Shown here: piece after piece, positions 1 to 64,000 of the stretch | Numbering within the stretch: position 1 is the first letter of the stretch | Layout of the letters: the number at the start of each line of letters is the position of its first letter | Origin: Pelotomaculum thermopropionicum SI | Lineage (GTDB): Bacteria; Bacillota; Desulfotomaculia; Desulfotomaculales; Pelotomaculaceae | Reading direction: 5' to 3' | DNA: 64,000 nt | Assembly (NCBI GenBank): GCA_000010565.1 | Contig: AP009389.1 | Location: forward strand, 1,736,001-1,800,000 | Notes under the pieces: model-generated | What the model was told of the DNA's origin: nothing | Database searches by the model: none | What the model saw: the letters and a program-made list of their open reading frames with translations, nothing else | Program-made: the position numbers and the translations under genes

Positions 1-694
1 GCCTGGCATTTACGGTTGCTTCAAAAACCCTGGCACTGCCTCGCACTTCAATAGGAGAGGTTACCTTCTGGCCCGGCACCGGGCTTGTAACCCAGATGGA
101 AGGTTCGTACACCTTTGAGACATCTCTTGAAAAAGGCTGGCCGTATAGACCGACATGCCCCCACCAGTCCATGGCCTCCTGGTCAAGCCTTCCTTCCACC
201 AGAAAGCTGACCTTCTGAACCTCGGGGAACTCGGTAAGGGTATTTACAATGCTCTGGATTCCCAGTGCCTCACCGGAAGCACCTGTATTCGCCCGCAACA
301 CGTCGCGAGAAAAGTCCACGGTGGCAAGCCCGTCCTTTATACTGATACCCCTGATTTTTGTAGCCGGCGGCAGCACCCTTACCGCGCCGGGCGTTGATGG
401 AGCAGTGTTAATGAGTTCTTCCAGCGCCGCTTTGGCCACCTCCCTGGTAAAAGGCACCTGGTGCACCTCCCGTACCAGGTAGGCGTCGCTTCCGGTCATT
501 TTTACATAATACACTGCCAGATTTGAAAACTGCGGCCGTACTGTTTCTTCCCCTGGCGGGTAATTTTCCGCGGTTCCTGCCTCCGGCGCCTGCCTGCTTA
601 AAAAATTGCAGGCGGTCAAAAGCAGCATTATTGACAACAGGGCCGCCAGCGCCCCGGCAATCATCCCCCTTTTATCCCTGCGGCAGTAAGTCAT
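1..694 (-). CDS. GerMN/Gmad2-type spore germination lipoprotein (3' end outside window)
   Basis: Translated by hand from the ATG at 694, which follows a strong AAGGAGGG ribosome site. The N-terminus is a lipoprotein signal: basic residues, a hydrophobic run, then a lipobox ending LLLTAC. After a short linker comes a region like the GerMN domain of sporulation protein GerM (VPFTREVAKAALEELI near residues 75-90, then VDFSRDVL). The last visible part, near WVTSPVPGQKVTSPIEVRG, resembles the Gmad2 immunoglobulin-like domain of spore proteins. The gene runs off the left edge, so its C-terminus is unseen. Expected role: a membrane-anchored envelope protein acting in sporulation or germination. The family call is from remembered motifs, not a search. 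Confidence 0.75.
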   Translation of the reverse strand, partial: MTYCRRDKRGMIAGALAALLSIMLLLTACNFLSRQAPEAGTAENYPPGEETVRPQFSNLAVYYVKMTGSDAYLVREVHQVPFTREVAKAALEELINTAPSTPGAVRVLPPATKIRGISIKDGLATVDFSRDVLRANTGASGEALGIQSIVNTLTEFPEVQKVSFLVEGRLDQEAMDWWGHVGLYGQPFSRDVSKVYEPSIWVTSPVPGQKVTSPIEVRGSARVFEATVNAR

Positions 695-885
695 AGAGTG
701 CCCTCCTTAGCCTTTTGTTAAGTATATTGTAGCATAACTTAAGGAATAACTCTTAAAAAATAAAAAGGCCGTTCTTTTTAAGCCAGCCTTAACTTACAAT
801 GACATTAGATTAATAAATAAGATTTATAAATATAAAAACAGGATGAAATAAAATATTCAGGATCAACACCAAAAATATTCTAAAC

Positions 886-1008
886 TCAGCTGGGAAGACC
901 GGCAATTATATACTCCTTGTCATCCTCCAGCAGGCTGTCGATCTCCTCTTCCGAGACAAAACGGTAGAAAACTTCTTCTCCTTCAGTCCAGGTTACAATG
1001 TACTGCAC
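886..1008 (-). CDS. Small acidic protein of 40 residues, function unknown
   Basis: A GTG start at 1008 lies behind a GGGGGT ribosome site, and the frame stays open for 40 residues to a TGA at 886. The product begins MQYIVTWTEGEEVF and ends YIIAGLPS; it is rich in Glu and Asp and has no membrane segment or Cys. It sits alone between the spore lipoprotein gene and gatD on the same strand, in otherwise AT-rich intergenic DNA (695-885 and 1009-1199 hold nothing else I can support). I do not recognise a family. Support is the ribosome site, the protein-like composition and the isolation of the frame. Confidence 0.55.
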   Translation of the reverse strand: MQYIVTWTEGEEVFYRFVSEEEIDSLLEDDKEYIIAGLPS

Positions 1009-1199
1009 AATATTTACCCCCTGGAAACTGTATACAGGATTCTTTATCTTTATTACTATTTTAACAGTTACGGCCGGAAATGGGATAGAAAAAAAAAGAA
1101 CTAAACTAAAAATAATATTAGCAAAAACGATGCGCGGCGGCAGCGCCTCTGATTTTTGACTCTGGCGTAGGAATTTGTGCCGTACTTATGCCATCCGGC

Positions 1200-1931
1200 T
1201 CACCGCCGGCCAAGGCCCAGCCTGGCTAGCATGACATCACGGGCGCGGTCCTCAAAGCTGTCGTCCAGGGGGGTTAATTCACGGTTACAGCCTCGCCTCC
1301 GCAGGGCCAGAGAAATAAGGTAATCGGTCAAACCGGCGTTTTTTGGCAGCAGGGGGCCGTGCAGGTAGGAGCAAAAGACATTCTTATAGCGTGCCCCTTC
1401 AGTTCCGTCCAGTCCGTTATTGCCGTAGCCGGAAAGAACTTTTCCAAAAGGGCTGACCTCACCCAGAAAAGTTTGTCCGGAATGATTTTCAAAACCGATC
1501 ACCTTCAACCGTTTCCCGTCTAATTCCACCTCCACCGCCGCGTTCCCCACCAGGCGCCTGTCCCCGGCCCGGGTGTAAAGGTCCAGCATACCCAGCCCGC
1601 TTATTTCCTTACCGCCGGGGGCCAAATAATACTTTCCCAGCAACTGGTAGCCGCCGCAGATGGCCAGAACCACCAGGCCATCCTCAACAGCCTCTTTAAA
1701 TTCATCCCGGCGATTCATCAGGTCGGCTGCAATCAGGTTTTGCTCCCTGTCCGACCCTCCGCCCAGAAAGACAAAGTCGTATTCCTTGAAATCAATTTTA
1801 TCCCCGAGGCTTACCTGCCGCACCGTCACAGGGATATTCCGCCACTGGCAGCGCATTTTGAAGGCTACGACATTGCCCCGGTCCCCGTACAGGTCCAGCA
1901 GGTCAGGATAGAGATGGCATACGCTGATCAT
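1200..1931 (-). CDS. gatD: Lipid II isoglutaminyl synthase, glutaminase subunit GatD
   Basis: This is a class I glutamine amidotransferase of the CobB/CobQ type. It would release ammonia for MurT to amidate the D-Glu of the lipid II stem peptide in the cytoplasm. The nucleophile elbow reads LAICGGYQ (Cys near residue 92) and the catalytic His lies in SYLHGPLLPKN (near residue 191); both match GatD. A start at 1931 (MISVCHLYPDLLDLYGDRGN) is preferred because AGGGAGG lies six bases upstream, while an earlier in-frame ATG at 1937 abuts that site. It overlaps the end of murT by 29 bases, so the two are translationally coupled, as expected for a stable heterodimer. Confidence 0.9.
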   Translation of the reverse strand: MISVCHLYPDLLDLYGDRGNVVAFKMRCQWRNIPVTVRQVSLGDKIDFKEYDFVFLGGGSDREQNLIAADLMNRRDEFKEAVEDGLVVLAICGGYQLLGKYYLAPGGKEISGLGMLDLYTRAGDRRLVGNAAVEVELDGKRLKVIGFENHSGQTFLGEVSPFGKVLSGYGNNGLDGTEGARYKNVFCSYLHGPLLPKNAGLTDYLISLALRRRGCNRELTPLDDSFEDRARDVMLARLGLGRR

Positions 1932-3303
1932 GGGCATCCTCCCTGAGGGTCAGTTGTTCAAGTACTTTTTGCACAGGCCACAACGCTGTATAGGTAGAAA
2001 AAAGATATGCCGTGCCGCCGCGCCCGGCCAGGACATCCTTGACAGCCTGGCGCAGGTCGCGCCTGACAAAAATTTTCTCTGCCGGGATGCCGGCGTACTT
2101 TAAGCGCAAGGCCATCTCTTCTGCCCTTTTGCCGGAACAGAAGAAACATAAAAAAAGGCTGTGCTCCGCCCCCAGCCGCTCAAAGTCAACATCCCAAAGC
2201 CACGAAACGTCGGTGCCGTCGGCATTGTTGTCATTAATGGCAATAAAGACGTCTTTTGTCCCCTTGGCGGCACACAAAGCATTAAGCCCTTCGGTAAATC
2301 CCGCAGGGTTTTTGACCAGGCTTAAAAAAGCCTGTTTTCCCCGGTAAATAAACTTCTCCATCCGCCCGGCCACGGGCCGGTATTTGCTCAGGCTGTCCAA
2401 GATAACCCGTTCATCCAGGCCGGCAATCAAACCGGCAGAAAAAGCGGCGAGGGCATTGTAAAGGTTATATAGTCCATGTGTGCGAACCGCCAGGAAAGCC
2501 TCCCGCCCGTCAAAGACGAGCCGGCAGCGGGTGGAGCCGTTTACAGTTTCCGGCTCCAGCGCCTCCACCAGAGGAGCGGGCCGCGCAAACCGGCAGGCAG
2601 GGCAGCGGTAAGTGCCCATCTGGCCGTAATGAAAGAATGCATATTCAAGGGTAGAGCCGCAAAAAGGGCAAAACCGGGCCTCCCTGGTTTTGTTCCCGGC
2701 CCTGGCTGTCTTCTCATGTTCCCCCAGCCCGTAAAATACGGCCGGAAGCCCCGTAATTTTTCCGAGCTGGGCCACCAGAGGGTCGTCGGCATTTAAAACA
2801 ATAGTGGCATCATTTAACTTGCTCAAAGCCGCGCTGATTACTTTAATAATCTTGTCTATCTCCCAGTACCTGTCCAGTTGATCGCGGAAAAAGTTGGTAA
2901 CCACTACCAATTTGGGGTTAACTTCTGCCAGTACCCCCGGCACCGAGGCCTCATCTACCTCCAGAACGGCGTAATCGCAGTCAATTTTCCCGGTAATCCC
3001 GGCTTTCATGATAAAGCTGGTGGCAACACCGGCTTTCATGTTTGCGCCCTCCAGGTTGGCAATAACCTTATAACCTGCCCCGGCAAATATTCCGGCAGAC
3101 ATATTGGCGGTGGTGGTCTTGCCGTTGGTGCCGGTAACTGCTATTACACCCCGGCGCACCTGGGCGGCAAGATGGCGCAGGCAACCCGGATAAACCTTCA
3201 GGGCAACCAGGCCGGGCAGGGAAGAACCCCTGTAGCCCCGGATCCGGCTGAGCCATGAAAATATTTTTCCGGTAATAATTGCTAAAGAGAGCCTTAAATT
3301 CAA
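1903..3303 (-). CDS. murT: Lipid II isoglutaminyl synthase, Mur ligase subunit MurT
   Basis: A Mur-ligase-family protein that activates the stem D-Glu and, with GatD, forms D-iso-Gln in peptidoglycan precursors. The central-domain P-loop is VTGTNGKTTTAN. A four-Cys zinc ribbon follows (CPFCG and, some 20 residues on, CPAC), which distinguishes MurT from MurC-F. The C-terminal part corresponds to DUF1727. The TTG start at 3303 (NLRLSLAIITGK) sits behind AAAGGAG, and this N-terminus matches the family; an in-frame ATG at 3351 would add 16 atypical residues. gatD follows with overlapping ends. The upstream region (3304-3430) is AT-rich and may hold the promoter. Confidence 0.9.
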   Translation of the reverse strand: MNLRLSLAIITGKIFSWLSRIRGYRGSSLPGLVALKVYPGCLRHLAAQVRRGVIAVTGTNGKTTTANMSAGIFAGAGYKVIANLEGANMKAGVATSFIMKAGITGKIDCDYAVLEVDEASVPGVLAEVNPKLVVVTNFFRDQLDRYWEIDKIIKVISAALSKLNDATIVLNADDPLVAQLGKITGLPAVFYGLGEHEKTARAGNKTREARFCPFCGSTLEYAFFHYGQMGTYRCPACRFARPAPLVEALEPETVNGSTRCRLVFDGREAFLAVRTHGLYNLYNALAAFSAGLIAGLDERVILDSLSKYRPVAGRMEKFIYRGKQAFLSLVKNPAGFTEGLNALCAAKGTKDVFIAINDNNADGTDVSWLWDVDFERLGAEHSLFLCFFCSGKRAEEMALRLKYAGIPAEKIFVRRDLRQAVKDVLAGRGGTAYLFSTYTALWPVQKVLEQLTLREDAHDQRMPSLS

Positions 3304-3437
3304 AAATATACTCCTTTGGCAATATGTTGTAGTATTATATATTATTACCATAATATCATAATATTGGCTTTAATTTATGTCAACCCCTTTGCATATCAAG
3401 CGAATGATCAACTTTAAGAATTTTGCAATGGAAAAAT

Positions 3438-3455
3438 GCCGGCCAAGGCACCGGC
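3438..3455 (-). terminator. Rho-independent terminator after pncB
   Basis: On the minus strand a short GC-rich hairpin (GCCGG, 8-base loop, CCGGC) directly follows the pncB stop and is followed by ATTTTT. It separates the NAD salvage genes from murT-gatD. Confidence 0.6.
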
Positions 3456-3458
3456 CAC

Positions 3459-4901
3459 TTATTTTTCCGTGTATTGCTTTATCAGGTTCATCTTGGTGTT
3501 CCAGACCTTCTCGCTTAAATCGACGGGATAAGGTTCCGGATTGATCCTGCGCAGGTATTCCGACCAAAACAGATTAAGCTGACTTTTGTGGTACTCCCTG
3601 ATTTCCTCCAGAGCGGGCAGTTCAAAAACCTGCTCCCCGTTGACAAAGACCGGTTCCAGCAGCCCGACCGCCTCAAAATTGGTAACGTATTTATATATCC
3701 AGGTATGAACCGGATCAAACATCTTAATCCGGTGCTGGCCCTTTACATCCTCGCCGACATCGGCAACGTAATCCCCTTCGGACTTGCCCGTACTCTTATT
3801 GATAATCCTGTACACCGTCTTAAACCCGGGCGTAATAATTTTCTCCGGATTGCTCGAAATCTTTATAACCGGAACATAGGATCCGTTTTCCTCTTTTGCA
3901 ACAAGTTTGTATACGCCGCCCAGGGCGGGGTCATCCGCACAGGTAATCAACCTGGTGCCAATACCCCAGATGTCAATCTTGGCCCCTTGGGTCTTTAAGT
4001 AATAAATTTCATTCTCGTCGAGGTCGCCCGATGCGGTAATCTTTACATAATCCAGGCCGGCCTCGTCCAGCATCCGGCGCGACTGAATGGAAAGGTAAGC
4101 CAGATCCCCGCTGTCCAGCCTGATCGACTTTAACCTTTTTCCCTTTGCCTCCAGGTATTTCCCTATCTTTATCGCATTGGGCACGCCGGACTTAAGGGTA
4201 TCGTAGGTGTCTACAAGCAAAATTACGTTGTCAGGAAACACATCGGCAAAGTTTTTAAAGGCCTCTTCTTCGCTGCGGTGCACCTCTACCCAGGAATGAG
4301 CAATTGTTCCCTTGCACGGTATGCCAAACAGCTTGGCCGCCCTAACGTTTGAGGTGGAATCAAACCCGGCTATATAGGCCGCCCTCGTTCCCCAGATTGC
4401 CGCGTCAGCCTCCTGCGCCCTTCTTGTACCGAATTCGATCAGAACGTCGTTCGGAGCAACCTGTTTGATCCGGGCCGCCTTCGTGGCCACAAGGGTTTGG
4501 TAATTCATAAAGTTCAAAATGGCAGTTTCCAGAAGCTGAGCCTCAAAAACCCTTCCCTCAACCTGTATCAGCGGCTCGTTCGGGAAGATTACCGTACCCT
4601 CTCTAACCGCCCTCAGGTTGCCGGTAAACCTGAACTTCCTCAACTCCTCAAAAAAATCAGGGTCATAATTTTCTTCCTGCTGGGCCAGGAAAGCTATATC
4701 TTCCTCCGTAAACCTGAGATTATTGATATAATTAACGATCCTTTCCAGCCCGGCAAAAACCGCAAAACCGTTGCCAAAAGGCAGTTTTCTGAAAAAAGCC
4801 TCAAAAACACACCTCTTGTTGTGCATTCCCTTTTTCCAGTACCCGTATATCATATTTATCTGATACTTATCAGTATGAAGCGACAGATCGCCGTAAGCCA
4901 T
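3459..4901 (-). CDS. pncB: Nicotinate phosphoribosyltransferase
   Basis: Converts nicotinate, PRPP and ATP to nicotinate mononucleotide in the Preiss-Handler route of NAD salvage. The 480-residue length fits the longer bacterial NAPRTase form. Recognisable blocks are the N-terminal TDKYQINMIYGYWKKG, the FGTRRAQ segment, GTIAHSWVE (the His expected to be phosphorylated), and the phosphate-binding region around IRLDSGDL. The ATG at 4901 lies behind AGAGGGGA. It follows the nicotinamidase gene on the same strand with a 40-base gap, so nicotinamide is deamidated and its product used by the next enzyme. Confidence 0.93.
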   Translation of the reverse strand: MAYGDLSLHTDKYQINMIYGYWKKGMHNKRCVFEAFFRKLPFGNGFAVFAGLERIVNYINNLRFTEEDIAFLAQQEENYDPDFFEELRKFRFTGNLRAVREGTVIFPNEPLIQVEGRVFEAQLLETAILNFMNYQTLVATKAARIKQVAPNDVLIEFGTRRAQEADAAIWGTRAAYIAGFDSTSNVRAAKLFGIPCKGTIAHSWVEVHRSEEEAFKNFADVFPDNVILLVDTYDTLKSGVPNAIKIGKYLEAKGKRLKSIRLDSGDLAYLSIQSRRMLDEAGLDYVKITASGDLDENEIYYLKTQGAKIDIWGIGTRLITCADDPALGGVYKLVAKEENGSYVPVIKISSNPEKIITPGFKTVYRIINKSTGKSEGDYVADVGEDVKGQHRIKMFDPVHTWIYKYVTNFEAVGLLEPVFVNGEQVFELPALEEIREYHKSQLNLFWSEYLRRINPEPYPVDLSEKVWNTKMNLIKQYTEK

Positions 4902-4941
4902 TCCCTATCCCCTCTTTAGCAGGCTCATGGGCCAGGCTGCA

Positions 4942-5613
4942 TTACTCAACAAGGCCCTTGCACAGTTCAATACCGTTCCCCATCATGCTAAAAAGTGCCA
5001 TTAAATGCATCAGGTCGCCGTTGTGAGGCTCATAGTCATAAGTATCCACGGCATTTACCGGGACGATCACCCGGACGCGCCGGTTTCTTCTGTTAAAATC
5101 GGCTTTTAAAGTAGTAGCAAACTGCTGCACGCAAATATCCGTACAGTCCCCCACAACGATGAAGTTCTCTACCTGCGGGTTCTCCCTCAGCCAGGACTGA
5201 AACCCTTCTTCAAGAAACCCGTTGGTGGAATTTTTGAGAATAAGAGTATAACCGCCTATCTCTTTAATTTCGTCCACCACTTCGCTCTCTGAGGTCCCCG
5301 CCAGGGCGTGCTTTGGATAGGCATCAAACTCAGGCGATTCAGGGGCATGACAGTCTGCGAAGGCAATTGCCCCGATGCCGTGCTTACGGCAGAGCTTCAA
5401 AATGCCGGAAACGGTGGAAACCAGTTCATTTACCCGCGGGCTCATGAGGTTTCCTTCCCTGGCGAAGGCATTAATCATATCAACTATAACCAGAACCGTT
5501 TTTTCCGGAATAAAACCGTCAACTTTTAAACGCGGCAAATTATCAATGATGTCACATATGCTGCTTAACGTATCCAGGCTTTTTTCCAGAAAAGCTTCCT
5601 TCCGGCACTTCAT
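4942..5613 (-). CDS. pncA: Nicotinamidase, isochorismatase-family cysteine hydrolase
   Basis: Likely hydrolyses nicotinamide to nicotinate and ammonia. The catalytic triad of the family is present: Asp45 (VIVDMINAF), Lys127 (LILKNSTNGF) and Cys161 (GDCTDICVQQF). A DCH motif (87-89) and His102 can supply the metal site typical of nicotinamidases. The protein starts at an ATG at 5613 behind AAAGGAGG and carries about 35 extra N-terminal residues compared with compact family members. Placement directly before pncB supports nicotinamide over other isochorismatase-type substrates. Confidence 0.85.
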   Translation of the reverse strand: MKCRKEAFLEKSLDTLSSICDIIDNLPRLKVDGFIPEKTVLVIVDMINAFAREGNLMSPRVNELVSTVSGILKLCRKHGIGAIAFADCHAPESPEFDAYPKHALAGTSESEVVDEIKEIGGYTLILKNSTNGFLEEGFQSWLRENPQVENFIVVGDCTDICVQQFATTLKADFNRRNRRVRVIVPVNAVDTYDYEPHNGDLMHLMALFSMMGNGIELCKGLVE

Positions 5614-5669
5614 TTCTACGCTTCCTCCTTTCAGGTTTTGTTATAAGTTAACTTCAAGCTTTATTAAAG

Positions 5670-5948
5670 TTAAAAGGCAATCTTGAAACCGGAAAACTCT
5701 CCGGTATAGTCCTGCCATTCAACCTGCACGTTGGAAACCTCCGCCGCAGGAGGACCCTGCCAGCACCACCGGACGAGTTTTTCCACCATTTCCCGGTCAC
5801 CTTCAAAAACTCCTTCCACCGTGCCGTCAGTCCTGTTTCTTATCCATCCGGTCACCCCCAAAGCCAGGGCCTGGTCCCTTGTCTCAGACCGGAAATACAC
5901 TCCCTGGACCTTCCCGCTCACGACAACATGTGCCCGTGCCCTAGACAT
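5670..5948 (-). CDS. acyP: Acylphosphatase
   Basis: A 92-residue protein of the acylphosphatase fold that hydrolyses carboxyl-phosphate bonds in small metabolites. The signature VQGVYFRSE carries the phosphate-binding Arg20, and WIRNRTDG carries the catalytic Asn38. Length is normal. The ATG at 5948 follows GGGGGGAAG. It lies in the minus-strand series with pncA and pncB but is separated from pncA by 56 bases, and its metabolic link to them is unclear. The same fold recurs as the first domain of HypF at 49 kb; this copy is the free-standing enzyme. Confidence 0.93.
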   Translation of the reverse strand: MSRARAHVVVSGKVQGVYFRSETRDQALALGVTGWIRNRTDGTVEGVFEGDREMVEKLVRWCWQGPPAAEVSNVQVEWQDYTGEFSGFKIAF

Positions 5949-6001
5949 TATCTTCCCCCCAATTGATGTATCTTTTTAATATTTACATTATACCAAAGAA
6001 G

Positions 6002-6039
6002 ACCGGCGAGGTTTGCCAACTTGCAAAAAACTCACCGGT
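6002..6039 (-). terminator. Possible terminator after the minus-strand ECF module
   Basis: On the minus strand ACCGGTGAG pairs with CTCGCCGGT (one G-U pair) across a 20-base loop, followed by CTTCTTT. The stem includes the stop codon of the ATPase gene. The T tract is imperfect. Confidence 0.45.
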
Positions 6040-6868
6040 CCCGGCCTGTTTCTTTTAAAACTTTTCTTATTTCTGAAACAGCATCGCTTATCCTCAGAGG
6101 AACCGCAGCCAACTTCAGCTCCGGAATGTGCTTAAAAATCTGGGTGACCACCGGAAAGCGCAACCCGGCCTCCCCTGCAATTTTTTCGTCGGCTAAAATA
6201 GACACATCCCCCTGGGCCAGGGTCCTGCCGTCCTTTATTACCAGTATTTGCTGGGCCCATTCGGCAGCGAGGTCCACATCATGGGTGGCAATTACAACGG
6301 TGGTACCGTTGTTGCTTAACCGCCAGAGTATTTCCATAAGGGTATCCTTTCCCCGCGGGTCAAGGTACGCGGCCGGTTCGTCCAGGATAATAACGCGCGG
6401 ATTCATGGCCAGAACGCCGGCAATTGCCACCCTCTTCTTCTGTCCGTAGCTGAGGTGGTACGGGGCCTTATCCCGGAATTTCTCCATATTGACTGCTGCC
6501 AGGGCTTCGCCAGCCCTTCTCTCCACCTCGTCCGCAGTCAGGCGCATGTTCACTGGCCCGAAAGTTACGTCTTCCCATACGGTAGATGAAAAAACCTGGT
6601 CGTCAGGATCCTGAAAAACCAGGCCAACCATGCTGCGCACCCATTTGCAGTTCCTGGCCGTAACCTCTTGCCCCATCACCCTGACCTTACCCTTTTGGGC
6701 CAGGTAAATGCCGTTAAGGTGGAGAAGCAGTGTCGACTTGCCGGCACCATTCGGCCCCAGCAGGGCGGTCCGGCTTCCTTCGGGGATAGACAGGCTTATA
6801 CCTTTAAGCGCCTGAGTGCCGTCCCTGTATGTAAAAAACAGGTCTTCTACTTCAATGATATTTGCCAT
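6032..6868 (-). CDS. ECF transporter ATP-binding subunit, CbiO/EcfA-like
   Basis: An ABC ATPase of the energy-coupling-factor type, working on the inner face of the membrane with the T subunit encoded just upstream. Visible are Walker A (LLGPNGAGKST), a Q-loop (VFQDPDDQVF, the DPDDQ form typical of CbiO/EcfA), the signature LSYGQKKRVAIA, Walker B (VIILDEPAA) and the switch His in IATHDVDL. Its 5' end overlaps the T-subunit gene by 22 bases. The usual cobalt partners CbiM and CbiN are not encoded here, so the substrate cannot be read from context. It may serve a distant S subunit or the S subunit of the divergent module. Confidence 0.85.
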   Translation of the reverse strand: MANIIEVEDLFFTYRDGTQALKGISLSIPEGSRTALLGPNGAGKSTLLLHLNGIYLAQKGKVRVMGQEVTARNCKWVRSMVGLVFQDPDDQVFSSTVWEDVTFGPVNMRLTADEVERRAGEALAAVNMEKFRDKAPYHLSYGQKKRVAIAGVLAMNPRVIILDEPAAYLDPRGKDTLMEILWRLSNNGTTVVIATHDVDLAAEWAQQILVIKDGRTLAQGDVSILADEKIAGEAGLRFPVVTQIFKHIPELKLAAVPLRISDAVSEIRKVLKETGRDR

Positions 6869-7653
6869 ATCCGCCCCCCGAGTTCAATCAAGTAAAGGCC
6901 GGCAACAAATGCCAGGATTAACACCCCTGCCCAGACGTCCTTGAAGCACAGGGCCCGTCCTGCTGCCGCCTCAACCTGGCCTGAATACCCCCGTGCCAGC
7001 ATGGCGCTGTAAACCCGTTCGCCCCGCTCCCAGGACCTGACAAAAAGGACGCCGACAAGTTGGCCGATGGTTTTTATTACATGCCTGTTCACCAGGCTGC
7101 CGCCTCCGTCAAAACATCTTGCCGCCCGGGCAGTGCGCATCCTCTGCAGTTCATCGGCAAGCACAAACATGTAACGGACCGTAAACTCAATTAAAGCTAC
7201 CAGCACAGGGGGCACCCTCAGTTGCCTAAAAGCATCCATCAGTGCCCTGAACCCGGTTGTAGCGGTCAGAATGGACAAGGCCAGAACCGCACTAAAAACA
7301 CGGATAAAAAGCGTACCTGCCCGTTTCACCCCTTCATCGGAAGCGGTAAGGGCAATAAAGCCGGCCTTTAGCTCAAACACAGGCGCACCGGGAGTAATAA
7401 ACGGAAAGATTACTATCATTATGCCGCCAAAAGGAATGATCCAGACCAGTTTTTTCAAAAGGTAGCACGCCGGCATGCGGGAGAAAACGGCCAGGAGCAG
7501 GAGAAAGGTTGCCGCGGCAGCCAGAGCCAGCGGCGAATTCAAAGCAGAGGTAAGGGCCACAAAGCCAAAAACGACCGTCACTTTGACCCTGGCATCCATT
7601 TTATGTACCGCTGAAGTCCACTTCGCGCCCGGAACGGCAAAAAATCCTTCCAT
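6847..7653 (-). CDS. ECF transporter transmembrane T subunit, CbiQ-like
   Basis: A polytopic membrane protein that couples ATPase movement to the substrate-binding S subunit. The segment VHKMDARVKVTVVFGF matches the conserved start of CbiQ/EcfT. The C-terminal half has coupling-helix-type Ala-Arg-Gly motifs (RTARAARCFDGG and YSAMLARGYSG). The start at 7653 (MEGFFAVPGAKW) has GGGGAGG about 14 bases upstream, a loose spacing; an in-frame GTG at 7740 would add 29 residues but lacks a ribosome site. It overlaps the ATPase gene downstream. Confidence 0.82.
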   Translation of the reverse strand: MEGFFAVPGAKWTSAVHKMDARVKVTVVFGFVALTSALNSPLALAAAATFLLLLAVFSRMPACYLLKKLVWIIPFGGIMIVIFPFITPGAPVFELKAGFIALTASDEGVKRAGTLFIRVFSAVLALSILTATTGFRALMDAFRQLRVPPVLVALIEFTVRYMFVLADELQRMRTARAARCFDGGGSLVNRHVIKTIGQLVGVLFVRSWERGERVYSAMLARGYSGQVEAAAGRALCFKDVWAGVLILAFVAGLYLIELGGRIWQISLK

Positions 7654-7783
7654 AAAGTTATAGAAAACCTCCCCGAAAAACAAAATGCCACAAAGCACCT
7701 GCCGCATTTTTCCGGCAAAGCCTCCGTGGCCTGTTTTCACAATATATGTAACTCTGTTAACAAAACTAACGTTTAAGGCCTTC

Positions 7784-7812
7784 TTGACCTTGCTCCTTTT
7801 AAATTATACTAT
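7784..7812 (+). promoter_or_regulatory. Sigma-A promoter of the S-A-A-T ECF operon
   Basis: TTGACC and TACTAT are separated by 17 bases. This is a near-consensus housekeeping promoter pointing at the S-subunit gene. It implies a 5' leader of about 230 bases. Confidence 0.7.
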
Positions 7813-7915
7813 AATAAAAAAAGTAAAATCAATAACCAGTTATAGAATTTCTTAGTGACAGCATGACATTTCTGTGATAGAATGTAACCTAGGAAGAAGT
7901 GGTACTTTTTGTGAG

Positions 7916-8027
7916 AGTGGACCGACAGTTTCATAAGCGGAGGTGAGTTGAGCTTGAGCTAGGCCGGACGAGCAAAGCCGAGGAGAGGTTTTATTTTGTC
8001 CATGCAAACCGGGCTCATACCCGGTTT
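7916..8027 (+). promoter_or_regulatory. Structured leader RNA before the ECF S subunit, class unknown
   Basis: Within the long leader, GTGGAC (7916 on) can pair with GTCCAT (7998 on) to close a domain of about 85 bases that contains smaller hairpins (AGCT-TG-AGCT; GGC...GCC). A perfect 8-bp hairpin follows (AAACCGGG, 6-base loop, CCCGGTTT; 8006-8027). A smaller hairpin precedes it near 7867-7884. There is no T tract, so translational control is more likely than attenuation. I could not match cobalamin, TPP, FMN, folate or preQ1 consensus cores. Being upstream of a vitamin-type importer makes a riboswitch plausible but unproved. Confidence 0.4.
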
Positions 8028-8052
8028 AATTGCTTTCTGGGAGGTATAATCA

Positions 8053-8619
8053 ATGAGCAACCGTCAAACCTTTGAAATTGAAACAGGCCTGGCCAGAATG
8101 GCCCGTTCCAGGCAAATAGCGGTGGTAGCCGTTCTTATCGCCATCGGCGCCGTGCTCCGGATGTTCAGCCCGCAAATTGCAGGAATAACTCCGAATTTCA
8201 TTATTGCCATGTACTGCCTTTCCATCCTCCTGGTCCGCCCGAACGCCGGCGGCGCCCTGGGCATTGGCCTGGTAGGGGGAGCAGTGGCCATGATCTTCTC
8301 CAAATCCCCCATCCCCTACCTCAACCTGATTTCCGAACCGGCAGGGGCCCTGGCCTGCGCCGCAACCGTCAGCTACCTGCCAGAACTTGCTGCCGGAAGA
8401 TATTCATTTAAGCCTACGCTGGCAACCACCCTGGGAACCCTGGTCAGCGGCCTGGTTTACATTACTTTGAACTTCAAGTTTGCCTTAAACCTGCCGGCGG
8501 ACAAATTTTTAATTGCCTGGAAAACCGCCCTGGCCGTGGTGGTGGTTCCGGTTACCGTGATTAATGCTGTCTTGGCCCAGATTTTATATGCTCCGGCCAA
8601 AAAATTTTTAAAATTATAG
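8053..8619 (+). CDS. ECF transporter substrate-binding S subunit, substrate unknown
   Basis: A hydrophobic protein of 188 residues with about five or six membrane segments and short loops, the size and character of ECF S subunits. The N-terminal basic stretch MARSRQIAVVAVLIAIGAVLR is typical of the family. It starts a four-gene set with two ECF ATPases and a T subunit, so it should supply substrate specificity. The ATG at 8053 has GGGAGG ten bases upstream. I do not recognise the signature of a specific S family (thiamine, riboflavin, biotin, folate, queuosine), and the leader RNA may be the best clue. Confidence 0.72.
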   Translation: MSNRQTFEIETGLARMARSRQIAVVAVLIAIGAVLRMFSPQIAGITPNFIIAMYCLSILLVRPNAGGALGIGLVGGAVAMIFSKSPIPYLNLISEPAGALACAATVSYLPELAAGRYSFKPTLATTLGTLVSGLVYITLNFKFALNLPADKFLIAWKTALAVVVVPVTVINAVLAQILYAPAKKFLKL

Positions 8620-8640
8620 CTTTCCGGGAGGGTTCGAGCA

Positions 8641-9483
8641 TTGGCCCTGCTTGATATCAAGGGTTTTACTTTCAGCTACCCGCGTTCGTCCCGGCCGGCA
8701 CTTAAAAACATTAATTTGAGCGTGGAAAAGGGAGAATTTATCGGCATTACCGGCCCTACCGGGGCCGGTAAAAGCACCCTGGCCTGCTGCCTGAACGGGA
8801 TCATCCCCCATTTCCAGGCAGGTAAGATCCAGGGCCAGGTTTTACTTCATGGGAAATCCATATTCAATTACAGCCCCGCCCGGCTGTCCCGTCAGGTGGG
8901 CAGCGTCTTCCAGGATCCTGAAGCGCAGATCATTTTTGAAGAAGTGGAGCAGGAGCTTGCCTTCGGCCTGGAAAACCTGGGGTTCCCGCCTGAAGAAATT
9001 GCAAGGCGCATTTCCGGTGCTCTGGAAGCGGTGGGTATTGCCGGATTGCGCCATCGCCCCACCGCGGCCCTCTCCGGCGGTGAAAAGCAGCGCGTGGCCA
9101 TAGCCGCCGCCCTGGCCATGCTTCCTGAAATCCTGCTGCTGGACGAACCCGCCTCCGAACTAGACCCTCTGGGCACCGAAAGCATCTTTCAGGTACTCAA
9201 CCGTTTAAACAAGGAGCACGGAATCACCATTATTGTCATCGAGCAAAAAACAGAACAGCTTGCCGCCTATGCCGGCAGGATCCTGGTACTCGACGGCGGT
9301 GAACTGGTTATGGACGGCGAGCCCTGGCAGGTTTTTTCCAGAATGGAGGAACTGGATTCCATTGGCGTCAGGGTTCCTGAAATAACCAGGCTGGCATGGA
9401 TGCTGGGCGGCCGGGACAAATATTCATTGCCCCTGACCGCAGAACAGGGCCGGACATTTTTAGAAAGGGTGTTAAGAAAATGA
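8641..9483 (+). CDS. ECF transporter ATPase, first subunit (EcfA1-like)
   Basis: An ABC ATPase with Walker A TGPTGAGKSTLA, Q-loop VFQDPEAQIIFEEV, signature ALSGGEKQRVAIA, Walker B ILLLDEPASELDP and a terminal HxxQ-type switch changed to VIEQKTEQ. The start is a TTG at 8641 behind GGGAGG. It forms a pair with the ATPase encoded next, and each would contribute one half of two composite ATP sites. The switch position has Glu-Gln where the partner has His, an asymmetry seen in some EcfA1/EcfA2 pairs. Its stop codon overlaps the start of the next gene. Confidence 0.88.
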   Translation: MALLDIKGFTFSYPRSSRPALKNINLSVEKGEFIGITGPTGAGKSTLACCLNGIIPHFQAGKIQGQVLLHGKSIFNYSPARLSRQVGSVFQDPEAQIIFEEVEQELAFGLENLGFPPEEIARRISGALEAVGIAGLRHRPTAALSGGEKQRVAIAAALAMLPEILLLDEPASELDPLGTESIFQVLNRLNKEHGITIIVIEQKTEQLAAYAGRILVLDGGELVMDGEPWQVFSRMEELDSIGVRVPEITRLAWMLGGRDKYSLPLTAEQGRTFLERVLRK

Positions 9484-10370
9484 TGGCAGGCGCCGGGCAA
9501 ACGCTTATAAGAACAGAAAATCTGACCTGCTGCTACGGCAACTTGGCGGTGCTTAAAAACATATCCCTGGAAATAACAAAAGGAGAATGTGTTGCCATTA
9601 TCGGCCAGAACGGGGCCGGTAAAACCACCCTGGCCAAGCATTTCAACGGCCTTTTAAAGCCGTCATCCGGAAAGGTGTATATAAAAGGCAGGGATACCGC
9701 TCCGCTGAAGGTTTCTGAACTGGCCCGCACGGTCGGGTATGTTTTCCAGAACCCCGATCATCAAATCTTTCACGATACTGTGGCCAAGGAAGTGGCCTTC
9801 GGGTTGAAAAACCTCCGCCTTGCCGGCAGGGAAGTTGCAGAAAGGGTGGCCGCAGCCCTCGAGGCGGTGGGTCTGAGCGAATATTGCCAGGCCCATCCGT
9901 ACAGCCTGAGCAAGGGACAGCGGCAGCGGGTCGCCCTGGCCTCGGTGCTGGCAATGCAAACCGAGGCAATTGTACTGGACGAACCTACCACCGGCCAGGA
10001 TTACCGGGAATCCGTGCAGATTATGGACATGGTAAAAGCGCTTAACGAAAAAGGCCACACCATTGTCTTTATCACCCATGACATGTCCCTGGTGGCCCGC
10101 TATGCCAAGAGGGTAATTGTGCTCTGCAAGGGGGAAATCCTGGCCGACGGCGACGGGCGTTCCATCCTGACCCGTCCTGATCTGCTGAAAAAAACCTGTC
10201 TATATCCCCCCCAGATTACCGCCCTGGCCCAGGCCCTTGCAAAATACGCCATCACCCCTGATGTATTGAGCGTTGAGGAGATGTATGAAAAGCTGCAAAA
10301 ATTAAGAGGTGAAAAAAATTGGCCGCTGCAGTTGAGTATATTCCAAAAGAATCCCCGGTTCACCGTTTAA
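9480..10370 (+). CDS. ECF transporter ATPase, second subunit (EcfA2-like)
   Basis: The second ABC ATPase of the module: Walker A IGQNGAGKTTLA, Q-loop VFQNPDHQIF, signature SLSKGQRQRVALA, Walker B AIVLDEPTTGQD and switch His in FITHDMSL. Two adjacent ATGs (9480 and 9483) overlap the previous stop (ATGA arrangement) with AAAGGGTG upstream, showing translational coupling. The signature has LSKGQ instead of the usual LSGGQ, a small variation tolerated in the family. The final 50 residues are a C-terminal extension that overlaps the start of the T-subunit gene. Confidence 0.88.
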   Translation: MMAGAGQTLIRTENLTCCYGNLAVLKNISLEITKGECVAIIGQNGAGKTTLAKHFNGLLKPSSGKVYIKGRDTAPLKVSELARTVGYVFQNPDHQIFHDTVAKEVAFGLKNLRLAGREVAERVAAALEAVGLSEYCQAHPYSLSKGQRQRVALASVLAMQTEAIVLDEPTTGQDYRESVQIMDMVKALNEKGHTIVFITHDMSLVARYAKRVIVLCKGEILADGDGRSILTRPDLLKKTCLYPPQITALAQALAKYAITPDVLSVEEMYEKLQKLRGEKNWPLQLSIFQKNPRFTV

Positions 10371-11110
10371 CGGCCGTCACCAAAATTTTCTGGACCCTGT
10401 TTATTCTTGCCAGCGGGCTTCTGTTCAACGACTGCCGCTACCTTTTGGCCCTGCTGTGCTCCGTCCTGCTGGTGGCGGCCCTGGCCGGAGTGCTGAGAAG
10501 CTTGCTCCCGGCAGTTGGGTGGCTTTCTATCTTTGCCTTGTTCCTTCTATTAATCCAGGCTCTTTTTTACAACCGGGGAGAGGTACTGTTTTATCTGATT
10601 CCATCCGGCAATTACCTGCCGGTCACCGATCTGGGCCTTCTCTCTGGAGTGGCCATGGCCTTCAGAATGATGGCCATGGTTTTAAGCTTCCTGGTTTTTC
10701 TGGCCACCACCCGTACCCAGGACATAATTCTGACTCTGGTCGAAAAGTTCAGAATGCCGTATGATTACGCCCTCATGTTTACCACCGCCCTCCGCTTCAT
10801 TCCTACCTTTCTGGGCGAAATCAGGCAGGTGAGCGAGGCCCAGCAGGCCAGGGGCCACACGGTGGAGGGATTCAACCCGGTCAAAAAGATAAAAGCCTAC
10901 GCCCCGGTAACGGTACCGCTGGTGCTCATTTCGCTGAACAAGGCTGAAAAACTGGCCATGGCCATGGAAACAAGGGGTTACGGCGGCAAGCGCCGGACTT
11001 GTTTCAGAAAGCTGGAAATGCGGCCTGCCGATTACTGCCTGACGGCAATCCTGGCCGTGCTCCTGGCAGTTTGCGCGGCGGCCAGGGCCGCCGGCTACGG
11101 GACAATGTAG
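10319..11110 (+). CDS. ECF transporter T subunit (EcfT)
   Basis: A membrane protein of 263 residues. The conserved start YIPKESPVHRLTAVTKIFWT and the two coupling motifs (SEAQQARGHTVEG and MAMETRGYGG, each holding an A-R-G or T-R-G triplet) identify an EcfT. The TTG start at 10319 lies behind AGAGGTGA and inside the end of the preceding ATPase gene (52-base overlap). With the two ATPases it forms the energising module for the S subunit at 8053. It is more EcfT-like than the CbiQ-like protein on the opposite strand, so the two modules look independently acquired and not tandem duplicates. Confidence 0.88.
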   Translation: MAAAVEYIPKESPVHRLTAVTKIFWTLFILASGLLFNDCRYLLALLCSVLLVAALAGVLRSLLPAVGWLSIFALFLLLIQALFYNRGEVLFYLIPSGNYLPVTDLGLLSGVAMAFRMMAMVLSFLVFLATTRTQDIILTLVEKFRMPYDYALMFTTALRFIPTFLGEIRQVSEAQQARGHTVEGFNPVKKIKAYAPVTVPLVLISLNKAEKLAMAMETRGYGGKRRTCFRKLEMRPADYCLTAILAVLLAVCAAARAAGYGTM

Positions 11111-11172
11111 CTGTTCAACCGGTTACACTCACTTTTCAAATGTTAAGTTTACACTTTGGGAGGAAAAGCATC

Positions 11173-12978
11173 TTGAGCCTGAAACTGCTGATGGGCAACG
11201 AAGCAATTGCGTACGGCGCCGCAGAGGCGGGAGTGCAGGTGGCATGCGCCTACCCCGGCACTCCTTCTTCGGAAATTTTAGAAACCCTGGCCGCCCTGGC
11301 CAGGGAAAAAGGCTTTTACGCGGAATGGTCGGTTAATGAAAAAGCAGCCCTGGAGGTGGCTGCCGGCGCCTCCTACGCCGGGGCACGGGCGCTGGCGGCA
11401 ATGAAACAGGTAGGCCTCAATGCTGCCTCCGATCCTCTAATGAGCCTTGCCTACATAGGGGTAAAAGGGGGTCTGGTAATTGTAGTGGCAGACGATCCAG
11501 GACCGCACAGCTCACAAACCGAGCAGGACACCCGGAAGTTTGCCCAGTTTGCCAAGCTGCCCGTCCTTGACCCGGCAACCCCGGCCGAAGCCAGGGAAAT
11601 GGTTAAGTATGCCTTTGAGCTGTCTGAAAACCTTCTCCTGCCGGTTATTTTACGGCCCACCACCCGTACCTGCCACGCCTGTCAGGACATTGAGTTCACG
11701 GACGGCGCGGCACCCGCCCGGCCCTTAACCGGCTTTGAAAAAAACCAGAACTGGACCATTTTTCCAAGCCTTTCCGCCCGCAAGCATGTCTGGCTAAACC
11801 AGCAGCAGGAAAAAGCGCGGGAATTGTTCGAGAAGGCGGAATTCAACCAGTTATCTATTGACAGCTCGAACATCGGAATTATCGCCTGCGGCGTCAGCTA
11901 CAATTACGTTCGGGAAGCCCTGCAATTATCCGGACTTAAAGCCTCTGTCCTAAAAATCGGCACTCCTTATCCCCTGCCCAGAGGGCCTGTGCTGGAACTT
12001 TTCAGAAAGGCCGGGAAGATCCTGGTGGTCGAGGAACAGGAACCTGTGGTTGAAGATCAGGTGATTGCCCTTGCCTGGCAGAACAGGCTGACCGTGCCCA
12101 TCTCCGGCAAGAACGACCGCACCGTACCGCGCGAAGGAGAGCTAAACGTGGACAGGGTAAGGGCAATTATAGACAAATTCTGCGGCAGGGAGCCTGCCGG
12201 ACCGGAAGCTGCCCCCGCACCCGCACCGGAACTGCCCGCGCGCCCTCCGGTGCTCTGCGCCGGCTGCCCCCACCGGGCCTCGTTTTACATTTTTAAAGAT
12301 GCCGCCAGAGGTACAGACGCCGTATTTACCGGCGATATCGGCTGCTACACGCTGGGCGCCATGGCTCCTTTGGCGGCTGTGGACACCTGCCTGTGCATGG
12401 GGGCAAGCATTACCATTGCCACCGGCCTGAACCGGGTGGAGCCTGACCGCAGACAGGTAGCCTTCCTGGGCGACTCCACCTTCTTTCATTCCGGCCTCAC
12501 CGGCCTGATCAACGCCGTATACAACAGCGCTAATATCACCGTGGTAATCCTGGACAACTGCACCACTGCCATGACCGGCCACCAGCCGCACCCTGGCTTA
12601 AAGCAGACCGCCATGGGGCCTGCCCGGACCAGCGTGGACATTGCCGGGCTGGTCAAAGCATGCGGCGTTGAGTATGTGCGCGTAGTTGATCCTTACGACT
12701 TGAAAGCGGCCAGACAGGCGGCAGAGGAAGCCTTAAGCCGTCCCGGCCCGTCCGTAGTAATCATGAAAAGGGAATGCGCAACCCTGGCTAAAAAAGGCAG
12801 GCGCAGAACGATAAATCTTAAAAAATGCCTAAACTGCAGCTTATGCATCGGCAAGCTGGGCTGCCCCGCCATCAGGAAGGGCAGCGGCGGTCCCGAAATT
12901 TCTGCCAAATGTTTTGGGTGTGGAGTATGCGCCCAGATCTGTCCTGCAGGAGCAATTGAAGCGGCCGGTCAGGAATAG
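11173..12978 (+). CDS. iorA: Indolepyruvate:ferredoxin oxidoreductase, alpha subunit
   Basis: Catalyses TPP-dependent oxidative decarboxylation of aryl-pyruvates to aryl-acetyl-CoA with ferredoxin, reversibly. The N-terminal domain begins LLMGNEAIAYGAAEAGV with the CAYPGTPSSE block. The TPP-binding region is near residues 390-470 (GDIGCYTLGAM, FLGDSTFFHSGLTG, VVILDNCTTAMTG). The last 50 residues hold a two-cluster ferredoxin domain (CLNCSLC ... and CFGCGVCAQICP). The TTG start at 11173 is placed by a GGGAGGA site, giving 601 residues. iorB follows after 98 bases, so this is the two-subunit archaeal-style IOR. Confidence 0.93.
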   Translation: MSLKLLMGNEAIAYGAAEAGVQVACAYPGTPSSEILETLAALAREKGFYAEWSVNEKAALEVAAGASYAGARALAAMKQVGLNAASDPLMSLAYIGVKGGLVIVVADDPGPHSSQTEQDTRKFAQFAKLPVLDPATPAEAREMVKYAFELSENLLLPVILRPTTRTCHACQDIEFTDGAAPARPLTGFEKNQNWTIFPSLSARKHVWLNQQQEKARELFEKAEFNQLSIDSSNIGIIACGVSYNYVREALQLSGLKASVLKIGTPYPLPRGPVLELFRKAGKILVVEEQEPVVEDQVIALAWQNRLTVPISGKNDRTVPREGELNVDRVRAIIDKFCGREPAGPEAAPAPAPELPARPPVLCAGCPHRASFYIFKDAARGTDAVFTGDIGCYTLGAMAPLAAVDTCLCMGASITIATGLNRVEPDRRQVAFLGDSTFFHSGLTGLINAVYNSANITVVILDNCTTAMTGHQPHPGLKQTAMGPARTSVDIAGLVKACGVEYVRVVDPYDLKAARQAAEEALSRPGPSVVIMKRECATLAKKGRRRTINLKKCLNCSLCIGKLGCPAIRKGSGGPEISAKCFGCGVCAQICPAGAIEAAGQE

Positions 12979-13076
12979 CTGTTGCGGATCTTTCTGGCAA
13001 GCCCGCCTGACAGGTCTGGTGCCACGTCAGATAGATGCAGGCCAAAAATGAAACGTATCCGGGAGGTTTTTAAAAG

Positions 13077-13682
13077 GTGAAGCTTGACATAGTAATCAGC
13101 GGCGTCGGCGGCCAGGGTTCGGTGCTGGCATCCAGGGCGCTGGCGCGGGCAGCAATGGAAAGCGGCCTGGCCGTGCGCACCTCGGAGGTTATCGGCATGG
13201 CCCAGCGGGAAGGCCCGGTAACAAGCCACATCAGAATGGGAGACCGGCTCTACGGCGCCATCATTCCCGACCGGGCGGCCGACTTTCTTTTAGGCCTGGA
13301 GCTGGCGGAAACCGTCCGCGGGCTGATCAAATTAAAGCCGGGGGGGACGGTTATTGCCAGCCTGTCGGCAATAGTTCCGGTTTCGGTGGAACTGGGCATT
13401 TCAAAATACGACAAAGACACTCTGATACAATACCTCATCGAGCAAAATGAAAAAGTATTTTTCCTGGATCTCGAGGAACTGTCCCGTCAGTCCGGCCACC
13501 CCAGGACGGGCAATGCGGTTATGCTGGGGGCCTTATCTGCATTTCCCGGCCTGCCCTTCAAACCGGAACAGCTCCTCCGCTCCCTTTTGAGCTATCTTCC
13601 GCAAAGCCTTGCTGAGATCAACCGGCGCGCCTTCGAAATAGGGCGCCGGGCCGTGGAGGTTACTCTAAATGACATTAATTAA
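13077..13682 (+). CDS. iorB: Indolepyruvate:ferredoxin oxidoreductase, beta subunit
   Basis: The small subunit, equivalent to the gamma domain of 2-oxoacid:ferredoxin oxidoreductases. It contains the glycine-rich VISGVGGQGSVLASRALA start and the SEVIGMAQREGPVTSHIR block diagnostic of IorB. The GTG at 13077 follows GGGAGG. At 201 residues it has the normal length. The 3' end overlaps the arylacetate-CoA ligase gene by 14 bases, tying ligase and oxidoreductase into one transcript. Confidence 0.93.
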   Translation: MKLDIVISGVGGQGSVLASRALARAAMESGLAVRTSEVIGMAQREGPVTSHIRMGDRLYGAIIPDRAADFLLGLELAETVRGLIKLKPGGTVIASLSAIVPVSVELGISKYDKDTLIQYLIEQNEKVFFLDLEELSRQSGHPRTGNAVMLGALSAFPGLPFKPEQLLRSLLSYLPQSLAEINRRAFEIGRRAVEVTLNDIN

Positions 13683-14946
13683 AAACGCAGAAAACACGAA
13701 TCTTGAAAAGATTTTCATTTACCAGGAGAAAAAGCTCAGGGAATTCCTGCCCCGTCTGTACGCCAGTTCGCCCTTTTACCGCCGCAAGCTGGACGAGGCC
13801 GGAATAGACCCCAAAAGCGTCAGGACATTGGCCGATCTTGCCCGGCTGCCTTTCACAACCAAAGAGGAATTGCGCAACGGGTATCCGCTGGGGCTGATGG
13901 CGGTGCCGGAGGAAAAAGTAGTCAGGGTTCATTCTTCATCCGGTACTACCGGCAAGCCGGTAATAGTACCTTACACCGCCAAAGACGTAAAGACGTGGGC
14001 CGAAATGATGGCCCGCTGCCTGGCCATGGCAGGAGTTACCATCAGGGACCGCGTCCAGGTAACGCCAGGATACGGCCTCTGGACGGCAGGAATTGGCTTC
14101 CAGGCCGGGGTAGAGCTGCTGGGCGCCATGGCCATCCCCACCGGACCGGGCAACACAGAAAAACAAATTGAAATGATGCTCGACCTTCGGACCACCGTTT
14201 TAATCGGCACATCTTCATACGGGCTTTTGCTGGCCGAGGAAATCCACAGGCGCGGGCTGAAGGAGAAGATCAAACTGCGCCTGGGTATTTTCGGATCGGA
14301 GCGTTGGGGCGGCAAAATGCGCGCCAGAATTGAAGAACTCCTGGGCATTGAAACCTTCGATATTTACGGCCTTACTGAGATTTACGGACCGGGGATTTCC
14401 ATCGACTGTCCGGCCCACTCCGGCCTGCACTACTGGCACGATCACCTGCTTTTTGAAATTGTCGACCCGGTCAGCGGCAGGCAGCTTTCCCCGGGAGAGG
14501 AAGGGGAACTGGTAATTACCACCCTGACCAAGGAGGGAATGCCCCTGTTACGCTACCGGACCCGCGATATCACCAGAATAATCGAAAGGCAGTGCCCCTG
14601 CGGCAGCCCTTACCCGATGACCGAACGCATTCTAGGCCGTACCGACGACATGATCAAAGTCAAGGGGGTCAACATCTACCCCGGCCAACTGGATCACGTC
14701 CTGCAGGGAACAGACGGCGCCGGCAGCGAATACCAGATAATACTCACCAGAAACCAGGGGAAGGACAGCATCTCAATCAGGGTTGAAGGCAAGGACGGCT
14801 GGCCTGCCGACAAACTGGCCGGACAACTCCGCAAAAATATTAAAGCGCGGATCGGCATCCTGGCCGATGTAGAAGTCGTACCTTACGGCTCTTTGCCACG
14901 CAGCGAAAAAAAGAGCAAAAGGGTCTACGACTACAGGGAGTGCTGA
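13669..14946 (+). CDS. paaK: Phenylacetate/arylacetate-CoA ligase (PaaK family)
   Basis: An adenylate-forming ligase that activates aryl-acetates (phenylacetate, indoleacetate) to CoA thioesters with ATP to AMP. The P-loop is HSSSGTTGKPVIVPYT near residue 90; the adenylate motifs YGLTEIYGPG and RTRDITRII follow; the C-terminal hinge and catalytic region are GRTDDMIKVKGVN and PRSEKKSKRV. The 425-residue length is normal for PaaK. The coupling to iorAB suggests either aromatic amino acid degradation, with the ligase recovering ATP, or the reverse: arylacetate assimilated into aromatic amino acids. Confidence 0.9.
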   Translation: MTLIKNAENTNLEKIFIYQEKKLREFLPRLYASSPFYRRKLDEAGIDPKSVRTLADLARLPFTTKEELRNGYPLGLMAVPEEKVVRVHSSSGTTGKPVIVPYTAKDVKTWAEMMARCLAMAGVTIRDRVQVTPGYGLWTAGIGFQAGVELLGAMAIPTGPGNTEKQIEMMLDLRTTVLIGTSSYGLLLAEEIHRRGLKEKIKLRLGIFGSERWGGKMRARIEELLGIETFDIYGLTEIYGPGISIDCPAHSGLHYWHDHLLFEIVDPVSGRQLSPGEEGELVITTLTKEGMPLLRYRTRDITRIIERQCPCGSPYPMTERILGRTDDMIKVKGVNIYPGQLDHVLQGTDGAGSEYQIILTRNQGKDSISIRVEGKDGWPADKLAGQLRKNIKARIGILADVEVVPYGSLPRSEKKSKRVYDYREC

Positions 14947-14968
14947 AAAAAACGCATAAAGGCAAACA

Positions 14969-14992
14969 AAGGCAGCTGCAGAGCTGCCTTTT
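14969..14992 (+). terminator. Rho-independent terminator after the ior-paaK operon
   Basis: AAGGCAGCT and AGCTGCCTT form a perfect 9-bp stem with a GCAG loop, followed by TT. The U tract is short but the position, 23 bases past the stop, is apt. Confidence 0.65.
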
Positions 14993-15145
14993 CCAGTGTG
15001 TTTTGCCATCCTTATATTTAACTAAGTTCACACAAATTAGCATTATAAGAAGGGGTTCCCTGCTTTGTGTCGAATTCTGAAACGCATTAAAATTATTAAA
15101 TAAGGCGAGAACACTTAACCGGAAGACAGAAAGGATGCTTGAAAG

Positions 15146-17062
15146 ATGCCGGCGGGAGATTTTACCAGCAATGCCCAGCTGAGCAAGGAAGAAGCCTGGC
15201 TATTTAAAACGATTTTTGATCAGGCCGGTTTCGGTGCGGCCGTTACCGATCTCAGCGGCAACATAAAATATATCAACGAATATTTTGCCGCCTTGCACGG
15301 TTACAAACCAGCAGAATTACTGGACAAAAACCTGAGCGCGCTGCAGGCGGACAATCAGTTGCAGGACTTGTTAAATATGGAAGTGCAATTAAAAGAAAAC
15401 GGCCGCTACAGGTCGGTAAAGATGTGGCACCGGCACGCAAGCGGCTATGTTTTCCCCGTGATTGTCGACGGGACACTGCTCAAAGACGGGCGCGGCGCAC
15501 CGAAGTATATAGCCGTAACCGCCTTTATCCCGGCCAGGCTTAAACATACCGGAGAAAACCTGCAGCAATCCGAACAGTTTTTTTCCGGCATAGTCGATTC
15601 CCTGCCTGAAGCTGCATTTGTTATTGACCGGCAAGGCAGGGTTATAGCCTGGAACAGGGCTATGGAAAAAATGACGAGCGTGCCTAAATCAATAATGCTC
15701 GGCCGGGACAACTATGAATATGCCCTTCCTTTCTACGGCAAGCGCAGGCCAATGCTGATTGACCTGATTCTCCTGCCGGAAGGGGTGCTCGAACGGTTTA
15801 AAAACAATTATATCTACCTTCACCGGGAAGGCGATACCATCACCGCCGAAATTCGCCTCCCTGCAACACCCGGCGGAGAAAACGCTTTTTTGGTGGGTTC
15901 GGCTTCCATCCTGCGTAACGCTTCGGGCAGCATTGCCGGTGCAGTTGAAATAGTCCGCGATATTACCGGCCGCATGCAGGCAGAGGAGGACCTGCGCAAA
16001 AGCGACCGCAAGCGCTACGAGGAGCAGCTTAAATATTTAAGCCTGCACGACCATTTAACCGGGCTTTATAACCGGACCTTCTTTGAGGAGGAATTGCGGC
16101 GCCTGAGTGTCAGCAGGGAACATCCGATTACCATTATTTCCATCGATATTGACGGCTTAAAGCTGTTCAACGACTCCCTTGGCCACGAGCGGGGCGATGA
16201 GCTGTTAAAATCCTGTGCCAGGGTTTTAAAGCAATCCCTCCGGAAATCCGATATCCTGGCCAGAATTGGCGGGGATGAGTTTGCCGCAATCCTGCCCCGT
16301 ACCAACGAAAAAACAGGCCTGGAAATTGCCGAAAGAATTCGCAGCAACACCTGCCTGTACAACAGCGGACAGACCGGCCTGCACCTGAGCCTCTCTATTG
16401 GCGTGGCCACGGCCGAAACCGCAGATGTGCCGCTGGAGGAGGCTTTCAAAAGATCGGACAGGCTGATGTACCGCGAAAAGCTGCGGCACAGCTCCAGCAC
16501 CAGAAGCCAGATGATTAAAACCTTAATGGCAGCTCTGGCCGAAAAGGACTTTATCACCGAAGGCCACGTTCAGAGGCTTACCAGGCTTTGCCTTGTGCTT
16601 GGAGAAAAGCTGGGCCTTTCAATGCGCCAGCTTAACGACCTGACTCTTCTGGCTCAGGTGCACGATCTGGGCAAGCTGGCCATACCCGACCACATCCTTT
16701 TTAAAAACGGCCCTTTATCGGATGAAGAATGGAACATTATGCGCCTGCATCCGGAAAAGGGCTTTCGCATTGCCAGTTCTTCCTCCGACCTGTCAGGAGT
16801 AGCCGGCCTCATTTTAAAACATCATGAAAGGTGGGACGGCAAAGGTTACCCATTGGGTCTTATGGGCGAGGAAATACCGATAGAATGCCGGGTACTGGCC
16901 ATTGCCGACGCCTTCGATGCCATGACCAACGACCGCCCTTATAGCAAGGCAAAAAGCCATGAGGAAGCTTTAACCGAATTAAAAAGATGTGCCGGCACCC
17001 AGTTCGACCCGGACCTGGTGGAAGCCTTTCTCTCCGTCTATGAAAAAGTATACGCAAATTAG
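15146..17062 (+). CDS. PAS-PAS-GGDEF-HD-GYP cyclic di-GMP turnover protein
   Basis: A 638-residue cytoplasmic signalling protein with no membrane segment. Two PAS domains (about 18-125 and 145-275) are followed by a GGDEF diguanylate cyclase (about 295-455) and an HD-GYP phosphodiesterase (about 465-635). The cyclase motif is intact (ARIGGDEFAAIL) and an inhibitory I-site RKSD lies five residues before it. The phosphodiesterase keeps VHDLGKLAIPD, LKHHERWDGKGYPLG and ADAFDAMTNDRPY. Both activities therefore look competent, with the PAS domains selecting between them in response to an unknown signal. The start is an ATG at 15146 with AAAGGATG upstream. It stands alone behind the paaK terminator. 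Confidence 0.9.
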   Translation: MPAGDFTSNAQLSKEEAWLFKTIFDQAGFGAAVTDLSGNIKYINEYFAALHGYKPAELLDKNLSALQADNQLQDLLNMEVQLKENGRYRSVKMWHRHASGYVFPVIVDGTLLKDGRGAPKYIAVTAFIPARLKHTGENLQQSEQFFSGIVDSLPEAAFVIDRQGRVIAWNRAMEKMTSVPKSIMLGRDNYEYALPFYGKRRPMLIDLILLPEGVLERFKNNYIYLHREGDTITAEIRLPATPGGENAFLVGSASILRNASGSIAGAVEIVRDITGRMQAEEDLRKSDRKRYEEQLKYLSLHDHLTGLYNRTFFEEELRRLSVSREHPITIISIDIDGLKLFNDSLGHERGDELLKSCARVLKQSLRKSDILARIGGDEFAAILPRTNEKTGLEIAERIRSNTCLYNSGQTGLHLSLSIGVATAETADVPLEEAFKRSDRLMYREKLRHSSSTRSQMIKTLMAALAEKDFITEGHVQRLTRLCLVLGEKLGLSMRQLNDLTLLAQVHDLGKLAIPDHILFKNGPLSDEEWNIMRLHPEKGFRIASSSSDLSGVAGLILKHHERWDGKGYPLGLMGEEIPIECRVLAIADAFDAMTNDRPYSKAKSHEEALTELKRCAGTQFDPDLVEAFLSVYEKVYAN

Positions 17063-17161
17063 AACATCAAGGCCATCAAGGCATAGGCGGCTCAGCCAGC
17101 TAATAAACACTTTTTTAACCGCCAGAATATAATTTACAGGACGTTTCAATGCGGGTGCACT

Positions 17162-20100
17162 TCAATCGCATCTTATTTCAAGGCCTGGTTCAAACAAATA
17201 CAGATACTTTTCCTTTACCTTCCGCCCCAGAATGCTTTCAACCGCCCTGGCGTATATATTCAGTTGCCCGCAGTAACGCCTCGCCGCCTCCTCCGGCCGG
17301 CCTAAAGGCCTCTTACCCGTCTTGTAGTCCAGCAGCAAATAGCCGTCACCCTCATCGACCAGGCAGTCTATCACCCCCTGGACCAGCACCGCTTCTCCCG
17401 GGTACGGCACAAGCTCAGGATAAATTTCTGCAGCCTGCACGGCCATTGTAAAAGGAAGCTCCCGCAGCACCTGAAAGCCGGCCAGCAGCCGCCTGCCCAG
17501 CGGGCCCGCAAAAAAGGCGGCAATCTTTTCCGCCGGCACCGCCGCGGCCTGCTCAGGAGTAAGCAGTTCCCGCCAGACCATGTCTTCTATCTGGCTCCTT
17601 ACCGCCGTAATGTCCAGAGAACCGGTCAAATCCAGGTGCTGCATAACCAGATGCAAGGCCTCTCCCGCCTCGGCTGCGGTCAGGCCGCGCTTTTCCTGCA
17701 TAAACAAAGGCCTGCCGGCTGTGAGACGGAAACTTTCAAAGTGACCTTCCCCATACTGTTCCTCCCCTGCCGCCAGTTGATCGAACCTGCGTTTGAGCTC
17801 TGTCACCGCGGCTTTGGCCGGCCTGCCCAAAACTGCAATTGCCGGGTAGCTCCATTCAAGTCTTGCCTTAATCATACCGGCCAGCGGCCCGGCCGGTTCC
17901 AGCGGCTCCATCCGGCGCACCTTTGCAAGCAGCACAGGCTCTTCAGCCATTTCTGCCGACCTGCCTCTGCTATCAGAAAAAAATACCCTCCAGCGCGACC
18001 TGTCGGCGGCAACCTCTGCCGGGGGTTCCTCCGCACAAGCAGCGAGTTCCCTAATTGCCGCCCCGTCCCGGTGACGGGCCAGCGCCGCCATCAGCCAGTC
18101 CAGGCAGGTCCCGGCCCCGGCCAGAAAACCGTCCGGCAGGGCCCACCCTGCCGTTCCGGCCGGACCGCACCAGCGCCTGGCACATCCCGGCAGGTTGCGG
18201 GCAGAGCCAACCAGAATCAGTTTCTCCTGCGCCCTGGTCATGGCCACATAAAGTATGCGCATTTCCTCCGCCAGCGCTTCCATCTTCAGCCTGTGTTTCA
18301 AGGCCAGTTTGGCAGCAGTGGGGCGGGTTACCCTTGCCTCCGCATCTACCAGTTGGGGGCCCAGCCCCAAATCTTTGTGAAAAAGCACCGCCTTATTCAA
18401 GTTTCTGAAGTTAAAATTTCTGCCCAGACCGGCTACAAATACTACCGGAAACTCCAGGCCCTTGCTCTTGTGGATGCTCATAATCCGCACAACGTTTTCC
18501 TTTTCGCTCAGAAGGCGCGCCGCGCCGAAATCGCGGCCGCCCTCGCGCAAACGCTCGATAAACCGCAGGAAAAGGAACAGCCCCCGGAAGGCGGTGGTTT
18601 CAAACTGTCGCGCCCGGTCATGCAGAGCCCTTAAATTGGCCTGGCGCTGCCCGCCTCCGGGAAGACACCCGGTGAAATCGTAATAGCCGGTATCCCGGTA
18701 AACCGCCCAGATCAGATCCGCCAGGGTGCCCTGCCTGGCAATGGTGCGCCATTCTTCCAGCTTTTTAAGAAAATCGGCCAGCCGTTCAGAAAGCTCTCCC
18801 TGTCCTGCCAGCGAAGCCGCCACCACCGCATCATAAAAGTCGCCGCGGGGTGAAGCCAGCCTTATCCTGGCCAGGTCCCCGGCCTTCAGGCCGACCGCCG
18901 GAGACCTTAAAACGCCGGCCAATGGTATGTCCTGCCGGGGGTTATCAATTACCTTTAAAAGCGAAATAACGGTTTCCACCTCGGTAGACTCAAAATAACC
19001 GGTGGACAGCTCTGCATAGGCGGGAATGCCCTCCCGGCGGAACTCTTCCACAAAAGAGTTGGCGTAGCCCGCAGTAGCCCGCAGTAGCACGGCTACGTCG
19101 CGATAGGTAAGCGGGCGGTATTTTTTTAATTCCCTGTCGTAAATCTCGAGCGCGTGCTCCCCGCCGGGAGAGCCGCCCAGCAGTTCCTTAATCCTTCTGG
19201 CCACCAGGCGCGCCTCTTTTTGCCCGGCTTCCAGCTCTTCTTCAATTTCTTCCACCGCCTCTACGCCGCCATCAGCCTCTTCGCCGGCAGGATCATCCCC
19301 ACCTCCATCTTTGCCGGCAGGGCCGCGTTCAACAAGATGCAACTCCACCGCCTCTTCATAGTTCCCCTGCCCCTCCGGAACCGGGGGATAATCCGCCCCG
19401 TAAACAAGCATTGCATCTGACCCGTAAGCCATTTCTCCTACCGCCGGAGTCATTATCTGCTTAAAAATGAAGTTTACCGCGCTCACCACACCCTGCCGGC
19501 TACGGAAATTTGCGGTTAAGGCCAGGCGCCGCCCCTGCCCGCCGCCGGTACCGGCAGAAAAAGAGGCGTATTTTTTTAAAAAAAGACCGGGCTCGGCCAG
19601 CCTGAAACGGTATATGCTCTGTTTAACATCGCCCACCATAAACAGGTTGGATTGCCCTTCCCCCTTCCGGGAGACCATTTGCAGGATGGTTTCCTGGACG
19701 GCATTGATGTCCTGGTACTCGTCAACCAGTACCTCCACAAACTTTTCCTGCAATTCATGGGCAACCTGCGAAGGCACGGCACCACTAGGCCCTTTTTCCG
19801 CCAGAACCTGCAGGCAATAATGCTCCAGGTCGTTAAAATCAACCACGCCGCGGGCTGCTTTGGCTTTCCGGTATGTTGCGTCAAACTCGCGGACCAGGCC
19901 GGCCAGTTCCTTTATAAGCGGCGCCATCCTGCGCAGATCGGCACAGAGGTCCTCCGGCGGGAGGGAAAAATACCGGCTTTTGACCTGCATTACCTTTTTC
20001 TTGGCACTCTCCCTGAAATTTCTGGCCTGCCCGGCCAGCTTTAAGTCGGCATCCTCTTTCCGGCACTGTTTCAGGGGGCTGAAGACGACCTCTTTAAAAT

Positions 20101-20929
20101 ATGAATAAAGCTCAGCCCACGGCGCGTTCGTCCGGCAGGACTGGAGCAGGCGGCAAACCAGGTCATGCTCCTGTTCGAGGTTGGCCAGATAGGCCTGCGG
20201 CCCGCCCGGTTCGCGGGCAATTCTTAAAGCCGCTTCCAGGTCGGCCCTTGCTCCCGCCAGTTCAATTTCTGCTGCCTGTTTTAAAACTGCGCTCCAGGGC
20301 GTCCGGTCGAATGAAGCTCCCCCGGGCAGGTTGAAACCTTCCGCCAGTCCGTCCAGCCAGTCTTCCGGCCAGGGAGTGCTGCGGGCAAACTTATACGCAT
20401 CCAGAACCAGTTCTTGCAGCAGGGCATCGTCGTGCCTGCCCCCGTAGCAATCAACCAGGGCCGCAAAAATGTTATCTTCAGCGGCATAACGCCGTTCAAA
20501 TACCTCTTCCAGGGCGCCGGTCTGAATCAGGGCGGCCTCCGTTTCGTCAGCCACCCGGAAGGAGGGGTCAAGCCCAATACGGTAAAAATGCTGGCGCAGC
20601 AGGTCCAGGCAAAACGAATGAACCGTGCTGATACAGGCGCGGCCCAGCAGGGCTGCCTGCCTTTGCAGGTGCCCCGATTCCGGACGCCGGCTTATTTCCC
20701 TGGCCAGGGCCAGTCTGATGCGCTCCCTCATTTCGGCAGCCGCGGCGCTGGTAAAGGTAACCACCAGCAGGCGATCTACGTCCACCGGTTTAATAGGATC
20801 GGTAATGCGCCGGATGATCCTTTCCGCCAGTACAGCCGTCTTGCCCGTTCCGGCGGAAGCAGCTACCAGCACGTCTCCGCCCCTGGCTGATATGGCCTCA
20901 AGCTGTTCAGCGGTCCATCCGCCGCTCAT
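17162..20929 (-). CDS. addA: ATP-dependent helicase/nuclease subunit AddA
   Basis: The UvrD-like helicase and RecB-type nuclease of AddAB, which resects DNA double-strand ends for RecA. Walker A is AASAGTGKTA (residues 23-32), motif II is VLVDEYQDINAVQE, motif III VGDVKQSIYRFR and motif V/VI IHKSKGLEFPVVF with VAMTRAQEKL. The C-terminal nuclease carries GVIDCLVD and LLLDYKTGK, the metal-binding acid and Lys. The ATG at 20929 overlaps the addB stop as ATGA and follows GGTGGGG, so 1255 residues; an in-frame ATG at 20971 would lie inside addB. The next gene on the other strand converges with only 100 bases between. Confidence 0.95.
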   Translation of the reverse strand: MSGGWTAEQLEAISARGGDVLVAASAGTGKTAVLAERIIRRITDPIKPVDVDRLLVVTFTSAAAAEMRERIRLALAREISRRPESGHLQRQAALLGRACISTVHSFCLDLLRQHFYRIGLDPSFRVADETEAALIQTGALEEVFERRYAAEDNIFAALVDCYGGRHDDALLQELVLDAYKFARSTPWPEDWLDGLAEGFNLPGGASFDRTPWSAVLKQAAEIELAGARADLEAALRIAREPGGPQAYLANLEQEHDLVCRLLQSCRTNAPWAELYSYFKEVVFSPLKQCRKEDADLKLAGQARNFRESAKKKVMQVKSRYFSLPPEDLCADLRRMAPLIKELAGLVREFDATYRKAKAARGVVDFNDLEHYCLQVLAEKGPSGAVPSQVAHELQEKFVEVLVDEYQDINAVQETILQMVSRKGEGQSNLFMVGDVKQSIYRFRLAEPGLFLKKYASFSAGTGGGQGRRLALTANFRSRQGVVSAVNFIFKQIMTPAVGEMAYGSDAMLVYGADYPPVPEGQGNYEEAVELHLVERGPAGKDGGGDDPAGEEADGGVEAVEEIEEELEAGQKEARLVARRIKELLGGSPGGEHALEIYDRELKKYRPLTYRDVAVLLRATAGYANSFVEEFRREGIPAYAELSTGYFESTEVETVISLLKVIDNPRQDIPLAGVLRSPAVGLKAGDLARIRLASPRGDFYDAVVAASLAGQGELSERLADFLKKLEEWRTIARQGTLADLIWAVYRDTGYYDFTGCLPGGGQRQANLRALHDRARQFETTAFRGLFLFLRFIERLREGGRDFGAARLLSEKENVVRIMSIHKSKGLEFPVVFVAGLGRNFNFRNLNKAVLFHKDLGLGPQLVDAEARVTRPTAAKLALKHRLKMEALAEEMRILYVAMTRAQEKLILVGSARNLPGCARRWCGPAGTAGWALPDGFLAGAGTCLDWLMAALARHRDGAAIRELAACAEEPPAEVAADRSRWRVFFSDSRGRSAEMAEEPVLLAKVRRMEPLEPAGPLAGMIKARLEWSYPAIAVLGRPAKAAVTELKRRFDQLAAGEEQYGEGHFESFRLTAGRPLFMQEKRGLTAAEAGEALHLVMQHLDLTGSLDITAVRSQIEDMVWRELLTPEQAAAVPAEKIAAFFAGPLGRRLLAGFQVLRELPFTMAVQAAEIYPELVPYPGEAVLVQGVIDCLVDEGDGYLLLDYKTGKRPLGRPEEAARRYCGQLNIYARAVESILGRKVKEKYLYLFEPGLEIRCD

Positions 20930-23900
20930 TGCCCCCACCCTTTCCGGCACATCCGGCCCAGTTTGCTCCATATAGCTCCTTCATCCTCATCCTTTATGCT
21001 CCGGTAAACATTTCCGTCTACCAGCAGGTCGAACTGGCAGACCGGCCTAAAAGGGCAGCTCTGGCATGAGCGGTACCGCCCTTTGCGGTAAGGGGCTATT
21101 TCTACCGTACCGCCGATAATTTCGCTGCCTGCAGACGCCAGTTGAAAGCGCAGGTAGGATCGCAGCAATGCAAACTGCTCGCGGGTCAGGACGGCTGACC
21201 TGGCGGCAAAGCTTCCGTCCGCCTTAATCTGTACCGGAATCAGGTCGGAAATTCCGTCCAGGCCGGCATCCATTAACCTTACCGCCTTTGGGTCGGCCAG
21301 AACCAGGCCGGTCATGCGCAATTTCTTCAGGATTTCTCTTTCCACTTCTTCTCCGGGTGGAACTGGGCCGTCTGTATTTACCAGCGGGTCATCAATTCGA
21401 AAATACAGAACAGCACCGGGCAGGCCGTTTCCGCCGGTCAGGGTGCGGGCATGCTCCAGCGCTACATCCAAGTAGGCCAGCAGTTGCAGCTTCAGCCCAT
21501 GGTAAATATCTGTGAGTTTTACGGTAACTTTGCCGGACTTAAAGTCAATTATCCGCAGGTAAACCCCTTCATCGGACGGAGCGGCTTCAATCCGGTCAAT
21601 CCTTCCGCTTACGGCCATTTCGCTTCCGTCGGCTAAGGTAAAAACAGGCGCAGGAAGATCGCCGTCCGGCCCAAAAGACAGTTCCAGCCCGACCGGGCGG
21701 AACTTGCTGCGCCTGGAATGCTCGGCAAGAACAAGGGCTGCCCGCTGTACGGTGCGCCTGAGCTTGCCGGTCAGGTAGCGGCGGCGGGCCGTACTGAGCA
21801 GGATTTCGCTTGAAAGCCGCGGTGCCAGCAAGTCGACCACCTCCCCAGCCATCTCTTGGCACTGCTCCCGGTCGAGTTGCCCCCAGTCCAGTCCCTGTTC
21901 CCTCACCCGGTCTCCAAAAAGTTTCAAAGCAGCATGAAAAAAACGGCCCAGATCGGGAGCATCCAGTTTGAAGATGGCTCTTTCCTTTAGTTTTAGGCCA
22001 TAAGACAGAAAGTGGGCAAATGGGCAGGCGCGGAACTTTTCCAGACCGGATACGCTTGCCCTTAAAGGTCTGCCGTACAATGCCATGCTCACGGCAGGGG
22101 GCAGCCTGTCCTCGCGGTTGCTGTGAAAAAGACCGGAAAGCACCCTTTTGCAATGCTCCCGCATTTCCCCGGCGGCAAACCATGAATACACATCCCACCA
22201 AAGCGGGTCTATCCGGCGCCCGGCTTTAAATTCCCTCATTTGAGAGGCAAGGTAGGAAAGAGTGCGGCGGGGGCCGGTGACAAACTCCAGGTCGTCCAGC
22301 AAAGCGGCGTTTGGTTCTACCGGCCATACCCGTTCCTCAACGTCGGGAAGCAGTTCCTTCACCCTTGCCACTATCGGGGACGGCATAAGCGCCCTGCCTT
22401 CACCGTCCGCCAGCGGATAACTGAGGTAAATCCGCTCCGAGGAACGGGTAAGGGCTATGTAAACCAGATACTGCTCTTCGAAAAATTTCCTCCTTCCGCC
22501 TGGAGCAAGTTCCAGTCCTGCCGCTTTAAGCCTCTCCCTCTCCAGGTCGGAAAAAATGCCCTGATCAAAAGTGCGGGCCGGCAGCACCCCGTCGTTAACC
22601 CCCATAACAAAAGCAGCACGCATTTCCGGGTTCCGGGAGCGCTCCAGGGAGGCAACCAGGACCTGGTCAAGTCCGGGAGGTATCAGGCCTAAGCGCAGGC
22701 TTTCCAATCCCGCATCGATAACAGCAGCATATTCACCGGGTTCTAGTACCTCATCCCCCAGTGCTTCCACCACCTGGTCGAGCAGGGCGGTAAAACCGCT
22801 CCATACCAGGGAATGCTCACGGGCAGCCTCCAGACGCCCCTCCTTTTCCGCCTGCCGGCTCCAACTCTCCAACTGCTCCGGCACTTTCAGCCCGGTCAGG
22901 AGATTGAAAAGAGCCGTGCTCATCTCCCGGACGTTTTTGGCCTGCATAAAAGAGCGGCAGAATTCAAGCAGATCAGCCGTAGCCTGATGACGGATCCGGT
23001 TTACTTTTTCCAATTCGACCGATTCAGATCCGTTAAGACCGGGATCTTCTTCCAGGGTCAGCTCCCTACGGTACTCCCAGGGTCTTCCGTCGGTCCAGCG
23101 GCTTCCCCGGATACCGTGGGCAAGAACGTAGTTTTCAAGTAAATCCACCTCTTCTCTGGAGAGTGGCACCAGATCGGTCTTTAGGTAGCGGAAAACCGGG
23201 TCAAATGCCCAGTCTTCCGTAACCGCTTCCAAGGCAGACCTGACCAACTCAACCATCGGGTGGTGCATTACCGGGCGTTTTTGATCGATAAACACGGGAA
23301 TGCCGTGATCGGCAAAAATGCTAGATATAAGGCCGGCATAAGAATCAACGTCTCTTAAAAGGATTACTATATCGCGGTAGCGGTAGCCCCTGTCCCGGCA
23401 CAGGGCGGTTATCTCTCGCGCCACTCCTTCTGCTTCGGCTTTGGGGTTTGCCGCCGCAGCCAGCACCACCCCTTCGCTGCAGTTGAGGCACGGCGGTGCA
23501 GGACGGACAAAAAAATACTTTTCCAGGTGGGAAATGGCGGGGCTTTTAAAACGAGCCGTATTGCCGCCGAGAATAAGCGGCCTTTCTAGCGGAATCCGTT
23601 CTTGCAGCGCCATTTTTAAAAGCCTGTCGTATGTCTCCCTGACCGGGAAAAACAGGCTGGTTTCATCGATCTTGCCGCTTAATGCGGCAGGATCCGCACA
23701 CAGGGTTATATTTACCCGACTGGCCGTCCGGGCCAGGGCAGCCAGGACGCGGTATTCCTGCGGCGTAAAACCTGAAAAGCCGTCAACCCAGACCTCTGTC
23801 CCTCTTACTTCCGCTGAAAGCTCCAGGCAGTCGGCCAGCAGATTCAGGTAATCATCCGGGTCGGTAAAGCGCCCGGCAAGATAGTCCTCCAGGTCAAAGC

Positions 23901-24399
23901 ATAATTTGGCCAGGTCTTCCAGTTTGTCTGCCAGCAGGGCTGCACCGCCCTTCTCCCGCAGGTCAAAGGCAGCCCGGGCAAGCTCGTCCGGACCGATACA
24001 GTATGTTTTCATTTCCCCCAGGGTGCGGGCGAGGGTATCGGCAAAACCTGGCCGGCCGCTTGAACGCCCGAGCACCCTTAATTCTGACCGGCGCTGCTCC
24101 AGCAGGCGGCGCAGCACCATGCGCTTGCCCAGTTCGCCTATGTGTGCCCTGGCAGCACCGCCCACCTCCCGCAACACCCGGTAAGCCAGGCGACGGAAGC
24201 TCAAAACCCGGGCCCGGATGAATCCGGAAAGGCCGGGCGTGGCAGCAAGAGCATACTCAATTTGAAAGGTGGCCTGTTCGGGAACCAGCAAAATAAGCGG
24301 CGGGCCGTACGGCCTCGCCAGAAGTTCTTTACGTATCGCTTCCAGGCAGGCGCGGGTTTTGCCCGCACCGGCCCTTCCGATAATAAAGCGGATGCTCAA
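20926..24399 (-). CDS. addB: ATP-dependent helicase/deoxyribonuclease subunit AddB
   Basis: Partner of AddA with an inactivated helicase fold and a second RecB-type nuclease. The N-terminus has the P-loop IIGRAGAGKTRACLEA. The nuclease motif is near IIDFKSGKVTVKL. The iron-sulfur site that AddB uses to hold its nuclease domain is visible as one Cys in FRACPFAHFLSYGLKL and a distal set in YRSCQSCPFRPVCQFD. The TTG start at 24399 lies behind AAGGGGGTAG. Length (1157) is normal. The gene is followed by addA through an ATGA overlap. Confidence 0.94.
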   Translation of the reverse strand: MSIRFIIGRAGAGKTRACLEAIRKELLARPYGPPLILLVPEQATFQIEYALAATPGLSGFIRARVLSFRRLAYRVLREVGGAARAHIGELGKRMVLRRLLEQRRSELRVLGRSSGRPGFADTLARTLGEMKTYCIGPDELARAAFDLREKGGAALLADKLEDLAKLCFDLEDYLAGRFTDPDDYLNLLADCLELSAEVRGTEVWVDGFSGFTPQEYRVLAALARTASRVNITLCADPAALSGKIDETSLFFPVRETYDRLLKMALQERIPLERPLILGGNTARFKSPAISHLEKYFFVRPAPPCLNCSEGVVLAAAANPKAEAEGVAREITALCRDRGYRYRDIVILLRDVDSYAGLISSIFADHGIPVFIDQKRPVMHHPMVELVRSALEAVTEDWAFDPVFRYLKTDLVPLSREEVDLLENYVLAHGIRGSRWTDGRPWEYRRELTLEEDPGLNGSESVELEKVNRIRHQATADLLEFCRSFMQAKNVREMSTALFNLLTGLKVPEQLESWSRQAEKEGRLEAAREHSLVWSGFTALLDQVVEALGDEVLEPGEYAAVIDAGLESLRLGLIPPGLDQVLVASLERSRNPEMRAAFVMGVNDGVLPARTFDQGIFSDLERERLKAAGLELAPGGRRKFFEEQYLVYIALTRSSERIYLSYPLADGEGRALMPSPIVARVKELLPDVEERVWPVEPNAALLDDLEFVTGPRRTLSYLASQMREFKAGRRIDPLWWDVYSWFAAGEMREHCKRVLSGLFHSNREDRLPPAVSMALYGRPLRASVSGLEKFRACPFAHFLSYGLKLKERAIFKLDAPDLGRFFHAALKLFGDRVREQGLDWGQLDREQCQEMAGEVVDLLAPRLSSEILLSTARRRYLTGKLRRTVQRAALVLAEHSRRSKFRPVGLELSFGPDGDLPAPVFTLADGSEMAVSGRIDRIEAAPSDEGVYLRIIDFKSGKVTVKLTDIYHGLKLQLLAYLDVALEHARTLTGGNGLPGAVLYFRIDDPLVNTDGPVPPGEEVEREILKKLRMTGLVLADPKAVRLMDAGLDGISDLIPVQIKADGSFAARSAVLTREQFALLRSYLRFQLASAGSEIIGGTVEIAPYRKGRYRSCQSCPFRPVCQFDLLVDGNVYRSIKDEDEGAIWSKLGRMCRKGWGQ

Positions 24400-24437
24400 G
24401 TGACCCCACTACCCCCTTATTGCCGGTTGCCAAATAC

Positions 24438-25232
24438 TTATTCGGAATCTTCAAAAACTTTAATGTCCATCACCTCGCTGCCGGGCCGGGCGGAATTAAG
24501 GGGGATAAAACTGTATCTGGCACCGGACGTAAAATCCAGAAAAATAACCTGCGGCCTGCGTACAACTTCCTTTCTCAGCCCGGTTAGCCGTGCCAGGGCG
24601 CCCGGGTTTAAGAAAAACTTTCCGCCGCTAGTCTCGTGGTAGCCCAGATGAGCGTGGGCACCCAGCGTAAAGTCGGCCTCCGTGGCGGCTACTTCGGAAA
24701 TCAAAGTGCAGGGTACCTTATCTGAAAACGGCTTTGGTAAAAGCATCCCATGAATGACGTGAATGGCCAGGTCACACTTGTTCTTCTTCACAATATAGTC
24801 TTCCAGGTTTTTCCTCCGGTCAATACCGCCGTAAAAGTGCTGGCCGCTTAATTGAACGACGCAGCTGTTGTTGGCAATGTATATTTTCTCGCCAGGCTGT
24901 AGCAGCCTTATTGCCCGCCCGCTGGACAACCTGCCCAGAGCCGTGCTTTCAAGGCTGTCCAGGCGCTGATCGATTAGGTCGTGGTTGCCTGCAACGCAGT
25001 AAAAAGGCAACGCCAGCTCTTTTAAAAACCAGTTGAATAAATCAAGCGAACTCTGATCGGGACGGGGGTTATCGAAAATATCCCCTCCGTGTATAATAAA
25101 CTCAACCTTCAAATCCCGGCATAAACGAATAATTTCAGAAAACTTTTCAAACAGAGCCTCCAAAAAGTTATCGCTGCGGTTTTTAGGCCTGCCACTCTGA
25201 ATATGCGTATCGGTAAAATAAATCAGGCGCAT
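24438..25232 (-). CDS. Calcineurin-like metallophosphoesterase (SbcD/Mre11-like)
   Basis: A 264-residue phosphoesterase with the full set of metal motifs: FTDTHIQ, HGGDIFDNPR, VAGNHDLID, VIHGMLL and GAHAHLGYH. The order and spacing resemble the SbcD/Mre11 nuclease core, but the protein is much shorter than SbcD and lacks its capping domain; no SbcC-like ATPase gene is adjacent. Lying 38 bases upstream of addB on the same strand, it may join the DNA repair transcript. The ATG at 25232 follows GGGAGGGAA. Its substrate, DNA or a small phosphodiester, cannot be told from sequence. Confidence 0.82.
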   Translation of the reverse strand: MRLIYFTDTHIQSGRPKNRSDNFLEALFEKFSEIIRLCRDLKVEFIIHGGDIFDNPRPDQSSLDLFNWFLKELALPFYCVAGNHDLIDQRLDSLESTALGRLSSGRAIRLLQPGEKIYIANNSCVVQLSGQHFYGGIDRRKNLEDYIVKKNKCDLAIHVIHGMLLPKPFSDKVPCTLISEVAATEADFTLGAHAHLGYHETSGGKFFLNPGALARLTGLRKEVVRRPQVIFLDFTSGARYSFIPLNSARPGSEVMDIKVFEDSE

Positions 25233-25334
25233 CGAGTTCCCTCCCGCCCCGTTTAACCGGCGGCATTTACCATGGGAACGGCATCCGCCGTTAAAGTTTA
25301 TCTCTATCTACAATTATATCAAAACTTAAGCAAA

Positions 25335-25733
25335 TTACTCCTTCAATCTGGCCTCAGCCTTTTTGATAAAGCTTTCATGCTTCACAATGAAACGTTCATG
25401 AATCCCCGTACCAATCAGGCCTGCTTCATCCCAGGCGCTAACCTCGAATACCAGCCTCTTGCCGTCCACTTCCACCAAGCGCGATTTTGCTACCACCTCC
25501 ATGCCAACCGGAGTAGCGGCTTTATGTTTTACATCCACTCTGATTCCAACGGTGGTAAGACCAGCCTCCAGCAGCGGGTCCACCGAAGACAGGGCGGCCT
25601 TCTCCATCAGGCCGATCATGGCCGGCGTGGCAAAAACCCGCGACGAGCCGCTGCCGTGGGCAATGGCGGTGTTGTTCTCATCCACTGTTGTCCGCGCCTC
25701 TCCTTCCAGGCCAAAACTCAGTTCCCTAGCCAC
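25335..25733 (-). CDS. FlK-like hotdog thioesterase
   Basis: A 132-residue single hotdog-fold protein of the family named after fluoroacetyl-CoA thioesterase FlK. The FlK triad is recognisable: Thr36 and Glu44 in ATPAMIGLMEKAA and His70 in DVKHKAATPVG. The GTG at 25733 follows GGAGGG. In most anaerobes this family probably hydrolyses small acyl-CoAs or acts as a general housekeeping thioesterase; nothing here points to fluorinated compounds. It is separate from its neighbours by about 100 bases downstream and 215 upstream. Confidence 0.8.
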   Translation of the reverse strand: MARELSFGLEGEARTTVDENNTAIAHGSGSSRVFATPAMIGLMEKAALSSVDPLLEAGLTTVGIRVDVKHKAATPVGMEVVAKSRLVEVDGKRLVFEVSAWDEAGLIGTGIHERFIVKHESFIKKAEARLKE

Positions 25734-25948
25734 CTTGTTTCCCTCCAGAAAAGAGTTTTTAATTTAAGTTTTATTCCCTCTTATTTTTAAAATACCTTCT
25801 TAAAAAACCAGGATTACCCTTTCCAGGTGAGTAATATTAAGGCCTTCCCGGCATAAGCTATCATTAAACAAAATATCGCACTCCTGGCTTCCTGCCTGTT
25901 CTGCCTGTTACAGGAACCTGCCCGGCGTTATAAGGGTGATGAGGCTGC

Positions 25949-26428
25949 TTGTCAACCAATTTCTTTTTCGCCTTTGAGTCCTCCGAAATGATTTTAATTA
26001 CCCTTCTCTTCCTGGGCCTTTTCGGACGGTCAAACCTGGTTGTGTCCTCCTCCTGCATTTTATTATGCCTGAAGTATTTTAAATTGGATCAGCTGGTTTT
26101 TCCGGTACTGGAAAGCCGCGGCCTGGAATTGGGGCTCGTGCTGCTGATGCTGCACATCCTGTCCCCCGTTGCTACTGAAAAGCTTACAATAAAAGATCTG
26201 CATTCGGTGACCTCCCTGAAAGGCCTCTTTGCCCTTGCTGCGGGAACTCTGGCCACCAAGTTGAACGGTGACGGGCTCGCCTTAATGAACGCCAGGCCGG
26301 AGATAATATTCGGCCTTACCGTTGGAACGGTGCTGGGCATTCTCTTTTTGCGCGGCACACCCTGCGGCCCGGTCATGGCCGCCGCGGTAACGGCGGTATT
26401 CCTGCAAATAGCCAGTTTATTCAGTTAA
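25949..26428 (+). CDS. DUF441 family integral membrane protein
   Basis: A very hydrophobic protein of up to 159 residues with about four membrane segments. The pattern LFLGLFGRSNLVVSSSCILLCLK, LSPVATEKLTIKDL and the C-terminal GTVLGILFLRGTPCGPVMAAA matches the uncharacterised DUF441 family of Firmicutes. The start is uncertain: a TTG at 25949 has GGTGATGAGG close upstream, while the ATG at 25988 gives a more typical N-terminus but has no ribosome site. Function is unknown. Confidence 0.75.
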   Translation: MSTNFFFAFESSEMILITLLFLGLFGRSNLVVSSSCILLCLKYFKLDQLVFPVLESRGLELGLVLLMLHILSPVATEKLTIKDLHSVTSLKGLFALAAGTLATKLNGDGLALMNARPEIIFGLTVGTVLGILFLRGTPCGPVMAAAVTAVFLQIASLFS

Positions 26429-26585
26429 CACTACCTAAACCACCTGGTAAGTTCACCCTCCTTGCTGTCTCTCCTTAACCAACCCCACCTCTCATTTTTC
26501 ACCTAAACTATGGAAAATATTGCCCTATCTACTGCTGAATTCAGCCAATAATTTGTGATTTGTCGGCTGCGGACAGGCAGTAATT

Positions 26586-26635
26586 TTAACTAAAACTTAA
26601 CTAAAAATTAATTTTTTAATAATAGACAGTTAACT
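26586..26635 (+). promoter_or_regulatory. Array of 11-bp-phased Pho-box-like repeats
   Basis: TTAACT occurs at 26586, 26597 and 26630, with TTAATT at 26608; the starts are 11, 11 and 22 bases apart, leaving one degenerate position at 26619. This is the spacing of PhoP boxes in Bacillus (TTAACA-like hexamers repeating every 11 bases). A TATAAAAT-like -10 lies just downstream (26638-26645). It probably lets the following regulator activate its own operon during phosphate limitation. Confidence 0.7.
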
Positions 26636-26687
26636 TATATAAAATAGACTTGATTATGGGGATTTATGTTTAACGGTGGTGTATAAG

Positions 26688-27389
26688 ATGCCTCTAATCC
26701 TGGCCGTAGATGACGAGGCTAATATTTTGGAGCTCCTGAAATTTAACCTCTCAAAAGAAGGCTTCCAGGTAATCAGCGCTACCAACGGCCCCGATGCGGT
26801 AAAAATCGCCCGTGAAAAAAAACCTGACCTGATTATCCTGGACGTTATGCTTCCAGAAATGGATGGTTACGACGTGCTGCAAAAACTAAAGGCAGACCGG
26901 GAAACCGCCGTCACCCCGGTGATCATATTGAGCGCCAAGACTGAAGAGGTGGACAAGGTGCTCGGGCTTGAACTGGGCGCGGACGACTACATAACCAAAC
27001 CGTTTTCCCCCAGGGAAGTCGTGGCCAGAGTAAAGGCACGCCTGCGCCGCAAGTCCGCGCCTCCCGCAAAGCAGGAAGCAAGGAAGGAAATCAGAATAGG
27101 CAGCCTGGTAATCAGGCCCGAGAAATACGAGGCCGTACTTGACGGGAAAAAACTGGAGCTCACCCCGAAAGAATTCGAGTTGCTTCACCTGCTGGCGGAC
27201 AATCCCGGCCGTGTTTTTACCAGGGACATCCTCCTGGAAAAGATCTGGGGCTACGACCACGCTCGGGAAACACGCACCGTGGACGTACACATCAGGTATT
27301 TGCGCCAAAAAATTGAAAAAGACCCCGCCAAACCGAAATACATCGAAACAGTGCGTAGCGTGGGCTACCGTTTTCGCGACACAAGTTAA
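26688..27389 (+). CDS. phoB: Response regulator of the PhoB/PhoP (OmpR) family
   Basis: A receiver domain (phospho-acceptor Asp52 in LIILDVMLPEMDG; acidic pair DDE; Thr/Ser in ILSAK; Lys104 in YITKPFSPRE) is joined to a winged-helix DNA-binding domain (LTPKEFELLHLL ... DVHIRYLRQKIE ... VRSVGYRF). It stands directly before pstSCA and behind Pho-box-like repeats, so it is very likely the phosphate regulator. The ATG at 26688 follows GGTGGTG; an upstream GTG at 26676 is possible. No sensor kinase (phoR) is encoded in the window, which is unusual because phoP and phoR normally pair. Confidence 0.88.
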   Translation: MPLILAVDDEANILELLKFNLSKEGFQVISATNGPDAVKIAREKKPDLIILDVMLPEMDGYDVLQKLKADRETAVTPVIILSAKTEEVDKVLGLELGADDYITKPFSPREVVARVKARLRRKSAPPAKQEARKEIRIGSLVIRPEKYEAVLDGKKLELTPKEFELLHLLADNPGRVFTRDILLEKIWGYDHARETRTVDVHIRYLRQKIEKDPAKPKYIETVRSVGYRFRDTS

Positions 27390-27452
27390 AATACGCGGCA
27401 GGCGGGCTGCCGCTTGAGATAAATAAAAAACAGCGAAGGGGGAAAAAGCTTG

Positions 27453-28346
27453 ATGAAAAAAACAAAATGGATAGTGCTTGCCGTTCTGTGCCTGGCCGCT
27501 TTGGCGGCGCTGGCCGGCTGCGGCGGCAGGGACAGGCAGGGCACAGCCGGCAACCGGCCACAATTGTCCGGCAACATCACCGCAGTGGGCTCCACTGCCA
27601 TGCAGCCGCTGGTTGAACAGGCAGCAAACCAATTCATGGCAAAGCACCCCAACGTAAAAATCGTTGTGCAGGGCGGGGGCAGCGGCACCGGTCTGACCCA
27701 GGTCGCCCAGGGGGCGGCGGATATCGGCAACTCCGACATATTTGCTGAAGAAAAAGACGGCATCGACGCTTCCCAACTGGTCGACCACCAGATCTGCGTC
27801 GTCGGCATGGCCGCTGTCGTTAACCCGGCTGTCAACATCGACAACCTTACCAGGCAGCAGTTGGTGGACATCTTTACCGGCAAAATAACCAACTGGAAAG
27901 ATGTGGGCGGCCCTGATCAAAAAGTCGTCCTGGTAAACCGGCCCAAGGCATCTGGCACGCGAGCGACTTTTAAAAAGTACGCCCTGGGTGGTGCCGAAGA
28001 GGCGGCAGGCATTGAAGAAGACTCTTCCGGAACGGTCCGCAAGATCGTTAAAGAAACCCCCGGGGCAATCGGCTACCTGGCCCTGTCCTACCTCGACGGC
28101 AGCGTTAAGGCCATAAAACTGGACGGCGTTGAGCCCTCCAAGGAAAATATCACCTCCGGCAAATACCCCGTATGGGCGTACCAGCACAGTTACACCAAAG
28201 GTAAACCTTCCGGCGCACTGGAAGCGTTCTTAAACTACATCATGACAGATGAAGTACAAAAGTCCATTATTCCTCAACTGGGCTACATACCTGTTACTGA
28301 AATGAAAGTAGTGAGGGACGCAAGTGGAAACGTCAAAAGTAAATAA
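27453..28346 (+). CDS. pstS: Phosphate ABC transporter substrate-binding lipoprotein PstS
   Basis: The extracytoplasmic phosphate receptor. A lipoprotein signal ends LAALAGCGG (lipobox Cys near residue 26). The mature part begins LSGNITAVGSTAMQPLVEQ and contains the phosphate-binding signature GGGSGTGLTQVAQGAADIGNSD, here split into GGGSGTGLTQ and ADIGNSD, and RPKASGTRATFKKY. Length (297) is normal. A GAAGGGGG site precedes the ATG at 27453 (a TTG at 27450 is in frame). A GCGGCAG/CTGCCGC hairpin lies between phoB and pstS and may adjust relative expression or protect the mRNA. Confidence 0.93.
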   Translation: MKKTKWIVLAVLCLAALAALAGCGGRDRQGTAGNRPQLSGNITAVGSTAMQPLVEQAANQFMAKHPNVKIVVQGGGSGTGLTQVAQGAADIGNSDIFAEEKDGIDASQLVDHQICVVGMAAVVNPAVNIDNLTRQQLVDIFTGKITNWKDVGGPDQKVVLVNRPKASGTRATFKKYALGGAEEAAGIEEDSSGTVRKIVKETPGAIGYLALSYLDGSVKAIKLDGVEPSKENITSGKYPVWAYQHSYTKGKPSGALEAFLNYIMTDEVQKSIIPQLGYIPVTEMKVVRDASGNVKSK

Positions 28347-28416
28347 CGACAAAAAGTATTTTTGCGGGCCGGAGCGGGCACCCGGCCTACTCTCTTTCTT
28401 ATTGGAATGGTTGTTA

Positions 28417-29334
28417 ATGAAAAAAGACCTTGCTTGCATGATATTCAAATTAAGCGGCAGCGAATTGCTTGGCAGGGTTCTCACTACCGGAGCCGCAGCC
28501 CTCGCAATAATTTCCACCGTTACAATCATAGCTTTTATATCTGTTAAAGGCCTTTCGACTTTTATTGACAACGGTATAAGTTTGAAAGAATTTCTGCTTT
28601 CCTCTCACTGGTATCCCGACCGCCCTTTGGAAGAAGGCGGGCCCCAGGTAGGCATACTGGCATTTGTCTTTGGCTCTGTTGTTGTCTCAACGCTGGCCGT
28701 TATTTTAAGCGCGCCTTTGAGCATTGCCTGTGCAGTATTTATGGTGGAAATCGCGCCAAACTGGGGGCAGCGCCTGCTGCGGCCGGCAATTGAGGTCCTG
28801 GCGGGAATCCCTTCCGTTGTCTACGGTTATATCGGCCTGAGCCTGCTTGTTCCTTTTATAAGGGAGAACATAGGCGGGCTGGGCTTCAGCGTCCTGGCCG
28901 GCTTTCTCGTCCTTTCACTAATGATTATCCCCACCATCGTCGGCATATCGGCCGACAGCCTGAAGGCCTTGCCGCGGGAATGGAAAGAGGCGGCGTACGC
29001 CCTGGGTTCCACCCGGTGGCAGGCGATCCGGCTGGTGCTCCTGCCGGCGGCACGTTCGGGGCTGATAACGGGAATTGTCCTGGGCCTGGCCAGGGCTTTC
29101 GGGGAAGCCCTGGCCGTCCAGATGGTGATCGGCAATACAAGAAAAATTCCCGCTTCCATTCTAGACCCGGTAACGACATTAACCAGCGCAATCACCATGG
29201 ACATGGGCAACACGCCTATGGGTTCCCTCTGGAACAACGCCCTCTGGTCAATGGGCTTGCTGCTCCTGGCGATATCCTGCTTTTTTATCATAATCATCCG
29301 TTTTGTCGCAAATAAAGGAGGGATTGCCCAATGA
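28417..29334 (+). CDS. pstC: Phosphate ABC transporter permease PstC
   Basis: A six-helix permease of about 305 residues. The conserved features are SSHWYPDRP...GG in the first outside loop, the EVLAGIPSVVYGYIGL block and the cytoplasmic EAA-type loop EWKEAAYALGSTRWQAIRLVLLPAARSG, here cited in part as EAAYALGSTRWQ. The ATG at 28417 (MKKDLACMIF) is chosen because it has GGAATGG upstream and a sensible N-terminus; the open frame reaches back into pstS at 28324. It overlaps pstA by four bases (ATGA). Confidence 0.9.
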   Translation: MKKDLACMIFKLSGSELLGRVLTTGAAALAIISTVTIIAFISVKGLSTFIDNGISLKEFLLSSHWYPDRPLEEGGPQVGILAFVFGSVVVSTLAVILSAPLSIACAVFMVEIAPNWGQRLLRPAIEVLAGIPSVVYGYIGLSLLVPFIRENIGGLGFSVLAGFLVLSLMIIPTIVGISADSLKALPREWKEAAYALGSTRWQAIRLVLLPAARSGLITGIVLGLARAFGEALAVQMVIGNTRKIPASILDPVTTLTSAITMDMGNTPMGSLWNNALWSMGLLLLAISCFFIIIIRFVANKGGIAQ

Positions 29335-30215
29335 AACCCCGCCTTGCCGACAGGATAGCTACTATTTCATTTTGGGCCTGCGCGCTGTTAGTTATAGCCA
29401 TTCTGGTTTCCCTAGCAGGGTATATCCTTTACCACGGGGGAAAGTCAATCAGTTGGAATTTTTTGACCAGCCCTCCCCAGGTAATCAGGGCGGGCGGCGG
29501 CATCGGACCGCAGATCTTCAACTCTTTTTACCTGCTTGTACTGTCCATGGCTTTCACGCTGCCAGTAGGGCTGCTAGGCGGGGTTTACCTTGCCGAATAC
29601 GCAAGAAAAAGCAGCTGGACAGACTTGGTAAGGCTTTCCATCGAAACCTTAAACTCGCTGCCCTCTATTATAGTCGGCCTGTTCGGCCTCCTGGTTTTCG
29701 TAAATTTAACCGGATGGGGTTACTCCCTCATGTCCGGCGCCCTGGCCTTAACAGTGATCAATCTCCCTCTCATTGTGCGTATTATGGAAGAGTCCGTCCG
29801 CAGCGTGCCGGCCGGCCTGCGCGAGGCGAGCCTGGCCCTTGGCGCTAACAAGTGGCAGACCGTCTGCAGGGTAGTATTGCCTTCAGCTTTCCCCGGTCTG
29901 GTCAGCGGCGCCATCACTACTTCCGGCCGGGTCTTCGGCGAGGCTGCAGCGCTCATGTTTACTGCCGGAATGTCAAGCCCGGCCCTGGACTTCAGCCAGT
30001 GGAACATTCTCCATCCTGCTTCACCCTTAAACCCCTTCCGGCCGGCAGAGACCCTGGCCGTGCACATATGGAAGATCAATACGGAAGGCCTGATCCCCGA
30101 CCTGAGAAGAGTTGCGGACGGTTCCGCAGCAGTGCTGATCCTGGTGGTGCTCGGCTTTAACCTGGCTGCGCGCTGGCTAGGCAGGAAGATCCACCGCCGC
30201 ATGACTGCTGAATAG
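29331..30215 (+). CDS. pstA: Phosphate ABC transporter permease PstA
   Basis: The second permease of the Pst channel, 294 residues with about six membrane segments. Landmarks are FLTSPPQVIRAGGGIGPQIFN, the LNSLPSIIVGLFG block and the ATPase-docking loop REASLALGANKWQTV. It starts at an ATG overlapping the pstC stop, showing translational coupling. Unlike most pst operons, it is not followed by pstB: a gene remnant, a terminator and the oppositely oriented phoU come next. Confidence 0.92.
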   Translation: MKPRLADRIATISFWACALLVIAILVSLAGYILYHGGKSISWNFLTSPPQVIRAGGGIGPQIFNSFYLLVLSMAFTLPVGLLGGVYLAEYARKSSWTDLVRLSIETLNSLPSIIVGLFGLLVFVNLTGWGYSLMSGALALTVINLPLIVRIMEESVRSVPAGLREASLALGANKWQTVCRVVLPSAFPGLVSGAITTSGRVFGEAAALMFTAGMSSPALDFSQWNILHPASPLNPFRPAETLAVHIWKINTEGLIPDLRRVADGSAAVLILVVLGFNLAARWLGRKIHRRMTAE

Positions 30216-30389
30216 CCAAAGCACGGAGACCCGCAATCGCTTTACGCGCTGGTTGAAATCTGCGAGTCTGTCCAGGTCGTGTTTATCAAAGTGCCGTATG
30301 ACTTTCAAAGCGCTGCAGAGGCTATTATCTCCTCCGGACTGCCGGAAGAATTTGCCGCAGAACTGTGCACAGGCAGGGTCTGGCTGTAG
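30216..30389 (+). pseudogene. Orphan coding-like remnant in frame after pstA
   Basis: Immediately after the pstA TAG the same reading frame stays open for 57 codons to a TAG at 30387. The text (HGDPQSLYALVEICESV ... KVPYDFQSAAEAII ... LPEEFAAELCTGRVWL) has the codon use and amphipathic pattern of a real protein C-terminus. It has no ATG and no ribosome site; only an internal GTG near 30282 could start it. I do not recognise the family. Likely the tail of a decayed gene that once stood between pstA and the terminator; a read-through extension of PstA is the less likely alternative. Confidence 0.4.
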
Positions 30390-30411
30390 AACACTACGTA
30401 AAAAACAAAAG

Positions 30412-30439
30412 GCAAGGAATTTAGACCTCCTTGCTTTTT
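30412..30439. terminator. Bidirectional terminator between pstA and phoU
   Basis: GCAAGGA and TCCTTGC form a 7-bp stem with a 9-base loop, followed by TTTTT on the plus strand and preceded by an A-rich tract that gives a T-rich tail on the minus strand. It serves the convergent pstA and phoU transcripts. Confidence 0.75.
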
Positions 30440-30457
30440 CTTATATGAAAGACTGAA

Positions 30458-31114
30458 TTAGTCGTTTAAATCGGTCCGCCGGCCGGTGACCATGTATAGA
30501 ATTGACTCCCCGATATTAGTGGCGTGGTCGGCGATCCTTTCCAGGCAGTGCCCGGCAAACAGGAGCTGGATGGCCATCTCGGCCTTGCCCGGTTCTTTTT
30601 TTATGATCTCTACCAGCCTGTCGAAGCACTGCCTGTAAAGGCCGTCAATTTCGTCTTCCATCTTGACGATAACCCTGGCAGTTTCTATGTCGGCCGTGGT
30701 ATAGGCGTTGATCACGCTGGCGACCATTTCACGCACCTTTTCAGTCATCTGGGACAGGCAGGAAAGCTCTGTAATGGTCCTTTTCCCAGCCAGGCGAACT
30801 GTTGACTTGGCGATTTTTTCCGCGCAGTCTCCCATCCGCTCAAGGTCGGTAGCTATCTGCAAGTCGCCCTGGACGGTTCTTAAATCAACCGCCAGGGGCT
30901 GGCGAAGCGCCAAAAGCCTGAGACACTTGTCCTGCACGTCAACGTTGAGCCTGTCGATCTTGTCATCTTCCGCAATGACCTGCTGGGCCAGGTCAACCTG
31001 GCCGTTTATAAGGGACTTGGTTGAATCGTAAATAGCCTTTTCAATCAGTGCGCCCATGCGGATTATTTCAAATTTCAGCTCTTCCAGCTCGTTGTCCAGG
31101 ATGGTGTTTTGCAT
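30458..31114 (-). CDS. phoU: Phosphate transport regulator PhoU
   Basis: A 218-residue all-helical protein with two PhoU three-helix repeats. The metal-binding signatures are present: DLRTVQGDLQIATDLERMGDCAEKI, cited here as ATDLERMGDCAEKI, in the first half and LFAGHCLERIADHATNIGES in the second. PhoU normally links PstB to the PhoR kinase and keeps the regulon off when phosphate is plentiful. The ATG at 31114 lies behind AAGGAGGA. It is transcribed away from pstB from a shared 200-base intergenic region, an inversion of the usual pstB-phoU order. Confidence 0.93.
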   Translation of the reverse strand: MQNTILDNELEELKFEIIRMGALIEKAIYDSTKSLINGQVDLAQQVIAEDDKIDRLNVDVQDKCLRLLALRQPLAVDLRTVQGDLQIATDLERMGDCAEKIAKSTVRLAGKRTITELSCLSQMTEKVREMVASVINAYTTADIETARVIVKMEDEIDGLYRQCFDRLVEIIKKEPGKAEMAIQLLFAGHCLERIADHATNIGESILYMVTGRRTDLND

Positions 31115-31212
31115 TAATGTTCCTCCTTACGCAATAAAAATTAAAACACATTTATGTTAAGACAATCTTAAAAATTTTTTAAAGTTTTATTAAATTTATC
31201 AGAAACCTTAAA

Positions 31213-31251
31213 TTAACTTTTTTTTAACACAATAATAACGATATTCTAACT
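31213..31251 (+). promoter_or_regulatory. Second 11-bp-phased Pho-box-like array, before pstB
   Basis: Hexamers TTAACT (31213), TTAACA (31224), ATAACG (31235) and CTAACT (31246) follow each other at exact 11-base steps, all oriented toward pstB. A TAAAAT -10 sits about ten bases beyond the last box (31261). The layout matches an activated Pho promoter. No comparable array faces phoU. Confidence 0.65.
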
Positions 31252-31314
31252 TGACGGTGCTAAAATGCAAAAGAAATAAGTTTTTTCATAAATTATTCTC
31301 CTGGAGGTCAATCC

Positions 31315-32073
31315 ATGTCAGTTAGCAGAATTTCCGTTCGAAATCTAAATTTATATTATAAAGAATTTCAGGCTTTGAAGAATATTAATATGGAAATTAC
31401 CGCTAACAACGTTACCGCCTTGATCGGCCCTTCCGGCTGCGGGAAATCCACCTTTTTGCGCACGCTGAACCGCATGAACGATTTAATCGAGGGGGTAAGA
31501 GTTGAAGGTACCGTACTCCTGGACGGGCATGACATCTACGGGCCGGATGTAGACGTGGCCGGTTTAAGAAAAAGGGTGGGCATGGTTTTTCAAAAGCCAA
31601 ACCCTTTCCCCATGTCAGTATATGACAATGTCGCCTACGGCCCGCGCATTCACGGCGAAAGAAACAAGCGCAGGCTGGACCAAATAGTTGAAAATAGCCT
31701 GCGCGGAGCAGCGCTTTGGGACGAAGTGCGCGACCGCTTGCACAAGTCCGCTCTTGGCCTCTCTGGGGGGCAGCAGCAGCGTTTGTGCATTGCCAGGCTG
31801 CTGGCAGTAGAACCAGAGGTGCTTTTAATGGACGAGCCTACTTCCGCGCTCGACCCCATGGCTACCATGAAAATAGAGGAGTTGTTAAGTGTTTTAAAGA
31901 AGAACTACACCATTGTAATCGTTACGCACAACATGCAGCAGGCCGCCCGGGTATCCGACGCCACCGCCTTCTTCCTAAACGGCGAACTGGTGGAGTACGG
32001 AGATACCGAGGAAATATTCACAAGGCCGGCGGACCAGCGGACGGAGGACTACATCACCGGCCGGTTCGGGTAA
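31315..32073 (+). CDS. pstB: Phosphate ABC transporter ATP-binding protein PstB
   Basis: The ATPase of the high-affinity phosphate importer, 252 residues. Walker A reads [20 protein letters not shown], the PstB form; Q-loop [20 protein letters not shown]; signature [16 protein letters not shown]; Walker [14 protein letters not shown]; switch [13 protein letters not shown]. The ATG at 31315 has CTGGAGG nine bases upstream. It is separated from pstSCA by the inverted phoU gene and has its own Pho-box-like promoter, so it must be co-ordinated by the regulator and not by a shared transcript. Confidence 0.95.
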
Positions 32074-32183
32074 AAAAAGCGCCTCGCGGCACCTGAGCTG
32101 CAAATCCCTGCCAGCAACTTCTTATCCCTTTAACCTTCTTAAGAGCGATATCACTTTAATCATTATATATCATCAATTTGCCT

Positions 32184-33227
32184 CTATTCCAGCCTATCTT
32201 CATCCTTTGCCTTGCCTTTCTTGTCCCGGTTAACAGGATCGTCCTTCTTTTCCTCTTCTCTTCTTTTTATCCCGCCGGCAGGCTCCGGCGATCTGCCAGC
32301 TTCATCTTTACCGGTCTGCCGGACCTTGCCGGGAGCAAAAGCTTTTTCCTCGCCTTTCCAGTTGTCATCCTGGTTATCATTTGCTTTGCTGCGCCGCATG
32401 TAGATGCCCTTCCCGCCGGCTTTTTCCCTGCCCTCCCCCTTAATGGCGCTGTTTTCCCGCTCAGTTTCCGCCCCGGATTCTGCCAGCAGATCGGCAATTG
32501 AAAACTTCTTTTCTTTTTCCAGCTCGCCCAGGCTCTTTGTGCTGATTTCGCCAATACTGACCGGTACGCCCTTTTTCCCCGACTTCTGCAAAAGGAGGTA
32601 CCTTCCGGTAGAAAGCCCTGAGCTGGCGGCTTCCTGGCGCAATTCCGGCCTGACTGGCTCAATTATAACCTCGGCATCCACCCCGCCTGAATCAAGCGGC
32701 TTTTTAATAGCCTCGCAAATCGAGACCAGATCCGCCACCGGCTCTGCATTTTCAGCAACGGTCAGCGTGGCCAGGATAACATTGTCCGATCCCTTCGCCA
32801 GGTAGTTTTCCGCTACAGCCCGGGCAACAATGGCCTCAACCGCCTCGTCCACCATCCGCCCCCTCACCGCCACCTTTGAAAGGATTTTTTCGCCGTCGCC
32901 GTTAAGCGCGCTGGCAGAAACAACCTTCCTGCCGGCTGAAACCGCGAGTTCCATGCTGGGGTTTATGTCAATGGTGAGGTACGCTGCAGCCGCCGGAACC
33001 CGCCCCGTATAGAGTTGCCAGGCAAGGACGAAAACAAGCAATAACGCGGCAGCCACAAAATGCTTTAGATTTAAATAGGGGCGGAATTCCTTTTTCTCCA
33101 GGCGTATTTCCTGCCCTGCCCTGACCGGCCCGTTTCCGGGCAGGGGTACCTCCCGGTATTCTCCCTGGGGAGTCAGCACAATGCAGGTTTTGTTTTTCAA
33201 TTTAACAATCAGTCCGCGCTCCTGCAT
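32184..33227 (-). CDS. rsgI: RsgI-type anti-sigma-I factor
   Basis: A membrane-anchored anti-sigma factor. The N-terminal cytoplasmic domain (MQERGLIVKLKNKTCIVLTP) matches the RsgI N-domain that binds SigI. One membrane helix lies near residues 55-74 (FVAAALLLVFVLAW). The outside part begins with the conserved YLTIDINPSMELAVS block, where related proteins are processed. Beyond residue 250 the protein turns into a highly charged, low-complexity Lys/Glu/Asp/Arg tail with no carbohydrate-binding module, unlike Clostridium thermocellum RsgI proteins. It starts two bases after sigI. Confidence 0.85.
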   Translation of the reverse strand: MQERGLIVKLKNKTCIVLTPQGEYREVPLPGNGPVRAGQEIRLEKKEFRPYLNLKHFVAAALLLVFVLAWQLYTGRVPAAAAYLTIDINPSMELAVSAGRKVVSASALNGDGEKILSKVAVRGRMVDEAVEAIVARAVAENYLAKGSDNVILATLTVAENAEPVADLVSICEAIKKPLDSGGVDAEVIIEPVRPELRQEAASSGLSTGRYLLLQKSGKKGVPVSIGEISTKSLGELEKEKKFSIADLLAESGAETERENSAIKGEGREKAGGKGIYMRRSKANDNQDDNWKGEEKAFAPGKVRQTGKDEAGRSPEPAGGIKRREEEKKDDPVNRDKKGKAKDEDRLE

Positions 33228-33229
33228 AG

Positions 33230-33964
33230 TTACACTTCCTTCTTGCCCGGGGCGGGCAGATTTAAATACGAGCTCAAGTACAAAAAATCCTCCCGCCGGT
33301 AAATCAAAAGCGCCGTGGCTATGATGTACTTGCGGCCCCTCTCAAGAATTTTGCGGCTTATTCCGGTGCTTTTGGCCAGTTCGGCCAGCGGCAGCTTTTT
33401 CTTGCTCAACAGTCCGGCAAAAAGCTCACCGTTCTCAACCAGTGCCAGAGCGGCCCGGATCAGCGTTTCACGGGTGTCGCGGTGACGGGGTGAGCATTTG
33501 ACCAAATCCTCAAAAGACACTCCGTACTTTTTCAGCAATCCTTCATATTCCTTTATTTCCTCTTCTCTTTCCCGGTCCGCGGCTTCTTCCCAGTAAACTT
33601 CCCATGCCCTGTTCAGCTCCGTATCGTCCGGAACGTCCGGATGAAGGGGCAGCGTCCCGCCGCGAGCAGCGGCATTCCTGCCCTCCTTGCGGCGATAGTC
33701 GGCCAGCCTGCTGTTTATAACCATTCTGGCGTAGGCCGGGAAGGGAACGCCAGCATCCTCGCGAAACCGGTCAATTGCCTCGTTAAAAGCAATCAGGGCC
33801 ACGGCCAGCTCATCATCCCTGCCCCAGTCCAGAATCCGCCCGCAAAACCTGCAAGCCACCTTAAAAATAAACGGCTTGCAATCTTCCAGAAAATCCTCCC
33901 TGGCCAGGCTGTTTCCCTTTCTTATTTCCCGTAATCTTTCTTCCACTTCCTGCACAGGAAACAA
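33230..33964 (-). CDS. sigI: RNA polymerase sigma factor SigI
   Basis: A 244-residue alternative sigma factor of the heat/envelope-responsive SigI group. Region 2 is around WGRDDELAVALIAFNEAIDRF with YARMVINSRLADYRRKE; the C-terminal conserved block is LPLAELAKSTGISRKILERGRKYIIA. The start is a TTG at 33964 behind AAGGGAG. It is co-transcribed with its anti-sigma factor. The usual autoregulated SigI promoter would lie in the 34.0 kb intergenic region, but I could not fix one with confidence. Confidence 0.9.
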   Translation of the reverse strand: MFPVQEVEERLREIRKGNSLAREDFLEDCKPFIFKVACRFCGRILDWGRDDELAVALIAFNEAIDRFREDAGVPFPAYARMVINSRLADYRRKEGRNAAARGGTLPLHPDVPDDTELNRAWEVYWEEAADREREEEIKEYEGLLKKYGVSFEDLVKCSPRHRDTRETLIRAALALVENGELFAGLLSKKKLPLAELAKSTGISRKILERGRKYIIATALLIYRREDFLYLSSYLNLPAPGKKEV

Positions 33965-34407
33965 CTAACATCTCCCTTTCTCCCGCCGGCCAACCACCTC
34001 TTTTTCCAAACAGCCGGGCAGGGGCAGGGTGCCGGCCGTCCCCTGCCGGTTTATACGAAATATCCCGCAATTTTAAGGGGGCCCCAGGTAAAAATGCCTT
34101 TCCCGGAAAAAGCCGGTCTCCCGGAAAATTCGCCAGGAAAGCCCTCTTTACCTCCCGGGCGCCGGAACATCTTCCGGGGAAACGGCCAAAGCTTTGGGGC
34201 CGGAAATATTACAAAACAGAAGGAATTTTATATTTTTCGTCGAAGGACATTAAAACTCTTCTTTAATATGTTAAAGCATTAATCTTTTACCTTACTTAAA
34301 AGAATCATTTTGTAAAAAAGCAAAAATTAAGCAGTCCCTGCAACCCCTAAAACAATTCCGTAATCTGGGGGTTTGTACCACTATTTGTTTAGAGAGGAGA
34401 CGTTAAA
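33965..34407. other. 443-base intergenic region with a strong hairpin
   Basis: The region separates divergent sigI and the HisD-like operon. It holds a strong inverted repeat at 34014-34049 (CCGGGCAGGGG pairing with CCCCTGCCGG, one bulge) in the probable sigI leader, then GC-rich sequence without coding support, then an AT-rich stretch (34200-34400) that probably carries the promoter of the downstream operon. A short open frame at 34094-34282 has no ribosome site and unlikely composition, so I do not call it. Confidence 0.5.
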
Positions 34408-35721
34408 ATGTACATCCAGGTGTTCAGGCTGAAGGAAATGTCCGCTGAAGATTACAACAGAATTATGAAGAGAAGCGAAGTAGAAACAGATTCTGTAATC
34501 GGCGAGGTAAAAAAAGTTATTGCTGATGTTAAAAGCCGCGGCGACGACGCCCTGGTCGATTATACCAGGGAATTTGACGGAATAACGATCTCTGCCGAAA
34601 AGATAAGGGTATCCCCGGAAGAAATAAAAGAGGCTTACCACAAGGTGGACCGGGAAACAGTAGAAGCTATAAAAACCCTCGCAGGCAACGTCAGGCGCTT
34701 TCACGCCGCCCAGATGCCGAACAAGATGTGGTCGATGGAGGTATCGCCGGGGCTGGTAGCCGGGCAGGTAATAATCCCGCTGGACAGGGTCGGGTGCTAC
34801 GTCCCCGGCGGCAGGGGCTGGTTCCCGTCGGCCGTAATGATGTCCGTACTGCCCGCCAGAGTTGCCGGGGTTCCTGAAGTGATCGTCTGCACTCCTTCTG
34901 CGCCAGACGGCTCGGTTCCGCCGGGAACTCTCGTAGCCTGCGACATTTGTGGCGCAGATGCCGTGTTCCGGATTGGCGGAAGCCAGGCTGTTGCCGCAAT
35001 GGCATACGGCACCCAAACGGTGCCGAAGGTTGACAAAATCGTCGGCCCCGGCAGCAAATGGGTACTGGCCGCTTTCAAACTGCTCTACGGGGAAGTGGAA
35101 ATTGGCACCCACGCCGGGCCGGGCGAGGGTTTAATCATTGCGGACGAAACCGCCGACCCGGAATTTGCGGCAGCCGACATTTGCATCCAGGCCGAGCACG
35201 GCCTGGACTCGGCAGGCGTACTGGTTACCCACGTGGAAGAACTGGCCTGGGCGGTTCAGAAAAAAATAGCCAGGCACATCGAGCGGCTTAACGAATACCG
35301 CAAAAACTTTGTGGTTGAGTCTCTCAAAAAATACGGGGCCATTATCATTACCAGCTCACTGGAGGAATCGATTGCCTTTGCCAACGATTATGCCGTGGAG
35401 CACCTGGAGATAATGACCAGGGACCCCCTTCACGTCATGCAAAAAATTAAAAATGCCGGCGGGATCTACCTCGGACACTACACGCCGCTCAGTTGCGGCT
35501 GCTTTGGTTCCGGGCCGAACCACGTCCTGCCCACGGGCCGCAAGGCAAAGGTGTCCGGCGGCTTGAAAACGGCGGACTTTTATAAGGCCGTCACCTTCGA
35601 ATATTTATCCAGAGAGGGACTGGCCAGCCTGAAGGATGCCATGGTTAAACTGGCCGAATACGAAGGCTTCCCTGCCCACGGCAACGCCATTTTAGAAAGG
35701 TTCGCCAGGGAGCAAAGTTAA
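34408..35721 (+). CDS. Histidinol-dehydrogenase-like NAD-dependent polyol dehydrogenase
   Basis: The fold and length (437) are those of HisD, which oxidises an alcohol to an acid in two NAD steps with a zinc ion. HisD landmarks are kept: VPGGRGWFPS, VGPGSKWV, QAEHGLDS (zinc ligands Gln261 and His264), the catalytic Glu331-His332 pair (VEHLEI) and His424 (FPAHGN). Two changes suggest another substrate: the zinc-ligand Asp of HisD (Asp360 in E. coli) aligns with Cys365 in SCGCFGSG, and the AGPSEV substrate loop reads AGPGEG. No other his gene is nearby; a dehydrogenase and a sugar-type transporter follow. HpsN-like sulfopropanediol dehydrogenase is one candidate. The ATG at 34408 follows AGAGGAG. 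Confidence 0.75.
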   Translation: MYIQVFRLKEMSAEDYNRIMKRSEVETDSVIGEVKKVIADVKSRGDDALVDYTREFDGITISAEKIRVSPEEIKEAYHKVDRETVEAIKTLAGNVRRFHAAQMPNKMWSMEVSPGLVAGQVIIPLDRVGCYVPGGRGWFPSAVMMSVLPARVAGVPEVIVCTPSAPDGSVPPGTLVACDICGADAVFRIGGSQAVAAMAYGTQTVPKVDKIVGPGSKWVLAAFKLLYGEVEIGTHAGPGEGLIIADETADPEFAAADICIQAEHGLDSAGVLVTHVEELAWAVQKKIARHIERLNEYRKNFVVESLKKYGAIIITSSLEESIAFANDYAVEHLEIMTRDPLHVMQKIKNAGGIYLGHYTPLSCGCFGSGPNHVLPTGRKAKVSGGLKTADFYKAVTFEYLSREGLASLKDAMVKLAEYEGFPAHGNAILERFAREQS

Positions 35722-35735
35722 AAGGGGGTACAGCC

Positions 35736-36725
35736 TTGTTAGCCGTCAGGTATTACGGAATTGGCGATATTAGGGTTGAAAACATCCCCAAACCGGCTCC
35801 GGGGCACGATGAAGTCCTGGTGAAAGTGGCCTATGCCGGCATTTGCGGCTCTGACCTGCATATATTCAGAAAAGGAATGTTCATATCTTCCGCCCCGGTC
35901 ACAATGGGGCACGAGTTTTCCGGTGTGGTCGAGGAGGTTGGAGCCGGCGTAACGGGACTGCGGCCGGGCGATCAAGTGGTCGGTGATCCTCGCGTTCCGT
36001 GCGGCAGGTGCCAGTGGTGCCGGAGAGAACAGTATAATCTCTGCCCCGGCCTGGGTTTCATCGGCGAGGTTAGGCCGGGATGCTTTGCGGAACACATCGC
36101 CATAAATTACAAGAAGCTATTAAAAGTGCCTGCTCTTGACCTAAAGGAGGCCGTCCTGGTCGAACCCCTGGCCGTAGCCGTGCACATTGCCAAAAAGGGC
36201 AAGCTCTCGCCTGAAAACACCGTAGGCATCCTGGGCGCCGGCCCAATCGGGCTCCTTACGCTGGCAGCGGCAAAAGCGATACGGGTCAGAGAGGTAATAG
36301 TTGTTGATCCCTCCCCCGCCCGTCTTGAAATTGCTCGGAAAATCTGCGCTGACAGCGCTGTTGCGGCAATTCCGGAAGATCCTGCCGATCTGGCCGACGT
36401 CGTGGTAGAGGCGGCAGGCACCGGATCTGCCCTGGCCGGCGCGCTTAAATGGCTGAAACCCGGGGGCAGGCTGGTCATGGCCGGGATTTACGAAGACAGG
36501 GTGCAGCTCGACCCAAACAACATAATTAACAGAGAACTTAAAATAGCCGGCATCAACGCCTACGAAACTGACGACCTGAAAAGCTCCGCAGAAATGCTGG
36601 CCGGCGGCAAGGTAAACATCGCCCCCATAGTTTCCCTTATCCTGCCGCTTGAGTCCGCCGCCGAGGGGTTTTCCCTGCTCACCTCGCCAAGTGTTGCCGT
36701 GGGCAAAATCCTTTTAGCCCCGTAA
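35736..36725 (+). CDS. Zinc-dependent alcohol/polyol dehydrogenase (MDR family)
   Basis: A medium-chain dehydrogenase of 329 residues. Catalytic zinc ligands are in AGICGSDLH and MGHEFSGVVEEVG, and the structural zinc loop is CGRCQWCRREQYNLC. The Rossmann turn is GILGAGPIGLLTLAAA, followed by VVDPS, whose Asp favours NAD over NADP. The group resembles sorbitol, threonine and galactitol-phosphate dehydrogenases. The TTG at 35736 sits behind AAGGGGGT, 14 bases after the HisD-like gene, so the two oxidoreductases probably handle successive steps or alternative carbons of one imported polyol. Confidence 0.85.
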   Translation: MLAVRYYGIGDIRVENIPKPAPGHDEVLVKVAYAGICGSDLHIFRKGMFISSAPVTMGHEFSGVVEEVGAGVTGLRPGDQVVGDPRVPCGRCQWCRREQYNLCPGLGFIGEVRPGCFAEHIAINYKKLLKVPALDLKEAVLVEPLAVAVHIAKKGKLSPENTVGILGAGPIGLLTLAAAKAIRVREVIVVDPSPARLEIARKICADSAVAAIPEDPADLADVVVEAAGTGSALAGALKWLKPGGRLVMAGIYEDRVQLDPNNIINRELKIAGINAYETDDLKSSAEMLAGGKVNIAPIVSLILPLESAAEGFSLLTSPSVAVGKILLAP

Positions 36726-36803
36726 ATGCAGTTTGAGCAGGACTGGTCCCGGCATGCCGGGACAAACAGCAGAAAAAATTTTTACTGTACGGGAAGGAAA
36801 ACT

Positions 36804-38318
36804 ATGACCAGCGCACTTCGTTTGCACAGCATTTCTAAAATATACCCTGGCACGGTTGCCCTGCACAGAGTTAACCTGGACGTCAAAGAAGGAGAGGTGC
36901 ACGGGATAATAGGAAAAAACGGGGCCGGGAAATCCACCCTGGTGGGAATCATAGCGGGGATAATTCAGCCCACCGAAGGCGAAATATTTGTTGGAGACAA
37001 AAAGTTTGAAGCCCTGTCCAGAATAATTGCCAAAAAAGAGGGCATCTCCATTGTTACCCAGGAGCCGCAGGTCGTCCTTGACTTTACCGTGGCGGAAAAT
37101 CTCTTTGTTGCCGACTATATCTGCCGGGGCCGGCTAATCAACTGGAAGGAACTGTACGCCAGAGCCCAAAGACTGATCGGAAAAGCCGGCCTTAATATAA
37201 ATGCGCGCGCCAAGGCCGAGGACCTTTCCATAAGCGAACGGCAGCTTTTGCTGGTGCTGAAAGCCTGTTACGTGGAAAGGGCCCGGATACTGATACTGGA
37301 CGAGGCCTCCGCCTCGCTTTCGCAAGAAGACGAAAAAGTGCTGTACAGAATTATCGAGGAAAGAAAAAAAGAAGGAAACACGGTCATTTTCATATCCCAC
37401 CGGGCGGACGAGCTTTTAAAAGTATGCGACCGGATTACCGTTATTCGGGACGGCAGGTCGGTTGCCACCAAAAACTGCCGGGATTTGAACAAGGAGGAGC
37501 TTTCCTCCCTGATTGTCGGTCACGGCCCTGCGTTTCAACCAGCCCGGAAAAACACGAACGATAATGCTGGGGCAAAGTCAGGTGAAACGGTGCTGACCGT
37601 AGAAAATTTAACCAGGCTGGGAGCCTATGAAGATATCAGCTTTGAACTTAAAAAAGGAGAAATACTGGGACTGGCCGGGCTGAGGGGAAGCGGCCGCACC
37701 GAGCTGTTAAAAGGCATTGCCGGAATAGAACCGCCTGAAAAAGGATGGGTCAAAATAGGAAAGGCTAAAAGGCGTTTTTCAAACCCTTCGCAGGCGCTCA
37801 GAAGCGGCGTCGTTTACCTTCCCGAGGACAGGGAAAGCGAAGGGCTGATTAACGGCCTGAGCGTCAGGGAAAACCTCGTTTTAAACTCGCTGCACAAGGT
37901 CTGCAGGGGTTTCCTGATCCGCAGAAAAAGGGAAAGGGAATTTGTTTCGGACTTAATCGAAATGCTGAATATCAAGGCTGCCTCCCCCGAACAGGAGGTC
38001 GGCCAACTAAGCGGAGGCAACAAACAAAAAGTGGTGGTCGGCAGAATTTCGGCCAACCTGCCGAAAGTTTTTCTGCTGGACGAACCGACTAAAGGGATAG
38101 ACATCTCGGCCAAGGAAAGCATTTTGCAGATTATAAAAGAAAAACTGAGCAGGTCGGCCGGCATTATCATAACCTCCCCCGGCCTGGATGACCTGATAAC
38201 GACCTGCGACCGCATTATAATCCTTTACAAGGGCCGGATTGCCGGCCAGTTTTTAAAAGGGGAATTTCGCGAAAGCGACCTGTACCTGGCCGTTCAGGGC
38301 ATGAAAAAAGCAAACTGA
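36804..38318 (+). CDS. Sugar-type ABC transporter ATPase with two nucleotide-binding domains
   Basis: A 504-residue CUT2-class ATPase (RbsA/MglA/XylG-like). Domain 1 has Walker A IIGKNGAGKSTLVG and Walker B ILILDEASASLS; its signature is LSISERQLL. Domain 2 has a degenerate Walker A (LAGLRGSGRTELLKG), the signature LSGGNKQKVVVGR and Walker B VFLLDEPTKGID. This one-active, one-degenerate pattern is normal for the class. The ATG at 36804 behind GGAAGG is preferred to an in-frame ATG at 36726 that directly follows the dehydrogenase stop. Substrates of the class include pentoses, galactosides, autoinducer-2 and nucleosides. Confidence 0.9.
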   Translation: MTSALRLHSISKIYPGTVALHRVNLDVKEGEVHGIIGKNGAGKSTLVGIIAGIIQPTEGEIFVGDKKFEALSRIIAKKEGISIVTQEPQVVLDFTVAENLFVADYICRGRLINWKELYARAQRLIGKAGLNINARAKAEDLSISERQLLLVLKACYVERARILILDEASASLSQEDEKVLYRIIEERKKEGNTVIFISHRADELLKVCDRITVIRDGRSVATKNCRDLNKEELSSLIVGHGPAFQPARKNTNDNAGAKSGETVLTVENLTRLGAYEDISFELKKGEILGLAGLRGSGRTELLKGIAGIEPPEKGWVKIGKAKRRFSNPSQALRSGVVYLPEDRESEGLINGLSVRENLVLNSLHKVCRGFLIRRKREREFVSDLIEMLNIKAASPEQEVGQLSGGNKQKVVVGRISANLPKVFLLDEPTKGIDISAKESILQIIKEKLSRSAGIIITSPGLDDLITTCDRIIILYKGRIAGQFLKGEFRESDLYLAVQGMKKAN

Positions 38319-38343
38319 CTGCTAACCAAGGAGAATTGCCATT

Positions 38344-39381
38344 ATGTCCAGGAAACTGCAACTTCAACTGTTCCTGCTGGAAAATTTAATATGGGTAATA
38401 GTATTCGTGTTTTTCCTTATTAACGCGCTGTTTACCCCCAGGTTTGCCACTTACGACAACCTGGTCAACATCTTTTACCACAGCGCCATCATGAGCCTGC
38501 TTGTTCTGGCACAGGGGTTGACCCTGATAATCGGGCAGCTAGACCTTTCCATAGAGTCCACTCTTGCCTTTGCGCCGGGGGTGGCCATGCTGCTGGCCAA
38601 GAAATGGATCCCGGGCGGCATAGACCCGGTAACCTGCATCCTGCTGACGCTTGCAGTAGGAGCGCTGGTAGGTTTCTTTAACGGGTACTGCATTGCCAGA
38701 ATAGGGGTCAACCCCTTCCTTCAAACCCTTTCTATGCTGATCATGCTCAGGGGCATGGTGCTTTTTCTGGTTCCCTTTTCAATATTCCCACTTGACAAAG
38801 TATACACTTACGCCGGGCAGGCCAGAATGGCCGGCAACATTCCGGTTGCCGTACCCATAGTGCTGGTCGTCTTTTTGCTTTTCCATATCATCCTGCAATA
38901 TACACCGTTTGGCAGGTATTTCATTGCCACCGGGGGCAATCCCAGGGCAAGCTTCATTTCCGGCATCAACACCGGCCGGATGGTTATCTATGCCTTTATC
39001 ATAAGCGGGCTGCTGGCGGCCGCGGCCGGCCTTCTGGCAGCCGGCAGGCAGGGATCGGTCTCAAACTCAATGGGCGAAGGTATGGTCCTGCTAGCTTTCG
39101 CCGGGGCCATCCTGGGGGGGGCCAGCCTGGACGGCGGGAAAGGAACACCGCTGGGCATGCTGGGGGGCGCCCTTCTCCTGGGAATGATTTCAAATTCCCT
39201 GAACCTCCTGGGAGTAGGTGTAAACCTCGTTTATGCCACCCAGGGCGCCCTCATTTTCGTTGCCATAGTCATCGACAGGGTGAGGGTAAAAGTCCGCAGC
39301 TACCTGTTGCACCAGGAGCAGGTTAAAAAACTGCTGAGCCAGGAACAGCAGGACGGGCGTCAGGCCGTTACCACAGCCTGA
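38344..39381 (+). CDS. Sugar-type ABC transporter permease (RbsC-like)
   Basis: A 345-residue membrane protein with roughly eight to ten membrane segments. The RbsC/XylH family features are LTLIIGQLDLSIESTLAFAPG in the second segment (cited in part as GQLDLSIEST), FNGYCIARIGVNPFLQTLSM and the ATPase-contact region NPRASFISGINTGR. The ATG at 38344 follows AAGGAG, 25 bases after the ATPase gene. It forms a homodimer channel with the fused ATPase in this class. Confidence 0.9.
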   Translation: MSRKLQLQLFLLENLIWVIVFVFFLINALFTPRFATYDNLVNIFYHSAIMSLLVLAQGLTLIIGQLDLSIESTLAFAPGVAMLLAKKWIPGGIDPVTCILLTLAVGALVGFFNGYCIARIGVNPFLQTLSMLIMLRGMVLFLVPFSIFPLDKVYTYAGQARMAGNIPVAVPIVLVVFLLFHIILQYTPFGRYFIATGGNPRASFISGINTGRMVIYAFIISGLLAAAAGLLAAGRQGSVSNSMGEGMVLLAFAGAILGGASLDGGKGTPLGMLGGALLLGMISNSLNLLGVGVNLVYATQGALIFVAIVIDRVRVKVRSYLLHQEQVKKLLSQEQQDGRQAVTTA

Positions 39382-39481
39382 ACAAAAGCGCAAAAAGCAA
39401 ACCGTAAATCCGGGGGGTGTTCGTCAAAGAGGTTTTAATTTGTTTAATGCATTGCAAAGAAAACGAAAGGGGAATTTTTCA

Positions 39482-40600
39482 GTGACTACAAAGCATTTAA
39501 GGATTGTTATAGTGGCCTTGCTTGCAGTTTTTCTGCTGTCCGGCTGCGCCTCCAAACAGGCCGGTCAAAAAACGCCGGAGCAGGCCGGAAACGGCAAGCA
39601 GATAACCTTCGGCATGATCGTAAAAGAGCCGACAGCTCCCTTTGTTCAGGCTTTTATAAACGGAGCCGAGCAAAAGGCCAAGGAACTGGGGGTAAAGGTG
39701 GACATCAAGGACGGCCAGGCCGATTCGCTTAAAATAATGGAATTGATGGACAACTTTATCGTGCAAAAGGTAGACGGGCTGATCATGGCCGGCGCGGTAG
39801 ACCTGAAGGCAATTGTGCCGGGCGTTAAAAAGCTGAACGAAGCCGGTATTCCCATCATTGCCCTCGACACTTCGCCTGAAGGCGGCAAGGTCGACCTGTT
39901 TATCTCCTTTGATATTGAAGAGTCCAGCAAAAAGGCAGCAGAAGCATTTATTAAGGGAATTAAGGACAGGAACAACGGGGAGGTTCCCAAAGGCGTCGTT
40001 ATCGAAATAACCGGTGCGGTGGAGGACATGTTCGCCCAGGCCTGCTCAAAAGGCTTCCATGCCGTGGTCGACCGGTATCCGCAGCTTACTGTCGTGCAGG
40101 GCGAAGGAAAATGGAATAATGAAGACTCCCACAAGCGCACCAGCGACCTGCTCACCCGTTATGGTAAAGAAGTCAAGGGTATTTACGTGCATACACCGGA
40201 TATCATGGGCCCGGGCGTTGTCTCAGCCATTGAGGCGGCTGGCCTCAATCCGAAAGACTTCGGCATCACCGGGATTTGCATGGGCCCTGAAGGGCTGCAG
40301 TTAATTAAAGAAGGAAAAATTCTGGCAATAGTGGAGCAGCCTGCCCTGGACTCTGCCGAACTGGCCGTGCAGTATTTATACGACCTTAAAACCGGCAAAG
40401 GCATACCCAAGATTGGCGATACCGTGACCAAAGAAAACGCCTTGTGGTCTCCGGCAAAGGTGATCAAGAACCCCTGGGCGGATGAGGGTGCCTTTATGGT
40501 TCTTCAGGGCCCGCTGGTACCTATTGAGGTCAGTCCGGACAACCCCCTGCTCTGGGAGAACAAACTGAGCCACCTGTGGAAACAGGACCAGAAAAAATAG
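39482..40600 (+). CDS. Sugar-type ABC transporter substrate-binding lipoprotein
   Basis: A Type I periplasmic-binding-fold protein anchored as a lipoprotein (signal ending VFLLSGCASK). The mature part starts ITFGMIVKEPTAPFVQAFINGAEQKAKELGV, the usual RbsB-like opening, and includes DGLIMAGAVDL, IPIIALDTSPEGG and VKGIYVHTPDIMGPGVVSAIEAAGL, each cited in part. At 372 residues it is longer than RbsB (about 300), with an extended C-terminus rich in Trp and Pro. The GTG at 39482 follows AAGGGGA; a TTG at 39440 in frame lacks a signal-like start. Binding specificity is not readable. Confidence 0.88.
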   Translation: MTTKHLRIVIVALLAVFLLSGCASKQAGQKTPEQAGNGKQITFGMIVKEPTAPFVQAFINGAEQKAKELGVKVDIKDGQADSLKIMELMDNFIVQKVDGLIMAGAVDLKAIVPGVKKLNEAGIPIIALDTSPEGGKVDLFISFDIEESSKKAAEAFIKGIKDRNNGEVPKGVVIEITGAVEDMFAQACSKGFHAVVDRYPQLTVVQGEGKWNNEDSHKRTSDLLTRYGKEVKGIYVHTPDIMGPGVVSAIEAAGLNPKDFGITGICMGPEGLQLIKEGKILAIVEQPALDSAELAVQYLYDLKTGKGIPKIGDTVTKENALWSPAKVIKNPWADEGAFMVLQGPLVPIEVSPDNPLLWENKLSHLWKQDQKK

Positions 40601-40613
40601 AGAAACTTCAGCC

Positions 40614-40677
40614 CCACCGGCCGGCACCTCTCTAAAGACCGCTGCGGCAGAACTGGAGCCAGGCCGGTGGATTTTTT
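40614..40677 (+). terminator. Rho-independent terminator of the HisD-like/ABC operon
   Basis: CCACCGGCC pairs perfectly with GGCCGGTGG across a long internal loop, followed by ATTTTTT. It closes the five-gene operon 14 bases after the binding-protein stop. Confidence 0.8.
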
Positions 40678-40741
40678 ATTTACTAAAGCCTAAAAATAAA
40701 GGATTTTACTAACATTTGTCAAAGTCTTATTATTAAAAATC

Positions 40742-41143
40742 ATGCTTTTTACTGAACCGGTGCCGATCAGGATGGATATAGCAGAGGTTATTGCCGAAGG
40801 AAAGATCCGCGAAGCAATGGAAAAGGGCGAATTTGAGAATTTGCCGGGCAAGGGAAAGCCCCTTCAAATCGATGACCTCTCCCACGTCCCCGAAGAACTC
40901 CGCGCCGGTTATATAATACTGAAAAATGCCGGTGTGCTGCCCGAAGAACTTCAACTCAAAAAAGAGATTATCTCCCTTCAAAAACTGATCGATTATTGCA
41001 ATGACGAAGAAGAAAGATGCACCTTAAGGAAGAAAATGAACCAGAAAATTCTCAGGTTTGACATGCTTATGGAAAAAAGGAGGCTAAGCCCTTCACTTAT
41101 TCACTATAAAAACAAAATATATAAAAAGTTCGGCCGGTACTAA
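40742..41143 (+). CDS. DUF1992 (DnaJ-C28-like conserved domain) protein
   Basis: A 133-residue soluble protein. The N-terminal half, IAEGKIREAMEKGEFENLPG followed by GKGKPL and EELRAGYIILKNAGVLPEE, matches DUF1992, a domain shared with eukaryotic DNAJC28. The C-terminal half is basic and probably helical. The function of the family is unknown. The start is uncertain: the ATG at 40742 has no clear ribosome site, and an ATG at 40772 (MDIAEVIAEGK) gives the more usual N-terminus. Confidence 0.75.
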   Translation: MLFTEPVPIRMDIAEVIAEGKIREAMEKGEFENLPGKGKPLQIDDLSHVPEELRAGYIILKNAGVLPEELQLKKEIISLQKLIDYCNDEEERCTLRKKMNQKILRFDMLMEKRRLSPSLIHYKNKIYKKFGRY

Positions 41144-41182
41144 AAAGCTTTTAATTAACACAAAGAAAGGAGGCGGCAATCA

Positions 41183-41413
41183 GTGGAGTTCGATTTCAGG
41201 GATGCTTTCAGCCGCATAGGCTTGCAGGTTGTTGAAGAAACAAACAAAAGAATAAAAGAAATGAAAGAAAACATGGATACCGAAAAAGATCCGCGAGCGT
41301 TTACAAATATAATTCTCAACGAAATGATTAACGACAACATCCGCATCACTTTGAGAGTGCTGGAAGAATACCACCGCGCCCTAATGAAGTTCATTTCCGA
41401 AAAAGGGGTTTGA
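41183..41413 (+). CDS. Small helical protein of 76 residues, unknown
   Basis: The GTG at 41183 lies behind a strong GAAAGGAGG site. The product is highly charged and predicted helical throughout (for example QVVEETNKRIKEMKENMD), with no Cys and no membrane segment. It stands 39 bases after the DUF1992 gene and 50 before the isoaspartyl peptidase gene. I do not recognise a family. Confidence 0.65.
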   Translation: MEFDFRDAFSRIGLQVVEETNKRIKEMKENMDTEKDPRAFTNIILNEMINDNIRITLRVLEEYHRALMKFISEKGV

Positions 41414-41462
41414 ATAAGCCTTACCGATGCATACAAAAAAAATAAATGCCTAGACTAAAGCT

Positions 41463-42377
41463 ATGCAAATTATCGCTCTGCACGGCGGTTTGGACACAAG
41501 GCGTGAAGGCCGGATCCTTAAAACTCTTCAAAGGGCGGCAACGGAGGGATACAGGTTTTTGCCAGAAAGCCGCATAAAAGCACTGGAGTCTGCGCTGAAC
41601 GTGCTGGAGGACTCTCCATATTTCAATTGCGGCTACGGGTCGGTGCTGAATCTAAACGGCGAAGTGGAAATGGATGCCTCCATAGCCGACGGCAAAACCG
41701 GCCGTTTCTCCGCTGTTGCCGCCATCCGGTTTATCCGCAATCCGGTTTCGGTTGCCCGTGCCGTAATGGAGAAAACCGGTGCGGTTATCCTGGCCGGGGA
41801 TGGAGCTCTGGAATTTGCCCGCAAGCACGGGTTCCGGGAATCAAACTGCATCTCCGCCGAACAGCTCAGTACATGGCAAAAGGCCAGGGAAAACCTCGCC
41901 CGCGGTAAAAAGCCGGATTTAAACCTTTTCACCGGACTGGAACACCATGCGGATACAGTAGGCTGTGTGGTATGGGATGGTAATGGTCTGGCCGCGGCTT
42001 CATCCACAGGAGGGTGTTCCCTGAAAATGCCCGGCAGAGTAGGCGATACACCCTGCCTGGGCGGCGGAATTTTTGCCTCCCGGACAAGCGCCGTTGTCTG
42101 TACAGGCATGGGCGAGGCGTTTATTGAAACGCTGACTGCGAAATACGTCGACGAGAAAATTGAAAGCGGCCTGCACCCTCAACAGGCCGCCGAACTTGCC
42201 CTAAAAAGGCTGCACAGCTTAAAGGGTGCTCAAGGCGGCATCCTGGCCCTGGATGCCCGGGGCAGATTCGGTTCGGCCTTTAACGCCGCTCAATTTCCGG
42301 TGATAATTATGGTTAACGGAAAAACACTGGAAGATTATGAGCCTGTCAATCTCCGGCAGTTGCTCCGAGTGCATTAA
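41463..42377 (+). CDS. Isoaspartyl peptidase / L-asparaginase (Ntn hydrolase)
   Basis: A plant-type asparaginase precursor of 304 residues that cuts itself before a catalytic Thr to give two chains. The site is HADTVGCVVWD (Thr near residue 165). Other family marks are NCGYGSVLNLNGEVEMDASI, cited in part as GYGSVLNLNGEVEMD, STGGCSLKMPGRVGDTP and GGG. The N-terminal HGGAG of the family reads HGGLD here. It repairs or degrades isoaspartyl dipeptides and asparagine. The ATG at 41463 has only a weak ribosome site (CTAAAG). A strong terminator begins at its stop codon. Confidence 0.87.
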   Translation: MQIIALHGGLDTRREGRILKTLQRAATEGYRFLPESRIKALESALNVLEDSPYFNCGYGSVLNLNGEVEMDASIADGKTGRFSAVAAIRFIRNPVSVARAVMEKTGAVILAGDGALEFARKHGFRESNCISAEQLSTWQKARENLARGKKPDLNLFTGLEHHADTVGCVVWDGNGLAAASSTGGCSLKMPGRVGDTPCLGGGIFASRTSAVVCTGMGEAFIETLTAKYVDEKIESGLHPQQAAELALKRLHSLKGAQGGILALDARGRFGSAFNAAQFPVIIMVNGKTLEDYEPVNLRQLLRVH

Positions 42378-42418
42378 ACCAGGCGGACGGCAAAGCTTTA
42401 GGTTCGCCTGGTTTTTTT
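42376..42418 (+). terminator. Rho-independent terminator after the asparaginase gene
   Basis: AAACCAGGCG pairs perfectly with CGCCTGGTTT (10 bp) and a run of T follows. The stem begins inside the TAA stop codon. Confidence 0.88.
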
Positions 42419-42477
42419 GGAAGGAATGGGGCCTTTCAGGATCGAATAGGGCCTTAAAAGGAGTTGATGCCGCCATC

Positions 42478-43209
42478 ATGCTGGTGCTTGATTCCCATGC
42501 CCACTGCGGGATGACTCTTCCACTGGAAAGATTGCTTCCCTTTTGGCGCAATGCCGCCATTGACGGCGGGGTATTGTTTTCCCCGGTTGAAGAGATATAC
42601 GACAGGTACGACAGCAATTTTGTTGACAGTCATTATTACCGGGAATCCCGTCAAAGAGTTCACTCCTACTTGAAAAAAATAGCATCACAGCACATCTACG
42701 TCTTCTGGTTTGTCTGGAACGATTTTAGACTACCGGAAAAAGCATTTACAGGAGTGAAGTGGCACCGCCACTCCAATGAGCCGAAATACAGGTACGGCTC
42801 CGAAGAATGCGAAAGGTTCATCGAGCACATCTGCAACTCCCGCTTGCCCGTCATTATAGAAGAAGAATTTTACCAAACCCTGGAACTGGCAGCCCGGTTC
42901 TCCTCGCACACGACCGTTATCATCCCCCACATGGGGGGCTTAAACGGCGGTTACGGACGGCTGAAAAAGGCAGGCCTGTTTGAAAACACCAGGGTATACG
43001 TGGACACAGCACTGGCCAGTCCCTACGAGATAGAGGATTTTGCTGCAAACTACGGGACCGGCCGGATTATTTTCGGCAGCGATTTTCCCTTTGGCGACCC
43101 GGACTACGAACGCTACAAAATCGAGCAGATTTTTTCCGGAAAGAACCTGGAAAAAATCCTGGGCCAAAACCTGCTTGAGCTTCTGAATAAACCGGAGGCG
43201 CAATTTTGA
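42478..43209 (+). CDS. Amidohydrolase family (TIM-barrel metal-dependent hydrolase)
   Basis: A 243-residue hydrolase of the Amidohydrolase_2 type. The metal motif after strand 1 is DSHAHCG; later sites are the His in VIIPHMGGLNGG and the Asp in IIFGSDFPFGDP. The family includes decarboxylases and lactonases. AAAAGGAG lies 14 bases before the ATG at 42478, a long spacing, and the frame is open further upstream across the terminator of the previous gene, which argues against an earlier start. Its substrate is unknown. Confidence 0.78.
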   Translation: MLVLDSHAHCGMTLPLERLLPFWRNAAIDGGVLFSPVEEIYDRYDSNFVDSHYYRESRQRVHSYLKKIASQHIYVFWFVWNDFRLPEKAFTGVKWHRHSNEPKYRYGSEECERFIEHICNSRLPVIIEEEFYQTLELAARFSSHTTVIIPHMGGLNGGYGRLKKAGLFENTRVYVDTALASPYEIEDFAANYGTGRIIFGSDFPFGDPDYERYKIEQIFSGKNLEKILGQNLLELLNKPEAQF

Positions 43210-43301
43210 TTCTTAATATAAAGAATTTTTATATTTTGTATTTAAATTGAATTACACCCCAAAATTGTTATGTATTTTACTATAAAATGGAGGTGTTGTT
43301 T

Positions 43302-43565
43302 TTGCCTGCAAAATCATTTGGATTATCCGCCGATGACCTGTTTCAGATCGGCTATGTGCGGTATATGGACACGTTGAATTTTTTTCTTGATAAAATATAT
43401 AAAAATAAAGAACTGTTCAACAACGCCGATATTTTAAAGGGCTCCCTGGACAGTGCAAAACAGGAAGCATTGCTCAGAACAGTCTCAGAAATGATAGCAA
43501 AAAACAACCAAGCTTTGCTAGGCTGCCTTATGGAAAACGGCATCCTGCCCCGTGAAGATCAGTAA
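43302..43565 (+). CDS. Small soluble protein of 87 residues, unknown
   Basis: A TTG at 43302 (MPAKSFGLSADDLFQ) is well placed behind GGAGGTG; an ATG at 43287 overlaps that ribosome site. The protein is mostly helical, with IGYVRYMDTLNFFLDKIY and a mixed C-terminal half ending ENGILPREDQ. No motif or family is recognised. An AT-rich 90-base region upstream probably carries a promoter. Confidence 0.6.
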   Translation: MPAKSFGLSADDLFQIGYVRYMDTLNFFLDKIYKNKELFNNADILKGSLDSAKQEALLRTVSEMIAKNNQALLGCLMENGILPREDQ

Positions 43566-43644
43566 CGGGAACAACCTAATACCGGCCGAGTATATTGTCC
43601 AGAAACGATACGGGCAATTATATGACTTTTTTTAGGAGGCTTAA

Positions 43645-45186
43645 ATGATTGCCATTGTAAAAAGCACCGCCCTGCACGGCCTGGAAGGCCAGATAGTGGA
43701 AGTTGAAGTAGATGTTTCAAACGGCCTGCCATGTTTTGACATAGTAGGCCTGCCGGATACATCTGTGCGTGAAGCAAAAGACCGGGTACGGGCCGCCATA
43801 AAAAACTCCGGCCTGGAATTTCCCGTGAAGAGGATTACGGTAAACCTGGCCCCAGCCGATCTTAAAAAAGAAGGTCCTATTTACGACCTTCCCATTGCTA
43901 TTGGTATCCTGGCTGCCACCGAACAATTGCCTCCGGAACGGTGCAGCCTTTTTGTCTATCTGGGTGAGCTTTCTTTAAACGGCACCCTGCGGGGCGTTGC
44001 CGGAGCACTTCCCAACGTCCTGGCAGCCCGCGAGGCTTCGCATAAAGATGTAGTTGTTCCGCTGGAAAATGCCGCCGAGGCATCGCTGGTAGAAGGCGCA
44101 AATGTTTTCCCCGTCCGTTCTCTAACCGAACTGGCCGGCTTCCTGCGGGGGGAAAACGAAATCCGCCCGTTTAAGCCCGATCTGAAGGATTTGACGGCAC
44201 CTGCCCCCGAAGACGAAGAGCTCGACTTCGCCGACGTAAAAGGCCAGCAGGCTGCCAAAAGGGCGCTGGAGGTGGCGGCAGCCGGGGGGCACAACATCAT
44301 CATGATCGGAAGCCCCGGTTCTGGTAAAACCATGCTGGCCCGCCGCCTGCCCGGCATATTGCCCGACATGACTTTTCAAGAATCCCTTGAAGTGACAAAA
44401 ATATACAGCCTGGCCGGCCTCTTGCCTTCCCGCAGGCCGCTGATAATCAAACGCCCTTTCCGCAATCCCCATCACACCGCTTCGACCGTCAGCATTATCG
44501 GCGGGGGCAGGGTGGTGAAACCAGGCGAGGTCAGCCTGGCCCATCACGGCATTCTGTTCCTTGACGAAATGCCCGAATTCCAGAGAGAGGCTTTGGAGGC
44601 ACTGCGACAGCCCCTGGAGGACGGGGTGGTAACCGTATCCAGGGCCAATGCTTCCATCACCTACCCTGCCCGGCTGATGCTGGTCGGCGCCCTTAACCCC
44701 TGCCCGTGCGGTTTTCTGGGCGACCGGGAGCGGGAATGCTCCTGCACGCCCCATCAAATCCAGCGTTACGCCGCCCGCCTTTCAGGACCCTTGCTGGACC
44801 GCATCGATATTCACGTCGAGGTTCCCCGCCTCACCTACGAAGAGCTTTCCCGCCTGGATAAAGGCGAGAGCTCCGCGGAAATCAAAAAGCGCGTTGAAAG
44901 GGCACGGGAAATTCAGCGGCGCAGATTCGCTTCGCTTAAAAACAAAAACGGCTGCAACTCCCGCATGGGTTCCAGGGAAATTAAGCTGTTCTGCAGGCTT
45001 GCCGGCAGCGCCAGGGCGCTTATCAGGGAGGCATTCAGCAGGCTGTCCTTAAGCGCCCGCTCCCACGACAGGGTCCTGAAAGTCGCCCGGACCATAGCGG
45101 ACCTGGAAGGCTCCGAAATCATCGAGGACATTCACATTGCCGAAGCTCTCCAGTACCGCTCAATGGATAAAAATCTCTTAAGTTAA
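43645..45186 (+). CDS. comM: YifB/ComM family magnesium-chelatase-like AAA+ ATPase
   Basis: A 513-residue AAA+ protein. An N-terminal Lon-protease-like domain (GLPCFDIVGLPDTSVREAKDR) is followed by the chelatase domain with Walker A MIGSPGSGKTMLARRLPGIL and Walker B GILFLDEMPEF, a zinc-like loop CPCGFLGDRERECSC and a C-terminal helical region. In naturally competent bacteria ComM is a hexameric helicase that extends strand invasion. The ATG at 43645 has TAGGAGG upstream. The only sign of competence here is this gene itself, and the family is widespread in non-competent species. Confidence 0.92.
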   Translation: MIAIVKSTALHGLEGQIVEVEVDVSNGLPCFDIVGLPDTSVREAKDRVRAAIKNSGLEFPVKRITVNLAPADLKKEGPIYDLPIAIGILAATEQLPPERCSLFVYLGELSLNGTLRGVAGALPNVLAAREASHKDVVVPLENAAEASLVEGANVFPVRSLTELAGFLRGENEIRPFKPDLKDLTAPAPEDEELDFADVKGQQAAKRALEVAAAGGHNIIMIGSPGSGKTMLARRLPGILPDMTFQESLEVTKIYSLAGLLPSRRPLIIKRPFRNPHHTASTVSIIGGGRVVKPGEVSLAHHGILFLDEMPEFQREALEALRQPLEDGVVTVSRANASITYPARLMLVGALNPCPCGFLGDRERECSCTPHQIQRYAARLSGPLLDRIDIHVEVPRLTYEELSRLDKGESSAEIKKRVERAREIQRRRFASLKNKNGCNSRMGSREIKLFCRLAGSARALIREAFSRLSLSARSHDRVLKVARTIADLEGSEIIEDIHIAEALQYRSMDKNLLS

Positions 45187-45258
45187 TAAAGGTGTAAAAT
45201 AAAAATGAAACCAGGGCATCTAAGAGGAGGGAAAAGCACAGAAAGCCGGAGTTTAATA

Positions 45259-45498
45259 TTATTTCTTTTCATTGTCGGCAGGCAATGTATCCGCCAAAAA
45301 AACAAGTGCGCTAAAATCAAGATCGTGCTCTGCGCAAAGCCTGTAAAGACCGGCAAACAGTTTGCTGCCGCCCTTTTTTTGGCCTTTAAGAACTCTAAAA
45401 AGGTAGGAATAGCTAATGCCGATATGCTTTGCAAGCTCCGGGACGGACCACCCGTTTTTAAAGGCCAGTTCCTTCAGCGCCTCAACATTAACCTTCAA
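45259..45498 (-). CDS. Small HTH (XRE-like) regulator
   Basis: A protein of about 80 residues with a helix-turn-helix near residues 8-40 (LKELAFKNGWSVPELAKHIG, then ISYSYLFRVLKGQKKGG). Two adjacent TTG codons (45501 and 45498) follow AAGGGAGTG; the frame is open further to an ATG at 45549 that lacks a ribosome site. It is transcribed away from another HTH regulator gene at 45699, and the region between contains a triple 11-bp repeat, a likely operator. It resembles a stripped-down phage-type repressor. Confidence 0.72.
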   Translation of the reverse strand: MKVNVEALKELAFKNGWSVPELAKHIGISYSYLFRVLKGQKKGGSKLFAGLYRLCAEHDLDFSALVFLADTLPADNEKK

Positions 45499-45614
45499 CA
45501 AGCCCACTCCCTTTTTATTTCTATAATAAAATATCATGTCTGCAGACAACAGTCAATCTTTTTTACTTAATTGCAACAAATTTTACAATTTATACATTGT
45601 CCTTGGGCAATCAA

Positions 45615-45647
45615 TTGGTTAGAATTTGGTTAGAATTTGTTTAGAAA
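45615..45647 (+). repeat. Three tandem 11-bp repeats between divergent regulators
   Basis: TTGGTTAGAAT occurs twice in tandem (45615 and 45626), followed by TTGTTTAGAAA (45637). The 11-base step puts the copies on one face of the helix, as for an operator bound by a multimeric or cooperative regulator. The array sits in an AT-rich promoter region between two HTH genes. Confidence 0.8.
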
Positions 45648-45698
45648 ATCTATTTATTTATTAAAAACAATTCGGACGAAAAATACGGGGGCTCTCCC

Positions 45699-46550
45699 AT
45701 GGCTTTTGATCAAGAAACTTTCTCCCAACTCCTTGCCAGAGCAAAAGGCGACAGGTCGATCAACAGTTACGGCCGTCAGGCTAAGGTTGACCCCGGCTAT
45801 ATCTCCAGGCTGTTGCGCTTAAAAATTAAGACTCCGCCCTCCCCGGGAATTATAAAGAAACTTGCGGACAATGCTTTGGCGGGAGTCACTTACGAGGAGT
45901 TAATGGCAGCAGCCGGCTACCTTCAGTACCCCGCCGGCAGCGAAGAGCTCTATCACATCAAAGACGCACTGGAACAAAAAGTTGCAGAAGCGCTGCAGAA
46001 ACCTCTTGCCGAATTTCTGCCGGTGATGAAGGTGCCCCTGGTCAGCCCTCTTGCCTGTAACCTTACCGGTGAATCGCCTGAGAATATAATCAGATACATA
46101 AGTGTACCCCGGGAACTGGAAGCTGACTTCGCACTGGAAATAAAAGATGACGCAATGATCGAAGCCGGAATATTCCCCGGCGATGTGGCCATATGCCGGA
46201 AAACAAGCCAGTTCAAGACTGGCGAAATGATTGTGGCCGCGCTTGCCGGGGGAAAGGTCGGAATTAGATTCCTGCTCGAAGAGGCCGGCAGCCTCCGGCT
46301 CAGGGCGGCAAATGCGCTCATCCTGGACCGGGAGGTAAAATTGCCGGATGTGCTCGGCGTGGTACTGATGATTCAAAAGAAAGCTCTTCGTTACGAACAG
46401 TACGTTAGCCTGTATGAAAGAGACAGCCAGGAGGAAAATATATCAGAGGAGTTTCTGCTGGAGAAACTCTCCGAAAGCAGCAGGCTGCCGCTGGCAAAGC
46501 TGAAGGAGGCACTGCTGTCTTTAAAAAAAGAAAGAGGAACGGCTGGATAA
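45699..46550 (+). CDS. LexA/CI-like HTH regulator with a non-catalytic S24 domain
   Basis: A 283-residue regulator. The N-terminal third is an HTH (YGRQAKVDPGYISRLLRLK). Residues 105-215 have the shape of the LexA/CI S24 domain: KVPLVSPLACN at the place of the self-cleavage site, then ALEIKDDAMIEAGIFPGD. In active members the last motif has Ser in GDSM; here it is Ala152. The catalytic Lys position (VTVKR in LexA) reads VGIR, with Arg190. Both dyad residues are thus missing, so self-cleavage on DNA damage is unlikely. A C-terminal helical extension follows. It faces the repeat array. Confidence 0.8.
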   Translation: MAFDQETFSQLLARAKGDRSINSYGRQAKVDPGYISRLLRLKIKTPPSPGIIKKLADNALAGVTYEELMAAAGYLQYPAGSEELYHIKDALEQKVAEALQKPLAEFLPVMKVPLVSPLACNLTGESPENIIRYISVPRELEADFALEIKDDAMIEAGIFPGDVAICRKTSQFKTGEMIVAALAGGKVGIRFLLEEAGSLRLRAANALILDREVKLPDVLGVVLMIQKKALRYEQYVSLYERDSQEENISEEFLLEKLSESSRLPLAKLKEALLSLKKERGTAG

Positions 46551-46559
46551 ATAATTTAA

Positions 46560-46588
46560 TTGACATCTTTTTTAGTGCTTGCTATATT
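46560..46588 (+). promoter_or_regulatory. Sigma-A promoter before fdhE
   Basis: TTGACA and TATATT are 17 bases apart, a near-perfect housekeeping promoter about 100 bases upstream of the fdhE start. Confidence 0.75.
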
Positions 46589-46693
46589 CTTTGCAAGGCG
46601 GAAAACAATTATATATTAATCAACCAATCAATCAGCATTATTTCACCGTGACTATCAACAGCATGAACTATTAACAGAAAGCAGGGGAGTTTC

Positions 46694-47500
46694 ATGAAAA
46701 ATTCTTTGCAAAGCATTATGGCGGATTTTAACCAGGAGTTCTTAGGGATTGAACTGCCCGAAGGCGCTGTAAAGTTCGACCGTCCCGCCCCGGAAGTTTT
46801 AAATGCCGGACTGGAAAACGGAACTCCGCTTATAAGTGTTTGCCCCCCGAAAATTGAAGCCGATACCTTCTTCGTCACTTTGAACAATGTAGCCGGCCTA
46901 ATTAAAAAATACATGCCCGGCCTGGCTGCGGAAACAGAGCAAATTATAAATGCCATGCCTTCACAGCCGGATGCCAGGGAAACATTTATATCCAGGGTAT
47001 TCACACCGGGAACAAACCTGCTGTCTTGCCTGGAACAGGACCTCCCCCCGGAAACCCTGGGCTTTTTACTGAACCATACCGTTAAGCTTTTTATGCGGCA
47101 ATACGCTTTAAACGCGCATTCTCTCTACGATTCCGAGCACTGGTTAAAAAGCAGTTGCCCTGTTTGCGGGGGCAGGCCGACCCTGGCCCTTCTGGAGAAA
47201 GACACAGGAAAACGGCTCCTCTATTGTGGAATGTGCGAGGTAAAGTGGCGCTTCCAGCGCCTCGGCTGCCCTTTTTGCCTGAACGGCGAATCGGAGTTTT
47301 TCACAGTAGAAGGGATGGAAAAATACAGGGTGTACTTTTGCGAAAAATGCAAAGGTTACATTAAAACCATCGACGGGGGAAAGACCGGCGGCAAGGATCT
47401 AAACCTTTTCTGGGAGGATATAAATACCATCCAGCTTGATATCCTGGCCATACGCGAAGGGTTTTTCAGCCCGCAAGCCGGCCTGCCGCTAAACACTTAG
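46694..47500 (+). CDS. fdhE: Formate dehydrogenase accessory protein FdhE
   Basis: A cytoplasmic chaperone (268 residues) for exported formate dehydrogenases. The signature is a pair of rubredoxin-like zinc/iron sites: SCPVCGGRP and LYCGMCEVKWRF, then GCPFCLNGE and YFCEKCKGYIKTID. FdhE prepares the FdhA precursor before Tat export, and an FdhA gene with an RR signal begins at 63.3 kb, with tatA and tatC nearby. The ATG at 46694 follows CAGGGGAG. It opens the hydrogenase/formate-related half of the window. Confidence 0.92.
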   Translation: MKNSLQSIMADFNQEFLGIELPEGAVKFDRPAPEVLNAGLENGTPLISVCPPKIEADTFFVTLNNVAGLIKKYMPGLAAETEQIINAMPSQPDARETFISRVFTPGTNLLSCLEQDLPPETLGFLLNHTVKLFMRQYALNAHSLYDSEHWLKSSCPVCGGRPTLALLEKDTGKRLLYCGMCEVKWRFQRLGCPFCLNGESEFFTVEGMEKYRVYFCEKCKGYIKTIDGGKTGGKDLNLFWEDINTIQLDILAIREGFFSPQAGLPLNT

Positions 47501-47644
47501 AATATCTAATCGATCCACCGCCCTCCGGCCACAGGCCGGTAAGCAGGGAGAACGCCGGTTTACACCGGTCTCCACCACAACCACAGCAATCACCAAAAAC
47601 CGAAAAAAGCAGCTTTTACAGGCGGGGCGAGCAGTTGCGCGGGA

Positions 47645-47673
47645 TTGACAACCCCTGTTGGACAAGATAAAAT
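47645..47673 (+). promoter_or_regulatory. Sigma-A promoter of the hyp operon
   Basis: A perfect TTGACA and a TAAAAT lie 17 bases apart, 122 bases upstream of hypA. It is the only strong promoter seen for the tightly packed hypA-to-protease genes. Confidence 0.75.
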
Positions 47674-47689
47674 TTTTACGGTGCTTTCA

Positions 47690-47707
47690 GGGGAATATAA
47701 ATTCCCC
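47690..47707 (+). other. Hairpin in the hypA leader
   Basis: GGGGAAT and ATTCCCC form a perfect 7-bp stem with an ATAA loop near the start of the hyp transcript. It is followed by TTTAGTTTT, a weak T-rich tract, so partial attenuation or 5'-end stabilisation is possible. Confidence 0.5.
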
Positions 47708-47794
47708 TTTAGTTTTAATGCCGCTCCCCTTTCAAAGAGACTATTACCCGCAAGAATTAAATCCCGGCGAACAAACGCGCAAGGATGTGACAAT

Positions 47795-48208
47795 ATGCAT
47801 GAATGGGCACTGGCAGAAGCAGTTGTTGAAGCCGTGATTAAAGAAGCCGAAAAGGAAAGTCTGAAAGAAATTTTAAAGGTCAAATTAATGGTGGGTGAAT
47901 TGCAGCAAGTCGACCTGGACGTTTTTACCTTTTCCCTGGAAAAGCTTACGGAATCATACAATTCTATATTAAGCATGGATAAATTCATTATCGAGATTGA
48001 AAAAAGCTTGTTGAAGTGCAGGGTTTGCGAAAATTGCTGGAGTTACGGACAATCTTTAAAAGAGCTGGCAGATGAGCAAACCGAGGCCATCCATTTTGTT
48101 CCTGAAGTAGCACACGTTTACATGAGGTGTCCCCAATGCGGCAGTCCCGACTTTGAAATAGTAAAAGGGCGCGGCCTCTGGATCGAATACATCGAGGGGG
48201 AAAAGTAA
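47795..48208 (+). CDS. hypA: Hydrogenase nickel metallochaperone HypA, archaeal-type zinc domain
   Basis: A 137-residue nickel carrier for [NiFe] hydrogenase maturation. The nickel site is the N-terminal MHEW (amine, His2). MVGELQQVDLD matches the HypA core. The zinc site uses Cys75/Cys78 and Cys112/Cys115, and the 33 residues between them (ending IHFVPEVAHVYM) are a long insertion, as I recall for Thermococcus HypA; E. coli-type proteins have a much shorter one. The ATG at 47795 is fixed by the MHEW start. It abuts the next gene exactly, a Mrp/MinD ATPase that probably replaces HypB. Confidence 0.9.
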   Translation: MHEWALAEAVVEAVIKEAEKESLKEILKVKLMVGELQQVDLDVFTFSLEKLTESYNSILSMDKFIIEIEKSLLKCRVCENCWSYGQSLKELADEQTEAIHFVPEVAHVYMRCPQCGSPDFEIVKGRGLWIEYIEGEK

Positions 48209-48955
48209 ATGGACCCCAGGCTGAGCGTTATTAAAAAAAGGTTTGAAAATGTAAAAAAAATCATAGCCGTCTCCGGAGGCAAGGGAGGTATAGGCAAGAG
48301 CCTAACGGCTTCCACGCTGTCCTTGTGCCTGACCAGGCATTCCCGCCGGACCGGGCTGTTGGATCTCGATTTTTGCGGCCCCTCCACCCATGTCATTCTG
48401 GGGCTGGACGGGGTGTACCCGGAGGAAGAGAGGGGAATTGTCCCGCCGGAAATACACGGCATAAAATACATGTCCATCGTCCCTTTCACCGGCAGTCACC
48501 CCTCTCCTCTAAGGGGCGGCGAAGTGTCAAACGCCATCATTGAGATTCTGGCCGTAACCCGCTGGGGTCCGCTGGAATATCTCATTATAGATATGCCCCC
48601 GGGTACCGGCGATACCGTTCTGGATGTTATACGGCTGATCGGAAAATCCGAGTTTCTTCTCGTAACCACCCCCTCCGCAGTAGCCCTTGCCGTCATGAAA
48701 CGGGAGTTAATAATGTTGAAAGAACTGGACGTCCCGGTTATGGGGGTGCTTTTAAATATGAAATTAAAGGACAAAACGGCCGTTGCAGAAGAAATCGCCG
48801 GACTCAAGGTCCCTTTCCTCGGTTCAATTGATTTCGATTATGCCCTGGAAGAAGCCCTGGGAAATCCTGAAAAGCTCCTCAAAACAAATTTCGCCAGGCA
48901 ATTGAACCAGACAGTCTGTTCCAGGTTACTGCCGGAAGGAGGAAGGGCTTCTTAA
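48209..48955 (+). CDS. Mrp/MinD-family ATPase, probable HypB substitute (HypB-AT type)
   Basis: A 248-residue SIMIBI ATPase with a deviant Walker A (SGGKGGIGKS, residues 22-31), switch I DLDFCGPSTH and Walker B LIIDMPPGTGD. It lacks the C-terminal CxxC that Fe-S carrier Mrp/Nbp35 proteins use. It sits between hypA and hypF with zero spacing from hypA, in a cluster that has hypA, F, C, D and E but no GTPase hypB. In Thermococcus kodakarensis a Mrp/MinD-type ATPase (HypB-AT) works with HypA to acquire nickel; the same role is inferred here. An Fe-S scaffold role remains possible. Confidence 0.78.
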   Translation: MDPRLSVIKKRFENVKKIIAVSGGKGGIGKSLTASTLSLCLTRHSRRTGLLDLDFCGPSTHVILGLDGVYPEEERGIVPPEIHGIKYMSIVPFTGSHPSPLRGGEVSNAIIEILAVTRWGPLEYLIIDMPPGTGDTVLDVIRLIGKSEFLLVTTPSAVALAVMKRELIMLKELDVPVMGVLLNMKLKDKTAVAEEIAGLKVPFLGSIDFDYALEEALGNPEKLLKTNFARQLNQTVCSRLLPEGGRAS

Positions 48956-49000
48956 ACCGGGCGGCCGGTAAACCCTGCCAGTTGCTGGAGGTGGTGCGTC

Positions 49001-51316
49001 ATGGCCAAAAATCCTGCTGCCAGAAGCCAAAAAACGGCCCGCTACCACGTTTTAATCCGGGGAGTTGTCCAGGGGGTGGGATTCCGTCCTTTTGTCTACA
49101 ACCTGGCCCGCCGCTGGGCAATCAAGGGCAGCGTTCTAAATACTCCCACGGGAGTGATTATAGACGCCGAGGGCGAGGAAAAAAACATAACCCTTTTTTT
49201 AAAAGAGATTCAGGAAAATCCCCCCAGGCTGTCTAAAATCACTTTTTTTCAAGCTCACGAACTGCCCGTCAGGGGGTACACATCATTCCAAATTTTATCA
49301 AGTGAAACGGGAGCAGGCAAAGACGCCCTCGTGCCCCCGGATGTGGCTACCTGCACAGAATGCCGGGAGGAAATTTTTGATAAAAACGACCGTCATTATG
49401 CCTATCCTTTTACCAACTGTACCAACTGCGGGCCGCGCTTCACCATCATCCGGGAGATCCCTTACGACCGCCCCAATACGGCCATGGCCCCTTTTTCGAT
49501 GTGCAGCGAGTGCGCCGGAGAATACGGCAATCCCGGCAACCGGAGGTTTCACGCTCAACCGGTGGCCTGCCCCGGTTGCGGTCCGCAAGTGGAAGTAAGG
49601 GACCGCAACGGCAAAATTGCTGCCGGAAAGGAAAACTGGCTGCAAAAATGCTGGGAAATCATTCAAAAAGGGAATATTCTGGCCTTAAAAGGCCTCGGCG
49701 GCTTTCACCTGACCTGCGACGCCAGAAACAAAGAGGCCATAGCTGCCCTGAGACAGCGCAAAGGAAGGGACGCCAAGCCCTTTGCCGTCATGTGCCGGGA
49801 TCTGGAAACTGCAGAGAAATACTGTCTTCTTGACAAACGGGAAAGAGAAATACTGAGTTCACCCCAGGCCCCCATCGTAATCTTGCGCAGAAAACCGGAC
49901 GCAGAACTGCCCGAAGAGCTTGCCCCTGGCCTTAATACTTTAGGGGTGATGCTTCCCTACACCCCTCTGCACCTGCTTCTCTTCAGCGGCCCTTTCGATC
50001 TCCTGGTCATGACCAGCGGTAATTACAGTGGCCTTCCCCTGGTAAAGGACAACGCTCGCGCCTTAAACGAACTGGGGCAAATTGCCGACTACTTCCTTCT
50101 GCACAACCGCGATATAGTCAACCGCTGTGACGATTCCCTGGTGCGGGTAATCGACGGCGAAACCCACATCATCCGCCGCTCCAGGGGTTATGTCCCGCAT
50201 CCCATACCGGTATTGCGGCAACCGGGCGGGCCGGTCATTTTAGGCGCCGGGGGTGAAATGAAAAACTGCTTTTGCCTGCTTAAAAACGATCTGGCCTTTA
50301 TGAGCCAGTACATCGGCGAAATTGACAGCGTGGAAGGAGAGGAAAACCTTTTTGCCAGCCTGATTAATTTTCAAAGGTTAATCGGGGCAGTCCCTGAAAT
50401 TGTGGCCTATGATGCTCATCCAGGCTACGCATCGGCCCGGGTGGCCCGTCTGATTCCCGCCCGGGAATATCTGGCCGTCCAGCACCATCATGCCCACTTT
50501 GCCAGTTGTATGGCCGAAAACGGAATGGGAAACGAGGAGGCCATTGGAGTTATTCTGGATGGAACAGGTTACGGCCCCGACGGCACCCTCTGGGGTTTTG
50601 AAATAATAGCCGGCAGTTATACTAAATTCAGGCGGGTAATCCACCTTGCCGGGGTGCCCCTGCCCGGTGGAGAAATTGCCATCCGGCAGCCCTGGCGGAC
50701 CGCAGCGGCCTACCTCATCCACTTTTTAGGTGCCCGCGGCAAACAGGCGGCTGAGAGCATTTTCAAAGACAAAAACCTGGATGTGCTGGAAAAAATGATT
50801 GTTAAAGGCTTTAACTCTCCGCTGTCTTCAGGCTGCGGGCGGCTTTTCGATGCCGTGGCGGCTATACTGGGGGTATGCCTGGAAAACACCTATGAAGGAC
50901 AGGCCGCCATAGAGCTTGGTGAGCTGATCCGGGAGGATCGCGGAAGCACCGCTTCCCTTGCCTACCCCTATGAAATTAAAAACGGCGTTATCGCGCCGGG
51001 CACCATGATTGCCGGAATAATTAAAGACCGGCTGTCCGGAACACCGGCCGAAATTATTTCCACAAGGTTTCACAATACCGTAGCCGCCATGGTCATTGAA
51101 GCGGTTGAGACGGTATCTTTAAACCTGAACCTTAAAAAGGTGGTTTTGAGCGGGGGAACCTGGCAAAACCATTACCTGTTCCGGCTGGTCAAAAAAACTT
51201 TGGAAAAGCGCGGCTACCGGGTGCTGTATCACCGCCGGGTGCCGGCCAATGACGGCGGAATAGCCCTGGGACAGGCCATGATTGCCCACTGGAGGTGGTT
51301 GAAAAAATGTGTCTAG
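49001..51316 (+). CDS. hypF: Carbamoyltransferase HypF
   Basis: Makes the thiocarbamate on HypE from carbamoyl phosphate and ATP, the first step to the CN ligands of the NiFe site. Domains in order: acylphosphatase-like (HVLIRGVVQGVGFRPFVYNL), two zinc-finger pairs (CTECREEIF and CTNCGPRF; CSECAGEY and CPGCGP), a YrdC-like domain (ILALKGLGGFHLTCDA) and a C-terminal Kae1-like carbamoyltransferase domain (VQHHHAHFASCMAEN, ILDGTGYGPDGTLWG). The 771-residue length is normal. The ATG at 49001 follows GGAGGTGG. The 3' end overlaps hypC by ten bases. Confidence 0.96.
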   Translation: MAKNPAARSQKTARYHVLIRGVVQGVGFRPFVYNLARRWAIKGSVLNTPTGVIIDAEGEEKNITLFLKEIQENPPRLSKITFFQAHELPVRGYTSFQILSSETGAGKDALVPPDVATCTECREEIFDKNDRHYAYPFTNCTNCGPRFTIIREIPYDRPNTAMAPFSMCSECAGEYGNPGNRRFHAQPVACPGCGPQVEVRDRNGKIAAGKENWLQKCWEIIQKGNILALKGLGGFHLTCDARNKEAIAALRQRKGRDAKPFAVMCRDLETAEKYCLLDKREREILSSPQAPIVILRRKPDAELPEELAPGLNTLGVMLPYTPLHLLLFSGPFDLLVMTSGNYSGLPLVKDNARALNELGQIADYFLLHNRDIVNRCDDSLVRVIDGETHIIRRSRGYVPHPIPVLRQPGGPVILGAGGEMKNCFCLLKNDLAFMSQYIGEIDSVEGEENLFASLINFQRLIGAVPEIVAYDAHPGYASARVARLIPAREYLAVQHHHAHFASCMAENGMGNEEAIGVILDGTGYGPDGTLWGFEIIAGSYTKFRRVIHLAGVPLPGGEIAIRQPWRTAAAYLIHFLGARGKQAAESIFKDKNLDVLEKMIVKGFNSPLSSGCGRLFDAVAAILGVCLENTYEGQAAIELGELIREDRGSTASLAYPYEIKNGVIAPGTMIAGIIKDRLSGTPAEIISTRFHNTVAAMVIEAVETVSLNLNLKKVVLSGGTWQNHYLFRLVKKTLEKRGYRVLYHRRVPANDGGIALGQAMIAHWRWLKKCV

Positions 51317-51543
51317 GCATACCCGGCAAAGTTGTAGCGGTCAACCAGGACGAAAACTGGGCGGTAATAGAAAGCTTCGGCGTACAAAAAAAAGTGAGCA
51401 TTGCCCTGGTGGACGAAGAAGTCGCCCCGGGCGATTACCTGATGGTTCACACCGGTTACGCCCTTGGCAAAATAGATCTGAAGGAAGCCGAAAGCTCCCT
51501 TAAATTATGGGAGGAGATTTTATTTGCAAAACAGCCGTCTTGA
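51307..51543 (+). CDS. hypC: Hydrogenase maturation chaperone HypC
   Basis: A 78-residue chaperone that carries the Fe(CN)2CO unit with HypD and presents it to the large subunit. The start MCLGIPGKVV is diagnostic: Cys2 is the essential ligand, so the ATG at 51307 is chosen over an in-frame upstream GTG. The remainder (VSIALVDEEVAPGDYLMVHTGYAL, cited in part as APGDYLMVHTGYAL) is typical. It overlaps hypF upstream and hypD downstream. Confidence 0.95.
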   Translation: MCLGIPGKVVAVNQDENWAVIESFGVQKKVSIALVDEEVAPGDYLMVHTGYALGKIDLKEAESSLKLWEEILFAKQPS

Positions 51544-52645
51544 GCTCAATTTTGGCAGGGAAATCCTGAAAATGCTGCCTTCCCTGGCCGGGGCCGCAGC
51601 CCGGCGACTTGGCAGGACGCCGGTTATAATGGAGGTCTGCGGAACCCATACCATGGCCATTGCCAGAAGCGGCCTGAAAAGCGTGCTGGCGGGCTGTATC
51701 GAACTGAGAAGCGGCCCGGGCTGTCCGGTGTGCGTTACCGACCAGAGGGACATAGACAGAATTGTCGCCCTGGCCAACCTGCCGGGAATTGCAATTGCCA
51801 CCTTCGGCGACATGCTGCGGGTTCCCGGCACCGGTTCATCGCTCGAGCTGGAACGGGCCCGCGGCGCATGCGTGGAGATCTTTTATTCCCCCCTGGAAGC
51901 GGTAGCCTATGCCGCCAGAAATCCGGGGAAAGAAGTCGTTTTTCTGGGTGTAGGCTTCGAAACCACGGCGCCTGCCATTGCTTTGAGCATTGCTGCCGCC
52001 GCCGGGCAGAAGCTGCCGAACTACACGGTGCTGTCCCTCCACAAACTGGTCCCGCCGGTTATGGAAACGCTCCTGAGCGATCCGGAGCTTACTGTCGACG
52101 GTTTTATTCTGCCGGGCCACGTCAGTACCATAACCGGCAGGAAGGCTTTTGATTTTATTTCCTTAAAATACGGCAGGCCGGCCGTCGTTACCGGCTTCGA
52201 AGAAATCGACATCCTGCAGTCGGTTTGTCTTCTTCTTAAACAAATATCAGAGGGCAGCGCCCGGACCGTCAACGGTTACAAGCGGCTGGTCCGGGAAGAA
52301 GGCAATAAAAAGGCTAAAGAAATCCTGGCAGAATATTTTAAGCCCGCAGACGCCTTCTGGCGCGGTTTCGGCCTGGTGCCCCAAAGCGGCCTGGCCATTA
52401 AAGAAAAATACTCCCGCTTTGACGCCTCGGCTAAATTTGCCCTGGACACGCCCGAAACGCAACCGCCAAAAGGCTGCGCCTGCGGCGACATCTTAAAAGG
52501 GAAGCTTACCGCACCCGACTGCCCGCTTTTTGCCAGAGCCTGCACGCCGTCGAGCCCGGCGGGGCCCTGCATGGTTTCATCGGAAGGAGCCTGTGCCGCC
52601 TATTATCACTACGAATGGTCAGAACAGGACAGGGAAGTGAATTAA
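51524..52645 (+). CDS. hypD: Hydrogenase maturation Fe-S protein HypD
   Basis: The [4Fe-4S] scaffold on which the Fe(CN)2CO unit is assembled. Conserved motifs are VCGTHTMAIARSGL, SGPGCPVCVT (redox Cys pair), FLGVGFETTAPA and the C-terminal cluster-binding part with CACGDIL and further Cys near CPLFARAC. Length (373) is normal. The TTG start at 51524 lies behind GGGAGGAG and overlaps hypC by 20 bases. Confidence 0.95.
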   Translation: MQNSRLELNFGREILKMLPSLAGAAARRLGRTPVIMEVCGTHTMAIARSGLKSVLAGCIELRSGPGCPVCVTDQRDIDRIVALANLPGIAIATFGDMLRVPGTGSSLELERARGACVEIFYSPLEAVAYAARNPGKEVVFLGVGFETTAPAIALSIAAAAGQKLPNYTVLSLHKLVPPVMETLLSDPELTVDGFILPGHVSTITGRKAFDFISLKYGRPAVVTGFEEIDILQSVCLLLKQISEGSARTVNGYKRLVREEGNKKAKEILAEYFKPADAFWRGFGLVPQSGLAIKEKYSRFDASAKFALDTPETQPPKGCACGDILKGKLTAPDCPLFARACTPSSPAGPCMVSSEGACAAYYHYEWSEQDREVN

Positions 52646-53665
52646 TTGCCTGGTATGAAAGATAAAGAGCTGGTCCTGCTCGCCCACGGCGACGGCGGGC
52701 TCCTCTCCCGCCGGCTCCTGGAAAAGCATTTCTTGCCCTGCTTTTCCAATGAAATCTTAAGCGAGTTAAGCGATGCCTCGGTCTTCACCGTGGAGGGCGG
52801 CCGCGTTGCCGTGAGCACGGATTCTTTTGTCATCGATCCCATTTTCTTTCCGGGGGGCGATATAGGCAAACTTGCCGTATACGGCACCGTCAACGACCTC
52901 GCCGTAAGCGGGGCCAGGCCTGCATACTTAACCGCCTCCTTCATTATTGAGGAAGGCTTTCCTTTAACGGACCTGGACAAAATCGTCCTCTCCATGGCCG
53001 AGGCAGCCCGCCGGGCAGGGGTTAAGATCATTGCCGGCGACACCAAAGTCGTCGGCCGCGGCCAGGCCGATAAAATATTCATCACCACTACGGGAATAGG
53101 TTTCCTGCCGCCCGGCGTAGACCTCGGCTACCACCGCCTGGAACCGGGCGATCGGGTAATCGTGAACGGTTCTCTCGGCAACCACGGCCTGGCCGTCCTG
53201 CTGCAAAGGGAAACCTTCGGCATAGCAAGCCAGGTCGAAAGCGACTGCGCGCCATTAAACTTGATTATCGAAAAGCTGCTGCAGCGGTTTGAAGGCATCA
53301 AGCTGATGCGCGACCTGACCAGGGGCGGCCTGGCCACAAATGCTAAGGAAATAGCTTTGGCTTCAAAGGCCGATATCTGGCTTGAAGAACAGGCCTTACC
53401 GGTAGACGAAGCCGTAAAAGGGGTTACGGAAATGCTCGGGCTCGACCCCCTGTACCTGGCCAACGAGGGCAAGTTTCTGGTGATTGTGTCAGCCGGAGAG
53501 GCCGATACACTTCTGAGTTTCCTTAAGGAGGAGGGCCGGTCCGGAAATGCCTCCCTGATCGGCGAGGTAAAGGCCGGCAAAGGAAATGTTTACCTGAAAA
53601 CGGCGCTGGGCGGCGCCAGAAAATTAAACCTGCTGGCCGGCGCCCCCTTGCCCAGGATATGCTAG
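52646..53665 (+). CDS. hypE: Hydrogenase maturation protein HypE (thiocyanate former)
   Basis: Dehydrates the carbamoyl group that HypF puts on its C-terminal Cys, giving the thiocyanate used for cyanide ligands. The ATP-binding PurM-like fold shows VAVSTDSFVIDP, GGDIGKLAVYGTVNDLAVSGA in part as GKLAVYGTVNDLA, and IAGDTKVVGRG. The protein ends PRIC, the essential terminal motif with the modified Cys. The start is a TTG directly after the hypD stop, with AGGGAAG upstream; an ATG nine bases later is possible. Confidence 0.94.
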   Translation: MPGMKDKELVLLAHGDGGLLSRRLLEKHFLPCFSNEILSELSDASVFTVEGGRVAVSTDSFVIDPIFFPGGDIGKLAVYGTVNDLAVSGARPAYLTASFIIEEGFPLTDLDKIVLSMAEAARRAGVKIIAGDTKVVGRGQADKIFITTTGIGFLPPGVDLGYHRLEPGDRVIVNGSLGNHGLAVLLQRETFGIASQVESDCAPLNLIIEKLLQRFEGIKLMRDLTRGGLATNAKEIALASKADIWLEEQALPVDEAVKGVTEMLGLDPLYLANEGKFLVIVSAGEADTLLSFLKEEGRSGNASLIGEVKAGKGNVYLKTALGGARKLNLLAGAPLPRIC

Positions 53666-53718
53666 GACAAGGCAGCACAAATATCCGGTGAGGAATTTGG
53701 CAAGGAGGGCTGGAGATT

Positions 53719-54183
53719 TTGGATAAAAAAAGAACCGTCGTGATCGGCGTGGGGAACTTGCTGTTCGGCGACGAAGGTATCGGCATCCATGCTGTAAACG
53801 AATTAAAAAAAGAGGCCCTGCCGCCGGAAGTAGAAGTTATTGACGGCGGTGCGGCCGGCCTGGACCTGATTTTTATGCTGGAAGGTGCCGCCCGCGCTAT
53901 AATCATCGACTGTACGGAGGCGGGGGCGGAACCGGGAACCATTTTCCGCATACCGGTCACCGATCTGGCTTTAAATGCCCCAAGCCGGGCGGTATCCCTG
54001 CACGACATCAGCCTTGTTGAGGCGCTGGCGCTGGCCGGCAAACTGGGCAAACTGCCTCCTACCGTAATTTACGGGGTTCAACCGGGTAAAGTTACCTGCA
54101 GCACAGAACTGTCAGAACCCGTTAAAAAAAACCTGCCCCGCCTGCTCAGTTTAATCAGGCAGGAAATGGCAGTTTTATACTAA
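53719..54183 (+). CDS. Hydrogenase maturation endopeptidase (HyaD/HybD/HupD family)
   Basis: A 154-residue protease that removes the C-terminal peptide of the large subunit after nickel insertion. The Ni-sensing ligands of HybD are present: Glu in GVGNLLFGDEGIGIH, Asp in AIIIDCTEAG and His in SLHDISL. The TTG at 53719 follows AAGGAGGG. It is the last gene of the hyp transcript; the matching substrate, the large subunit at 55.7 kb, keeps a 16-residue tail after the DPCxxCxxH site. Confidence 0.92.
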   Translation: MDKKRTVVIGVGNLLFGDEGIGIHAVNELKKEALPPEVEVIDGGAAGLDLIFMLEGAARAIIIDCTEAGAEPGTIFRIPVTDLALNAPSRAVSLHDISLVEALALAGKLGKLPPTVIYGVQPGKVTCSTELSEPVKKNLPRLLSLIRQEMAVLY

Positions 54184-54423
54184 TCAGTCAATAAATTTTA
54201 TTTGCATATCAAGTTTTCATGCAGGAATTTAAGTATAATAGTGGAATACCTATATGGACCATCTTATCACAACAATAAAATGTTGCTTCAATGCTCCAGA
54301 ATTCTCGGGACAGGATACAGGAGAAGGTGTTGTACTCCCCTGCATTAAAGGGGTTGCTGCTTAACCGGTTATAAAAGGCTTATCCTAACTTTTGCCGGGT
54401 AGTGCTTTTTAACAAAAAACTTC
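54184..54423 (+). other. Intergenic promoter/leader region before the hydrogenase operon
   Basis: A TATAAT lies at 54234-54239; no good -35 is 16-18 bases upstream, so it may need an activator. Downstream are two small inverted repeats (CAGGAG with CTCCCCTG near 54319-54341, and CCCC with GGGG near 54337-54353) that could be part of the leader RNA fold. No coding frame is supported. Confidence 0.45.
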
Positions 54424-54534
54424 CTCTCCGATCCTTCAGACCTAAGGCTTTGGCTACGGCTGCTGGACGACAGGGTTCCCCGGGAAACCGGAGCGCCTTC
54501 CATTGCGAAAAGGAGAGTTGGGTTGCATTAGCTG
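54424..54534 (+). promoter_or_regulatory. Riboswitch-like leader with antiterminator before the hydrogenase
   Basis: CTCTCC (54424-54429) and GGAGAG (54512-54517) can close a compact domain of about 94 bases that contains smaller helices (for example GGTTCCC with GGGAAACC, and GGA with TCC). Its 3' strand, CATTGCGAAAAG (54501-54512), is perfectly complementary over 12 bases to 54549-54560 in the following terminator. That helix and the terminator cannot form together. This is the logic of a transcriptional riboswitch. The ligand class is not recognised; T-box and cobalamin cores are absent. Confidence 0.6.
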
Positions 54535-54576
54535 CCGGGCCTGCCTTGCTTTTCGCAATGCAGGCCCGGATTTTTT
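54535..54576 (+). terminator. Conditional terminator in the hydrogenase leader
   Basis: CCGGGCCTGC pairs perfectly with GCAGGCCCGG (10 bp, 15-base loop), followed by A and TTTTTT. It lies about 140 bases upstream of the small-subunit gene, on the coding strand and after no gene, so it can act only as an attenuator. Confidence 0.85.
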
Positions 54577-54718
54577 AAGGCTTTTTCTGCCGCCTGCCGG
54601 GCACGGCAAGATTATCAGATTTAAACAAAGGGGGGAGCAGGGAAAACATCGGTCCAGGTTCATCTTCTAAAGGCATTTGCAATTCCGGAAAAAAATAGCT
54701 AACAGGAGGGAAAACAAC

Positions 54719-55717
54719 TTGGGCTTAACAAGGCGCGAATTTATCAAGCTGTGTATGACCACGGCAGCCGGTGCAAGCCTGTTCACGGTAATAGGGCCTG
54801 AACTGCAGGAAAGCCTGGCTCTGGCGGCAGAGGGAAAGCCCCCGGTAATCTGGCTGCAAGGGGCCAGTTGCACCGGATGCTCCATTTCGCTGCTGAACAG
54901 CGTCGACCCGGCAATTGAAAAGGTTATTCTCGATGTCATAAGTTTGAGGTATCATCCTAACATCTCTGCAGCCTCCGGTCATTTTGTGGCCGAAATTATG
55001 GATGAAATGCTGCTCAGTCACAAGGATCAGTTCATCCTGGTTGTAGAAGGCGCCATTCCGTTAAAAAACGACGGCAAGTACTGCACCATAGCCGAGAAAA
55101 ACGGCAGGGAAATAACCATGCTGAAGGCCGTCCAGGTGCTGGGCAATGCGGCCAAAGCCGTAATTGCCGCCGGACAGTGCGCTTCATACGGCGGCATCCC
55201 CGGCGGGGCGCCGAACCCGACCGGCGTGGTGGGCGTGAAAAAAGTTGTCACGAAAAAGCCGGTCATCAATATTTCCCTTTGCCCGATGCATCCCGACCAC
55301 TTCCTGGGAACGGTAGTGTATATTTTGAAGTACGGCGACATCCCGCCGCTTGACCGGTACGGCCGTCCCGCCATGTTCTATCCGAAGCCGATTCACGAAA
55401 GCTGCCTGAGAAGGCCTTATTTCGACAGCGGCAGGTTCGCCAGTTTTATCGGTGACGAGGGGTGCCTGGCGCTGCTGGGCTGCAAAGGTTTTGTAGGCTA
55501 CGCCGACTGTCCGGTGCGCGGGTGGAATAATAACGTAAACTGGTGCATAAAGGCAGGCGCCCCCTGCATGGCCTGCTCCGAACCGACCTTCCCCGATGCG
55601 GCTTCGCCCATTTACGGAGTGTATCCCTTAACCAACAAAACAGCGCCCGCTTCGGCACAGTTTGAGCCGCAGAAAACAGAAATTCTGGAGAAGAAAAGAG
55701 CGGGCAGAAAACTCTAA
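54719..55717 (+). CDS. hybO: [NiFe] hydrogenase small subunit, Tat-exported
   Basis: The Fe-S electron-relay subunit of a membrane-bound uptake-type hydrogenase. The N-terminus LTRREFIKLCMTTAAGASLF is a Tat signal with the RRxF(I)K motif. The mature part starts near KPPVIWLQGASCTGCSISLLNS (proximal cluster CxxC) and continues with GQCASYGG, CPMHPDHFLG and a Cys-rich C-terminus (GDEGCLALLGCKG, DCPVRGWNNN, CIKAGAPCMACSEPTFPD). The TTG at 54719 follows AGGAGGG. There is no C-terminal membrane anchor, as in HybO-like proteins where a separate subunit binds the membrane. The gene symbol is by analogy. Confidence 0.92.
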   Translation: MGLTRREFIKLCMTTAAGASLFTVIGPELQESLALAAEGKPPVIWLQGASCTGCSISLLNSVDPAIEKVILDVISLRYHPNISAASGHFVAEIMDEMLLSHKDQFILVVEGAIPLKNDGKYCTIAEKNGREITMLKAVQVLGNAAKAVIAAGQCASYGGIPGGAPNPTGVVGVKKVVTKKPVINISLCPMHPDHFLGTVVYILKYGDIPPLDRYGRPAMFYPKPIHESCLRRPYFDSGRFASFIGDEGCLALLGCKGFVGYADCPVRGWNNNVNWCIKAGAPCMACSEPTFPDAASPIYGVYPLTNKTAPASAQFEPQKTEILEKKRAGRKL

Positions 55718-55736
55718 ATCGAGGTGAAAAAAAGAA

Positions 55737-57185
55737 GTGGCACAGCGAATAATTGTCGACCCGGTAACCCGAATTGAAGGGCACCTGAAAATAGAAGTGG
55801 AAGTTGAAAATAACAAGGTAATTGACGCCAAAACAAGCGGGACCTTATTCCGGGGCCTTGAGATCATCTTAAGAGGCCGCGACCCGCGCGACGCCTGCCA
55901 CTACGTCCAGCGAATCTGCGGCGTTTGCCCGATAGCTCACGGCCTGACCTCAATCCTGTGCCTTGACGACGCTTTCGGGGTAAAGCCGCCCGCCAACGGC
56001 AGGATTGTGCGCAACCTGATCCAGGGCGCAAACTACCTGCAGTCGCACATTCTCCATTTTTACCACCTGACCGCCCTGGATTACGTAAAGGGGCCTGACA
56101 CGGCGCCTTTCATTCCGCGTTACGAAGGTGATTACCGCCTGCCTAAGGAAGTAAACGACAAGGCCGTTGAGCATTACATCCAGGCCCTGACCATGCGGAA
56201 AAAAGCGCAGGAAATGCTGGCGGTTTTCGGCGCTAAAATGCCTCACGTTACCGCTTATACCGCCGGCGGAGTTACCGAACAGGTCACGCCGGAAAAAATC
56301 GCCCAGTTTAAAAACTACCTGCAGGAAATAACCTCCTTTATCGACAACGTTTACATTCCCGACGTGCTTGCCGTAGCCGGTGTCTATGGCGACGACTGGT
56401 TTGCCATCGGGACCGGCTGCAAAAATATGCTGGCATACGGCGGGTTCAGGCTGACTGACGAAGACGACCCGGACGGGCAGGCGCAGCTTTTCAAGCGCGG
56501 CCGCTATACACAGGGTCAGTACGCCAGCGTGGACAAAATGAAAATTACAGAGGAAGTCAAATACTCCTGGTATGAAGACAGCACTACCGGGAAATACCCC
56601 GGCGAAGGGGCCACCGTTCCGGCACCCGACAAAAAGGGCGCTTATTCCTGGCTCAAGGCGCCGCGCTACGAAGGACTGCCGCATGAAGTCGGCCCTCTGG
56701 CCCGGCAATGGGTGGGCAAGCAAAAAGACGTGGTCAACCTGGGAGAAAAGGCCTTTTCAGTACTGGGCCGGCACTTTGCCCGCGCCATCGAGGCCTCACA
56801 GGTGGCCCATGCCATGGCGGAATGGCTGAACCAGCTTGTGCCAGGCCAACCCACCTATACCCCCTTTAACGTTCCCAAAGAAGGAGCCGGGGTTGGCCTT
56901 CATGAAGCGCCGCGCGGCGCCCTGGGGCACTGGATCGTGATAAAGGACTATAAAATTGAAAACTACCAGGCGGTAGTGCCTACCACCTGGAACGGCGGCC
57001 CCAGGGACGACAAAGGGCAACCCGGCCCTATTGAACAGGCCCTCATCGGAGCGCCGGTAAAAGACCCAAACAACCCGATCGAACTGGTGCGCATTGTCCG
57101 GTCCTTCGACCCCTGCATTGCCTGCGCCGTTCATGTACTGGAAGTTAAAGGCATAACGAAAGAACCTAAAAAATATATAATTTAG
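55737..57185 (+). CDS. hybC: [NiFe] hydrogenase large (catalytic) subunit
   Basis: The subunit holding the NiFe(CN)2CO site. The L1 motif is RICGVCPIAHG (Cys61, Cys64) and the L2 motif DPCIACAVH (Cys460, Cys463, His466); all four nickel ligands are Cys, with no selenocysteine. Maturation should cut after His466, removing 16 residues. The N-terminus IVDPVTRIEGHLKIEVEV is typical of the group 1 family. The subunit lacks its own signal and would be exported bound to the small subunit. The GTG at 55737 follows GAGGTGA, 19 bases after the small-subunit gene. Confidence 0.95.
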   Translation: MAQRIIVDPVTRIEGHLKIEVEVENNKVIDAKTSGTLFRGLEIILRGRDPRDACHYVQRICGVCPIAHGLTSILCLDDAFGVKPPANGRIVRNLIQGANYLQSHILHFYHLTALDYVKGPDTAPFIPRYEGDYRLPKEVNDKAVEHYIQALTMRKKAQEMLAVFGAKMPHVTAYTAGGVTEQVTPEKIAQFKNYLQEITSFIDNVYIPDVLAVAGVYGDDWFAIGTGCKNMLAYGGFRLTDEDDPDGQAQLFKRGRYTQGQYASVDKMKITEEVKYSWYEDSTTGKYPGEGATVPAPDKKGAYSWLKAPRYEGLPHEVGPLARQWVGKQKDVVNLGEKAFSVLGRHFARAIEASQVAHAMAEWLNQLVPGQPTYTPFNVPKEGAGVGLHEAPRGALGHWIVIKDYKIENYQAVVPTTWNGGPRDDKGQPGPIEQALIGAPVKDPNNPIELVRIVRSFDPCIACAVHVLEVKGITKEPKKYII

Positions 57186-57251
57186 TTTATTTAAAATGTT
57201 TATAGTTCAAGGAACTGCCTGAGATGCCGGCAACAAGTAGGAGGTGCAAAA

Positions 57252-58085
57252 ATGTCGAGTGCTGTTAAGTCAGCAAACGGTGTTCTGGTAGATGTTACCA
57301 AATGTATAGGCTGCCGCAGTTGCGCAACGGCCTGCAAATCATGGAACGACCTGCCTGAAAGAGCGGCCGAGAATACGGAAAGATGGGACGTCCAGCCACA
57401 GATGGACTCGGACACCTGGACCCAGGTAAGCTACTTTCTGGTAGGCCAGGGCGAGGAGCGGAAGTGGCGGTTTGTAAAGAGGCAGTGCATGCACTGCAAC
57501 GAACCTGCCTGCGAATCCGCCTGTTTTACCCATTCATTTCTCAAAACAGAGCAGGGTGCGGTTATCTATAAGCCTACCGAATTAAACAAGGATTATTGTG
57601 TGGGCTGCCGCTACTGCATGATTGCCTGTCCTTTCGATATACCCAAGTTTCAGTACGAAAAAACTTTCCCGTATGTGCAGAAATGCCGGTTCTGCTACGA
57701 CCGGATGCTAGACGGCAACCAGCGTCCCGCTTGCGTAACCGCCTGCCCCACGGGCGCCCTGAAGTACGGCAACCGGGAAGCCCTTCTGGTCGAGGCCTGG
57801 CAGCGGATTAACGGCAACGCCAAATACGTCAGGCACGTGTACGGGGAAAAAGAGTACGGGGGCACGTCCTGGATGTATATTTCAGACGTTCCCTTCGATC
57901 AGCTTGGCTTTAAAACAAACGTATCGGAACGGTCCATCCCCTCTTACTCCTGGCAGGTACTCAAATGGACACCCTATATTTTCTTTGGCTGGGGCGCCAT
58001 TCTTACGGCTATGCGCCTTTATACCAAGGGGCGGGCCCAGGTGCACGATGAAGCGGAGATGTACGCTCCCGTTGATCAAAAATGA
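57252..58085 (+). CDS. Four-cluster ferredoxin-like electron transfer subunit (HybA/FdnH-like)
   Basis: A 277-residue Fe-S protein with sixteen Cys in four groups: CIGCRSCATACK, CMHCNEPACESAC, CVGCRYCMIACP and CRFCYDRM...CVTACP, the dicluster pattern of HybA, FdnH and DmsB. One membrane helix lies near the C-terminus (WTPYIFFGWGAILTAM). There is no N-terminal signal, unlike E. coli HybA; this recalls FdnH, which is exported by hitchhiking. It should pass electrons from the small subunit to the HybB-like membrane subunit. The ATG at 57252 follows AGGAGGTG. Confidence 0.9.
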   Translation: MSSAVKSANGVLVDVTKCIGCRSCATACKSWNDLPERAAENTERWDVQPQMDSDTWTQVSYFLVGQGEERKWRFVKRQCMHCNEPACESACFTHSFLKTEQGAVIYKPTELNKDYCVGCRYCMIACPFDIPKFQYEKTFPYVQKCRFCYDRMLDGNQRPACVTACPTGALKYGNREALLVEAWQRINGNAKYVRHVYGEKEYGGTSWMYISDVPFDQLGFKTNVSERSIPSYSWQVLKWTPYIFFGWGAILTAMRLYTKGRAQVHDEAEMYAPVDQK

Positions 58086-58127
58086 TGCCAATGCATTTGT
58101 CCTTAATTAGCTGGAGGTGAGGTTTTT

Positions 58128-59297
58128 ATGCAAAAAAGGAACTGGAGCTTCAGGATCACCTGGTTCAGGGTCTTGTTAATCATCTTTGTACTTATTGCCG
58201 TAGGGGCAGCTATTTACCGCTTTATCTACGGCCTGGGTTCCATTACCAACCTGAACGACCGCTGGCCTTGGGGGCTGTGGATCGGCTTTGACCTGCTTTG
58301 CGGCATTGCCCTGGCCGGCGGCGGTTTCAGCACGGCGCTGATCGTTCACGTCTTGCACAGGGAAAAGTACCTTCCCATAGCCCGGGCCGCGCTTTTAACT
58401 TCGATGCTCGGTTATATCATTGCCCTGGCCAGCCTTTTCCTGGATATCGGCAGATGGTTTAACTTCTGGCGACCGTTCTTTTTCTGGGGCTACCACTCGG
58501 TGCTGTTTGAAGTATTCTGGTGCATAGCGCTTTACACCACCGTCCAGGTGCTGGAGTTCGGCGATATCTTCTTTGAAAAGGTCCACTGCCCGCCGTTAAA
58601 GAAGGTCTTGCATTTTTTCATGCCGTTCCTTCTCATAATCGGCATCGTCCTGCCCACCCTGCACCAGTCGTCGCTGGGCTCGCTCTATGTCGTGGCCGTT
58701 GACAAGCTCAATCCCCTGTGGTGGTCAATGATTATCCCGTTTTTCTTCGTCTGGTCCGCATTTTTCCTGGGACCGGCCATGGTCACCATTGAAGGCACCC
58801 TGGCAGCAAGGGCCTACGGACGGAAACCCGAACTGCCAGTCTTTGAGAGCCTGACCAAGGTTACCTTGTGGATGATGATCGTTTACCTTATTGTTAAAGT
58901 CATCGATTTAAGCTATCGCGGTGTCTTATCCAGCGCATTTAACGGTTCTTTCGAAAGCAACATGTTCCTGATTGAGATGATCGTTTTCGTTATCCTGCCA
59001 ATCATCATGTATGCCATTCCGGGCATCCGCAAAAAGCTCTGGGGCGTCCTGACCGCCTCAATTCTGGTGGTTGCCGGGGTCATCTTTAACCGCATGAACG
59101 TGGTCTTTACGGGAATGGCCAAAAGTGTCGGCGGCCATTACTTCCCCACCGTCTGGGAATTCGTGATCACCATTGGGATGTGGAGCGCGCTGGTGCTGTT
59201 ATACTGCTTTATCGTAGAAAACTTTCCCATTCTGCCTAAAGAAGAACATGTATCACACGGCAGCGGTTTTGCCTCGAAACCTGGCGTTCATGCCTGA
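58128..59297 (+). CDS. hybB: HybB/NrfD-type integral membrane quinone-reactive subunit
   Basis: A 389-residue membrane protein with about nine or ten segments. The conserved start is ITNLNDRWPWGLWIGFDLLCGIALAGGGF, cited in part as NDRWPWGLWIGFDLLCGIAL, and the QSSLGSLYVV segment is typical of HybB. It carries no heme-binding His pattern that I can see. It should connect the extracytoplasmic hydrogenase to menaquinone. The ATG at 58128 follows GCTGGAGGTGAGG. It is the last gene of the hydrogenase operon; a terminator follows. Confidence 0.92.
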   Translation: MQKRNWSFRITWFRVLLIIFVLIAVGAAIYRFIYGLGSITNLNDRWPWGLWIGFDLLCGIALAGGGFSTALIVHVLHREKYLPIARAALLTSMLGYIIALASLFLDIGRWFNFWRPFFFWGYHSVLFEVFWCIALYTTVQVLEFGDIFFEKVHCPPLKKVLHFFMPFLLIIGIVLPTLHQSSLGSLYVVAVDKLNPLWWSMIIPFFFVWSAFFLGPAMVTIEGTLAARAYGRKPELPVFESLTKVTLWMMIVYLIVKVIDLSYRGVLSSAFNGSFESNMFLIEMIVFVILPIIMYAIPGIRKKLWGVLTASILVVAGVIFNRMNVVFTGMAKSVGGHYFPTVWEFVITIGMWSALVLLYCFIVENFPILPKEEHVSHGSGFASKPGVHA

Positions 59298-59333
59298 CCT
59301 GGCGCATCCTGCACCGAACTGGATAAAAATTCA

Positions 59334-59383
59334 GGCAGGGTATTGCTGCAATAACTTTCCGCAGCACCGCCCTGCCTTTCTTT
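59334..59383 (+). terminator. Rho-independent terminator of the hydrogenase operon
   Basis: GGCAGGG pairs with CCCTGCC across a long loop containing a smaller hairpin (TGCTG with CAGCA), followed by TTTCTTT. Confidence 0.7.
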
Positions 59384-59443
59384 ACACCAAAAAGGGTTTT
59401 CCTCCTCCAGTCAAGCTGCTTTTACAGGCAAAGCCAATCCTGT

Positions 59444-59629
59444 TTATTTTTCCGAAGCCAGTTTCCCTCCCACGGCCAGGTCTGACTTTTTTATATCGCT
59501 GAATATTACGGTTACGGCTTCGGGCCTGGCCCCGCCTATTTCCACCAGGATATCAGTTACAGCCTTGGCGATTTTAGCTTTCTGCTCAACGCTTCTTCCT
59601 TCCAGCAACTGAATGTTTACAACCGGCAT
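59444..59629 (-). CDS. 4-Oxalocrotonate tautomerase-family protein
   Basis: A 61-residue subunit of the smallest tautomerase family. After removal of the initiator Met the chain begins PVVNIQLLEGRS; Pro1 is the catalytic base. Arg in the segment EGRSVEQKAKI and the C-terminal part VTVIFSDIKKSDLAVGG fit the fold. The ATG at 59629 is set by the Met-Pro start and a GGGGGTG site; an in-frame ATG lies upstream at 59650. It faces the hydrogenase operon. Its physiological substrate is unknown, as for most members in anaerobes. Confidence 0.87.
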   Translation of the reverse strand: MPVVNIQLLEGRSVEQKAKIAKAVTDILVEIGGARPEAVTVIFSDIKKSDLAVGGKLASEK

Positions 59630-59791
59630 GAAGCACACCCCCGTAATCATTTGTTTTTTATTATAGGCCGGAATTTGGTAAAATGCAAATTCTTATCAAT
59701 AACTTTTACCAATTTTACTTTTAATTTATTGAAGCCTTCCTTTTCTTTTTCTTTAAACGACTCCGGCGACCAAAAAGTTTATTTATATCCG

Positions 59792-59819
59792 TTGACACTT
59801 TTCAAAACCCTGCTATAAG
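59792..59819 (+). promoter_or_regulatory. Sigma-A promoter before the glutamine amidotransferase gene
   Basis: TTGACA and TATAAG are 16 bases apart. Transcripts would have a leader of about 100 bases that contains a terminator hairpin. Confidence 0.7.
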
Positions 59820-59860
59820 ATAAATTCAGGAAAAAAGCTTGATTGAAACACGGGCAAAGG

Positions 59861-59901
59861 CGCCAGTGATGCAATTTTTCACTGGCGTTCTCTCATTTTT
59901 T
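59861..59901 (+). terminator. Terminator hairpin inside the leader of the amidotransferase gene
   Basis: CGCCAGTGA pairs perfectly with TCACTGGCG (9 bp, 9-base loop), followed by TTCTCTCATTTTTT. It lies between a promoter and the start codon and ends no gene, so it looks like an attenuator. Confidence 0.7.
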
Positions 59902-59928
59902 AAAAAAACGAAAGGAGGCCGGCGCTTC

Positions 59929-60639
59929 ATGAAATCGCTGATTATACAAAACTCGGCAATTGTAGGGCCGGGACTGATTGAGAAGGCCATGGAAGCGGCC
60001 GGGTGGGAGCTCGATATACGCCTTATGGAGCGGCCTGGTTCAGTTCTGCCCGGCAACCTGGACGCCTACCATTCCCTGGTAATTCTGGGCGGGCCGATGA
60101 GCGCCAACGAAGAACGGTTATACCCTCATCTAAAGAAAGTTTGCCTCTTATTTCAGGAAGCTTTTAAAAAAGATCTGCCCACTCTGGGCATCTGCCTGGG
60201 GGGACAGTTGATGGCCAGAGCGCTGGGCGCGGCCGTAACACCCAACCCGTTGAAAGAAATCGGCTGGTTTACACTCCGGCTGACTGCAGACGGGCTTGAC
60301 TCGCCCTTATTTGAAGGTATGCCGGAAGAATTCCCCGTTTTTCAATGGCACGAAGATACTTTCTCCCTGCCGTCATGCTCCACCCTGCTGGCATCGACAA
60401 CATCCTGCACAAACCAGGCCTTCTCAATCGGATCCAACTCATATGCCCTGCAGTTTCACCTTGAAATTACGCCGGCAATAATAAAGAAATGGGTCAGCGT
60501 CTGGGGAGATGAACTGGAAGAAGAAAAGGGCTTTGGGGCAGCAGATAGCCTCTTCAAAGAAACCGGGCTCATCTGGCGGAAATACTATCGCCTGGCAAAC
60601 CGGATCTTAAAAAACTGGCTGGGCAGAATTCCAAAATAA
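59929..60639 (+). CDS. GMP-synthase-like class I glutamine amidotransferase
   Basis: A free-standing GATase1 domain of 236 residues. The nucleophile elbow is LGICLGGQLMARALGA (Cys near residue 80); the catalytic His-Glu pair lies in ALQFHLEIT (near residue 170). FQWHEDTFSLP is typical of the GuaA-like group. The ATG at 59929 has AAAGGAGG upstream; an in-frame TTG at 59839 lies before the attenuator hairpin and is unlikely. Such proteins hydrolyse glutamine or gamma-glutamyl compounds; the acceptor is unknown. Confidence 0.82.
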   Translation: MKSLIIQNSAIVGPGLIEKAMEAAGWELDIRLMERPGSVLPGNLDAYHSLVILGGPMSANEERLYPHLKKVCLLFQEAFKKDLPTLGICLGGQLMARALGAAVTPNPLKEIGWFTLRLTADGLDSPLFEGMPEEFPVFQWHEDTFSLPSCSTLLASTTSCTNQAFSIGSNSYALQFHLEITPAIIKKWVSVWGDELEEEKGFGAADSLFKETGLIWRKYYRLANRILKNWLGRIPK

Positions 60640-60648
60640 AAAATCTTT

Positions 60649-61011
60649 CTAAAAAGCATTTTCAAAATGTTCCAGCCTTTTTACCCTGCCCTCACGGTCG
60701 AACAGCACGGCGATAACGTCAAACCGGCACATGCTGCCGGTTTTCCCTTTTTCTTTGAGGTACTGCCAGGCCAGCAGCCTCAGCCTGCTCTTTTTTCTCC
60801 CGGTAATGCTCTCCTGCGCCAGCCCGTATTCTTCACCGGTTCGCGCCCGCACTTCCACAAAAACCAGCACGTCTCCGTCACTTACAACCAGATCCAGCTC
60901 GCCCAGCCGGCAGCAGTGATTTCTGCTCAAAATGCGGCAGCCTTTCTTTTCCAGGTAACGGGCTGCTGCCTCTTCCCCCATCCGCCCCAGCAGCTTACGC
61001 GCATCCGCCAT
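60649..61011 (-). CDS. yraN: YraN/UPF0102 family endonuclease-fold protein
   Basis: A 120-residue restriction-endonuclease-like protein. The family signature is LGRMGEEAAARYLEKKG, then LGELDLVVSDGDVLVFVEVRAR, cited here as GELDLVVSDGDVLVFVEVRA, in which E-D-E-x-R form a PD-(D/E)xK-like site. The ATG at 61011 has GAGGGGTGA upstream; a GTG at 61020 overlaps the rnhB stop (GTGA). It is conserved beside rnhB in many bacteria and has been linked to Holliday-type structures, but its role is not settled. Confidence 0.9.
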   Translation of the reverse strand: MADARKLLGRMGEEAAARYLEKKGCRILSRNHCCRLGELDLVVSDGDVLVFVEVRARTGEEYGLAQESITGRKKSRLRLLAWQYLKEKGKTGSMCRFDVIAVLFDREGRVKRLEHFENAF

Positions 61012-61016
61012 GCGGT

Positions 61017-61817
61017 TCACCCCTCACATTTTTGCCGGCTGCCGCAGTTTTTTACCGGGCGGTATCCTGCCCGGTGGAGCGGGCAGGGGCCGTACCGCTC
61101 CAGGGCCGCCAGATGCTCCGGCGTGGCATAGCCTTTATGGCGGTTAAAACCGTATTGCGGATACTGAACGTGATAAAAATCCATCAGGCGGTCCCTCAGC
61201 ACTTTGGCCAGGATGGATGCTGCCGCAACAGAAGCGCTCAGGCCGTCTCCCCCGGTCAAGGCCAGTTGAGGCAATTCCAGCCGGCTGATGCGGTAACCGT
61301 CCACCAGAAGATATGCAGGCCTTATTTTGAGCTTCAAAACCGCCCTCCGCATGGCGGTGAGGCTGGCCGCGTGAATATTTTCGTTAAAGATTTCCTCTAC
61401 AGTTGATATGCCGGCCGACCAGGCCAGGGCCACCTTTTTGATCCGCGCGGCCAGCTCTGCCCGCTTTGATGGATTGAGTTTTTTCGAATCGTTTAATCCG
61501 GCTAGAGCCAGGTCCGCCACGGGGGGCAGAATGACCGCAGCAGCTACCACGGGACCGGCCAGAGGCCCCCGGCCCGCCTCGTCCACCCCTGCCACCGGGC
61601 TGTACCCCTGGGCGATCAAGCTGTTTTCGTAAATATACAGTTTTTGTAAACGCTCTGCTTCTGCCGCCATTTTGTTTTCATCCCGCTTAAGACGGCGGTA
61701 TATCTCCGCCACTCCCGCCCTTTTGTCGCAGGCCAGAGCGCGCAGAAAATCCTCATCCAGCCCTGCCCGACTGCCGGCCAGTTTCCTTATTTCTGCCACC
61801 GTTAAACCGGAAACCAT
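61017..61817 (-). CDS. rnhB: Ribonuclease HII
   Basis: Removes RNA from RNA-DNA hybrids, including single ribonucleotides. The active-site blocks are VAGVDEAGRGPLAGPVVAAAV (Asp-Glu), cited as GVDEAGRGPLAGP, the Asp in LNDSKKLNPSKR, the Asp in YLLVDG and ASILAKVLRDRLM. About 75 extra N-terminal residues with helices precede the catalytic domain, a feature of Firmicutes RNase HII. The ATG at 61817 follows GGAGGGG; an ATG at 61838 is in frame. It is coupled to yraN. Confidence 0.93.
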   Translation of the reverse strand: MVSGLTVAEIRKLAGSRAGLDEDFLRALACDKRAGVAEIYRRLKRDENKMAAEAERLQKLYIYENSLIAQGYSPVAGVDEAGRGPLAGPVVAAAVILPPVADLALAGLNDSKKLNPSKRAELAARIKKVALAWSAGISTVEEIFNENIHAASLTAMRRAVLKLKIRPAYLLVDGYRISRLELPQLALTGGDGLSASVAAASILAKVLRDRLMDFYHVQYPQYGFNRHKGYATPEHLAALERYGPCPLHRAGYRPVKNCGSRQKCEG

Positions 61818-62070
61818 CACAAAAACCCCTCCACTCATCTGTAGATAATTTCCACCGCCAGCCGCTCAACTCCTGCCTTTTTTTAAACTTCTTTCCGCCT
61901 ATTTCCGGCCGGGACGGACAGGCCAGGGCAAACAAAAGCAGGATATATACGGTAAAAAGGGAAAAGCTGTCCTTCAGCTAAAAGGTCACAAAAATTAATA
62001 TTTTTCAGCAGGATATATGGGCGTTATGTAGTAATATATGTATACGAAGATTTGAAGGGGGGGGTTTTAT

Positions 62071-62283
62071 ATGCCGCATATTGGCGCGCCGGAGTTGATA
62101 CTGGTTTTGGTTCTTGCTCTGATCATTTTCGGTCCCGGTAAGCTGCCGGAACTGGGCAAGGCCGTCGGCAAGACGATCCGCGAGTTCCGCCGCTCATCGC
62201 AAGAGATTATAAATGAAGTTGAAACAAGCGCAAATATTGAAAACACGGATCAAAAGCAATTAGTGAAAGCGGCAAAAAGTTAA
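62071..62283 (+). CDS. tatA: Twin-arginine translocase subunit TatA
   Basis: A 70-residue protein with one N-terminal membrane helix (PELILVLVLALIIFGPGKLP, with the FGP hinge) and an amphipathic helix (LGKAVGKTIREFRRSSQEI). It forms the pore-like part of the Tat export machine for folded, cofactor-loaded proteins. The ATG at 62071 follows a G-rich ribosome site (AAGGGGGGGG). tatC follows and no tatB is present, the minimal TatAC layout. Its likely clients here are the hydrogenase small subunit and FdhA. Confidence 0.94.
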   Translation: MPHIGAPELILVLVLALIIFGPGKLPELGKAVGKTIREFRRSSQEIINEVETSANIENTDQKQLVKAAKS

Positions 62284-62302
62284 TTATTATTTTTTCTTTA
62301 TT

Positions 62303-62339
62303 GGAGCCTGCCGTGCTGTTTTGTTTTCCGGCAGGCTCC
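62303..62339. other. Strong inverted repeat between tatA and tatC
   Basis: GGAGCCTGCCG pairs perfectly with CGGCAGGCTCC (11 bp) across a T-rich loop. No T tract follows on either strand, so it is not a classic terminator; it may stabilise tatA mRNA or reduce tatC expression. Confidence 0.6.
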
Positions 62340-62415
62340 TGGCAAGAAAGTGCGGTTTTTAAGATTATTTAACCGGCGGTGCTTTATAACCAACGGTTTT
62401 CACGGGGGAAGAAAA

Positions 62416-63195
62416 TTGGCCAAGAAAACCGAGGAAATGTCCATAATCGAGCACCTGGAAGAGCTGCGCAGGGTCTTAATTATTTCCATTCTCGGCACAT
62501 TTGTGCTTGCCGTGGCCGCCTACTTTTACATTGATAAAATTCTGGCCGTGCTGCTGGAGCCTTTAACCTCATCGGGCAATAAAATTATCTTTACCGGCGT
62601 CACGGAAGCGTTTTTCGTAAAGATTAAGCTGTCCGTATTCATCGGTTTTCTTGCCGCCCTGCCGGTCATCCTGTGGCAGGTGTGGAGCTTTATTATTCCA
62701 GCCTTAAAGAAAAATGAAAGGTTTTATTTTACTCTTTTCGTGGTGCTTTCTTTCATTTGCTTTATCGGCGGAATAGTGTTCAGCTTTTTCGGGGTATACC
62801 GCCTGGGTGTCATGTTCATGTTGCGCTTCGCCGGCCCTGAACTGGTACCCATGCTCACCATTGATAAGTATATTTCTTTTACCATCACTTTTCTCCTGCC
62901 GTTTGGCCTCGTCTTTGAGCTTCCCCTGATAAGCTTCATCCTGGCCAGGTTAGAGCTGATTAATTACCGCTTTTTAGCCAAAAACCGCCGTTATGCCCTG
63001 TTAATCATCGTGGTGGCGGCAGCAGTGCTGACCCCCACCCCGGACGTAATCACCTGTTTAATAGTAAGCGGTCCCATGTACTTGCTTTACGAAGCAAGCG
63101 CCTGGATCGTGCGCATTGTTGAGCGGGGCACAGCCAGGAGAAAAAGGCGGGAAGAACTGGCCGAACTGGCCGGGGCCCGGGCGGCAGACACTTAA
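62416..63195 (+). CDS. tatC: Twin-arginine translocase subunit TatC
   Basis: The signal-peptide receptor of the Tat system, 259 residues with about six membrane helices. The N-terminus MSIIEHLEELRRVLIISI and the segment GFLAALPVILWQVWSFIIPAL are diagnostic, with the Glu in the first periplasm-facing loop region and the PTPDVIT motif near the last helices. The TTG at 62416 behind GGGGGAAG is preferred; an upstream start at 62350 lies next to the inverted repeat. Confidence 0.94.
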   Translation: MAKKTEEMSIIEHLEELRRVLIISILGTFVLAVAAYFYIDKILAVLLEPLTSSGNKIIFTGVTEAFFVKIKLSVFIGFLAALPVILWQVWSFIIPALKKNERFYFTLFVVLSFICFIGGIVFSFFGVYRLGVMFMLRFAGPELVPMLTIDKYISFTITFLLPFGLVFELPLISFILARLELINYRFLAKNRRYALLIIVVAAAVLTPTPDVITCLIVSGPMYLLYEASAWIVRIVERGTARRKRREELAELAGARAADT

Positions 63196-63318
63196 AGAGA
63201 CACAATTGCTTTGCAGAGGAGGTGAATTAAGGAAACGAACCGTTTTTATTATTTTATCCACCGCCAAGGAGAGGGCATAATTTTTACGGTTAAAGGTAAA
63301 GGGGGGTAAAGTGTATTA

Positions 63319-64000
63319 ATGCAAAAGCTTAGCCGTCGTAATTTCTTGAAGTTCCTCGGCCTGGGCACTGCAGGAACGGCACTCCTGGAAGGAGTGGGTG
63401 CCGTACCGGCCTTTGCCAGCACGGCAGAGGACAAGCTGCCTTCATTTGATCTAGGTCCTCTCAAAATAAAAAAGGCCAAAGAAACACCCTCAGTCTGCGC
63501 TTTTTGCGGCTGTGGCTGCGGACTCATTGTATATTCTGAAGGTGACAGGGTAATTCATATTGAAGGCGACCCGGATAACCCCAACAACGAAGGCTCCATG
63601 TGCTGCAAGGGCATTGCCCTCGGGGAAGCCAATACCATCGTGGACAAAAAGCGCCGGCGCGTGCTTAACGACCGCCGGTTGACCGAGGTGCTTTACCGCG
63701 CTCCCGGCAGCAATAAATGGGAGAAAAAAGACTGGGACTGGGCATTAACCGAAATAGCCAAAAGAATTAAGAAAACACGTGACGAAACCTTTGAAGAAAA
63801 AGATGAAAAAGGCGTTACGGTAAACCGTACCCAGGCCATTGCCCACCTGGGCAGCGCTTCCCTCGACAACGAGGAAAATTACCTGCTGCACAAGCTTCAC
63901 CGCGCTCTGGGGGTCATCAATATCGACCACCATGCCCGCCTCTGACACTCCTCCACTGTGGCCGGTCTGGCCCAGTCGTTCGGCAGGGGTGTAATGACGA
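63319..64000 (+). CDS. fdhA: Selenocysteine formate dehydrogenase alpha subunit (runs off right end)
   Basis: The molybdo/tungsto-bis-MGD catalytic subunit of an exported formate dehydrogenase. A Tat signal (KLSRRNFLKFLGLGTAG) precedes the N-terminal [4Fe-4S] motif CAFCGCGCGL...MCCKG. At codon 209 the frame meets an in-frame TGA (63943-63945) in the context DHHARL-TGA-HSSTVAGLAQSFGRG. This is the family position of the catalytic Sec/Cys, and the reading continues unbroken to the window end. A SECIS hairpin follows the TGA. The ATG at 63319 has AAGGGGGG about 12 bases upstream. FdhE (46.7 kb) and TatAC support export. Confidence 0.93.
63955..63976 (+). promoter_or_regulatory. Bacterial SECIS element in fdhA
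   Basis: ACTG-T-GGCC and GGCC-CAGT form a stem with one bulged T and the loop GGTCT, starting ten bases after the TGA. The GGUCU loop and the spacing match the SelB-binding SECIS of E. coli fdhF. Confidence 0.88.

Follow-up and report, generated by a model that had tools for sequence, protein, structure and literature searches.

A Moco/Tuco riboswitch lacking P3 precedes a [NiFe] hydrogenase operon in Pelotomaculum thermopropionicum and probably acts as an OFF switch

Here we describe an RNA leader of Pelotomaculum thermopropionicum SI, located in a 64-kb window (the whole segment of DNA that was analysed) ahead of a [NiFe] hydrogenase operon. It is near certain that the element exists and that it belongs to RF01055, the Molybdenum/Tungsten cofactor (Moco/Tuco) riboswitch family; the RNA class is thus a known one, and it is the hydrogenase target that is unusual. 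Class membership, the anatomy of the leader, the predicted mutual exclusion of its two alternative stems and the conserved link between RNA and gene are directly supported. We consider it likely that this P3-less RNA works as a transcription-attenuation OFF switch, by which the Mo/W cofactor would repress the [NiFe] hydrogenase.

Class and anatomy of the leader

A cmscan search with Rfam 15 aligned positions 54414-54531 of the forward strand to positions 1-135 of the RF01055 model with 62.3 bits, against a gathering score of 36, and this was the only above-threshold match in the whole window. A first-pass annotation had vaguely likened segments of the leader to the molybdenum-cofactor motif and had left the class unassigned, admitting a new metabolite- or metal-sensing RNA; the resemblance proves to extend over the full length of a known family, so that the unassigned label and the suggestion of novelty are both superseded. 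No Rfam match to the NiCo (czcD) nickel-cobalt riboswitch was obtained at E values up to 1, and a nickel/cobalt or novel RNA class is rejected, RF01055 alone being above threshold. Matches to RydC and mir-1549 were sub-threshold and overlapped the terminator. The RNA may already be present in the automatic Rfam annotation of this genome.

P1, P2, P4, P5, the GAAA tetraloop and the conserved junction are all found in the RF01055 alignment of the window copy, from which the P3 stem of the model is deleted. P1 is formed by CTCTCC (54424-54429) and GGAGAG (54512-54517), as seen in the sequence and the alignment. The alignment and covariation also delimit P2, whose 5′ strand (54432-54442) pairs with 54458-54467 plus one further base and whose outermost pair is U-A instead of the consensus G-C; the P4 hairpin (54473-54498), with its tetraloop at 54484-54487; and P5 (54499-54508, pairing 54499-54500 with 54507-54508), which carries a compensatory change from C-G to U-A. 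The 3′ side of the aptamer contains the 5′ half of an antiterminator, CATTGCGAAAAG (54501-54512), which matches perfectly, over 12 bp, its 3′ half CTTTTCGCAATG (54549-54560) in the loop of an intrinsic terminator hairpin (54535-54569). The latter has a perfect 10-bp stem (54535-54544/54560-54569) and is followed, after one A, by six T (54571-54576). P1, both alternative stems and the T-run lie where the first-pass annotation had placed them. A consensus scan of 54150-54740, including 54577-54718, found no sigma-70-type promoter.

The covariation that the first-pass annotation proposed to look for in homologous leaders is present. In the alignment of 17 hydrogenase-linked aptamers, 88.2% of cells are paired and both sides have changed at 14 pairs; the covariation score is 0.265, compared with 0.148 in shuffled alignments, was reached by none of 500 shuffles, and falls to 0.098 or less if the partners are slid. 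The total folding energy of the leader taken alone is ordinary (z = -1.47), which is the one point in favour of a constitutive attenuator or a chance hairpin under no ligand control. The evidence for the element resides in the covariance-model match, and this match, the covariation and a position conserved across two families make either of these alternatives very improbable.

P3 is missing in 16 of the 17 hydrogenase-linked copies. According to the main text of Regulski 2008 (PMC2408646), copies without P3 track tungsten-using organisms and were proposed to sense Tuco. The remaining copy, in Pelotomaculum terephthalicicum JT (L020:5659-5788), differs from the other 16 in carrying an ATGGCC/GGCCAT hairpin where P3 would stand; this could mark a preference for Moco instead of Tuco, and the preference for W or Mo may vary.

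The target operon

The [NiFe] hydrogenase small subunit, with a twin-arginine signal, is encoded at 54719..55717 of the forward strand (TIGR00391, 298.9 bits, cut-off 179.5) behind a Shine-Dalgarno (SD) sequence AGGAGG at 54704..54709. From its sequence, the gene likely starts at a TTG codon, and the start region can be aligned in relatives. On the same strand follow the large subunit (55737..57185; NF033181, 755.6 bits, cut-off 600), whose C-terminal motif DPCIACAVH has Cys and not Sec, a HybA/HmcB-like 4Fe-4S electron-transfer subunit (57252..58085) and a HybB/HmcC (NrfD-like) membrane subunit (58128..59297), the last two below equivalog cut-offs. These profiles, together with the RF01055 match, bear out the early proposal of a riboswitch attenuator ahead of a [NiFe] hydrogenase operon.

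From knowledge of their families, we take it that none of the four products uses Mo or W. The usual association of RF01055, with a gene that makes, imports or uses the Mo/W cofactor, therefore does not hold for this membrane-bound [NiFe] hydrogenase, and the remark in the first-pass annotation that such a motif would be odd before a nickel enzyme was well founded. Moreover, hydrogenase operons of the HybOABC or HysAB type are usually controlled by proteins. Membership in RF01055 stands despite this target, because it rests on the RNA itself.

One could suppose that the aptamer is degenerate or repurposed, keeping the Moco fold for another ligand (nickel or a hydrogenase maturation intermediate) or for none, all the more as the target uses nickel and the closing pairs of P2 and P5 are off consensus. 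Nevertheless, the changes in P2 and P5 are compensatory and retain pairing, that of P5 recurs in the riboswitch copies ahead of TupA-like genes and of an [FeFe] hydrogenase, and no nickel/cobalt riboswitch family matches; we regard this explanation as improbable.

Alternative folding of the leader

Perfect Watson-Crick stems of at least 12 bp arose in only 2 of 1000 dinucleotide shuffles of the stretch, and those of at least 10 bp in 17 of 1000. The first-pass annotation held that the antiterminator excludes the terminator. Folding predicts the same, with a refinement: the two stems have a single base in common, 54560, and exclusion would result from the use of the loop, since the antiterminator takes up 12 of its approximately 15 bases and, judging from geometry, both stems together would form an unworkable pseudoknot.

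Co-transcriptional folding was modelled by folding growing transcripts and computing pairing probabilities for each transcript end. P1 remains intact up to about 54540; at ends 54560-54563 the antiterminator reaches a probability of 0.90-0.91 with P1 open, and at 54560 the antiterminator state (-51.5 kcal/mol) is favoured over the P1 state (-41.0 kcal/mol) by about 10 kcal/mol. Once 54566-54572 have been synthesized, the state combining terminator and P1 prevails, the terminator having a probability of 0.98 at 54572-54576. At equilibrium the full leader also favours the terminator (-61.2 versus -54.9 kcal/mol), and read-through would therefore rely on kinetics. Altogether, the model predicts a kinetic OFF switch.

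Over 22 copies, native pairs of aptamer and expression platform are more complementary than swapped ones (permutation p = 0.0005), and the complementarity between aptamer and terminator loop in the window copy exceeds that of shuffles (p = 0.013). The specificity of the antiterminator is borderline within the hydrogenase-linked copies taken alone (p = 0.052); L021, L023 and L024 show no clear antiterminator.

Conservation of the link with the hydrogenase

We gathered orthologues of the small subunit from GTDB genomes and scanned their loci with Rfam. Among the matches listed, the switch lies ahead of 8 of the 10 orthologues of the window's family, its own genome counted, and of all seven of a second family (f16). 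Among the more distant orthologues listed (f12, f15, f8 and f2) it was found by Rfam in none of the 13 scanned, nor did our own model R1 find it in these outgroups. In a maximum-likelihood tree, the two families form one clade of 17 rows (support 100/98), 15 of them with the switch; the two exceptions belong to genomes G011 and G012, each of which has a further copy of the gene that does carry it. The presence of the switch requires 2 changes on this tree, against a mean of 10.3 for shuffled labels, and the economical reading of these sequences would be one gain, then one loss after duplication. The link is not accidental: it is confined to one clade of syntrophs and has been kept there. Second hydrogenase copies without riboswitch, 81% identical to that of the window, occur at L066, L067 and L019, each in a genome that also contains a copy with the switch, and they offer a natural comparison between regulated and unregulated hydrogenases.

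One could also suppose that the hydrogenase is a mere passenger, the switch serving a formate dehydrogenase (from 63319) further along the transcript. Its alpha gene is indeed on the same strand, some 4 kb beyond the hydrogenase genes. However, open reading frames on the opposite strand (60649-61838, one of them resembling RNase HII) intervene, and in every orthologue that bears the switch, it is at most about 630 nt from the small subunit; the passenger explanation is thus disfavoured and very improbable.

A rule for all [NiFe] hydrogenases is likewise rejected, since paralogues about 41% identical have the switch in 1 of 12 cases and distant homologues, 45% identical, in 0 of 6. The single positive case (L074:1079-1193, genome G006) is an RF01055 element of 42.7 bits, with a weak P1 and a terminator, ahead of a distinct [NiFe] hydrogenase whose small subunit is 41% identical; it was likely recruited independently. 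Upstream of the same [NiFe] hydrogenase in Pelotomaculum propionicicum MGP (L017:5388-5801), a Moco/Tuco aptamer is followed 10 nt on by a c-di-GMP-I aptamer (RF01051, 62.7 bits) and a shared terminator-like hairpin; beyond these lies another Moco/Tuco aptamer, which has a separate terminator. Such an arrangement, a possible two-signal RNA gate, was seen at no hydrogenase besides this one.

Other copies in the genome and a shared ligand

The P. thermopropionicum SI genome, a single contig of 3,025,375 bases, contains 10 RF01055 copies. Their neighbours include genes for TupA-like binding proteins (L012), a TupB/WtpC-like transporter (L014), a MOT1 molybdate transporter and an operon with a nitrate-reductase-gamma-like membrane protein (both L011), a sigma-54 response regulator followed by a molybdopterin aldehyde-oxidase-type enzyme (L013) and a cytosolic formate dehydrogenase (L015); the TupA-, TupB- and WtpC-like proteins all score below NCBIfam equivalog cut-offs.

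Three further aptamers stand in series (L013:1035-1546; G000:C1:656534-657045) before a Tat-signal [FeFe] hydrogenase (PF02906, 317.8 bits) and an HmcB/HybA-like ferredoxin. Aptamers 1 and 3 each have a terminator-like hairpin of their own, as probably does aptamer 2. This exported enzyme is unrelated to the [NiFe] hydrogenase, and the presence of a second, unrelated hydrogenase under three such switches in the same genome supports the OFF reading. Besides the P. thermopropionicum genome (G000), a full match at the [FeFe] hydrogenase exists in G010 (one copy, L154), and G003 has two or more partial copies adjoining an assembly gap (L151); a universal link is rejected for this enzyme, the other close orthologues scanned having no RF01055.

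The window aptamer is about 70-71% identical to the copy ahead of the TupA-like genes and to copies 2 and 3 ahead of the [FeFe] hydrogenase, about as close as to its P. propionicicum counterpart (71%), and all these P. thermopropionicum aptamers have in common the unusual U-A pair of P5 and the terminator. Such identity, with the same P5 variant and the same terminator, argues for one ligand, and suggests that whole switches were duplicated within genomes.

The formate dehydrogenase side

In the cytosolic formate dehydrogenase operon, RF01055 has a different platform. The copy of P. thermopropionicum (L015:6712-6833, minus strand) lies inside the operon and has counterparts in about 13 other genomes. 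In these approximately 14 genomes of the family, 8-16 nt separate the end of the element from the start of the catalytic subunit, a space too short for a terminator. Most relatives have an SD sequence GGGAGG, complementary to CCUCCC of the aptamer; this pairing being possible, the open aptamer would hide the SD of the formate dehydrogenase. Folding predicts that SD access drops without P1 in 10 of 11 relatives, with a pairing probability between CCUCCC and the SD of at least 0.36 in eight; the complementarity is partly trivial, because CCUCC resembles an anti-SD. The P. thermopropionicum copy gives an SD access of 0.53 with P1 and 0.57 without it, and hence no clear prediction of ON control. 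Translational ON control of the cytosolic formate dehydrogenase is thus predicted by folding in most relatives.

These copies look compatible with an ON switch, and a single genome may thus contain switches of both directions. One could then propose that the cofactor also favours read-through into the hydrogenase operon, the enzyme being made together with Mo/W enzymes. Against this, the 3′ side of the aptamer itself supplies one half of the antiterminator, whose formation the ligand should therefore oppose, and we hold an ON direction at the hydrogenase to be unlikely, though less so than the other alternatives considered here.

It is tempting, as a tentative proposal that we judge somewhat less likely than not, to join both sides into an RNA-encoded choice of electron carrier in syntrophs: one tungsten-cofactor riboswitch class would use transcription termination to turn OFF the two extracytoplasmic hydrogenases, [NiFe] and [FeFe], and translation to turn ON the cytosolic formate dehydrogenase, the supply of W or Mo thus setting hydrogen versus formate transfer to the methanogen. 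In published transcriptomes, coculture raises the cytosolic Fdh II of P. thermopropionicum by over 4 log2 units, and expression of the NiFe hydrogenase and of two Fe hydrogenases is low and shows a moderate decrease (PMC6046458); since metals were not varied, these data fit the OFF/ON picture only loosely.

Proposed mechanism and comparison with known systems

Regarding the OFF switch that we favour for the [NiFe] operon, we infer the identity of the ligand, the direction of control and the physiological purpose as follows. When the W (or Mo) cofactor is abundant, it would bind the aptamer during transcription, fixing P1 and the 3′ side of the aptamer; 54501-54512 would then be barred from 54549-54560, the terminator would form and the hydrogenase operon would stay silent. 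When the cofactor is scarce, the 3′ side of the aptamer would pair with the terminator loop, the polymerase would read through and the hydrogenase would be made. Being free of Mo and W, this enzyme could provide an alternative redox outlet when the Mo/W-dependent formate dehydrogenases cannot mature. In Pelobacter carbinolicus, hydrogenase activity hardly differs between W and Mo (PMC4275255), a result that would count against the OFF reading if such a switch exists there.

If the direction is right, trace-metal supply would be linked to whether syntrophs export their electrons as hydrogen or as formate, a question that arises repeatedly for methanogenic communities.

The operon resembles the HybOABC and HysAB group 1 [NiFe] operons in its small and large subunits, 4Fe-4S protein and NrfD-like membrane protein, and differs from them in the Moco/Tuco riboswitch that precedes it. 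In turn, the leader shares with the RF01055 elements described in the main text of Regulski 2008 (PMC2408646) the aptamer architecture, the GAAA-capped P4, a terminator-type platform and the occurrence of tandem copies; the targets which that study lists belong to cofactor synthesis, to the transport of Mo/W or to enzymes that use Mo/W, whereas here the target is a Mo/W-free hydrogenase. The terms "hydrogenase" and "Pelotomaculum" are absent from that main text, and a hydrogenase target of RF01055 was not found in the accessible full-text literature, though the supplement of the same study could list one; the one paper found to mention both this riboswitch and a hydrogenase places the riboswitch before moaA/moaC.

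A tie between hydrogenase choice and metal availability has been predicted for NikR and the [Fe] hydrogenase of Desulfovibrio desulfuricans (PMC545781); NikR is a nickel-sensing protein repressor, and here an RNA for the Mo/W cofactor would take that role. The closest parallel in logic would be the B12 riboswitches on nrdDG (PMC545781), in which a cofactor-sensing RNA shuts off a cofactor-independent enzyme. The RNA and the cofactor are different, and the enzyme would be here a substitute (hydrogen versus formate) and not an isozyme. If true, the rule that a cofactor represses the cofactor-free alternative would extend from B12 to the Mo/W cofactor, and to substitutes besides isozymes.
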